36,330 nt of DNA from Candidatus Hydrogenedentota bacterium (GTDB taxonomy: Bacteria; Hydrogenedentota; Hydrogenedentia; Hydrogenedentales; SLHB01). The stretch lies in contig JACRLJ010000036.1 in the NCBI GenBank assembly GCA_016215105.1, forward strand, positions 1 to 36,330. Direction: 5' to 3'. Each line of letters begins with the position of its first letter. The stretch's first letter is position 1. The notes beneath the pieces were generated by a model. It saw only the letters and a list, made by a program, of their open reading frames with translations, was not told the DNA's origin and ran no database searches. Below, in pieces: positions 1 through 36,330 of the stretch. The position numbers were made by a program, and so were the translations under genes.

Positions 1-546
1 GTAATAGCGATCATCGTGGCTTCCTCGAATGCGGTGAATCTGACGGATGGGTTGGATGGATTGGCGATTGGCGCGTCAATTATGTCACTGCTGGCGTACA
101 CGGGAATCGCCTATGTGGTGAGCCGCGCCGACTGGTCCGACTATCTCTTTCTCATTTATGTTCCGGAGGCGAGCGAATTGACGGTGTTTGGCGCGGCGTT
201 GCTGGGCACGGGGTTGGGCTTCTTGTGGTTCAACGCCCATCCCGCCGAGGTTTTTATGGGTGACACGGGGTCGCTGGCGCTCGGGGGCGCGATAGGAACA
301 ATGGCGATACTGACGAAACAGGAACTCCTGCTCATCGTGGTAGGCGGCTTGTTCGTGTTGGAGGCGGGCAGCGTCATCATTCAGGTCGCTTCGTTCAAGC
401 TACGTGGTAAGCGGGTGTTCAAGATGGCGCCGCTGCACCACCACTTCGAGTTGATGGGGTGGTCGGAGACGAAAGTAACGGTGCGGTTTTGGATTCTTGC
501 GATACTTTTTGCCTTGATGAGTCTTGGCACGTTGAAGTTGCGGTGA
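1..546 (+). CDS. mraY: Phospho-N-acetylmuramoyl-pentapeptide transferase, C-terminal half (5' truncated by window edge)
   Basis: Transfers phospho-MurNAc-pentapeptide from UDP to undecaprenyl phosphate, giving lipid I at the cytoplasmic membrane. The frame is open back to base 1, so the gene starts outside the window; 181 residues remain of a family of about 360. Visible hallmarks are [10 protein letters not shown] with the catalytic Asp residues near the left edge, [17 protein letters not shown], and the C-terminal APLHHHFE motif. These alternate with hydrophobic segments expected to be transmembrane helices. The gene stops 4 bp before murD and is the first visible gene of the mraY-murD-ftsW-murG block. 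The assignment is firm. Confidence 0.97.
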
Positions 547-550
547 CGGC

Positions 551-1903
551 ATGGATGTGCGCGGGAGAAAAGTAACAGTAGTTGGGTTGGGGCGGACCGC
601 GGTATCGCTGGTCCGCCTCTTGCTCCGCGAGGGCGCGCGCCCGTTTGTCACCGAAGTGTCCGATACGCCGAAGGTGGCCGCCTACCGCGCGGAGCTGGAC
701 ACTCTTGGGGTGTTCTGCGAGTGCGGTGGTCATACGGATGCGGCGTTCGAGGACGCCGTGCTGGTGATACCGAGTCCTGGTGTATCGCCTCGCGTGGGGC
801 CGATAGCCCGGGCACGTGAGGCAGGCGCCGAGGTCCTGGGCGAGATGGAGGTTGCCTTCGCTTATTGCCAATCGCGTGTGCTGGCGGTGACGGGCACCAA
901 TGGCAAAACGACGACCACCGAGCTGCTGAAGACGCTGATTGAGAGTTGCGGTCACCGGGTGGTTCTGGCGGGCAACAACGCATTTCCGTTTTCCGAGGCC
1001 GTACAGATTAGCCCGGCGCCGGAGTACGTTGTGGTCGAGGTAAGCAGTTACCAGTTGGAGACGATTCGGGAATTTCGTCCGTGGATTGCCGCGGCGCTTA
1101 ATGTGACTCCGGACCACTTGTCGCGTCACGGGAGTATGGAGACCTACTCCGCGGTGAAGGCGCGTATATTCGAGAACCAGTCGGACGGCGACATCTCGGT
1201 TGTGAACTACGACGACCCGGCGGTTCGCGGGATGGCGGATGAGCGCCGCGGACGAGTGTGGCCGTTTAGTCTGGCCACCCGTTTGGACAATGGAATCTGG
1301 CTGGACGGATCGGACATACGGCTTGGCGGCGAGCGGATCGCGCGCGCGTCGGACACGATACTTCCGGGGCGGCACAACTTGCAGAATGTTCTGGCGGCGC
1401 TGAGCATGATGCGCGCCGGCGGGTTTGACTGGGGGAAGACGCTGGCGGGACTGCGCGAATTTCGCGGCGTGGAGCATCGGATAGAGTTCGTGGCCCGTAT
1501 AGGCGGAGTGGATTTCTACAACGACTCGAAATCGACGAATATCGACAGTCTAAAGGTTGCGCTGGAGAGTTTTTCGGCGCCTGTCATTTTGATTGCGGGC
1601 GGTGAAGGCAAGGGGGCCGATTACCGCGTATTGCGAGACTCGTTTGGCCGCCGGGTGAAGGCATTGGTTACGTTAGGGGACGACGCACCGTTGTTGGAGG
1701 CGGCCTTTGGCGACTTGGCCCCGACGGAGCGGGCGGAGGATATGGACGATGCTGTGCTGCGCGCGGCGGCGGCGTCCGTACCGGGCGACGTCGTGCTGTT
1801 GTCACCGGCGTGCGCCAGTTTTGACATGTACGAAAGCTTCGAGCATCGTGGCAAAGTGTTCAAGGAGAGTGTTATCCGCTATCGTGAAAGGGCTCTGCAA
1901 TGA
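551..1903 (+). CDS. murD: UDP-N-acetylmuramoylalanine--D-glutamate ligase
   Basis: Cytoplasmic ATP-dependent ligase that adds D-Glu to UDP-MurNAc-L-Ala. The 450-residue product matches the family length. An N-terminal Rossmann-like part begins with KVTVVGLGRTA, the ATP loop GTNGKTT lies at residues 115-121, and the central domain carries NVTPDHLSRH. HRIEF and NDSKSTN mark the start of the C-terminal ligase domain, and LLSPACASFDMY is the typical C-terminal motif. The ATG lies 4 bp after mraY, and the stop overlaps the ftsW start as ATGA, which suggests translational coupling. Nothing is missing. Confidence 0.97.
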   Translation: MDVRGRKVTVVGLGRTAVSLVRLLLREGARPFVTEVSDTPKVAAYRAELDTLGVFCECGGHTDAAFEDAVLVIPSPGVSPRVGPIARAREAGAEVLGEMEVAFAYCQSRVLAVTGTNGKTTTTELLKTLIESCGHRVVLAGNNAFPFSEAVQISPAPEYVVVEVSSYQLETIREFRPWIAAALNVTPDHLSRHGSMETYSAVKARIFENQSDGDISVVNYDDPAVRGMADERRGRVWPFSLATRLDNGIWLDGSDIRLGGERIARASDTILPGRHNLQNVLAALSMMRAGGFDWGKTLAGLREFRGVEHRIEFVARIGGVDFYNDSKSTNIDSLKVALESFSAPVILIAGGEGKGADYRVLRDSFGRRVKALVTLGDDAPLLEAAFGDLAPTERAEDMDDAVLRAAAASVPGDVVLLSPACASFDMYESFEHRGKVFKESVIRYRERALQ

Positions 1904-3033
1904 AGCGGGAAACGATGTTTGTGTTGACGGTGACGCTGGCGCTAACTCTGGTGGGTATTTTGATGGTGTACAGCTCGAGTGGCGTAGGGACACGCGCCGC
2001 CGAACGCCTTCGCGAGCCGAGCCCGCTCTATTATGTAAATCGCCAGTTGGCCTATATGGCAATAGGTCTTCTCGGCATGTGGATTGCTTCGCGGATTGAT
2101 TACCACCGTTGGGCCACACCGCTGTATTTTCGTGGGATTGTGTTCGTGTCGCTGGCGCTCTTAGTTCTAGTGCTGATGATTGGCGCGAAGACCGGCGGCG
2201 CCTGCCGCTGGATTCCAGTGGCGGGCTTTCGGTTTCAGCCGTCGGAATTTGCCAAGTTCGCGGTGATTCTGTTACTGGCGGTCAAGCTTTCTCAAAACCA
2301 ACAGCATATTCGCAGCTTTTGGCGGGGAATTGCGCCGCCAGCGGTTACTACGTGCGTGTTTCTTGGGTTGATTGTCGCCGAACACGATCTTGGTGTGCCG
2401 GTCGTGATCGGGTCGGTGTGTCTTTTGATGCTGCTGATGGCGGGTATTCCAAAACGCTATTTCTTCCTCGCTTTGGGGTGTGGCGGAGCGGGGGTGGCGG
2501 GGCTGATCTACTTGAGTCCGAACCGCATGGAGCGAATTCTGGCGTTTCGCAATCCTTGGGCCGATCCGAGCGACACCGGTCTTCAATTGATACAGTCATT
2601 GGCGGCGTTCGCGCAGGGCGGGATTCTTGGACGCGGTCCGGGCGCCAGTGAGAAGAAACTTCACTACTTGCCCGCCGCGCACACGGACTTCATTTTTGCC
2701 GTTTGGGGCGAGGAGATGGGTTTGGTGGGTTGTCTCGCGCTGGTTGTGTTATTTGTCGCGCTGCTGATTGCGTCGATGCGGATCGTTGCCGGCGCGCGGG
2801 ATTCGTTTGGCGCACTGCTTGCGGGGGGGATCGTGTCCCTGGTATCGTTTCAGGCGGCGTTCAACATGGCAGTGACCATTGGGTTGCTACCTACGAAGGG
2901 CTTACCGCTGCCATTCATCAGTTCCGGCGGAACCGCGTTGATAGTCTATTTGAGCATGATCGGCGTGTTGTTGAATATCGGGCTGCAGGCCGAAGATCCT
3001 GAACGCGCGGGGGATTTCGTTCCCACGACGTAA
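1900..3033 (+). CDS. ftsW: SEDS-family peptidoglycan polymerase/cell division protein FtsW
   Basis: Multi-pass SEDS membrane protein that polymerises lipid II glycan strands at the septum. The 377-residue product has about ten hydrophobic segments. Family motifs are FQPSEFAKFAVILLLA, the loop LPAAHTDFIFAVWGEEMG, and the C-terminal PLPFISSGGTA. Its place between murD and murG in a dcw cluster favours FtsW over RodA. The start overlaps the murD stop by 4 nt (ATGA). A 34-nt gap separates it from murG. Confidence 0.95.
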   Translation: MKRETMFVLTVTLALTLVGILMVYSSSGVGTRAAERLREPSPLYYVNRQLAYMAIGLLGMWIASRIDYHRWATPLYFRGIVFVSLALLVLVLMIGAKTGGACRWIPVAGFRFQPSEFAKFAVILLLAVKLSQNQQHIRSFWRGIAPPAVTTCVFLGLIVAEHDLGVPVVIGSVCLLMLLMAGIPKRYFFLALGCGGAGVAGLIYLSPNRMERILAFRNPWADPSDTGLQLIQSLAAFAQGGILGRGPGASEKKLHYLPAAHTDFIFAVWGEEMGLVGCLALVVLFVALLIASMRIVAGARDSFGALLAGGIVSLVSFQAAFNMAVTIGLLPTKGLPLPFISSGGTALIVYLSMIGVLLNIGLQAEDPERAGDFVPTT

Positions 3034-3067
3034 GGGCCGACGCGCTGGCACGTCTGGCGAGAACATA

Positions 3068-4174
3068 ATGCGAATCATCATTACAGGCGGCGGCACGGGG
3101 GGGCATACCTCGCCCGCCGTAGCTGTCATCGAGGAATTACAGAAGCGCGATCCCCGACTTCACTTGCTTTGGGTTGGACGCACGGGCGGTGTTGAGCAGC
3201 GCATTAGCGAGAAACTATCGCTGCCTTTCCGTGGCTTGCCCGTCGAGGGTTGGCCTCGCCGCCGCACGCCCCGACAACTTTGGGCGGGGGCGAAGCTGGT
3301 CTATAGCGCGTTGCGTTCGATGCTCATCGTACGCAAGTTTAGTCCGCAGATGGTACTCGGTGTTGGCGGATACGTTTCGCTTCCTTTGGTTTGGGCGGCG
3401 CAACGGTTGGGCCTCCCGACGGTATTGCATGAGCAGAACAAGCGCTTGGGCATGGCGAACCGGATTCTGGCGCGCCGAGCGACGCGGCTGTTTTTGAGCT
3501 ACCCGGATACATTGGGGAACTTTCCGCCGGGGATTGCCCGTGTGGTTGGCAATCCCGTTCGCGCGGGGTTCACAAAGCCACCCAGCCGTGAGACGGCGCG
3601 CGCCACGATGGGCCTGGAACCTTCGATTCCTGTGGTCTTAGTAAGCGGCGGCAGCCAGGGGTCGCGAACCTTGAATCAGGCGCTAACGGGCCTGGTGGGG
3701 CAGCTTGCGCCGGGTGAAGCGCAGATCCTCTGGATGACGGGCGCCAGCGGCGCCGCCGACGCACGCCGTGTAGCGGCGGAATCCAAGGCGCGCGTCGAGG
3801 TATTTCCGTACATTGAGGACATGGTCAGCGCGTGTGCGGCGGCGGACTTGATTATATCGCGATCCGGGGCGTCAAGCACCGCGGAGATTGCGATGTTGGG
3901 CAAACCGACGATCCTTGTGCCGTATCCGTTCGCAGCGGACAATCATCAGGAGGAAAACGCGCGGGCGTTCGAGCAGGCGGAGGCCTCACTGATCTTGCTC
4001 GATTCGGAGTGTTCGCCGGAGCGTCTGTTATCGGAAATGCGGGGCCTTCTGGCGGACAAGGCGCGATTGGCGGCCATGGGAACGGCGGCCGCTTCGTTGG
4101 CGCGGCCAGGCGCGGCCGAACACATGGTAGAGGACATGTTCTCGCTGGTATTTCCGACCACACCCGCGGATTAG
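3068..4174 (+). CDS. murG: UDP-N-acetylglucosamine--N-acetylmuramyl-(pentapeptide) pyrophosphoryl-undecaprenol GlcNAc transferase
   Basis: GT28 glycosyltransferase that adds GlcNAc to lipid I to make lipid II on the inner face of the membrane. It has 368 residues, the usual size. The N-terminal glycine-rich loop GGGTGGH lies at residues 7-13, HEQN in the acceptor-binding domain, VSGGSQGS at the start of the nucleotide domain, and SRSGASSTAEI with PYPFAADNHQ in the UDP-GlcNAc site. It is the last gene of the visible dcw block: murC, murB or ftsQ do not follow, and a tRNA gene with its own promoter comes next. Confidence 0.97.
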   Translation: MRIIITGGGTGGHTSPAVAVIEELQKRDPRLHLLWVGRTGGVEQRISEKLSLPFRGLPVEGWPRRRTPRQLWAGAKLVYSALRSMLIVRKFSPQMVLGVGGYVSLPLVWAAQRLGLPTVLHEQNKRLGMANRILARRATRLFLSYPDTLGNFPPGIARVVGNPVRAGFTKPPSRETARATMGLEPSIPVVLVSGGSQGSRTLNQALTGLVGQLAPGEAQILWMTGASGAADARRVAAESKARVEVFPYIEDMVSACAAADLIISRSGASSTAEIAMLGKPTILVPYPFAADNHQEENARAFEQAEASLILLDSECSPERLLSEMRGLLADKARLAAMGTAAASLARPGAAEHMVEDMFSLVFPTTPAD

Positions 4175-4221
4175 AAGGGGGTGAAGGGTTGCGTGCGGCG
4201 CGACTTCGGGACGAGCGCCTT

Positions 4222-4251
4222 TTGACACATCCTATGGCGATAGGGTAAGAT
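4222..4251 (+). promoter_or_regulatory. Sigma-70-type promoter for tRNA-Leu
   Basis: A perfect -35 TTGACA (4222-4227) and a -10 TAAGAT (4246-4251), 18 bp apart, end 28 bp before the mature 5' end of the tRNA. The spacing and the position in the murG-tRNA gap fit an independent tRNA promoter. No transcription data support it. Confidence 0.65.
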
Positions 4252-4279
4252 CGCTGAACTTTCCTTTGAAGGAAATCTT

Positions 4280-4366
4280 GCCGGAGTGGTGAAATTGGCA
4301 GACACGCATGGTTCAGGGCCATGTGGGCGCAAGCCCGTGGGGGTTCAAGTCCCTTCTCCGGCACCA
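4280..4366 (+). tRNA. tRNA-Leu (anticodon CAG)
   Basis: An 87-nt class II tRNA. The acceptor stem GCCGGAG (4280-4286) pairs with CTCCGGC (4356-4362), and the 3' CCA is encoded (4364-4366). The anticodon stem CATGG/CCATG encloses loop TTCAGGG, with anticodon CAG at 4314-4316, reading Leu codon CUG. The long variable arm (GGGCGCAAGCCC region) and GGTTCAAGTCC T-arm are typical of tRNA-Leu. A promoter and a terminator flank it, so it appears to be a single-gene transcript. Confidence 0.97.
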
Positions 4367-4376
4367 CGATTGAGCT

Positions 4377-4406
4377 AGGCCAGCCGCATGCGGCTGGCCT
4401 TTTTTT
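4377..4406 (+). terminator. Rho-independent terminator of tRNA-Leu
   Basis: A perfect 24-nt palindrome (4377-4400, core GGCCAGCCGCATGCGGCTGGCC) is followed by a run of T (4400-4406). It starts 11 nt after the tRNA CCA end. This is the clearest intrinsic terminator in the window. Confidence 0.92.
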
Positions 4407-4512
4407 GTGACTGGGAAGGGCCGGTACAAGCGGTGTGGGGTATTCCTCCCGTGTGGAAGCGTCCGGAGCCGAGTTGGACAGGGGATCAGTATTTGTAGAT
4501 GAGGGACGGCAT

Positions 4513-6300
4513 ATGCGCGTGAATCTCGGACTATTGGCGGCTAACGTGATCGTTGTTGTACTGACGGCAACCGGTGTGGTGGCGCGGGCGGATGATCCGA
4601 AGCCCGTTGAGCCGTTCACGAATTCGATTGGTATGAGGATGATTCCCATTCCGGCGGGGTCGTTCGTGATGGGTGAGATGAACCCGGTGTCGAAGGAGAT
4701 GGCGGGGCCCGGACAGACGGAACGAGGCAACTATGACGAGCTTCCCGTTCATAAGGTGACTATCCTAGGGTCGTACTATGTGTCGGAAACGGAAGTGACC
4801 GCGGAGCAGTTTCGGCAGTTTCGCCCGGGCTATGGGGGTCCCGAGGTCTCTAAACCGTACGCGGCGGGAATAAGCTGGACGGAGGCGTCGGCGTTTTGCC
4901 GGTGGCTTAGCGATAAAGAGGGCAAGGCATATCGTCTTCCAACGGAGGCGGAGTGGGAATATGCGTGCCGTGGAGGGGCGCAAACGCCGTTCTGGTCTGG
5001 GACTACGCCGCCGAAAGACGATGTGAATCCGTTTGGACTCAAGAACATACACTCCGGCGTGGGGGAATGGTGCTCGGACTGGTATGGTCCCTACCCGTAC
5101 GAGGATCAGGTCGATCCCGTGGGTCCAGCGTCTGGTATGACGCGCGTCATTCGAGGCGGCGGGATCGAAGTGCATCCGCCGAACAAGGGACTCACGGCGG
5201 AGGCGGAAGCAAGGGATATGTTGGGGTACTACGGTGTTCCCTTGGGTGGCTGTCCGGCCTTTTACCGGCGTTCTGCGAATAGGGCGAGCCTTATGCCGAA
5301 TTGTCCACGGCCTGGCGCAGACCCGCCGCTACAGCATTTCGTTGGATTCCGGGTGGCGCAAGGCGCGGCGCCAGGGACAAAACTACTTCGGCGTGAGACG
5401 CCCTGGCCAATGCAGGGTGTGAAACAGACGAAGGTGAGCGTGACGGCGGGTCCTGAGGCGGGCAAACCCTATTTGAAGGTGCGTCCGATGTTACCTATTC
5501 CGCCTGAAAACTGTCCGGAAGCCGCGATCACTGCGGCGGGCATCAACCCCGGCGTCATGGGCCACAACCATTCCGGCGGCATCACGGTATGCCCGAACGG
5601 CGACCTGTTCATGGTGAGCTTTAGTTGCACCATGCGCATATCGGAGTCGTCGAGCAGTTCGACCATGATGTGTACGCGTCTGCGCTACGGCGCGGAGGAA
5701 TGGGATACCCCCGATGTGTTTGCGGACGTTGCCGATCTGAATGATCAGTCCGGTCTGGTTTGGACCGACAAGGATACGGTTTGGTTCTTTGGCGGCGGCA
5801 GGTTCTTCGGGCCAGGAGAACAGGTCGAGGGCAACGTGCCGTTCCGGTATTGCCGATCGACCGACAGCGGCGCGACGTGGTCTGAACTCATGGTTCCGGC
5901 GATTACGGGACCTGTGGGGAGCTTTACGGCGCAGCCCATTAGCAGTGCGTTTCGCGGGCCGGATGGGGCGATCTTCTTTGGTATGGATGGCGCCGGGGCT
6001 GCGTCGTTACTCTGGATGAGCAAGGACGAGGGAGAAACGTGGGAAGATACGGGAGGGCGAACGTTTGCGCGGCACACCGCGTTTGTCGTTCTGAAAGACC
6101 AGCGCATCCTCCTTGGGAGCAAACCAGCGGCCGGCGCTAATCCGCTTGAAGAGCGGGCGGATATTCTTTGGCACCGACTGTCAGCATATCAGCGCCATGC
6201 CGCCGGAAGGCATGAAGATGCGCGGCGTGATGGTGGCCTTGTCAGAAGACGAGGGCGAAACCTGGCGCGTGAAGCAACTTGCAGTGGCCACGCCGCATGA
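4513..6300 (+). CDS. Secreted FGE-sulfatase-like/BNR sialidase-like protein, upstream part of a frame-broken gene
   Basis: I chose ATG 4513 over the upstream GTG 4435: it follows GAGGGA and opens a signal peptide (charged n-region, hydrophobic stretch, ARADD cleavage region). Residues about 35-300 resemble the FGE-sulfatase/SUMF1 fold (IPAGSFVMGE, RLPTEAEWEYACRGG, GEWCSDWY, RVIRGGG, FVGFRVA). The paired cysteines of true formylglycine-generating enzymes are not visible, so I read it as a non-catalytic or lectin-like use of the fold. A BNR/Asp-box propeller follows, with boxes STDSGATW (5857-5880) and SKDEGETW (6019-6042). After about 6111 the frame reads out-of-family Arg/Ala-rich sequence to a TGA at 6300, while the propeller continues in the ORF at 6113. 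See the finding on this break. Confidence 0.75.
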   Translation: MRVNLGLLAANVIVVVLTATGVVARADDPKPVEPFTNSIGMRMIPIPAGSFVMGEMNPVSKEMAGPGQTERGNYDELPVHKVTILGSYYVSETEVTAEQFRQFRPGYGGPEVSKPYAAGISWTEASAFCRWLSDKEGKAYRLPTEAEWEYACRGGAQTPFWSGTTPPKDDVNPFGLKNIHSGVGEWCSDWYGPYPYEDQVDPVGPASGMTRVIRGGGIEVHPPNKGLTAEAEARDMLGYYGVPLGGCPAFYRRSANRASLMPNCPRPGADPPLQHFVGFRVAQGAAPGTKLLRRETPWPMQGVKQTKVSVTAGPEAGKPYLKVRPMLPIPPENCPEAAITAAGINPGVMGHNHSGGITVCPNGDLFMVSFSCTMRISESSSSSTMMCTRLRYGAEEWDTPDVFADVADLNDQSGLVWTDKDTVWFFGGGRFFGPGEQVEGNVPFRYCRSTDSGATWSELMVPAITGPVGSFTAQPISSAFRGPDGAIFFGMDGAGAASLLWMSKDEGETWEDTGGRTFARHTAFVVLKDQRILLGSKPAAGANPLEERADILWHRLSAYQRHAAGRHEDARRDGGLVRRRGRNLAREATCSGHAA

Positions 6301-6916
6301 ACGTCACCGCGGCAAGACGGATCCGTGGCAGCCGCAGGACGGGCCTGAGCACCGGTATCCCACAATTGGGTACTCGGCCGCGGCGCAATCGCCGAATGGC
6401 ATGATCCATTTGATGAGTTCCATGAACCATCCATCGCTACACTTTGAGATGAATGAAGCGTGGATACTGTCCGGCGAGACGGCGGAAATTGCCGTCGATA
6501 CCGGTTCCGCGAGCGGTTCCTCGGCGGGTATTCCGGTGACGACTCACGAGGAGCGTTACCCGGACGGTTCGCTGAGAATGGCGTGGGGCAGCCGTGTTGG
6601 CGTCAATGGCCGGTACGTGTTGGACGGGGTCGAGACTTGGTATTACGCGGGCGGCACGAAACAGTACGAGGCGACATACGACTATGGCCGCAAGATCGGC
6701 GCGGAGACTTTGTGGGACGAGGCCGGCAACAAGAAATGGTCTTGGGAGCGCGGGAAGGACGGCGGTGGCACTTGGATTCAGTACTGGCCGAATGGTCAGA
6801 AACGGATTGAATCGCACTGGGTTGGAGTTACGGCGGAGGGGCCGGCGACGCAGTGGGATCGCGAGGGTCACGTGGTGAAAGCGGTGTCGTTCAAAGGCGG
6901 AGCTCTGCAGGAGTAG
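6113..6916 (+). CDS. Sialidase-like propeller continuation plus MORN-type C-terminus (downstream part of the frame-broken gene)
   Basis: This frame continues the family sequence of the preceding ORF: NQRPALIRLKSGRIFF, a third Asp box SEDEGETW (6242-6265), then NGMIHLMSSMNHPSLHFEMN. About 120 C-terminal residues form YwqK/MORN_2-like repeats (YPDGS, YYAGGTKQYEATYDYG, YWPNGQKRIESHW), a fold of unknown role often at the end of secreted proteins. The nominal start is a TTG with no convincing ribosome site, so this piece is not an independent gene. It is the 3' half of one reading unit, 4513-6916. The product would be periplasmic or secreted and may act on or bind glycans; that is inferred from domain families only. 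Confidence 0.7.
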   Translation: MGANQRPALIRLKSGRIFFGTDCQHISAMPPEGMKMRGVMVALSEDEGETWRVKQLAVATPHERHRGKTDPWQPQDGPEHRYPTIGYSAAAQSPNGMIHLMSSMNHPSLHFEMNEAWILSGETAEIAVDTGSASGSSAGIPVTTHEERYPDGSLRMAWGSRVGVNGRYVLDGVETWYYAGGTKQYEATYDYGRKIGAETLWDEAGNKKWSWERGKDGGGTWIQYWPNGQKRIESHWVGVTAEGPATQWDREGHVVKAVSFKGGALQE

Positions 6917-7002
6917 ACGTTCGGCCGACGCTGCGGGCACCGGCGTGGGGAGTGTGTGGTGAAATGGGCGAAAGAGACCAAGGGGACCAAAGGGTTCGAC
7001 TG

Positions 7003-8742
7003 ATGCACAAGCACTTGATGCGAGCGTTCGCAGGGATAGCGTGTCTGTGGTTTGGCGCGTTCGGCGCGGAGGCCGCTGGGGATGCAGCGATTCCGAAGAC
7101 GATTGCGTACAGCGCGGCGCCCACGGCGTATTTTGACGAGCATGCGAGCGAGGTTGCCACCATCTACGATGGCTTCTTTTTTGTATTGGGGGACTGGGAC
7201 GAAGGGGTTCGCGCGAATGTCGGATTGGGGCCGGATTCTCCCGCGGCAACCGATTGGATGGCGAGGGCAGGCAAGAATCTGGAGCACTTGCGCGCGGCCG
7301 GGGTGACAGAGAACTTGCTAAGCGTGTGCTTTTCGGAGACGGGGGCGTGGCCATCGCCGGAGACCCTTCTTTCGGCGGACCACGCGGCGAAGCTGGCGCG
7401 CCACTTTGGCAGACTTGGCGAGGTCGCCCGTGAACTTGGCTTTCGCGGGGTGAGCATCGACGTTGAATATCCCTATCGGCGCTATAGTCTGGACAATCCG
7501 GTGTACAAATACGACGGATACACGGCGGAGGATCTGACGGCGGCGGCGGACCGTCAAGGGCGGGCGGTGATGGGGGCGGTGCTCTATGCGTTTCCGGAGG
7601 CCGTCGTTTGGGTATTGCCGGGGGTGTTGGGAGACCGGCCTATCGAGCGGGCGTTCGCGTCGGCGATGTTGGACGTGATGGCGGAACGGGACGCGCCGGG
7701 AGGGTTGCATCTCGGATCCGAGCGTTCGTATGGGCTGCTGGACGCCGTGGCGCAAGTGGCGATACCGCGCTCAGGGGATCTCGCGGCGCGCGCGCTGTTT
7801 CAGGGCAAGACCCTGGACTACTGGAAGCGGCGTTGCACGGTGGCGCCGGGTGTTTGGCCGCTGCACATGGTGGAAACGGGCAGTCCCGACTATCCTGTGC
7901 GCGCGTGGCGCGATGAACTGGCCGAGCTTCGACAACAGATGCAGATTCTGCGGACAGTCTCGAAGCGTTATATCTGGTCGTTCTCGGGTCAGCCAGTGTG
8001 GTATCCGTACTCGGCGGAACTCGCCCAACGGTATGGGTTGCCGAAGCAGGATTTCGATGGCGCCGCGGAAGCGATCGCGGGATGGCATGAAGTCTTGCGG
8101 GAACGGAAGCGCTCGGAGGACGCGGGAATTCTCAAGTTGGCGCGGGTGGTGCGTCAGTTTGACCGAGGGCGACTTAGCGCGGCGGAGTTGTGCAGCCGCT
8201 TCGGCACACCGGGCGATTGGCTGATCCTTGGTCCGCTGGGGAATCCGTTCACGCATCCGGCGTTTTCGGCGCCGAGTCTGGGCGTGAGCCCGTTGTGTCT
8301 TGATGCGGCTGTTGATGGGAGAGACGGGTTGGTGCGCTGGTTCAGGTATCGCAACTTTAATGCGTTGGGTCAGGTGAACCTGCCGGCGGCGTTTGGCTGG
8401 CGCGGGATGGACGATTGCTCGGCGCTGCTGGCTACCACGGTTATTGCTCGGAGCGCGCGTGACGGGTACTTGTGGATAGGGTGGGACGATGGGGTGGTGG
8501 TGCGGTTCGACGGTCAGACGGTGTTCAGTCACCCGCAGTATCCGGAGCGCGGCCATGGTATGGTGTTCAAAGACCGGTATGATTTTGAAGAGCATGTTCC
8601 TCTGAAGATTCCCAAGGGTGAACACCTGCTGACGGTGACCTCGATCAACGCGAAAGGCCGTTGGGGCGTCAATCTGCGTATTGGGGACGAGAATGGGTTT
8701 CCGTTGGACGGGGTTTCGTTTTCTGTTTGTAGTACTATTTAG
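7003..8742 (+). CDS. Secreted protein of unknown function, probable TIM-barrel with C-terminal beta-sandwich
   Basis: I chose ATG 7003, which starts a signal peptide (MHKHLMRAF, a hydrophobic core, GAEAAGD); ATG 7018 is a close alternative. The 579-residue product is not a family I can name. Residues about 30-400 alternate predicted strands and helices like a glycosidase-type TIM barrel: YDGFFFVLGDWD, GFRGVSIDVEYPYRR with acidic residues at a strand end, YAFPEAVVWVLPG, and RYIWSFSGQPVWYPY. The C-terminal part (GDWLILGPLGNP, WIGWDDGVVVRFDG, HLLTVTSINAKGRWG) resembles the beta-sandwich ligand-binding modules common in Planctomycete secreted enzymes. A carbohydrate-active role is plausible but unproven. 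It lies 86 bp after the sialidase-like gene. Confidence 0.8.
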   Translation: MHKHLMRAFAGIACLWFGAFGAEAAGDAAIPKTIAYSAAPTAYFDEHASEVATIYDGFFFVLGDWDEGVRANVGLGPDSPAATDWMARAGKNLEHLRAAGVTENLLSVCFSETGAWPSPETLLSADHAAKLARHFGRLGEVARELGFRGVSIDVEYPYRRYSLDNPVYKYDGYTAEDLTAAADRQGRAVMGAVLYAFPEAVVWVLPGVLGDRPIERAFASAMLDVMAERDAPGGLHLGSERSYGLLDAVAQVAIPRSGDLAARALFQGKTLDYWKRRCTVAPGVWPLHMVETGSPDYPVRAWRDELAELRQQMQILRTVSKRYIWSFSGQPVWYPYSAELAQRYGLPKQDFDGAAEAIAGWHEVLRERKRSEDAGILKLARVVRQFDRGRLSAAELCSRFGTPGDWLILGPLGNPFTHPAFSAPSLGVSPLCLDAAVDGRDGLVRWFRYRNFNALGQVNLPAAFGWRGMDDCSALLATTVIARSARDGYLWIGWDDGVVVRFDGQTVFSHPQYPERGHGMVFKDRYDFEEHVPLKIPKGEHLLTVTSINAKGRWGVNLRIGDENGFPLDGVSFSVCSTI

Positions 8743-8764
8743 ATAGTGATGTGGTAGTTTGGGG

Positions 8765-8795
8765 CTTAGTGGACTTAGTGGACAGGGTGGACAGG
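8765..8795. repeat. 9-bp-period TGGAC minisatellite, copy 1
   Basis: Three tandem 9-mers, CTTAGTGGA, CTTAGTGGA and CAGGGTGGA, and a partial fourth lie in the 55-bp gap between two convergent genes. Related arrays occur at 26970-27014 and 30450-30492. No gene overlaps it. Confidence 0.75.
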
Positions 8796-8797
8796 AG

Positions 8798-9646
8798 CTA
8801 GTTCTTCAGGATTAGTTTTGCGCAGACGGGGTAGTGATCGCTGGGGTAGCGGCCGTCTTCGTTGTAGAGGATGGTTTCGCAGGATTCGACCTTCACTGAG
8901 CCGCGGACGAGCACCCAGTCGATTCGGGATTTGGAGACTTTCGCGGGGGGTTGAAAGGCGCTCCAGGTGACGTCGGGCCCGATGCGGTTGGCGGCGGCGA
9001 GCCAACAATCCTTCATGCCTTCGCCGGTAAGGATGTGCCAGGGTTCGCTTGATTCGGCGTTGTCGTTGAAGTCGCCGGTGACGACGGCGGTGGCTCCGTC
9101 GGGCAAGTGACGAATACGGTCCGCCAGGAGGCGGGCGCCTTCGCGGCGGGCCTCTTCACTGCCGTTGTCGAGGTGCGTGTTGTAATAGAAGAAGGGACTT
9201 CCTCCGGTTTTGGGCTGAAACTTGGCCCACATGACCATTCGTATGCTGTGAGAGCCCCAGTCTTTTGAGCCGGGTGTTTCGGGGGCTTTGGAAAGCCAGA
9301 ATTGCCCTTTCTCTTCAGGGACGAGGGTATCCTTTTTGTAGAAGATGGCGACGTTCTCGCCGCTGCCGTCTCGTTCGCGTCCGACGCCGAACCATGCGTA
9401 TTCCGGCAAGGCCGCGGCAATGTATTTGGCTTGGAAGTCAAGGCACTCTTGCGTGCCGAGGACATCCGGCGCGCATTGCCTGATGGTTCTGGTCAGGACA
9501 TCCTTGCGGCGATCCCAGGAATTAGGGCCGTCGTCGGCGGTTCCGTAGCGCACGTTGAATGACATGACCGTCAACGCGGTATCGGCGGGCGCGGCGGCGC
9601 CGAGAAACGCGGTTAGTAGCGCCACAATCCCCATCCTTATTCTCAT
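8798..9646 (-). CDS. Secreted endonuclease/exonuclease/phosphatase-fold protein
   Basis: The 282-residue product has a short signal peptide and the EEP (DNase I-like, Mg-dependent phosphoesterase) fold. In order it carries LTVMSFNVRYG, GTQECLDFQ with the metal-binding Glu, YNTHLDN with the catalytic His, VVTGDFNDN, SRIDWVLV, and SDHYPVCAKL with the final catalytic His, so the active site looks complete. Targets in this family include nucleic acids, phospholipids and inositol phosphates; the sequence does not tell which. The start has GAGAGG 9 nt upstream. It stands alone, convergent with the 7003 gene and followed upstream by a long gap. Confidence 0.88.
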   Translation of the reverse strand: MRIRMGIVALLTAFLGAAAPADTALTVMSFNVRYGTADDGPNSWDRRKDVLTRTIRQCAPDVLGTQECLDFQAKYIAAALPEYAWFGVGRERDGSGENVAIFYKKDTLVPEEKGQFWLSKAPETPGSKDWGSHSIRMVMWAKFQPKTGGSPFFYYNTHLDNGSEEARREGARLLADRIRHLPDGATAVVTGDFNDNAESSEPWHILTGEGMKDCWLAAANRIGPDVTWSAFQPPAKVSKSRIDWVLVRGSVKVESCETILYNEDGRYPSDHYPVCAKLILKN

Positions 9647-10453
9647 GATTGCGTTCCTCTCGGTCCTTGCAACACAGGGGATGGAACGTCCATGGCATTT
9701 CTCGCGCGGTCACCGCGCGTTGAACGGCGCGGACAGCCGTGCGCCGCCGGAACTTCGTTTCCATCATGGCAGTTGTGTCGCAGCGAATTCCAGTTCCAGC
9801 GGCGGTCGCTCTTCCCTCGCGCGAGCTCGCGGAAAGGTCCCTACATATAAGGGTCAGGTGTTTCGGGTGTGGTGACGGGAAAGACGGGGAAAATTCGGGA
9901 ATGTGACGGATTTCGGACGCTCTGGCGGGGAGTGAGGCGGGCGCGAGACGAGGGGGAATTGGTTGACTCGCGCCACAGACGGGCTGCGGTCTGGGCTGGT
10001 GGGAGCGGGGCCAGGTAGGCTGGGGAAGAGGCGCCGAGATCGTCAAACGAGGGATGCTCAGTTGACGGAAATGCTGAGGGCCGCAGGTTAGCGCAGGTTG
10101 GTTGTGGGAAGAGGAGGCAACTTCGCCAAACGAGGGTAAATTAAATCACAGAATTCGGAATAGTGTTACAGCGAGTTTTTCGTTGTTGGGGGCATGTAGT
10201 CCAGGGATAGCGGTGGAGCGCGGCGCTGCCGCGACCCAGAGTCAGTCAACCACGGAACACATGGCGCGGCGCAGCCACAACCAAAGTAGGACGGCAGACT
10301 AGACGCGGAGACCACGCTCTTCGGCGTGCTCGAATCCATCAAGTCCGTCGGCTTCGTGGGGCGCGCCAAACTGAATCCGTGATACAACCACAAGACCACC
10401 TAATTTGTTGTCCCTGATATTCGGTTCTTACTTCCGGCTTTGGTGGAGGCGAG
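9647..10453. other. 807-bp intergenic region with no convincing gene
   Basis: This stretch separates two minus-strand genes. It holds short GC-rich hairpins (palindrome CGCGAGCTCGCG at 9820-9831; CGCGGC/GCCGCG at 10219-10233) and weak ORFs with no start signals or family likeness. From about 10282 a + strand frame reads LDAETTLFGVLESIKSVGF and ends at a TGA near 10381; its third positions are G/C-rich like those of the genes here, so it may be the tail of a decayed gene. The promoter of the 9646 gene should lie here, but I cannot place it. Confidence 0.5.
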
Positions 10454-11371
10454 TCATGGGGTCTTGTTGATGGTTGCTGTCTGCGCATCGCAGCAGGGCG
10501 TCTGCGGGGTATGAAGCAGTTCGCGGAAGTGGTTGCGGGTAGACTTGGAGAAGAAGTCTTCGGCGGTGGAGGCGAATTCGGATTGGAGGTGTTCGACTTT
10601 GCGCTGGAGCGTTTCGTAAAGGTTGTTCATGGATGGGGAGGCGGGGGCGTTTGTCTTGCGGGCGTAGTCGCGGAGGATGCGGAAATCGTTCCATTCTCCC
10701 AAGGCGGTTTGAACTTTCTTGAGTTTGTCGATGAACTTGAGCATGGGGTCGCCGTAGAGCGAATCGTAGGATTCACAGGCGTAGCGCAGCGTCTTGAGCG
10801 CGACCCTGACGGTGTGGAGGTCGGCGTCTTGTTGGGAGCGGGACCAGAGGCGGTAGCGTGCTCGGAGGCGTCGCATGTGTCTGCGCAGACTGCGTCGAGC
10901 GGCGCTGATGCGGCAGGTTTTGGGGGCGGAGGCATTTTCGACGAGGGCGTTTGCGGCTCGGCCGAAGGCATTCGATTCGATCGTGTCGGCGCTGCGCGCC
11001 GTGGCGGCGTTTTCGTTCTCGCGTTCGGTTTTCAGTTGGCCGGTTAGGTCGTCCAGGGCGGGGTGATCGGGCGCGGGGACTTCTGTGCGCAATTCGGCGA
11101 TTCTCTGCAGCGTAACGTCGAGTTCCCGCGCGGCGCTTAGGCCTCGGGTGATAAGGCGAGCGCGCTTCTGGAGAAGCTTGCGGGGTTTTGGTGGCAGAAA
11201 TGCGCGGTATTCGCGGAGGACGGCGCGCAGACGCCGGGACGCGACCCTCATATCGTGGATTCCATCGGGGTCGTGGGCGCGGACGTTGGGGACGAGGCTA
11301 CGCAGGGTGTCGAGGCGCGCGATGATTAGGTCGCGGGCGGTGGTGAGCCCGGGGTGGCAGCGTTTTCCCAT
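10454..11371 (-). CDS. CHAD domain-containing protein
   Basis: The 305-residue protein is built almost entirely of a CHAD domain, a helical fold with conserved His and Arg residues that binds polyphosphate. IHDMRVASRRLRAVLREY begins the first helical half; LHTVRVALKTLRYACE and LKKVQTALGEWNDFRIL belong to the second. No signal peptide or transmembrane segment is seen, so it is probably cytoplasmic or granule-associated. GGAGG lies about 9 nt upstream of the ATG. There is no CYTH domain and no polyphosphate kinase nearby, so the neighbourhood says little about its role. Confidence 0.88.
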   Translation of the reverse strand: MGKRCHPGLTTARDLIIARLDTLRSLVPNVRAHDPDGIHDMRVASRRLRAVLREYRAFLPPKPRKLLQKRARLITRGLSAARELDVTLQRIAELRTEVPAPDHPALDDLTGQLKTERENENAATARSADTIESNAFGRAANALVENASAPKTCRISAARRSLRRHMRRLRARYRLWSRSQQDADLHTVRVALKTLRYACESYDSLYGDPMLKFIDKLKKVQTALGEWNDFRILRDYARKTNAPASPSMNNLYETLQRKVEHLQSEFASTAEDFFSKSTRNHFRELLHTPQTPCCDAQTATINKTP

Positions 11372-11467
11372 GTCTGGCGACCTCCGAGCCTGTGGGCTCG
11401 CGAAGGAATTTGCGGCTTAGGCGCATTGGCCACGCGCAACAGGCTGAGGGCGTGGTACGCGCAGGGC

Positions 11468-11494
11468 AGATTCTTCACTTCGTTCAGAATGACA
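11468..11494. repeat. Short dispersed-repeat-like motif (ILHFVQND type)
   Basis: AGATTCTTCACTTCGTTCAG followed by AATGACA resembles a short intergenic motif I know from many environmental bacterial genomes, where its translation reads like ILRFAQND. It has weak dyad symmetry (ATTCT...AGAAT). It lies between the CHAD gene and the 93-bp repeats. There is one copy in the window, so calling it a repeat rests on recall. Confidence 0.35.
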
Positions 11495-11526
11495 CGTTGG
11501 TTGCTCTATCTACGAATATTAGTGTC

Positions 11527-11683
11527 GCGAAAAGCAGGGACAGACACGCTTTTCCAACCGCCGAAAAGCGAGTCAGTGCCTGGTTTTCGCTTGGGCTCGG
11601 TGTTTGTTGCGCGCATGCCGCGAAAAGCAGGGACAGACACGCTTTTCAAACTACCGAAAAGCGAGTCAGTCCCTGTTTTTCGC
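11527..11683. repeat. 93-bp tandem repeat with 64-nt imperfect palindromes, locus 1 (two units)
   Basis: Units lie at 11527-11590 and 11620-11683, joined by a 29-nt spacer (11591-11619). Each unit is an inverted repeat: the left arm begins GCGAAAAGCAGGGACAGACA, the right arm ends with CTGGTTTTCGC or CTGTTTTTCGC, and an 8-nt centre lies between. The 28-nt arms match at 24 and 25 positions. A single-stranded copy would fold into a long hairpin. The same structure and spacer recur at 30749-30998. It resembles REP/REPIN elements mobilised in trans by RAYT (Y1) transposases; no such gene lies in this window. Confidence 0.88.
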
Positions 11684-11715
11684 TCCCAATTGCGGAACTT
11701 GGGATCAACGTGACA

Positions 11716-11751
11716 GGCCCGCAGGGAACGCGGTTGGCGTCCCTGCGGGCC
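11716..11751 (-). terminator. Stem-loop after htrA, possible terminator of the long minus-strand operon
   Basis: GGCCCGCAGGGA (11716-11727) and TCCCTGCGGGCC (11740-11751) form a perfect 12-bp stem with a 12-nt loop, 19 bp past the htrA stop. There is no T-run on the minus-strand side, so it is either a weak intrinsic terminator or an RNA-stabilising 3' hairpin. Its place at the end of a 13-gene operon supports one of these roles. Confidence 0.6.
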
Positions 11752-11770
11752 GAAGGATTCGGCGTTGGAG

Positions 11771-13204
11771 TTAGTTGGGCTTATAGTCCGCGGGGATCTT
11801 GATCACCACGGGCATGGGGCGTTCGCCGCCTCGAATGACACGCAGCAGGATGGTTTTTCCGGGCTGGGCCTTCTGAGCGATGAGATCGCGGAATTCGGTC
11901 ACGCCGTTCACGGGTTGCTGGGCGATCTCGGTGATGATGTCACCGCGTTGGATATCGGAGTCGGCGGCGGGGCTGTCCGGGGCGATGTCCATAACGACGA
12001 CGCCTTTTGTACCGGGTTCGACGCCGAGGCGTTCGGCCAACTCCGGGGTAAGTCCTTGAATTTTGACGCCGAGGGAGGACTTGGCTTTGGCTCCTTCGCG
12101 GGCCTCTTCCGGCTTGTATTCCTCGACTTTCACGTCGACGGAAATGATTTGGCCTTTGCGCCAGACTTCGAGTTTCGCCGTGGCTCCGGGTTGCACTTCG
12201 GAGATACGTCTCACGAGTTCATCGGGCCCCTTGATGGGCTCTCCGTTGACCTTTCGGATGATGTCGTCATAGAGGATTCCGGCCTTCTGCGCGGGGGTGT
12301 TCTCGACAACAGACACGACGTAGGCGCCGACGTCGTCGGGCAGGCTGAGGGCGTCTTTGAGATTGCGGTTGACGGGCTGAACTTGCACGCCGAGGAAGCC
12401 ACGGACAATGTGTCCTTTGGCGATGAGTTCGGGAAGGACCTCTTTCACCTTGTTTACGGGGATAGCGAATCCGAGGGACTGGGCTCCCCAAACGATGGCG
12501 GTGTTGATACCGATGACCTGACCTTCGATGTTGACGAGGGGTCCGCCGCTGTTGCCGAGGTTGATTGCGGCGTCGGTTTGAATGAAGTTTCTGAAGCGGA
12601 TGCGGGGCAGGTCAACTTCGTTTCGTCCGAGCGCGCTGATGTGCCCGAAGGAGACGGAGCCTTCGAATCCACGCGGACTACCCATGGCGACGGCGAATTG
12701 GCCGACTTTGACGGAGTCGGAATCGCCGAAGACGACGACTGGCAAGTCCTTTTTGGGGTCGATTTTGATGACGGCGATATCAGTATCGGGGTCTCTTCCG
12801 ACGACGGTTGCTTCGAATTTGGAGTTATCGTGGAGGGTGACCTCGATGGTGTCGGCGTTTTCGACGACGTGGTTGTTGGTGATGATCATGCCTTCCTTGC
12901 TGTAGATGAACCCGGAGCCGACGGCGGTTTGCTTACGCGGGGTTCTTCCGTGGGGGTTGTTTGGTCCGGGTCCGGGTATGCCGAAGAACTTGAACAGGTC
13001 GTTGTAGTCGTCGGGATCCTGGGGTCCCATATCGTCCTTCTTGCCCTGGATTTCGATACTCACGACCGCGGGTAGGACTTGGTCGGAGAGCTTCACGAAG
13101 GCGTCTTCGAACTCGCGGAGCAGGGGCGTGATAGCGCGCGCGGGCAGGGCAAGCCCCGCCACGGCCAGCGCGGCGACAAGGAACACTCGAGTGATGGTTT
13201 TCAT
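11771..13204 (-). CDS. degP: Periplasmic serine protease HtrA/DegP-type (Do family)
   Basis: The 477-residue product begins with a signal peptide (MKTITRVFLVAALAVAG, ending PARA). The trypsin-like domain has the full triad: His112 in TNNHVV, Asp142 in DTDIAVIKI, and Ser219 in NLGNSGGPL. Two PDZ domains follow (GFLGVQVQPV and SLGVKIQGLTPELAERLGV), as in DegP/DegQ. It degrades or refolds damaged envelope proteins. The ATG overlaps the glnD stop (ATGA) and has AAAGGAGG inside the end of glnD. It is the last gene of the minus-strand operon and is followed by a stem-loop. DegP versus DegQ cannot be settled here. Confidence 0.94.
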   Translation of the reverse strand: MKTITRVFLVAALAVAGLALPARAITPLLREFEDAFVKLSDQVLPAVVSIEIQGKKDDMGPQDPDDYNDLFKFFGIPGPGPNNPHGRTPRKQTAVGSGFIYSKEGMIITNNHVVENADTIEVTLHDNSKFEATVVGRDPDTDIAVIKIDPKKDLPVVVFGDSDSVKVGQFAVAMGSPRGFEGSVSFGHISALGRNEVDLPRIRFRNFIQTDAAINLGNSGGPLVNIEGQVIGINTAIVWGAQSLGFAIPVNKVKEVLPELIAKGHIVRGFLGVQVQPVNRNLKDALSLPDDVGAYVVSVVENTPAQKAGILYDDIIRKVNGEPIKGPDELVRRISEVQPGATAKLEVWRKGQIISVDVKVEEYKPEEAREGAKAKSSLGVKIQGLTPELAERLGVEPGTKGVVVMDIAPDSPAADSDIQRGDIITEIAQQPVNGVTEFRDLIAQKAQPGKTILLRVIRGGERPMPVVIKIPADYKPN

Positions 13205-15903
13205 TGGGAACCTCCTTTGGTTTCTACGGCAGGCCTGGGATGGATGGCGTCCAAGAGGCCATCGCGGATCACGGCCTGCGCTTCTTCGTCCACGATTTTT
13301 GAATTACCCATAGTAACATAGAACGAGTCACGCACACGGCGCGCGTCGGTGGCGATATGCGCGGAGGCAATGTCGAGTCCCTCTTTAGCGAGCGCGTGCG
13401 TGATGTCGTACAAGAGTCCGGTTCGGTCGCCGGTTTCGATATCGACGACGGTATGTGATCGGGATGAGTTGTTATCGAATTCGACCCGCGTACGCACTTG
13501 CGTGCGGGGTTGGAGCAAGGCGAACAGGCGGCGGCGCGACTGGTCGACATAGGTCTGGATGTCCTGGTTTTCGAGGAGCACGGCGCGCAGCACGCGTTCA
13601 AACGCTTTGAACTCCTCTTCGGTCAAGGGCCGGCGGAAGCGGGCGTCGGTGACGGTGAAGCAATCGACCACGAAACCATCGGGCCGGGTGAAGAGCGCGG
13701 CTCCGTTGACATCGACGAGTTGCGAGGTGAAGCTTCCCGCGATTTTGGAGAAGAGTCCGTGCTGGTCCTGTGTACTGACGACGACCTCGCTCATTCCGGT
13801 TTCCGGGTTCTGGGTACAGCGCACGGCCAATCCAGTTTGTTCGGCCTCGGCGACGCATTCGACGTGTATGGCGATGTGGTGTGGCGAGAACGCGAAGAAG
13901 TACCGCTCACCGAGGAATCTCAACTGTTCTTGGACTCGCGGGCGCAGTTCAGGTTTCAGTTGTTCGGCGGCCTCTTGGGCTTTTTGGGCTTTCCAGTATT
14001 CCTCTTCCATGCTTTCGGATCGGCCGAGCAGAATTCTCTCGGATTTCAGGTAGAGTTTGAGGAGGAGCGCTCCTTTCCAATCGGTCCAGACATCGGGTCC
14101 GACTGCGGAGAGGTCGGCGTAGGAGAGAATGAAGAGCGCGCGCAGGCGCTGTTCGCTTTTCATGGTGGTGGCGAAGCTGCGCACGATATCGTCGTCGTCG
14201 ATATCGCGGTACTGGCTTATTTCGGTCATGAGTTGGTGATGCCGGACGAGAAAGGCGATGCGGTCTTCGTCATCTTCGCTCATTCCCATGCGTTTGCAGA
14301 TTTGGCGGGCGAGGAGGACGCCTTGCTCGATATGGATTTCGCCGGCCGCTTTTCCGAAGTCGTGGAATAGGACGGCCATAACAAGAATGTAGGGGTCGGA
14401 CAGGTGCTCGATGGCTTTGTGCAGGCATCCGATGACGGGGCCTTCGTCGTCCTGGAGTCTTGCGAGCGCTTCAATTGCGCGCAGGGTGTGCTCATCGACC
14501 GGGTAGTGGTGGAAGTCCTCGTAGCGGATGATGCCTTGAATTGCGGCGAATTCGGGCAGATAGCGTCCGAGTAGTCCGACATTTGCGGCTTGGCGCAGCG
14601 CGTGTCCGGCTTGAAAAGGGCGGTTGCAGATTGCGGTGAAGAAACGGCGGACGAGGTCGTTCGACTGGAAGGTGGGTCCGACGAGGGCCAAGTTGGCGGT
14701 CACCATGCGTTCGGTTGGGCGGCTGAGCACGGCCATATGGCGCGCGCATTCCCAGAAGACTTCCATGACGCGCGCGGGTTGTTCGGCGAACCAGTTCTCG
14801 TCGCCGAGTCCGGCGTAGATTTCACCGTCTTCGATTGCGATGGCGGGGACTTGTGGGCGCGGGGAATCGAGGAGGTTGGCGGATGCCTGGTAGTTGCAGA
14901 GGCGCGCCGCGATTCGGAGAAAGCGGCGGAGTTGGCGCGCGGCGGCGTAGTAGTCCTGCATGAAACGCGAGACGTTTTGCGCTCCGGCGGTTGTGTAGCC
15001 GAAGGCGGCGGCGACATGGCGCTGATTCTCGAAGCTGAGGCGGTCATCAACTTTTCCGGCATGGAAATGCAGTTCGTTACGAATACGCCAGATGAAGTCG
15101 AGCCCCTCGACGAAATCGAGTTGTTCTTCGGGATCGACGAGTTCCTGGCTGACGGCCTCATCGAGAGACCCCAAGCCGTGAGAGACCATGAGGAGCCAGA
15201 TAGCGGTGTGAAAGTCGCGGAGTCCGCCGGCATTTTCCTTGATTTGGGGGTCGGGCCGGTAGAGGTCTTGCAGCTCGGCGGGCAATTCTTCGTGCCGTTC
15301 ACGGATTTTTGTTTTGATGAAGGTGTCGGGGAAGCCTCGCGCGAGGAGTTCGCGCATGGACAGTTTGAGGCGGGCGTATACGGTGTTGTCTCCCGCGATG
15401 AGGCGGCATTCGAGAAAACTGGTAAAGGCCTTGAGGTCCTCGTTGGCGAGATCGAGCGCTTCGCGCACGCTTCGGATGGCGTATCCGACGGGCACGCCGA
15501 TGTCCCACAGGAAGGGCACGAGGTAGCTGTTGAGGCAGGTGAGGTTTTCATCCAAGGCGCCGTCATACAGTAGGCAGACGTCGAGGTCGGAATAGGGGCT
15601 CAGTTCGGCGCGGCCGTATCCGCCGAGGGCGCAGAGGGAGGCGCGGTCCATGAGATTGCGGCCGTTTGGTACGCTGGCCAGGCCGAAGCGCAGAATTCCC
15701 CTCAGCACGGAGTCGGCGATTTCGGCGAGCATTCGGACGACGTTGCTTCCCGATTCGCCTCGGGTGTGGCGATCCTGCACGATAGCGCGCCGTTGCGTTA
15801 TGTAGGCGCGTGCCGCTTCAACACACTCTTGACGGCTGACACTTTCGAAGGCTTCGCTGTCGAGTGTAGCGAGGGACACTAATTCGTTAAAGGAACGGGT
15901 CAT
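13201..15903 (-). CDS. glnD: [Protein-PII] uridylyltransferase/uridylyl-removing enzyme
   Basis: Bifunctional nitrogen sensor that adds UMP to PII when glutamine is low and removes it when glutamine is high. I start it at 15903, where ATG overlaps the upstream batE stop as ATGA; the frame is open further upstream, but that sequence is batE in another frame. The 900 residues match the usual size of about 890. The nucleotidyltransferase motif GGYGRAELSPYSDLD lies at residues 94-108. The HD domain carries YPVDEHTLRAI and VLFHDFGKAAGE. Two C-terminal ACT domains read STQDQHGLFSKIAGS and ETGDRTGLLYDITHA. All key motifs are present. No PII gene is in the window, and its place in a Bat operon is unusual. 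Confidence 0.95.
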   Translation of the reverse strand: MTRSFNELVSLATLDSEAFESVSRQECVEAARAYITQRRAIVQDRHTRGESGSNVVRMLAEIADSVLRGILRFGLASVPNGRNLMDRASLCALGGYGRAELSPYSDLDVCLLYDGALDENLTCLNSYLVPFLWDIGVPVGYAIRSVREALDLANEDLKAFTSFLECRLIAGDNTVYARLKLSMRELLARGFPDTFIKTKIRERHEELPAELQDLYRPDPQIKENAGGLRDFHTAIWLLMVSHGLGSLDEAVSQELVDPEEQLDFVEGLDFIWRIRNELHFHAGKVDDRLSFENQRHVAAAFGYTTAGAQNVSRFMQDYYAAARQLRRFLRIAARLCNYQASANLLDSPRPQVPAIAIEDGEIYAGLGDENWFAEQPARVMEVFWECARHMAVLSRPTERMVTANLALVGPTFQSNDLVRRFFTAICNRPFQAGHALRQAANVGLLGRYLPEFAAIQGIIRYEDFHHYPVDEHTLRAIEALARLQDDEGPVIGCLHKAIEHLSDPYILVMAVLFHDFGKAAGEIHIEQGVLLARQICKRMGMSEDDEDRIAFLVRHHQLMTEISQYRDIDDDDIVRSFATTMKSEQRLRALFILSYADLSAVGPDVWTDWKGALLLKLYLKSERILLGRSESMEEEYWKAQKAQEAAEQLKPELRPRVQEQLRFLGERYFFAFSPHHIAIHVECVAEAEQTGLAVRCTQNPETGMSEVVVSTQDQHGLFSKIAGSFTSQLVDVNGAALFTRPDGFVVDCFTVTDARFRRPLTEEEFKAFERVLRAVLLENQDIQTYVDQSRRRLFALLQPRTQVRTRVEFDNNSSRSHTVVDIETGDRTGLLYDITHALAKEGLDIASAHIATDARRVRDSFYVTMGNSKIVDEEAQAVIRDGLLDAIHPRPAVETKGGSQ

Positions 15904-16691
15904 TTCGTATTCCCTGATTGAGGAGGGTCTTGCGCCGATTTTGGCGTAGTGGGTTCGTAGGGCGGCCCCACGAAGATGAGGCTGGAGTCTGGAGTCCAGC
16001 CAGTTTCGCCACCCGCGGTCTTGACGCGCGCCCATCCCCGTTCACGGCGATCCACCGTCACACGATCTCCTTCGTGCAATTCGAACCGCACAGTTTGATT
16101 GAGGTCAGTTCCGTAGCGCACGGGAACGGCTTCGTCCGCGGCGACGGCAAGAGTACCGGTACTGGATTTGGCCCAGGCGGAGGCCCCGAACGCCAAGGCG
16201 AGGATTGCGGTTACGGCGGCGACGCCTTGCACGTATCGGGCTGGCCGGAATTGGCGTATTGCGAGTGTGATCCAGAAGGCGAGCCAAAACGCGAGCGCGA
16301 GCCACCGCGTAACCGACGACGGCAAGTGATAGTGCCAGAAGAGGAGGCTCTGCTCCCAGTCGGGGGGGAGTGGCCGTGCGAGGCGCTGCTGTGTTTCGCT
16401 CACGCAATGCGCGAGATTCTGGCGCGCGCTATCGAATCCGGGGTCGAGTTGCAGGGCGCGTTCGTAGTTGGCGATTGCGGGCGCGAGCTTTCCGGCGCGG
16501 TAGTAGGCGTTGCCGAGATTGTAGAACACGGCGGCGTGGAAGGCTTGTTCCGAGACGAGTTGCTCGAAGGCCTGAATGGCTCCGGAGTAGTCACCGGTCT
16601 TGTAGTGGTCATTGGCGCGAGTGAAGGTTTCAGTGTAGGCGTTGCCCTGCGCCGTGAGTAATGACGCTACTATGAGAATGGTGGCGCTCAT
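15900..16691 (-). CDS. batE: BatE-like protein: TPR repeats, two membrane helices, SH3-like domain
   Basis: The 263-residue product has an N-terminal hydrophobic segment and TPR repeats (HYKTGDYSGAIQAFEQL, FYNLGNAYYRAGKLAPAIAN, YERALQLDP). Two hydrophobic helices follow (LALAFWLAFWITLAI; VAAVTAILALAFGA), then a C-terminal SH3b-like domain (VRFELHEGDRVTVDRRERGW, GETGWTPDSSL). This matches BatE of Bat (aerotolerance) clusters, probably a scaffold at the membrane. Start and stop both overlap the neighbours by 4 nt (ATGA with batD and glnD). The biochemical role of the family is not established. Confidence 0.85.
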   Translation of the reverse strand: MSATILIVASLLTAQGNAYTETFTRANDHYKTGDYSGAIQAFEQLVSEQAFHAAVFYNLGNAYYRAGKLAPAIANYERALQLDPGFDSARQNLAHCVSETQQRLARPLPPDWEQSLLFWHYHLPSSVTRWLALAFWLAFWITLAIRQFRPARYVQGVAAVTAILALAFGASAWAKSSTGTLAVAADEAVPVRYGTDLNQTVRFELHEGDRVTVDRRERGWARVKTAGGETGWTPDSSLIFVGPPYEPTTPKSAQDPPQSGNTK

Positions 16692-18505
16692 ACCTTGGCG
16701 TCCTTGGCGACCGATTCGAGTTTGTTCATGGCGGTGTCCGCGGCGTTCGTGAGGGCCTTGATTTCATCATCGGAGAGCTTGACGGCGGCGTACCGGGCTC
16801 GTTCGCAGGCTTTGACGATTTTGACGATGCTTTCGGTGAGTTCGGAGCCGGTTTTTTTTGTTTCGAGCAACTGGCGCAGATCGGAGGAAGTCAGTCCGGC
16901 GCTGGCGACGTTGAATTTGTCTGCTACGAAGCCGGTTACGGCGCGGCAGAGTTCCTCGGCGGGTTCGGCGGCCTGCGCAACAGCGAGGAGGCGCTTGTGT
17001 GCATTCGATTTTGCGAAATAGGATCGCGCGTAGGCGGAATCGTGTTCGAAGCGCCGGCGGCGGGCCATCATAAACGCGAGGCCGGCGTAGGCCAATGCGG
17101 GGACGACGCCGGCAGTGATGTTAACCACTGCGGATGGACGGTAGGGGCGCAGCGAAGGCGGCGCGTCGACGTTGGGGAGAATGTCCTTCCCGGTGATGTT
17201 GACTTTCCCGTGCGTTACGGGGATTTCCTTGGTGACGATTGCGGCGCCGGCCTGTTCGGCGGATGGACGAGCGTCCATATCGAAGGGGCCGACGACTTGT
17301 GTAGCGTAGCGTTCCGTTGCGGGGTCGAAATAGCAGAATTCGATGGGAGGGATAGTGAGTTTGCCTGATTCCAGCGGCGTGATGGTATAGATGAATTCCT
17401 TGGTGACGATTCCGGTCGAGGAGTCCACATTGGGTGGCGCAACGGTGTCAGCTTTGGAGACGGTTGCGCCGGCGATGGGAGGCAGTTTTGGTTCGCCAAT
17501 CGAGTCGGGATTTCCGTCGCCCTGTACTTCGAGCGAAAGTTTGAAGGGAACACCTTGGATCGCGGTCTTGGGCGCAGGGGCCGTCATGCTCTGGCGAAAC
17601 GTGAAGGTTCCTACGGCGCCGCTGAAGTTAGGTGGTTGCGGCGGCAGGGGCTTCACGGTGATGGCAATGGGGTCGGTGGCGAGGGCGTATTCCTGGCGGA
17701 GGAGACGTCCGCTGCTTGTGCGCATCAGCGCTTCTCCGTTGAACTGCCATGAGCCTATGTTCAGCTGTCCGGTGCGGGTGGGGTAGAGTTTTTGTGTGAG
17801 TTGGAGGAGATGGTAGGGCCAATTCCCACGGGTGCGGTCTTCTTGGCGCGGCTCGAGTTCGGTGGTGTAGAAACCCTCGGTGTCCGGGTAGCCGGGGTCC
17901 GCGCTCCGATAGGGGCTGGCCTGAACTCCGCTCAATACCCATCGGCTCAGAGTAAGTTGCACGGCCTCGCCTTGATAGACGGATTGCTTATCGACTTCGG
18001 CGGTAACGAGTACGGCGTCTTCCGGCGTGGGGGTGCGGTCAGGCGCGGCGGCGTTCGCGGCGGCATCGGAGTCTTGAACGGCTTCCTGGCGGACCGGTTG
18101 CTGCGCGCGCGGTATTGGCGCGGTTGCCTTTCCCTCGAGGACGGTGAGATCGATTGGCATCGAGCTTATTTCCTTGCCATCAACGCGGGCGGTAATGGGG
18201 GGGATGATGACTTTTCCGGGCCGGGTCGCGGTGGCCTTGTAAATCAACGTCTGGGACTGGGACATGGCTCCGTTGACAATCGAGAGCTGGTTCGACCGCT
18301 GGACGGGGACGGGCTCGATGGCTAGTCCGTCGGCGTCAGAAATCTTTGGGGCTTCGCTTCTTCCTCCGGTGATCTCGACTTTGAGTCCGAACGGATTGTT
18401 TGCGCGCACGGTGGTTTGTTCGACCGAGACCCGTATGGCGGGTTCGCCCCATGCGGAACAGGCGGCGAGCACGGCGAGGGCGCTAAGAAATGAACGCGTC
18501 ACCAC
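16688..18505 (-). CDS. batD: BatD protein (oxygen-tolerance family)
   Basis: The 605-residue product has a signal peptide and BatD-type beta domains: RVSVEQTTVRANNPFGLKVE, then QSQTLIYKATATRPGKVIIP and a second copy with EFIYTITPLESGKLTIPPIEF. Next come a transmembrane helix (VVNITAGVVPALAYAGLAFM) and a cytoplasmic helical tail ending near AKDAKV. BatD proteins are membrane-anchored partners of the VWA proteins BatA and BatB. The start is GTG 18505, with AGGAGG provided by the Arg-Arg codons at the end of batC; the two genes overlap by 7 nt. GTG 18502 is an alternative start. Confidence 0.9.
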   Translation of the reverse strand: MVTRSFLSALAVLAACSAWGEPAIRVSVEQTTVRANNPFGLKVEITGGRSEAPKISDADGLAIEPVPVQRSNQLSIVNGAMSQSQTLIYKATATRPGKVIIPPITARVDGKEISSMPIDLTVLEGKATAPIPRAQQPVRQEAVQDSDAAANAAAPDRTPTPEDAVLVTAEVDKQSVYQGEAVQLTLSRWVLSGVQASPYRSADPGYPDTEGFYTTELEPRQEDRTRGNWPYHLLQLTQKLYPTRTGQLNIGSWQFNGEALMRTSSGRLLRQEYALATDPIAITVKPLPPQPPNFSGAVGTFTFRQSMTAPAPKTAIQGVPFKLSLEVQGDGNPDSIGEPKLPPIAGATVSKADTVAPPNVDSSTGIVTKEFIYTITPLESGKLTIPPIEFCYFDPATERYATQVVGPFDMDARPSAEQAGAAIVTKEIPVTHGKVNITGKDILPNVDAPPSLRPYRPSAVVNITAGVVPALAYAGLAFMMARRRRFEHDSAYARSYFAKSNAHKRLLAVAQAAEPAEELCRAVTGFVADKFNVASAGLTSSDLRQLLETKKTGSELTESIVKIVKACERARYAAVKLSDDEIKALTNAADTAMNKLESVAKDAKV

Positions 18506-19509
18506 CAGTCCCTCCTCATTCGGATCGAGCCGCGGGGATTTTGCATATCCTTCTGTTCGCGGTTGTCCTGCGCTTCGAGGGAATCGAGGATGGCTTCGAT
18601 AGACTGCTGATCGGGTTTTTGTTTTTCGTTTTGCTGGGCGGAGTTTTGATCTTGCGACTGTTGCTGATTGTCATTCTTCTTGGCTTCGGCCAATTGCTGC
18701 TTCTTTTCCGCTTCGGTGGACTTGTCGCCGTCTTTGTTGTTCTGGTCCGAGTTTTTCTCGGAATCTTCCTTATCTTTGCCGTCTTGTTGTTGGGCCTGCG
18801 CTTGTTTCTGTTCCTGGCTTTGGCCCTGCTCGCCTTGCTGGTCCTTTTTGTCGCCCTCGGCGCTTTGTCCTTGTTGCTTCTGTTCCGACTCTTGTTCTTT
18901 GCCGGGGTCTTCTTTCTTTTGGTCTTGTTTGCCCTGGCCGTCTTGTTTTTGTTCCTGGGGTTTCGGCGGGTTCTGGAGCAGCTTCTTGAGGAGGTAGCGG
19001 GCGTGGTCAAGATTGTTTCTCGCGGCGGTGTCGTTCGGATTTCTTTTCAGCAGTTCCTCGTATTGCCCGATGGCGGACTTGAATGCATCGGTGGCGGCCT
19101 TGCCGTCGCCCGCTTTTGCGGAGAGCTCGGCGAGGCGCGTGCCGGTGTTTGCGCCATTGTAGATGGCTTGACGGCGGATGCGTTCGTCGGGGCTCAGGCT
19201 GGCCTTTGCGAATGAGTCTCGCGCGGCCTTGAAGTTTTCGATGGCGTGTTCGGGTGATGGGGATTCGATTTCCTGTTCTCCCTGCTTGTATTGCGCGCAT
19301 CCTTGGCCGTAATAGAGCAGGTGGGATTCGGGGTCATCGGTTTGGAGGTCGCGGTACATGGAGAGAGCGCCGCCGGGGTCGCCGTTGATGAGCTGGCGGT
19401 TGGCCTTTCTTACGCGCTGGTTGAAGGAGTCACCGTAGGCGTTGGCGGCGCACGCGACCGCGAGGAGAAGCGCGGCGGCAATTCCGGAGGTCAGTTTAGA
19501 CTTTGGCAT
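18499..19509 (-). CDS. batC: BatC-like TPR protein with long Gln/Lys/Glu/Asp-rich tail
   Basis: The 336-residue product starts with a signal peptide (ending ANAYGDS). TPR-like helices follow to about residue 180 (RQLINGDPGGALSMYRDLQ; IGQYEELLKRNPNDTAARNN). The next 130 residues are almost only Q, K, E, D, G, N and S and are expected to be disordered. The last residues, RRDWW, echo the conserved C-terminal Trp of the BatC family. It is probably periplasmic and binds BatA and BatB. The start has AGGAGGAGG upstream and overlaps batB by 14 nt. The tail makes homology calls beyond the TPR part unreliable. Confidence 0.87.
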   Translation of the reverse strand: MPKSKLTSGIAAALLLAVACAANAYGDSFNQRVRKANRQLINGDPGGALSMYRDLQTDDPESHLLYYGQGCAQYKQGEQEIESPSPEHAIENFKAARDSFAKASLSPDERIRRQAIYNGANTGTRLAELSAKAGDGKAATDAFKSAIGQYEELLKRNPNDTAARNNLDHARYLLKKLLQNPPKPQEQKQDGQGKQDQKKEDPGKEQESEQKQQGQSAEGDKKDQQGEQGQSQEQKQAQAQQQDGKDKEDSEKNSDQNNKDGDKSTEAEKKQQLAEAKKNDNQQQSQDQNSAQQNEKQKPDQQSIEAILDSLEAQDNREQKDMQNPRGSIRMRRDWW

Positions 19510-20626
19510 GGGCCTCCTCCTGTCGCTCTCGCGACGTTTGGGGCTGGCGCGTTCGGCGCGCCCGGAGGATTGGAAGCACGGTGAGCCAGAGTCCTTCGGC
19601 GGCGAAGCATAGAATGGCCAGGCCGAGCGGCCATTGATAGCGATTCACGAGACGCAAGCGGACGTCGCTTCCGACGTCGCGGGTCGCGAGTTTGGCGATG
19701 AGATCGGTGAGCTGATCGATATCCGAGTTGTCGGGGGTGGATCGGGTGTATCCGCCGTTTCCTTCGAGGGCGATCTTGGTGAGGGTTTCTTCATCGAGCT
19801 TGGAGAGGTGTGTGCGATCGGCGTCGCGAACTTGGACGTAGCGTTCGAGGTCTTCCGGGAATTTGATTTCGACGCCATTGGGATCGCCGACACCGATCAC
19901 GTAGATATGGGCGTATTTTCCGGCTTCTTTCGCGGCCTCGACAATACGTTCTTTCGCCTTTTCGGCGTTTTCGGCATCTGCCTCGTCGCCGTCGGAAATG
20001 AGAAGAATGGCGCGCGCATCGCGGTTGAAGTCGTCGGTGTGTTCGTCTTCGTCTTTGAAAGTCTTGGCGGCTTCTTTGAGCGCGGCGGCGATGTTAGTGC
20101 CTTTTTCGCTGATGGTATCGGTGTCGACGGCCTTGAGCACGGCGTGGAAGTAGCCGTGGTCGCGGGTGAGGGGGCATTGGAGTGCGGCGCCTCCGGCGAA
20201 GGCGACGAGGCCGAAGCGGTCGGCGGATTCACGTTCGAGAAGGGCGATGATTTTTTGTTTTGCGCGTTCCAATCGGCTCGGCGGCGGATTGATGGCGCGC
20301 ATGCTTTCGGAGGTGTCGAGCACGACCAAGACGTCGTGGCTTCGGCGCTGGATATTCTGCCAGGACTGCCCCCAGTGCGGCTGAGCGAAGGTGACGGCCA
20401 AGGCTACGACGCCGAGCATGGTGAACCAATGGAGAGGACGGCGCAGGGGGGCTTCGGCTCCGAGGGCCAGGCGTGGCGCCAAGTTGGCGTCGGCGAAGCA
20501 GGCGAGCCGTTGTTTGCGGCGGCGTTCGAGGAGCGCGAGTCCGAACGCGACGAGGGCAACGATGGCAAGGGCGAGGCCGAGCCACCAGTGCAACTGGCGC
20601 AGAGGGAATATGAATCCTGCGTTCAT
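19496..20626 (-). CDS. batB: BatB: membrane-anchored VWA-domain protein
   Basis: The 376-residue product has two N-terminal membrane helices (LHWWLGLALAIVALVAFGLA; HWFTMLGVVALAVTFA) and a von Willebrand A domain with the metal-site motif DTSES (VVLDTSESM). ISDGDEADAE and a C-terminal helix near WPLGLAILCFAAEGLW follow. It pairs with BatA as a metal-dependent adhesion module thought to be a client of the MoxR ATPase. The start is 9 nt after the batA stop, with AGGA about 8 nt upstream. Confidence 0.92.
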   Translation of the reverse strand: MNAGFIFPLRQLHWWLGLALAIVALVAFGLALLERRRKQRLACFADANLAPRLALGAEAPLRRPLHWFTMLGVVALAVTFAQPHWGQSWQNIQRRSHDVLVVLDTSESMRAINPPPSRLERAKQKIIALLERESADRFGLVAFAGGAALQCPLTRDHGYFHAVLKAVDTDTISEKGTNIAAALKEAAKTFKDEDEHTDDFNRDARAILLISDGDEADAENAEKAKERIVEAAKEAGKYAHIYVIGVGDPNGVEIKFPEDLERYVQVRDADRTHLSKLDEETLTKIALEGNGGYTRSTPDNSDIDQLTDLIAKLATRDVGSDVRLRLVNRYQWPLGLAILCFAAEGLWLTVLPILRARRTRQPQTSRERQEEAHAKV

Positions 20627-20635
20627 CGAAGCGTC

Positions 20636-21688
20636 CTACGGGATTGTTTCAAACCAGAGTCTACGGGAGAAGACGGAGCCTAACAGGGCGATGGCGCCGA
20701 CGACGGCGTAGGGGACAAATCCTTCTTGAAAGTCGTAGTAGTCGCCGGTAATGACTTCGGTGGTTTCCAGTTTGCTGATTTCATCGTACGCGTTTCTCAG
20801 CGATTGGGTATCGGAGGCGCGGTAGTAGCGCCCGCCGGTCAATTTGGCGATGCGTTCCAGGAGCGCGTCGTCAACAGGGGCGTCGATCACGCCCATGGTG
20901 GTTCCGAAAATGCTTTGTTGGGGTATGAGGGCCTGACCGCGCGAACCCGCGCCGATGGTGTATACCCGGATGCCGTAGTCTTTGGCGATTTGTCCGGCGG
21001 TTGCGGGGTCCAATTGGCCGGCGTTGTTCATTCCGTCCGTGAGGAGGATGACGATTTTCGATTTGGCTTCGGATTTCATGAGGCGCTTGACGGCGAGTCC
21101 GAGCGCGGAGCCGATGGCGGTGCGTTGTTTTCGCGCGTCGGAGTGGTCGACGTGGGCGGAGGCGATTTCGCGTTGGAGGACGCCGTAATCGAGCGTCAGA
21201 GGGCACTGGGTCCAGGCGTAGCCGCCAAAGAGAATCAAGCCGGTGCGGTCCAGGCCGTAGCGGTCCATTTTGTTGTCTTTGCGGCTTTCGACGAAGTCGT
21301 GTAGGACGCGTTTGGTGATGTCGAGGCGGCTGACATATTGATTGTCGAGGACATAGTCTACGGCTTCCATACTGCCGGAGACGTCCGCGCAGACCATGAT
21401 GTCGATGACCTCGGCGCGATCCTTGTGCGCCTGCAGGCCCTGGAGAGGGCGCGCGAGGGCGAAGAGCAGAAAGGCCAGCCCGAGGGCGCGCAGCACGGCG
21501 GGAACCCAACGGGCCAGAATGGCGCGGCGAGATTGAATCGCGGCAAGGGATTCGCCGGTTGAAATGGTCATGACTCCCGGGGCGCGGGCGGCGACTTCAG
21601 CGACGAGCAGGGCGAGGACCGCGAGCAGCAATAGCAGCACCCAGGGGTGCGTGAAATGGCTGAAGTGGAATGGCTCGAGGAGTCTCAT
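20636..21688 (-). CDS. batA: BatA: membrane-anchored VWA-domain protein
   Basis: The 350-residue product has two N-terminal hydrophobic helices (WVLLLLLAVLALLVAEVAA; LRALGLAFLLFALARPL), then a VWA domain with an intact metal site ADVSGSM. The rest of the fold includes LILFGGYAWTQCPLTLD, IVILLTDGMNNAG and YTIGAGSRG. A C-terminal helix (YAVVGAIALLGSVF) completes the BatA layout. Its start overlaps the upstream DUF4381-like gene by 4 nt and has AGGAGGAGG before it. Confidence 0.92.
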   Translation of the reverse strand: MRLLEPFHFSHFTHPWVLLLLLAVLALLVAEVAARAPGVMTISTGESLAAIQSRRAILARWVPAVLRALGLAFLLFALARPLQGLQAHKDRAEVIDIMVCADVSGSMEAVDYVLDNQYVSRLDITKRVLHDFVESRKDNKMDRYGLDRTGLILFGGYAWTQCPLTLDYGVLQREIASAHVDHSDARKQRTAIGSALGLAVKRLMKSEAKSKIVILLTDGMNNAGQLDPATAGQIAKDYGIRVYTIGAGSRGQALIPQQSIFGTTMGVIDAPVDDALLERIAKLTGGRYYRASDTQSLRNAYDEISKLETTEVITGDYYDFQEGFVPYAVVGAIALLGSVFSRRLWFETIP

Positions 21689-22608
21689 GCGGCCTCCTCC
21701 TGCGCGGGTTCCGGCCGGGGCACGGTCTCGTCAATGAAGTTCAGGACGAGGGACATGCTGTGGTCCATTTCGGAGACGGTGGGCTGGAACTGGGCGAATT
21801 TCACGCGGTCGCTGTGGCGGAGGAATCCGGCGAGCAGTTTTTGGTGGTCGTCGGTTAGGGCGCCGGCGCCGGAGGCCTCGGCGAGGAACTCCGGTGTGGT
21901 GCGTTCGGGAGCGTGGAGCGTGAAGCGGTCTTCGATGTAGTGGCGCAGAATATCCGAGAGTTCGACGTAGAACGGCTCGTATTGGCCGGCCTGGGGGAAC
22001 TGGCGGGCATCGAGTTCGCGCAGGCGCTCATAGGCGCGCTCCCACGCGGGCCGGGGTGGCGGGGCCACGGCAATCTTGGGCTTGGTCCAGTAGCGATACG
22101 CGAACCATGCCGCCACGGCCAGGGCGAGGGCGCCAGCAGCGGAGACGATGGCGGTTCTCGTGAACAATGGATTGGGCGGATCGATGGGGCCGGTGACGGG
22201 TTCGACGCGCTCGGCGGCTTCTTGCTCTTCGGGGGTCAAGTTGCGCACACGCAGGGCGGGCGAGGGGACCGTTACGGCCAAGGCGTCGTTCGAGTAGATG
22301 GCCGCGGCGGCGATGAAGTAGTCCTTTACGAGAATTGGATCGAGTGTGTAGGTGTTGCTAACACGGGTACGATTGCCGCTCAGCGTTTCCCGTTTGAGTA
22401 TTGGCGGGCCGGAGATATCGACACCGCCAAACTTTCCCGCCATGTCGGGAAGCTTGATTTCGGCGCCGGCGGGGGCTTCGACCGTGATGGTATAGGTGGC
22501 TTGCTTATTGAAGGGGATAGCAGACGGTTCGAGCGTGACATACGCGTCGATTCCGTCCGGCGCGGCGGCACCGAGGAGCATGAGGGCTAGACTGACGAGG
22601 CCGCTCAC
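21685..22608 (-). CDS. DUF4381-like membrane protein of the Bat cluster
   Basis: The 307-residue product has a signal peptide, a BatD-like beta domain (VTLEPSAIPFNKQATYTITVE) and one membrane helix (IVSAAGALALAVAAWFAY). The cytoplasmic tail carries AWERAYERLRELD, FYVELSDILRHYIEDRF and DRVKFAQFQP, as in DUF4381 proteins beside moxR-DUF58-batA genes. The function is unknown; a link between the ATPase and the VWA proteins is a reasonable guess. The start is GTG 22608, overlapping the previous stop (GTGA), with AAGGAGG upstream. The end overlaps batA by 4 nt. Confidence 0.82.
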   Translation of the reverse strand: MSGLVSLALMLLGAAAPDGIDAYVTLEPSAIPFNKQATYTITVEAPAGAEIKLPDMAGKFGGVDISGPPILKRETLSGNRTRVSNTYTLDPILVKDYFIAAAAIYSNDALAVTVPSPALRVRNLTPEEQEAAERVEPVTGPIDPPNPLFTRTAIVSAAGALALAVAAWFAYRYWTKPKIAVAPPPRPAWERAYERLRELDARQFPQAGQYEPFYVELSDILRHYIEDRFTLHAPERTTPEFLAEASGAGALTDDHQKLLAGFLRHSDRVKFAQFQPTVSEMDHSMSLVLNFIDETVPRPEPAQEEAA

Positions 22609-23867
22609 GACTTGTCTTCCTCCTTCTTGAGGCGTTCGGGGTAGAGCTTGACGTCGCGCGCTTTGAGGGTGTCCTCGATGAGCGCGTTGACTTGTTCCTG
22701 TTCCTTTTGCCTGCGGAACATTTTCTCGGCCTGCGGCTTTACTTCGTCGAAGGCGGGCGTCTTCGCGGGCGTTTTCGAGATGACTTGAAAGACGTACCAG
22801 CGGTCTTCGATCTGGAGCGGGGCTGTGGTGGCGCCAGCGTCCGCGGCGAAAATGCTCTTGGTCGCCTCCGGCGCATCGGGCAGTCCGGGAATACGTCCAC
22901 TTGCGGAGACTGTAACGGGGTCTTTGGGGAAGTCCGTCAGGGACTTGGCCGCGGCTTCGGTGTCCGCCTCGCCGATCTTCACTTGGGCTGTGGCGGGTTG
23001 GGTGAAGCGTTTCGTTTCCGCGTTGTAGAAGCGCTGTACGTCCTCGGGTGTGACGGTGACTTTGGACTGGACTTCGTTCTCGATGAGTTTTCGGACGATG
23101 AGCGCGTTGCGTTGGCCGGCCATATCCTGTTCGACTTTGGGGTCCTTCTCGAGGCCAAGGCGCAAGGCCTTGTCGACGAGGAGGCGCTCGACCACGATAT
23201 TCTTGAGGAAGTCCGCTTTCTTTTCCGGGGATTCGATGGACTGGCGCACTTGGACCGGCAAGCGGTCCATTTGGGCTTCGAGATCGCGATCCGTGATTAC
23301 TTCGCCGGCAAACTCGGCGATGATGGTTTCTCCGGTCTGGAGATCGGCGGCGGTGCGTTTGGGGGAGGTGCGCTTTTTCAATTCGCGGCGGAGATCGGCG
23401 GAACGTCCGGTTTTGTCGAGACAGAAGACAATCTTCTTGTCAATCTCCGACTTGAGATCGGAGTTGGGGTCGATCTTTTCGGCTTGGTAGAGGTACGCGA
23501 GGGCCCTATCGAATTGTTCGGTGTCAACGGCTAGCGTGGCGACGCTGTAGCAGATCTTGGCGCGGGCGCCGGGTTCGAGCGTGGCGCGATCCAGGTACTT
23601 GTCGTAGGCGGCGATGGCTTCGGAGTTGAGTTTCTTGTCGGCGAGGTAGGCCGCGTATTCCCGCCATTGATCGGTAGTCAGGCCGCCGGCGCCGGCGGTG
23701 TTGTTCTTTTCTTTGAGGACATAGGGCAGTCCGACGAGTAGCGCGGCGGAGACGACGACCGCGGTTACGAGGGAAGACAGCAGGATGGGGCGGAGACTCG
23801 ACTTCGCGGGGGCCGGTTGGTTTTGCGCGCGAAACTCCTTTAGGCGGTCTGGTGCGATATCAGGCAT
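22605..23867 (-). CDS. Membrane-anchored parvulin/SurA-like protein with degenerate PPIase domain
   Basis: I start it at ATG 23867, after GGGAG, overlapping the DUF58 stop by 8 nt; the open frame upstream lies inside DUF58. The 420-residue product has a short cytoplasmic N-terminus, one membrane helix (PILLSSLVTAVVVSAALLVG), TPR-like helices (LADKKLNSEAIAAYDKYLD; FDRALAYLYQAEKIDP) and a SurA_N-like segment (EVITDRDLEAQMDRLP...VERLLVDKALRLGL). A short parvulin-like domain follows (PATAQVKIGEAD...APLQIEDRWYVFQVISKTP). The catalytic His and usual parvulin loops are not evident, so chaperone rather than isomerase action is more likely. Confidence 0.75.
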   Translation of the reverse strand: MPDIAPDRLKEFRAQNQPAPAKSSLRPILLSSLVTAVVVSAALLVGLPYVLKEKNNTAGAGGLTTDQWREYAAYLADKKLNSEAIAAYDKYLDRATLEPGARAKICYSVATLAVDTEQFDRALAYLYQAEKIDPNSDLKSEIDKKIVFCLDKTGRSADLRRELKKRTSPKRTAADLQTGETIIAEFAGEVITDRDLEAQMDRLPVQVRQSIESPEKKADFLKNIVVERLLVDKALRLGLEKDPKVEQDMAGQRNALIVRKLIENEVQSKVTVTPEDVQRFYNAETKRFTQPATAQVKIGEADTEAAAKSLTDFPKDPVTVSASGRIPGLPDAPEATKSIFAADAGATTAPLQIEDRWYVFQVISKTPAKTPAFDEVKPQAEKMFRRQKEQEQVNALIEDTLKARDVKLYPERLKKEEDKS

Positions 23868-24315
23868 AGCGGCGCTCCCGCATACGGAAAAACCGGTAGA
23901 TCTCCTCGACGTACGAGCGGTCGGTGCGGACGCGGATGGCGTCCACGCGGGTACGTTGCAGGATTTGGTCGCGCTGTTTGGCGCGCTCGATGGCGGCCTT
24001 GGCGTAGTCACTGCGGACTTTGGTGTCGCTGGAATTCACGAGGATTTCGCGACCCGTTTCGGCGTCCCGCAGGGAGATGAGTCCGACGTTTGGCAGCTCC
24101 TCCTCACGGGGGTCGGTCACGGTCACGGCAATGACGTCGTGGCGTCTATTGGCGATGCGCAGGGGGATCTCGTAATCGTTGGCCATAAAGTCAGACACGA
24201 GGAAGGTGACTGCGCGGCGTTTGAGGACGCCATTCATGAAATGGAGCGCTCCGGGGATATTCGTGCCGACTCCTTTGGGTTCGAAATAGAGGACTTCGCG
24301 AATTACGCGCAGCAC
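23860..24315 (-). CDS. DUF58 protein, C-terminal part of an interrupted gene
   Basis: The 151-residue ORF is the C-terminal half of a DUF58 protein: VLRVIREVLYFEP, GVLKRRAVTFLVSDF, DPREEELPNVGLI, RTDRSYVEEIYRFFR. In-frame likeness continues upstream to about 24420 (AVLAFSAIKNNDKVGLI...VPPSKGRK), beyond the nominal GTG start at 24315, which has no ribosome site. DUF58 proteins are VWA-like partners of MoxR and are usually near 290-300 residues. The segment with the metal-binding DxSxS motif is absent here. The N-terminus is in another frame at 24396-24548. As it stands, the gene cannot give a normal product. Confidence 0.8.
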   Translation of the reverse strand: MLRVIREVLYFEPKGVGTNIPGALHFMNGVLKRRAVTFLVSDFMANDYEIPLRIANRRHDVIAVTVTDPREEELPNVGLISLRDAETGREILVNSSDTKVRSDYAKAAIERAKQRDQILQRTRVDAIRVRTDRSYVEEIYRFFRMRERRYA

Positions 24316-24395
24316 GTGTTTTCGCCCCTTGCTGGGGGGGACGTAAAGCTCGACGTCATTGGTGAAGATGATGAGGCCGACTTTGTCGTTGTTTT

Positions 24396-24548
24396 TTATG
24401 GCGGAGAAGGCAAGTACGGCGCAGAGTGGAATTCCATGCCTTGGCCCTTGAACACGCTCTCGTATTGGCCGGCCAGGATGTCGTTGACCATGTGGCTGGT
24501 GCGAATTTGAATCCGGCGGATCTGCTTCATGACTTCCTGGGGGATCAT
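24396..24548 (-). pseudogene. DUF58 N-terminal fragment (same interrupted gene)
   Basis: ATG 24548 has an excellent ribosome site (GGAGG, 8 nt upstream) and encodes a typical DUF58 start: MIPQEVMKQIRRIQIR, MVNDILAGQYESVFKGQGMEF. After about 43 residues the frame leaves the family and ends at TAA (24396-24398). The family sequence resumes one frame over at 24420, but at a point some 60 residues further along the usual protein. This looks like an internal deletion of roughly 180-200 nt that also shifted the frame, or an assembly error. The deletion size is estimated from memory of the family. Confidence 0.78.
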
Positions 24549-24664
24549 GCGGGCTTCCTCCGGGATTCGGCGCGCGCGCAGGCGTGAAGGGCCGGATGCT
24601 TCGCGGGCGTGGCGGGGTGTGAGTGAGAATGGAATCTCATCCCCCTTTGAACCAGCGTCATCAT
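24545..24664 (-). CDS. Small ORF between moxR and DUF58: 39-residue His-rich peptide
   Basis: ATG 24664 starts a 39-residue frame whose TGA overlaps the DUF58 ATG (ATGA), the same coupling used elsewhere in this operon. AAGGAG at 24673-24678 lies 8 nt upstream, as good as the sites of known genes here. The peptide reads MMTLVQRGMRFHSHSHP at its start and ends in ESRRKPA. It contains five His and one Cys and has no membrane segment. No family is recognised. It may be a true small protein, a leader that couples translation of DUF58, or a chance frame; the ribosome site and exact overlap favour translation. Confidence 0.5.
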   Translation of the reverse strand: MMTLVQRGMRFHSHSHPATPAKHPALHACARAESRRKPA

Positions 24665-24690
24665 GGTAAGCACTCCTTAGGCCTCTTGCG

Positions 24691-25677
24691 CTAGGGCACC
24701 GGCACAGCGTCGAGGATTTTACGGACGATGTCTTCGCTGGTCATGTTTTCGGCCTCGGCTTCGTAGGTTACGATGACGCGATGCCGAAGGATATCCATGG
24801 CGACTTGCTTGACGTCGTTCGGGAAGACATTGCCTTCCCCTTGCAGGAACGCGAGGGCGCGCGCGGCCTGTTGAAGGTAAATGGTTGCTCGCGGTGACGC
24901 GCCGTATTCGATGAGATGGTTGAGCTTGAGGCCGAACGCGTCGGGGGTGCGAGTCGCCTGGACAATATCAACGATATAGTTCTTGGCCTTGGCGTCCACG
25001 TAGATGGCGTTAACGACTTCGCGGGCCTGGATGATTTCCTGTTTGGTGACGACGGGCCGGACTACGGCGTTGTGGAGAATGTCCACGCGGTCCATGATTT
25101 CGCGTTCTTCAGCGCGGGTCGGGTAGGTGACTTTGAGTTTAAGCATGAAGCGGTCAACCTGGGCTTCGGGAAGTGAATAGGTTCCTTCCTGCTCGATGGG
25201 GTTTTGAGTTGCGAGAACCATAAAGGGTTCGTCGAGCGGAAAAGTGTTGTCGCCGATGGTGACCTGGCGTTCCTGCATGGCTTCGAGCAGGGCGCTCTGG
25301 ACCTTGGCAGGGGCGCGGTTGATTTCGTCGGCGAGGATGATGTTTCCGAAGATGGGGCCCTTCTTGGTGGTGAACGTGCTGTCCTTGGGGCTGTACACCA
25401 GGGTTCCGATTAGGTCGGCGGGCAAGAGGTCCGGGGTGAACTGGATGCGGCTGAACTGGCATGCGATGGACTGGGCGAGCGTTTTGGCGGCGGTGGTGTT
25501 GGCCAATCCGGGGACGCCTTCGATGAGGACATGCCCGTTGGCGAGGATTCCGACGAGGAGGCGGTCGATCATGTACTGCTGGCCGATGACGACCTTTGCA
25601 ATCTCTTCGCGCAAGCGGTTGACGAAGAGACTCTGGGCCTCGACGTTTCGGCGGATGGCGTCAACGGATTGGGTCAT
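24691..25677 (-). CDS. moxR: MoxR-family AAA+ ATPase with altered Walker A motif
   Basis: The 328-residue product has the full MoxR layout: VVIGQQYMIDRLLVGILANGHVLIEGVPG, Walker B IILADE at residues 114-118, LLEAMQERQVTI, the ATQNPIEQEGTYSLPEAQ sensor region, and YGASPRATIYLQQAARA. MoxR ATPases act as chaperones that mature VWA-domain partners such as BatA and BatB. The Walker A loop reads GVPGLANT, so the invariant Lys is Asn60 (AAC, complement of 25498-25500). If real, nucleotide binding should be impaired. The start overlaps the upstream gene by 4 nt, with GAGGAG 9 nt before it. Confidence 0.93.
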   Translation of the reverse strand: MTQSVDAIRRNVEAQSLFVNRLREEIAKVVIGQQYMIDRLLVGILANGHVLIEGVPGLANTTAAKTLAQSIACQFSRIQFTPDLLPADLIGTLVYSPKDSTFTTKKGPIFGNIILADEINRAPAKVQSALLEAMQERQVTIGDNTFPLDEPFMVLATQNPIEQEGTYSLPEAQVDRFMLKLKVTYPTRAEEREIMDRVDILHNAVVRPVVTKQEIIQAREVVNAIYVDAKAKNYIVDIVQATRTPDAFGLKLNHLIEYGASPRATIYLQQAARALAFLQGEGNVFPNDVKQVAMDILRHRVIVTYEAEAENMTSEDIVRKILDAVPVP

Positions 25678-26522
25678 AAATTCAACTCCTCTTTCATTTT
25701 CTTCAGGGCGCGTTCGACGGTGCGGACATCGCCCTCCAAGTCGTCCTCGGTGGGGCGGACGCCGCGAAATCCGACGTCGTTTGCGCGCGTTTTCAGCCGG
25801 GCCGCGAGATCGTTCTCCGGCTGACTTGGAGACAATACCTGCACGGCGCGGTTCAATTCCACATAAAACTCGTAGTATTCGCCATTTATGCGGCGTTGCC
25901 GCGCATTTTTCAGAGCGGATTCCGCACTGGCGATATCGGGCGCTGGGGACGGGGAGGGGCGCTCGGCCCGGCGCTTACGATTTCGTTTCGCAAACCACCA
26001 GCCGAGCGCCACACATAAGGATAACACCCCGAGGCCGCCGGAGACCCAGGCAAGGGTCCTGTCGGGTTGCACACGCAGAGTGAACGGGTCTGACGCGAGC
26101 GTTGGGGAGGCGCCACGTTCAGGGGGGTCCGTTCGGGAGGCATTGGTCTCCGACGGGGAGATATCCTCGGGGTGGAGATAGGCGATTGTAATGGCCGGGA
26201 CCGAGAACTCGCCGACTTTTTCAGGGACGATTTCGACGGTTTGCGAGACGAGATTCATCCCGTCGCGCACGGTAGCGATGCTTTTTTTGACACGCACCGT
26301 GCCCCAGTCAATGGTTTCGGTTTCGGCGGGTAGAATGGCGTAGCGGGCCGGGTCACCTTCCCAGGTGACTTCACACACGATCTGATAGGCTTGCCGAGGA
26401 TGCGCCGGTTGAGCTTGTGGAGTAGTTTTCAACTCCGGCTCTGCGTACGCCGCACCGCCCGCCAGAAACACGAGAACCCAAACTGTACCTCTGAGGACTG
26501 GATTCAACTGTTTACTTCTCAT
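25674..26522 (-). CDS. BatD/DUF4381-like membrane protein, first gene of the Bat operon
   Basis: ATG 26522 begins a signal peptide (MRSKQLNPVLRG, hydrophobic run, GGAAYAEPE); it lacks a clear ribosome site. ATG 26549, with GGAAG about 10 nt upstream, is a possible longer start. The 282-residue product has a beta domain (QAYQIVCEVTWEGDPARYAI; VEIVPEKVGEFSVPAITIAY), a membrane helix (WVSGGLGVLSLCVALGWWFA) and a cytoplasmic helical tail (INGEYYEFYVELNRAVQVL). The arrangement resembles BatD and the DUF4381 proteins, so this operon has three such anchored beta-domain proteins. It ends overlapping moxR by 4 nt. The family assignment is tentative. Confidence 0.72.
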   Translation of the reverse strand: MRSKQLNPVLRGTVWVLVFLAGGAAYAEPELKTTPQAQPAHPRQAYQIVCEVTWEGDPARYAILPAETETIDWGTVRVKKSIATVRDGMNLVSQTVEIVPEKVGEFSVPAITIAYLHPEDISPSETNASRTDPPERGASPTLASDPFTLRVQPDRTLAWVSGGLGVLSLCVALGWWFAKRNRKRRAERPSPSPAPDIASAESALKNARQRRINGEYYEFYVELNRAVQVLSPSQPENDLAARLKTRANDVGFRGVRPTEDDLEGDVRTVERALKKMKEELNL

Positions 26523-27117
26523 TGAGCGCATACAGTAGCGGGAGAGCATGTTTCGTGCCGTCTTCCTTGGACGCCGGAAGGTATTGAGTTGTAGAAGTTT
26601 AGGCGAATTCATGATTCCTCGGTATAGCGCCTCATATCGGGTATTTGCGCGGGTGAGAGTCCATCTGGGGCAAACGTTGCGTGAAGTCGATTGCGCTGCG
26701 CTGGCCAATTCTGTCTATCCTTGTAACGGGAGGATACTGCACGGGACTTTTGTGTCTAGGAGTTCGGCAGAAGCGATGTTCGATTAGGCGGATCGTACCA
26801 TGGGAGCATTCGGGACTGAAGTGTCAGGTTCTGGGTGATAGAAGTTACACTTGGGAAACGGCGTCTTGACGGGTGGAGGGCGGGGATGATTTTAATTTCT
26901 TGCGGGAAATTCGGGTTTGGTGGTAGGCTTTGGAGTGATTTGTTTCTAGGGACGGCGTTCGGGGGAATGGGTTGGACAGAGTGGACGGGGTGGACAGGTC
27001 GGACGGGTTGATTGGGGACAATTCGGGCTGCGCGGCGCGAGCGGTATTGTCAAGAACAATGTGCATTGGCAGTCGGTTCTTGGGCTAGGGACCGATTTTG
27101 GAGGCCGTCGGGAAGGC
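26523..27117. other. 595-bp divergent intergenic region
   Basis: It separates the minus-strand Bat operon from the plus-strand histidine kinase, so promoters for both should lie here. I see no clear -35/-10 pair; TTGCGG near 26900 with TAGGCT 18 bp on is a weak + strand candidate. No ORF has a credible start or family likeness. The 9-bp minisatellite at 26970-27014 occupies the right side. Confidence 0.5.
26970..27014. repeat. 9-bp-period TGGAC minisatellite, copy 2
   Basis: Five consecutive 9-mers, GGTTGGACA, GAGTGGACG, GGGTGGACA, GGTCGGACG and a degenerate GGTTGATTG, lie about 100 bp upstream of the kinase start. The period and TGGAC core match the arrays at 8765 and 30450. Confidence 0.8.
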
Positions 27118-28944
27118 ATGGCGCTTTTAATTGGCTCTTCAATTCTGCTTCAACTGATCGCGATGGGGTTTGCGGCGCATCTTGGCCGCGTGACACGCCG
27201 GTATGGTCCCTGGCTGGCGATTGCCGCGGCGCTGGCGTTGATGGCGGTACGGCGCACGATCACGTTGGAGCGGATGCTGTCCGCGGCGCCGCTGCAAGCC
27301 CCGGACCTGATGGTGGAGATTCTCGCGTTCCTGATTTCGCTTCTGGCGGTATTGGGCTTGGCGCGGGTTGCGCCGATTTTCCGGTCGCTACGTCAATTGG
27401 CCGAGACGCAGCACGCTTCGCAGCAGTTAGTTCAATCCATACTTGACGGGCTATCCGCGCACATCGCGCTTCTCGACAATAGAGGCACAATCATTACCGT
27501 GAATCCGGCCTGGCGCCGGTTCGCGGAGGCGAGCGGGCTATGCATTCCGCGTCACTCGGTTGGTCAGAACTATGTGGAGACCTGCGACCGCGCGGCGGCG
27601 GCGGGCATTGAAGAGGGGGCCGCGATGGCGGAGGGGATACGGTCCGTGCTGAACGGGGCCTGCGCGGAGTTTACGCTGGAATATCCGTGCGAGCGGGATG
27701 GCGAACCCCTTTGGTTTGTAGCGCGCGTAACCCGGGCGAGTGGCGCAGAGCCTATTCGAATAGTTGTTACGCATGAAGATGTCACGGCGCTGAAGCGGGC
27801 CGCTCAGGCGCTATCGGATAGTCAGGCCCGGAATCAGGAGATATTAGACAATTCATTGGACCTGGCGCATCGACTGAATCTCGTTACGGAGACCTTTGAC
27901 TACTTTAGTCCGTCGGTGACGCGGATGACGGGTTTGAGCGTGGTTGAGGCGCTGTCGTTGACGCTCGATGGATTTCTGGCGCTGATTCATCCGGAGGACG
28001 CTCCGGTGTACGCGGCGAATATTGCACGGCGAAGTTGTGATCCTCCCGACCCCGGGGCTGGGAACGTGATGGAGTATCGGTTTAGGCACGCGAGCGGCGA
28101 ATACCGGTGGTTCGCGGAGCATTCGAACCCTGTGCGCGACCGGCAAGGACGGCTGGTGGCGCTGGTGGGCACGATCCGGGACGTTACGGATCGCAAACGC
28201 GGTGAGGAGGCGATACTCGGCGCGGCGCGCATGGAAGCGACGGCGACGCTGGCGGGCGGGATAGCGCACGAGTTTAACAATCTGATGGTAGGAGTTTTGG
28301 GGAACGCGGAGCTTCTGCGGTCTGATTTTGTGGAGGATAGTGATTCCGAAACGTCGGAGATGCTGACCGACATTTCGGAATCAGCGCGGCGCGCCGGGCA
28401 GCTTGCATGTCAAATGCTGGCGTTTGCCCGCGGGGGTAAGTTTGAACACAAGGTGTGTGATTTGGCGGATATAGTGCGACAGACATTGACACTCCGGGAG
28501 TCTTTGGTACGGGGCGAGGTTACAGTGACGACGGAAATCGCGGATACACGGTGTCTCATACTCGGCGACCCGGGCCAACTGAGTCAGGTTGTGGTGAGCC
28601 TGTTTACGAATGCGGTGGAGGCGATTTCGGAGAGCGGGGAGATCGGCCTAGGGCTTACAGTGGTTAAGCTTGAGGGCGCCGGCGCAACGGATTCGCCGCC
28701 TCTGCCGCCGGGTAGTTATGCGAAATTGACGGTATGCGACACTGGATGCGGGATGACTCCGGAAGTGCGGAGACGGGCATTTGAGCCTTTTTTTACGACG
28801 AAGTTCCAGGGACGAGGTCTTGGGCTTGCGGCGGTGTATGGAATCGTGCGAAGTCATAACGGATCTATCAGTGTACGAAGTGGGCTGGGGCAAGGGTCGG
28901 AATTTGAAGTCTTGCTTCCCGTCACGGCGGAAGCGCCTGAGTAG
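27118..28944 (+). CDS. Membrane sensor histidine kinase with two PAS domains
   Basis: I prefer ATG 27118 (GGGAAGG just upstream, though close) over GTG 27061, which has no ribosome site. The 608-residue product has about three N-terminal hydrophobic helices (LLIGSSILLQLIAMGFAA; PWLAIAAALALMAV; MVEILAFLISLLAVLGLA). The first PAS domain contains ILDGLSAHIALLDNRG; the second contains HPEDAPVYAANI and YRFRHASGEYRWF with a PAC end. The kinase core has the H-box GGIAHEFNN, N-box LFTNAVEAI, G1 DTGCGM, EPFFTTK, and G2 GRGLGLAAVYGI. All catalytic boxes are intact. The signal sensed is unknown. A response regulator follows 289 bp downstream and is a plausible but unproven partner. Confidence 0.92.
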   Translation: MALLIGSSILLQLIAMGFAAHLGRVTRRYGPWLAIAAALALMAVRRTITLERMLSAAPLQAPDLMVEILAFLISLLAVLGLARVAPIFRSLRQLAETQHASQQLVQSILDGLSAHIALLDNRGTIITVNPAWRRFAEASGLCIPRHSVGQNYVETCDRAAAAGIEEGAAMAEGIRSVLNGACAEFTLEYPCERDGEPLWFVARVTRASGAEPIRIVVTHEDVTALKRAAQALSDSQARNQEILDNSLDLAHRLNLVTETFDYFSPSVTRMTGLSVVEALSLTLDGFLALIHPEDAPVYAANIARRSCDPPDPGAGNVMEYRFRHASGEYRWFAEHSNPVRDRQGRLVALVGTIRDVTDRKRGEEAILGAARMEATATLAGGIAHEFNNLMVGVLGNAELLRSDFVEDSDSETSEMLTDISESARRAGQLACQMLAFARGGKFEHKVCDLADIVRQTLTLRESLVRGEVTVTTEIADTRCLILGDPGQLSQVVVSLFTNAVEAISESGEIGLGLTVVKLEGAGATDSPPLPPGSYAKLTVCDTGCGMTPEVRRRAFEPFFTTKFQGRGLGLAAVYGIVRSHNGSISVRSGLGQGSEFEVLLPVTAEAPE

Positions 28945-29233
28945 AGCGAGAGGGAGTCTGGGCGGCGCGTTGCGACGGAAGGCCTTGCGCGGCATCCAGT
29001 TCGGTGTTACCATTGGAGTGTCGTTCAAGTGGGCTGCAAAGAGTTTTCGCAAGGTAGTATGGTTATTGGTTGGGAGTGGGGCGCCACGCTGTTGCCGTTG
29101 ACCAATATCGCTAGCCGCCGTGAGGGTACCGGCTGTGACTCTGCGCCGGAAGAGTGCGGGGATCGCTTATGTCGAGACGGTTTAGTCGGAGTAGTCGAGA
29201 ATAATGGGGCGGGGCCGCCCCGGGGATTCTGGA

Positions 29234-30430
29234 ATGGATGAAGTTACGAAATCACGCCCGCACATACTGGTAGTGGATGACTTGCGCGAGAACACCGCGA
29301 TCTTGCAGCGATTCCTTGGACCGAAGGGCTACAAGGTTACGACCGCTTTTTCGGGGGAAGAGGCCTTGGAGAAGGTGGAGAACGATCCGCCGGACGTAAT
29401 ACTTCTCGATTTGGTGATGCCGGGGATGGACGGATTCACCGTTTGCCAACGTGTAAAGCACGACGCACGGACCCGGCACATTCCGGTGGTTGTGCTCACG
29501 GGCATGTCGGAGCCCGAGGCGAACGTGAAGGCGTTGGAGATGGGGGCGGACGATTTCATGGCCAAGCCGTTCGATTCGACCGTTCTGGACGCACGCATCC
29601 GGAACTCGCTACGGTCGAAGGCGCTTCAGGATCGAGTGCTCGAGTACCAGCGGGAGTTGGAGGCCGCCAACGAGTCGCTGGAACAGCGGATTCGCGATCG
29701 AACAGCGCAACTGGCGCGCACGCAGCAGGTTACGGTGTTCTCGTTGGCGAAGCTGGCGGAGTCCCGCGATACGGAAACGGGCGAACACTTGGATCGTATG
29801 CGCCGGTACGCCACGGAAATCGCGGTCGAATTGGCCAATTCTCCAAGGTTTGCCAATGTGGTCACCAAATCGTTTGTGGACGCGCTGTTTGAGTCGAGTC
29901 CGCTACATGACATTGGGAAAGTCGGCATACCGGACCAAATACTCCTCAAGCCGGGCAAACTCACGCGGGAGGAGTTTGACGTGATGAAGACGCACACGCA
30001 GATTGGCGGGGACACGCTGAAGGCGGCCGACCTGGAGGCGGGCGGAGACTCGTTCTTGGGGATGGGACGTGACATAGCGTATACGCACCACGAGAAATGG
30101 GACGGCACGGGGTATCCGATGGGGCTCCGGGGCCTCGACATTCCGTTGGCGGGCCGGATCTGCGCGTTGGGCGACGTGTATGACGCGTTGACCTCCAAGC
30201 GCCCGTACAAGGAGGCGTTCAGCCACGAGAAGTCCAAGGAGATCATCTTGGCGGGGCGCGGGGCCCACTTTGATCCGGATATCGTGGACGCGTTTCTGGC
30301 TCGGGAGCGGCAGTTTACAGAGATCTCGCGCAGTTATCACGATGATGGCCGTCCGTCGAAGATTCAGGAAATTGTGGAGCATTTGACGAAAGCTGCTCAG
30401 GCGCCTCCTCCGGACGCGCCTTCGTCATAG
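29234..30430 (+). CDS. Response regulator with HD-GYP output (c-di-GMP phosphodiesterase)
   Basis: Start ATG 29234 places ILVVDD ten residues in, as usual for receivers; ATG 29204 is an alternative. The 398-residue product has a receiver domain with acidic pocket DD (15-16), phospho-acceptor Asp59 in ILLDLVMPGMDG, and KPF near residue 115. A coiled-coil linker follows (LEAANESLEQRIRDRTAQLA). The HD-GYP domain contains HDIGKVGIPD, HHEKWDGTGYP and GDVYDALTSKRPYKEA, so the metal site looks complete and it should hydrolyse c-di-GMP when phosphorylated. A GC-rich hairpin (GGGGCGG/CCGCCCC) lies just before the chosen start and might hide it. Confidence 0.93.
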   Translation: MDEVTKSRPHILVVDDLRENTAILQRFLGPKGYKVTTAFSGEEALEKVENDPPDVILLDLVMPGMDGFTVCQRVKHDARTRHIPVVVLTGMSEPEANVKALEMGADDFMAKPFDSTVLDARIRNSLRSKALQDRVLEYQRELEAANESLEQRIRDRTAQLARTQQVTVFSLAKLAESRDTETGEHLDRMRRYATEIAVELANSPRFANVVTKSFVDALFESSPLHDIGKVGIPDQILLKPGKLTREEFDVMKTHTQIGGDTLKAADLEAGGDSFLGMGRDIAYTHHEKWDGTGYPMGLRGLDIPLAGRICALGDVYDALTSKRPYKEAFSHEKSKEIILAGRGAHFDPDIVDAFLARERQFTEISRSYHDDGRPSKIQEIVEHLTKAAQAPPPDAPSS

Positions 30431-30449
30431 GGGGGGGCGGTGGGGGAAG

Positions 30450-30492
30450 TTGGACGGGGGGACTGGTCGGGGGGTGGATGGGGTGGATGGGG
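30450..30492. repeat. 9-bp-period G-rich minisatellite, copy 3
   Basis: It has two exact tandem copies of TGGATGGGG at 30475-30492, with looser TTGGACGG-like units before them. It follows the HD-GYP stop by about 20 bp and is related to the TGGAC arrays at 8765 and 26970. The left boundary is vague. Confidence 0.6.
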
Positions 30493-30542
30493 CGTCATCT
30501 TCTCGGCGGCGGACTTCGAGGGAACTTCTGAAACGCGCTGGG

Positions 30543-30548
30543 TATAAT
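30543..30548 (+). promoter_or_regulatory. Candidate -10 element
   Basis: A perfect TATAAT lies in an intergenic region. No good -35 hexamer is found 16-18 bp upstream, so support is weak. If active it would drive the DUF1501 operon through a long leader holding the 93-bp repeats. Confidence 0.25.
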
Positions 30549-30748
30549 AGGCATTAGCGGTTTGAGTATGCAGTAGGGTCAACGACTATGCGGCGTCGAA
30601 TATTGACCACCTTCGTGTTTGTTCATAGAGTCGGAGTTTCGCGGCGTAATTCGATTCGGGAAGGACTACACGTTCTCGGGCGTTGTATGAGTCGTCCTAG
30701 ATCCAAGCACAAAATCAGGGCCAGAAATCCCGTGTTCTTAGTGTATTC

Positions 30749-30998
30749 GCGAAAAGCAGGGACAGACACGCTTTTCAAACTACCGAAAAGCGAAACGGTC
30801 GCTGGTTTTCGCTTGGGCTTCGTGTTCGTAGCGCTATTGCCGCGAAAAGCAGGGACAGACACGCTTTTCAAACTACCGAAAAGCGAGTCAGTCGCTGGTT
30901 TTCGCTTGGGCTTGGTGTTGGTTGCGCGATTGCCGCGAGAAGCAGGGACAGACAGGCTTTTCAAACCGCCGAAAAGCGAGTCAGTTCCCGCCTTTCGC
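30749..30998. repeat. 93-bp tandem repeat with 64-nt imperfect palindromes, locus 2 (three units)
   Basis: Units lie at 30749-30812, 30842-30905 and 30935-30998, separated by 29-nt spacers (30813-30841, 30906-30934) that resemble the locus 1 spacer (TTGGGCT...GTGTT...GCC). Unit starts are exactly 93 bp apart in both loci. Units 1 and 2 share the left arm with locus 1; unit 3 differs by GAGAAGC and GACAGGC. The right arm of unit 1 has diverged more (22 of 28 arm positions pair). The array ends 62 bp before the DUF1501 start. Confidence 0.9.
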
Positions 30999-31060
30999 TC
31001 GACTGCGGCGTTCAGTTAAGTTGCGTGAATCTTGGACCACCGCACTAGGAGAATTGCATC

Positions 31061-32401
31061 ATGGAACAGTGTGGATGCGGCCCGACTCAGGATCCTCCGG
31101 GACATTGGTTGCGGCCCTCGACGCGGCGGGACTTCCTGCGTGTGGGAGTCTTGGCGGGGTTAGGACTCTCACTTGGCGACTATTTCCGAATGCGGGACGC
31201 GTACGGCGCTGACGCGGCGCCAACGGGTCCCCCGCCGGCCGCGGAATCGGTCATTTTCATATTCATGGCGGGGGGAATGAGCCATCTGGACACGTTCGAT
31301 CCCAAGCCGTATGCGCCTGTTGAATACCGGGGTGAGCTGGGCACCGTACCCACGACAAATGGGGATGTGTTTAGCGGTTTGCTTCCGAACTTGGCGAAAG
31401 TGGCGGATAAAATGACCGTGATACGGTCGATGACTCATGGCGAGGCGGCGCACGAGCGTGGCACGCATAACATGCTGACCGGGTATAGGCCGAGTCCAGC
31501 GCTGGTGTATCCGAGTATAGGGTCGGTGGTGGCGCACGAGTATGGTCCGCGCAAGGATATTCCTCCGTATATTTGTATTCCGTCGGCAGGCGACGCGACG
31601 TTGGGCACGGGGTATCTGAGTTCCGCGTATGGCCCTTTTAGTGTTGGGGGTGAACCCGCGACCAAAGGGTTCCAGGTTCGTGACTTGAATCTGGACGCCA
31701 GCGTGGACGCGGCGCGGATGGAGCGCCGCAAGAGCTTGTTGGCGGCGGTGGACAGCCATTTCAGCAAAATGGAGTCCAGTGACGCGTTGAGCGCGATGGA
31801 CAGCTACTATCAGCGGGCGTATGCGCTGATTAGTTCGCAGACGGCTCGGGAGGCGTTCAATATCAACGCCGAGCCCGATGCGATGCGGGACCAGTATGGC
31901 CGGCACGCGTTTGGGCAGCGGCTTTTGCTGGCGCGGCGGCTGGTCGAGGGCGGGGCGCGCTTCGTGACCGTGATAGATGGCGGTTGGGACCATCACGTGG
32001 GTATCAAGAACGCCATGCAGAGTCAATTGCCTCCGGTGGATCAGGGTCTGGCGGCGTTGATTGGAGACTTGGACAGCCGCGGTCTCTTGGCGAAGACGCT
32101 GGTGGTGATGGTGAGCGAGTTTGGGCGCACGGTGAAATTGAACAAGGATGCGGGCCGTGATCACTGGCCGAAGGCATTCAGCATCGTCATGGCCGGCGCG
32201 GGGACGAAACGAGGACTCATTTACGGTCAGACCGACGCGTTTGGGTCGGAGCCGAAGGAAGGCGCGGTGAGCCCGGAAGGTATGGCGGCGACGATTTATA
32301 CACAGTTGGGCATTGATCCGACCAAGAGGCTCATGACGCCCGGCAATAGGCCGGCGTTTATTGTGCGTGACGGGACAGTGATCAAAGAAGTTCTTGCATG
32401 A
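31061..32401 (+). CDS. DUF1501 family protein with twin-arginine signal
   Basis: The 446-residue product opens with a Tat-type signal (STRRDFLRVGVLAGLGLSLG). The DUF1501 domain, a relative of sulfatases and alkaline phosphatases, shows FIFMAGGMSHLDTFDPKP, TVIRSMTHGEAAHERGTHNM, GGWDHH, VVMVSEFGRT and GRDHWPKAFSIVMAG, including conserved Asp/His residues likely to bind metal. AGGAG lies about 10 nt before the ATG. In Planctomycetes such genes usually sit beside DUF1549/DUF1553 cytochrome-like genes, as here. The substrate is unknown; export to the periplasm is likely. It is the first gene of a three-gene operon. Confidence 0.92.
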   Translation: MEQCGCGPTQDPPGHWLRPSTRRDFLRVGVLAGLGLSLGDYFRMRDAYGADAAPTGPPPAAESVIFIFMAGGMSHLDTFDPKPYAPVEYRGELGTVPTTNGDVFSGLLPNLAKVADKMTVIRSMTHGEAAHERGTHNMLTGYRPSPALVYPSIGSVVAHEYGPRKDIPPYICIPSAGDATLGTGYLSSAYGPFSVGGEPATKGFQVRDLNLDASVDAARMERRKSLLAAVDSHFSKMESSDALSAMDSYYQRAYALISSQTAREAFNINAEPDAMRDQYGRHAFGQRLLLARRLVEGGARFVTVIDGGWDHHVGIKNAMQSQLPPVDQGLAALIGDLDSRGLLAKTLVVMVSEFGRTVKLNKDAGRDHWPKAFSIVMAGAGTKRGLIYGQTDAFGSEPKEGAVSPEGMAATIYTQLGIDPTKRLMTPGNRPAFIVRDGTVIKEVLA

Positions 32402-32414
32402 TTTGTTGTGACCG

Positions 32415-34775
32415 ATGAACGCGCAACGGGCATTGCGCGTATTCACGACTATTGGGCTGGCCTTTTGGACCGTTCCAGCCTGGGGGGGAGATCCGTCGTT
32501 GGGGGAGATCCTTCCGCGCGGCGCCGCACGCGGGGGCAAGGTTGCCGTGGTGATCACGGGATCGCGCCTGGCGGACGCGGTTGACTTGGTGTTTCATGAG
32601 ACGGGCATCAAGCTGGCGTCGTTGGCTGCGGAGAATGACACCAAGGTCAAGTGCGAGATCGAGATCGCAGCCGATTGTCCATTGGGGACGCAAGCGATCC
32701 GCGTGCGCACCAAGTCCGGCATCTCCAATCTTCGCTTGTTCAGTGTGGGCAATCTCAAAGAAATGGATGAGAAAGAGCCGAACAACGATCTCGCGGGAGC
32801 GGAAGTTGTTCCGCTGGGCTCGACGATTAACGGCGTGATCACGAGTGAGGACGTGGACTACTTCGCGGTGAATCTTGACGCGGGGGCGCGTCTTACGGCG
32901 GAGGTCGAGGCGTTACGGTTGGGGGGACAACTGTTTGACCCGAAGCTGCGCCTATTTGATGCGGGGGGACATGAGCTGGTGTCCGAAGACGACACGGGGT
33001 TGATGGCGCAGGATGCGGCGGTTGTATTCACGGCGCCAGCGGCAGGGCGGTTTGTACTTGCGGTTAGTGAGTCCGCGTACGGGGGAGCGGGTGATTTCTA
33101 TTACCGCTTGCACGTGGGGCAGTTTCCGAGGCCCTTGGCGTTTCTTCCCATGGGGGGCAAGGCCGGCACGACCATCGAAGTGAAGTGGCTTGGCGATCCC
33201 GGAATTGCGGCGCAATCGGCGCCGTTGCCGGGCGGGCCGGCAGACGGCGCCTTTCCACTTTACGCTCAGAACAATCTCGGGGTTTCTCCGACGCCGGTGT
33301 CTTTTCGGCTAACCGCAGACCCGGTGACCTTGGAAACGGAGCCGAATAACGAGGCGGCCAAGGCGACGCCTGGTCCGGCGCCGGGTTCGTTTGACGGCGT
33401 GATCGATCCGGCGGGCGACACGGATTGGTTTAAGTTCGACGCCAAGAAGGGGCAGGTCTACAACGCGCGCGTTTGGGCCAAGGGGTTGGGATCGGCTTTG
33501 GATAGCGTGCTGACGTTTGCGAACGCGGCGGGATCGGCTATTGCGAGCGACGATGACGGGGCGGGGATCGACAGCGCGCTTCGTGTGACGATTCCTGAGG
33601 ACGGCGCGTATACATTCAGCGTGCGCGACCATCGCATGCGGGGTGGCCCGTTGTTCACGTATCACCTTGAAGTGACGCCGGTACAACCGCATCTGGAATT
33701 CGGCGTGTTGGAGAATCTTTCGGCGGCGTTGAACGTTCCTCAGGGGAATCATGCGCTCATTTTGCTGTCGGTGAAACGGGCGGATTTTGACGGACCGGTG
33801 TCGGTGAGCGTGACCGATCTTCCGCCGGGTGTGACGGCGGAGTCGTCACCGGCGCTTCCCGGTCAGACGGTGTGCCCGGTGCTTCTGTCGGCCGCCGGGG
33901 ATGCGGCGCTGGGTGGCGCGTTGGCGTCGATCAACGGTGTGTGCAGTCAGAATGGCGCGGAGGTGAAGGGCGGTCTGAACTACCCGGTGGAACTGATCTA
34001 CGGCGCAAACAAAACGATCTTTCTGACACATGTGGCGCAGCGACTGGCGGTGGCGGCATCTGAAAAGGCTCCGTATTCGATAGAGATTGCGCAGCCGAAG
34101 GTACCGATTGTGAAGAGTGGCTCCATGGAGCTTCGCGTTGTTGCGCATAGGGCGGAAGGGTTTAAGGGCGTGATTGATTTGCGAATGCCGTGGGCTCCTC
34201 CGGGTGTGGGGGCGGGGACGGCGACGATTGCCGCTGACGCGTCCGAAGGCCGCCTGCATATCGACGCTAACGGGAGCGCCGCCGTGGGCGCATGGAGAAT
34301 TGCGCTAACCGGATCGAGCGGCGGGTACGTAGTGAGCACGCCGTTCACGTCGATCGAGGTCGCCGAACCGTGGGTTAGCTTCGACGTCGCCAATGTGGAG
34401 ACGGAACAGGGGAAGCCGGTCGAGGCGGTGGTGAAAGTTACGCAGTCGCACGACTATTCGGGAACATACAAAGCGCAGTTGCTAGGGTTTCCCAAAGGGG
34501 TGACGACGACGGAATTGGATATGACGCACGATACGAAGGAACTCAAGTTTCCGTTGACGGTCGCGGCGGACGCGCCCGCTGGCAAGTTTCCGGGGTTGTT
34601 CGTGCGCGTGACGCTTCAGTCCGACGGCGAACCGATTCAGCATCAGGCGGGAGGCGGCCAACTGACAATTCAGAAGCCGCTGCCGCCGGCGTTGCAGCAG
34701 GCGGCTCCGCCGCCTAAGCCCGAACAACCCAAAGCCGGCGAGCCGGAACGCAAGACACGCTTTCCAGGGAGTTGA
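32415..34775 (+). CDS. Secreted multi-domain protein with PPC (pre-peptidase C-terminal) domains
   Basis: The 786-residue product has a signal peptide (MNAQRALRVF, hydrophobic run, AWGGDPS) and an Ig-like N-terminal domain (LPRGAARGGKVAVVITGSRL). Two PPC-type beta-sandwich modules are each introduced by an EPNN motif: KEPNNDLAGAEVV...DVDYFAVNLDAG and ETEPNNEAAKATP...DTDWFKFDAKKG. Further beta domains follow, and the Pro/Lys/Glu-rich tail ends RKTRFPGS. No enzyme motif is visible, so a structural or ligand-binding role beside the DUF1501 and cytochrome-like partners is likely. It starts 13 bp after the DUF1501 stop and ends 4 bp before the next gene. Confidence 0.88.
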   Translation: MNAQRALRVFTTIGLAFWTVPAWGGDPSLGEILPRGAARGGKVAVVITGSRLADAVDLVFHETGIKLASLAAENDTKVKCEIEIAADCPLGTQAIRVRTKSGISNLRLFSVGNLKEMDEKEPNNDLAGAEVVPLGSTINGVITSEDVDYFAVNLDAGARLTAEVEALRLGGQLFDPKLRLFDAGGHELVSEDDTGLMAQDAAVVFTAPAAGRFVLAVSESAYGGAGDFYYRLHVGQFPRPLAFLPMGGKAGTTIEVKWLGDPGIAAQSAPLPGGPADGAFPLYAQNNLGVSPTPVSFRLTADPVTLETEPNNEAAKATPGPAPGSFDGVIDPAGDTDWFKFDAKKGQVYNARVWAKGLGSALDSVLTFANAAGSAIASDDDGAGIDSALRVTIPEDGAYTFSVRDHRMRGGPLFTYHLEVTPVQPHLEFGVLENLSAALNVPQGNHALILLSVKRADFDGPVSVSVTDLPPGVTAESSPALPGQTVCPVLLSAAGDAALGGALASINGVCSQNGAEVKGGLNYPVELIYGANKTIFLTHVAQRLAVAASEKAPYSIEIAQPKVPIVKSGSMELRVVAHRAEGFKGVIDLRMPWAPPGVGAGTATIAADASEGRLHIDANGSAAVGAWRIALTGSSGGYVVSTPFTSIEVAEPWVSFDVANVETEQGKPVEAVVKVTQSHDYSGTYKAQLLGFPKGVTTTELDMTHDTKELKFPLTVAADAPAGKFPGLFVRVTLQSDGEPIQHQAGGGQLTIQKPLPPALQQAAPPPKPEQPKAGEPERKTRFPGS

Positions 34776-34779
34776 AGTG

Positions 34780-36330
34780 ATGAAGTCTTGGAGAATAGCA
34801 GCGTTTGGCCGTGGTGGCGCGAGATTGTTCGCGTGCGTGATTGCGTGCGGCGCCAGTTGGTGCGAATCGGCACTGGCGGACGCGATCGCGGCTTACCCGG
34901 ACAAGGTTCAACTGGACAATACGGCGGACCTGCAGCGTGTGGTGGCGCAGCAGACGCGTGATGACGGGGTGACATTGGACGTAACGGGTGGAATGACGGT
35001 GACGTTTGCGCCCGAAGGGATCGCGAAGTGGACGGATGACCGACGTGTGGCTCCGGTCGCCGATGGCGATACGACGATGACGATCACGGTTGGGGATAAG
35101 AGCCTAGCCGTTCCGGTGAAGGCGCAGAACGCGGGGAAGCCACGGCCGGTGAGTTTTCGTAATGACGTTGAACCGGCGCTCATGCGGGCGGGGTGCAATG
35201 CGGGATCGTGCCATGGCAGCGCGCAGGGGAAGAACGGGTTTCATTTGTCGCTGTTTGGGTATGACCCTCCTCAGGACTACCTGACGTTGACGCGCCAGGA
35301 GCGCGCGCGGCGCATGAATGAGGCGGACCCGCACGCGAGTTTGATGTTGCAGAAGCCGGCGGGACAGGTTGACCACGAAGGCGGGACTCGGTTCACGCCG
35401 GACAGCGCGTTGTATGGGGTATTGAAGAAGTGGATTGCGGACGGGGCTCCGGATGATCCGGGTGACGTTGCGAATCTTACGGGCATAGAGTTGTTGCCGC
35501 ACTCGTGCGTGTTTGAGGGCGAAGGCGCGCAACAGCAGTTCATGGTGCGCGCGACCTATTCCGACGGCACGGACAGGGACGTGACCGAACTCGCAGTATT
35601 GAGTTCGAGTGACGAGCAGACGGTCGCGGTAGACAAGGACACTGGCTTGGCCAAGTCGGGCGGGCGGGGCGAAGCGTACGTGATGGCGCGATTTGGATCG
35701 TTCGCCGTCATTTCAAAAGTGATCACGCTTCCCAAGGACCTCAAGCTTCAGTGGCCGGACGCCGCTTCGCACAACTATATCGATGAGTTGGTATTCGCCA
35801 AGCTCAAGAAGCTGCGGGTACCACCGGCGGAACCTTGCAGCGACACCGTGTTTGTCCGCCGGGTGTATCTGGATATTCTGGGAGTGTTGCCAACCGCGAA
35901 GGAATCGCAGGAGTTTGTAGCGGACGCCGCGGCTGACAAACGGGCCAAGCTGATCGATGCGCTGCTGCAGCGTCCCGAGTTTCCTGAACTGTGGGCGATG
36001 AAGTGGGCGGAATTGTTGCGGGTTCAGACCAATCCGGTGATTGATCGCAAAGCAATGCATCGGTACAACGATTGGATACGGCAGTCGATTGCGGCGAACA
36101 AGCCCATAGACCAAATGGTCAAAGAATTGCTGACGGCGCAGGGCGGAAACTTTACGGAAGCGGCGGCGAATTTCTATTTGACCGATCCGGCGCCGACGCA
36201 GATGGCTGAGAACGTGGCGCAAGTTTATTTGGGTATCCAGATCAAGTGCGCGCAATGTCACAACCATCCTTTTGAGCGTTGGACGATGGACGATTACTAT
36301 TCGTTTGCGGCGTTTTTTGCGCAGGCGGGC
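34780..36330 (+). CDS. PSCyt1/DUF1549 cytochrome-like protein (3' end outside window)
   Basis: ATG 34780 follows AGGGAG by about 9 nt, and the frame stays open for 517 codons to the window edge. A signal peptide (MKSWRIAAFGRGGARLFACV...) leads to an Ig-like domain, then a PSCyt1 domain with GCNAGSCHGS, a CX4CH haem-type motif, and FHLSLFGYDP. A BIG2-like domain (FMVRATYSDGTDRDVTELA) follows, then DUF1549 (YIDELVFAKLKKL, FVRRVYLDILGVLPT, WAMKWAELLRVQ) and a CxxCH motif in CAQCHNHPFERW. DUF1553 would be expected after the window edge. These large exported proteins accompany DUF1501 genes in Planctomycetes; their reaction is unknown. Confidence 0.92.
   Translation, partial: MKSWRIAAFGRGGARLFACVIACGASWCESALADAIAAYPDKVQLDNTADLQRVVAQQTRDDGVTLDVTGGMTVTFAPEGIAKWTDDRRVAPVADGDTTMTITVGDKSLAVPVKAQNAGKPRPVSFRNDVEPALMRAGCNAGSCHGSAQGKNGFHLSLFGYDPPQDYLTLTRQERARRMNEADPHASLMLQKPAGQVDHEGGTRFTPDSALYGVLKKWIADGAPDDPGDVANLTGIELLPHSCVFEGEGAQQQFMVRATYSDGTDRDVTELAVLSSSDEQTVAVDKDTGLAKSGGRGEAYVMARFGSFAVISKVITLPKDLKLQWPDAASHNYIDELVFAKLKKLRVPPAEPCSDTVFVRRVYLDILGVLPTAKESQEFVADAAADKRAKLIDALLQRPEFPELWAMKWAELLRVQTNPVIDRKAMHRYNDWIRQSIAANKPIDQMVKELLTAQGGNFTEAAANFYLTDPAPTQMAENVAQVYLGIQIKCAQCHNHPFERWTMDDYYSFAAFFAQAG

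Follow-up and report, generated by a model that had tools for sequence, protein, structure and literature searches.

The window (i.e., the whole 36,330-nt stretch analysed here, positions 1-36,330 of contig JACRLJ010000036.1, assembly GCA_016215105.1, Candidatus Hydrogenedentota bacterium) carries a run of minus-strand genes from moxR to htrA, with the following features:

24691..25677, minus strand: moxR, AAA+ ATPase (AAA_3 and AAA_lid_2 by Pfam; 70-86% identity in relatives)
23902..24548, minus strand: disrupted DUF58/VWA gene (tblastn with the intact DUF58 of relatives)
22605..24011, minus strand: PpiC-type rotamase-like protein (PF13145)
21685..22608, minus strand: ORF307, no Pfam match; recurs in bat clusters of its own and other phyla
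20636..21688, minus strand: batA (VWA; Pfam/profile match)
19496..20626, minus strand: batB (VWA; Pfam/profile match)
18499..19509, minus strand: TPR protein in a BatC-like position (weak TPR match)
16688..18505, minus strand: batD (PF13584)
15900..16691, minus strand: batE (TPR and SH3-like; Pfam/profile match), TGA stop
15900..15903, minus strand: 4-nt batE/glnD overlap, ATGA (ATG of glnD and TGA of batE)
13201..15903, minus strand: glnD, [protein-PII] uridylyltransferase, 900 aa (TIGR01693 above cut-off), TGA at 13201-13203
13211..13218, minus strand: Shine-Dalgarno sequence of htrA, AAAGGAGG, within the final codons of glnD, where it reads Lys-Gly-Gly
13201..13204, minus strand: 4-nt glnD/htrA overlap, ATGA
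11771..13204, minus strand: htrA/degP, Do family, trypsin-like domain and two PDZ (TIGR02037 above cut-off; Pfam)
11716..11751, minus strand: perfect 12-bp hairpin 3' of htrA (z -5.1; no clear U run), likely the transcript end

MoxR is followed on the same strand by the VWA proteins BatA and BatB, by BatD and by a TPR protein; an intact DUF58 gene behind MoxR was not found in the present assembly, in which tblastn recovered homologue residues ~3-50 and 107-281 in separate frames, with the intervening part absent. Because the other core genes are all present and the DUF58 homologue is intact in relatives with the same gene order (PF01882, 277 bits), we class it as a variant of the MoxR-Bat operon. 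Its core order is that of the MoxR-DUF58-batABCDE operon (Bacteroides aerotolerance; MoxR family), and the common order, MoxR-DUF58-(PpiC)-ORF307-BatA-BatB-TPR-BatD-BatE, is also found in most of 20 clusters from other phyla. However, the Hydrogenedentota locus adds glnD and htrA to these operons, and neither gene follows in any of the 20 other-phylum clusters (0/20), which agrees with the preliminary description in that bat operons elsewhere end without glnD. With respect to gene boundaries, the true start of the PpiC-like reading frame is probably downstream of the annotated one, and a 944-aa version of glnD (13201-16035) was rejected as having an over-extended start; relatives align to the 900-aa form starting at 15903.

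Judged by its domains and conserved residues, GlnD resembles a standard uridylyltransferase of PII. It matches TIGR01693 with 612.8 bits (cut-off 519.4) over residues 40-883, and invariant positions across 17 sequences include G95, D106 and D108 of the nucleotidyltransferase motif, which we take to be GGYGRxELSPxSDLD, as well as H514 and D515 of the HD domain (PF01966 at 469-572). Of the two C-terminal ACT domains expected in a GlnD, one scores above cut-off (819-866), and the TIGR01693 match extends over the entire C-terminus. The same genome (G000) encodes two PII substrates with Tyr51 (L261 and L262). Comparison of GlnD with the sequences of solved structures gave no match at 1e-10. A second PF08335 protein in the genome, considered as another glnD, turned out to be GlnE, with two PF03710 matches in one 998-aa frame. 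HtrA scores 439 bits against TIGR02037 (cut-off 416.2) and has a Trypsin_2 domain and two PDZ_2 stretches by Pfam, i.e., the architecture of Do-family HtrA/DegP; it departs from that family in that htrA appears to be translationally attached to glnD. Further HtrA paralogues are encoded elsewhere in the genome.

A linkage confined to this one genome would have refuted the preliminary reading; gene-neighbourhood comparison excludes this. Among 68 Hydrogenedentota genomes, most of them fragmented metagenome assemblies, 57 carry glnD, and profile searches placed batE directly upstream of it in 48 of the 51 readable genomes (six in which the contig breaks off on that side were dropped) and htrA immediately behind it in 51 of the 53 readable genomes (four with an edge downstream were dropped); a second, truncated glnD copy in G052 (L076) was excluded from the counts, and G058, flagged as out of order, from one junction tally. 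The genes further along are far less constant, the most widespread family behind htrA occurring in only 12/51 genomes. Outside the phylum, glnD neighbourhoods were read in 59 of the 62 glnD-bearing genomes (G099, G137 and G180 were left out), along with 32 additional loci, some of them short. In this comparison, which treats all out-phylum genomes as one group with no separate count for Planctomycetota, the batE-glnD-htrA triad was present in all three species examined of one other small phylum and in none of the remaining 57 neighbourhoods. Recurrence across relatives thus excludes a single-genome oddity or a binning artefact, and the 0/57 and 0/20 counts exclude a general trait of glnD or of bat clusters. 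From the comparison of gene orders, glnD-htrA is a derived addition to the MoxR-Bat operon that is found throughout the phylum. A search of the open-licence PMC literature (glnD or htrA with bat/MoxR; Hydrogenedentota) found no description of the linkage, which is apparently undescribed. A proteostasis gene near bat has a precedent, since moxR and htpG share the bat gene cluster of Leptospira (PMC3557215); for glnD near bat, no precedent was found among the material examined.

The two 4-nt overlaps noted in the preliminary description were confirmed at their exact coordinates, and the junctions recur in nearly all relatives. Specifically, the overlap is present at 38 of 48 batE/glnD junctions in Hydrogenedentota and, for glnD/htrA, at 31 of 52 Hydrogenedentota loci and at 3/3 in the second phylum; the other 21 of the 52 junctions lack it, and gene order is retained there as well. 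AGGA or GGAG lies within the end of glnD in 30 of the 31 loci with the glnD/htrA overlap, the Shine-Dalgarno-like sequences at batE/glnD being weaker (25/38). The Lys-Gly-Gly tail of Hydrogenedentota GlnDs can be explained by the ribosome-binding site of htrA sitting in the last codons of glnD, a case of an overlapping ribosome-binding site shaping a protein end, and a KG tail occurs in only one of 88 GlnDs from other phyla. Further, glnD has decayed in G001, yet its last codons with the htrA Shine-Dalgarno sequence persist, and in glnD-less genomes htrA has its own ribosome-binding site. The conserved overlaps and the conserved Shine-Dalgarno sequence within glnD strongly suggest that glnD and htrA are co-translated, as had been supposed, and joint expression is a well-supported prediction.

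Alternatively, the three genes might merely be adjacent, with internal promoters before glnD or htrA and separate transcripts. The bat genes of Leptospira biflexa have an operon-like arrangement but were reported to act as though under separate promoters (PMC3557215), and at some junctions in relatives the genes lie 40-150 nt apart. However, the present locus has no intergenic room, and a scan of it for internal promoters returned four promoter-like sites vs. 3.5 expected, i.e., chance level, none of them convincing; we regard separate transcription as quite unlikely. It is also possible, though doubtful in our assessment, that glnD entered a strongly expressed operon once and has been held there by the overlapping start of htrA, without regulatory benefit. 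Since the ribosome-binding site and start of htrA lie within glnD, careless deletion of glnD would harm htrA, and the independent site of htrA where glnD has been lost is consistent with such a trap, whereas the 21 separate junctions, at which the order was nonetheless kept, argue against it.

We favor the hypothesis, which we consider likely on sequence evidence, that the locus is an extended MoxR-Bat operon with ordinary GlnD and HtrA proteins, linked through shared expression (dosage) and not as a joint machine. The gene order, the overlaps, the embedded Shine-Dalgarno sequence, the distribution and the losses are read directly from the sequences. Under this hypothesis, glnD and htrA would have joined behind batE before Hydrogenedentota and the small related phylum split, and would have been retained since. 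One long transcript would begin ahead of moxR (or ahead of the preceding gene) and end at the hairpin behind htrA, and ribosomes finishing glnD would re-initiate on htrA, so that HtrA output would follow glnD translation. As conserved residues and co-loss suggest, GlnD would respond to glutamine by uridylylating and de-uridylylating Tyr51 of PII, and HtrA would be an ordinary periplasmic Do-family protease, working alongside Bat, MoxR and PpiC in one module for envelope quality control. Finally, glnD would go when PII or its tyrosine goes, after which batE would abut htrA. The arrangement links the gene of a central nitrogen-signalling enzyme to a module for envelope stress whose function is poorly understood, and represents a testable handle on both systems in bacteria that have few cultured members, if any.

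The losses of glnD form a natural experiment that reveals which operon genes belong together. The gene has been lost or has decayed in four separate lineages, scattered in the HtrA tree, and bat and htrA are retained in each; in three of the four lineages, htrA now follows batE directly, as read in the genomes G048, G054, G063 and G045. G048, G054 and G063 lack any PF00543 protein in addition to glnD, G045 lacks glnD and has three PIIs with F, I and V at position 51, and the sole PII of G001, with its decayed glnD, has V there. Among the 38 better genomes, three are without both glnD and PII, one without glnD only and one without PII only, and a Tyr51 PII is present in 24 of 25 glnD-bearing genomes examined; G017 (78% complete) has glnD with no Tyr51 PII found, and G009, G015 and G066 have glnD with no PII found. 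By this pattern of loss, glnD is a dispensable member of the operon, and its disappearance together with PII or Tyr51 supports a classical role for GlnD in this uncultured phylum. Hydrogenedentota GlnD thus shares with known GlnD the full-length TIGR01693 match, the catalytic motifs and the loss alongside PII/Tyr51, and differs in sitting in a bat operon and in its Lys-Gly-(Gly) tail set by the htrA ribosome-binding site.

The same losses bear on the preliminary proposal of a single regulatory unit for envelope stress and nitrogen signalling, i.e., of deliberate co-regulation between nitrogen status and envelope quality control, with, for example, glutamine limitation shifting Bat/HtrA through shared control, or GlnD/PII acting on the envelope module. 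Phylum-wide maintenance of the linkage although flanking genes turn over speaks for such wiring, as does a Tyr51 PII gene behind htrA in G003 and G006; however, these two genomes are sisters in the HtrA tree, and their PII genes may therefore represent a single event. Moreover, bat and htrA outlast a working glnD in four lineages, G025, G038 and G043 retain a glnD that is separated from bat, neither a regulator nor a binding site was found, and a tie between GlnD activity and envelope stress lacks sequence support. Hence, the proposal is not supported as worded, and we give little credence to deliberate co-regulation. It likewise seems improbable that, in Hydrogenedentota and the related phylum, coupling between the synthesis of GlnD and the output of Bat/HtrA exists such that PII modification capacity tracks envelope stress or the reverse, although, if true, wiring between nitrogen sensing and envelope proteostasis would be a signalling link new relative to model bacteria. 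As for individual out-phylum genomes, in G130 an HtrA-like gene sits immediately upstream of glnD, and G081 carries HtrA, GlnD and BatA non-contiguously on one contig (~20 kb).

Judged from comparative sequence data, the batE-glnD-htrA linkage is real and old, and no earlier description of it was found in the open-licence PMC literature searched. As claimed in a preliminary description of this DNA, the three genes are consecutive in the window and joined by 4-nt overlaps, and the relevant features are as follows:

15900-16691, minus strand: batE, sharing a 4-nt ATGA overlap with glnD
13201-15903, minus strand: glnD, passing TIGR01693
11771-13204, minus strand: htrA, sharing a 4-nt ATGA overlap with glnD and passing TIGR02037
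11716-11751: perfect 12-bp hairpin 3' of htrA
11523-11591 and 11616-11684: a 69-nt palindromic repeat found twice downstream of the operon

Upstream of batE, the same strand carries batD, a TPR gene, batB, batA, ORF307, a PpiC-like gene, a DUF58 region and moxR. The run probably ends behind htrA, since the perfect hairpin is followed by copies of a dispersed repeat. This 69-nt palindrome is a REP-like dispersed family: a 176-nt query holding both copies gave 50 matches in the genome (self and overlapping matches counted), with two long matches also at 30738-31000 in the window. The DUF58 gene that follows moxR (23902-24548, minus strand) is broken, lacking about 56 residues relative to intact relatives, with fragments matching residues 3-50 and 107-281 of these relatives in different frames; either decay or an assembly error could account for the break.

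Our sample of Hydrogenedentota comprised 68 genomes from 11 families, 57 of which encoded a detectable GlnD (E 1e-30). Based on profile searches of the fetched stretches, counting only genomes whose contig reaches far enough, batE lies directly upstream of glnD in 48/51 readable genomes (exceptions G025, G038 and G043) and htrA directly downstream in 51/53 (exceptions G025 and G047), and both flanks fit in 44 of the 47 genomes where both could be read, including G015 and G020, in which glnD is split across two contigs. That is, the linkage is phylum-wide and not confined to one genome. No comparable conservation was observed 3' of htrA, where the largest common gene family occurs in 12/51 genomes. 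One genome, G052, has two contigs (L064, L076) that each carry batD-batE-glnD, with glnD ending at about 800 aa and htrA missing in one copy; this doubling reflects either a strain mixture or a duplication.

The GlnD profile search covered 252 genomes, 184 of them from other phyla, and 62 of the latter had GlnD at 1e-40. Among the 59 neighbourhoods read from these 62, the triad was found only in G091 and G238, both of one family of a small second phylum, whose third sampled species, G252, likewise carries it. The claim that bat operons usually end with batE, with glnD elsewhere, was also borne out: neither glnD nor htrA was present in any of 20 bat clusters from other phyla within the stretches read, the bat core being recognisable in most of them (truncated or atypical clusters: L301, L302, L305, L311 and L317). 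Taken together, these distributions are most simply read as glnD and htrA being a derived extension common to Hydrogenedentota and the small phylum. At one locus of an unrelated genome (L237, G130), a simple ORF caller places an HtrA-like gene across the glnD start with a 17-nt overlap, the gene order being the reverse of that in the window.

The 4-nt stop-start overlap is present at 38/48 batE/glnD and 31/52 glnD/htrA junctions of Hydrogenedentota, and at the glnD/htrA junction of all three sampled species of the small phylum. An AGGA or GGAG motif lies within the final glnD codons at 30/31 overlapping glnD/htrA junctions vs. 3/21 non-overlapping ones. Its usual form, AAAGGAG(G), is read as Lys-Gly-(Gly) in GlnD, which explains the otherwise odd conserved tail of the protein (KG occurs in the last nine residues of 1/88 other GlnDs). 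We infer that the overlap and embedded motif are a signature of glnD-htrA translational coupling, and to this extent the co-translation proposed in the preliminary description is supported. In L182 (G001), glnD is decaying, yet its final codons with the htrA ribosome-binding site are intact.

GlnD most likely acts as the enzyme modifying Tyr51 of PII, given that its catalytic motifs do not vary across an alignment of 17 sequences and that its losses are paired with loss of PII or of Tyr51. Specifically, G048, G054 and G063 (95-96% complete) encode neither GlnD nor any PII-family protein, and htrA follows batE with no glnD trace between; G045 (84% complete) has lost glnD and keeps three PIIs with F, I and V in place of Tyr51, the first otherwise close to the canonical kind; and in G001 the glnD upstream of htrA is decayed and the sole PII has V at position 51. 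On the HtrA tree, the four glnD losses occupy four separate positions, each next to relatives that carry glnD. With PIIs read from only part of the PII places found, a Tyr51 PII is present in 24/25 glnD-bearing genomes examined, the exception being G017 (78% complete); a PII search of glnD-bearing G009, G015 and G066 found none. Six more genomes without detected glnD, incomplete or fragmented (G002 being 91% complete), have Tyr51 in five cases and V in one (G028). Of the 38 genomes with completeness of 90% or more and contamination of 5% or less, three lack both glnD and PII, G002 lacks glnD only and G009 PII only. GlnE is absent from several glnD-keeping lineages (e.g., G037, G042, G050, G053 and G055, where weak GlnE matches fall inside glnD itself), and hence PII probably has other outputs there. 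In the sister genomes (HtrA tree) G003 (L053, L266) and G006 (L055, L267), a Tyr51 PII gene lies behind htrA, which puts enzyme and substrate in one neighbourhood.

Bat-htrA is kept where glnD is lost, and, by this comparison, does not need GlnD. Of the proposed nitrogen/envelope unit, the linkage is real, a possible functional wiring of the two signals is not required by the data, and shared expression is the best reading. HtrA and PpiC are consistent with an envelope quality-control module. Published work links MoxR-Bat to envelope or oxidative stress, with the mechanism unclear: in Leptospira biflexa, bat deletion left oxidant tolerance unchanged and the cluster appeared to be served by separate promoters (PMC3557215), and in Riemerella anatipestifer moxR deletion altered bat transcription and stress survival (PMC11834572). 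In place of the usual bat cluster, G025, G038 and G043 have a divergent one elsewhere (L185, L186 and L187, respectively; BatA 38-40% identical to that of the window), in which moxR is preceded by an htrA paralogue and glnD is absent; glnD-htrA remains as a pair in G038 and G043. This is a second, separate htrA-bat pairing, and htrA therefore seems to be bat's natural partner, with glnD as a guest.
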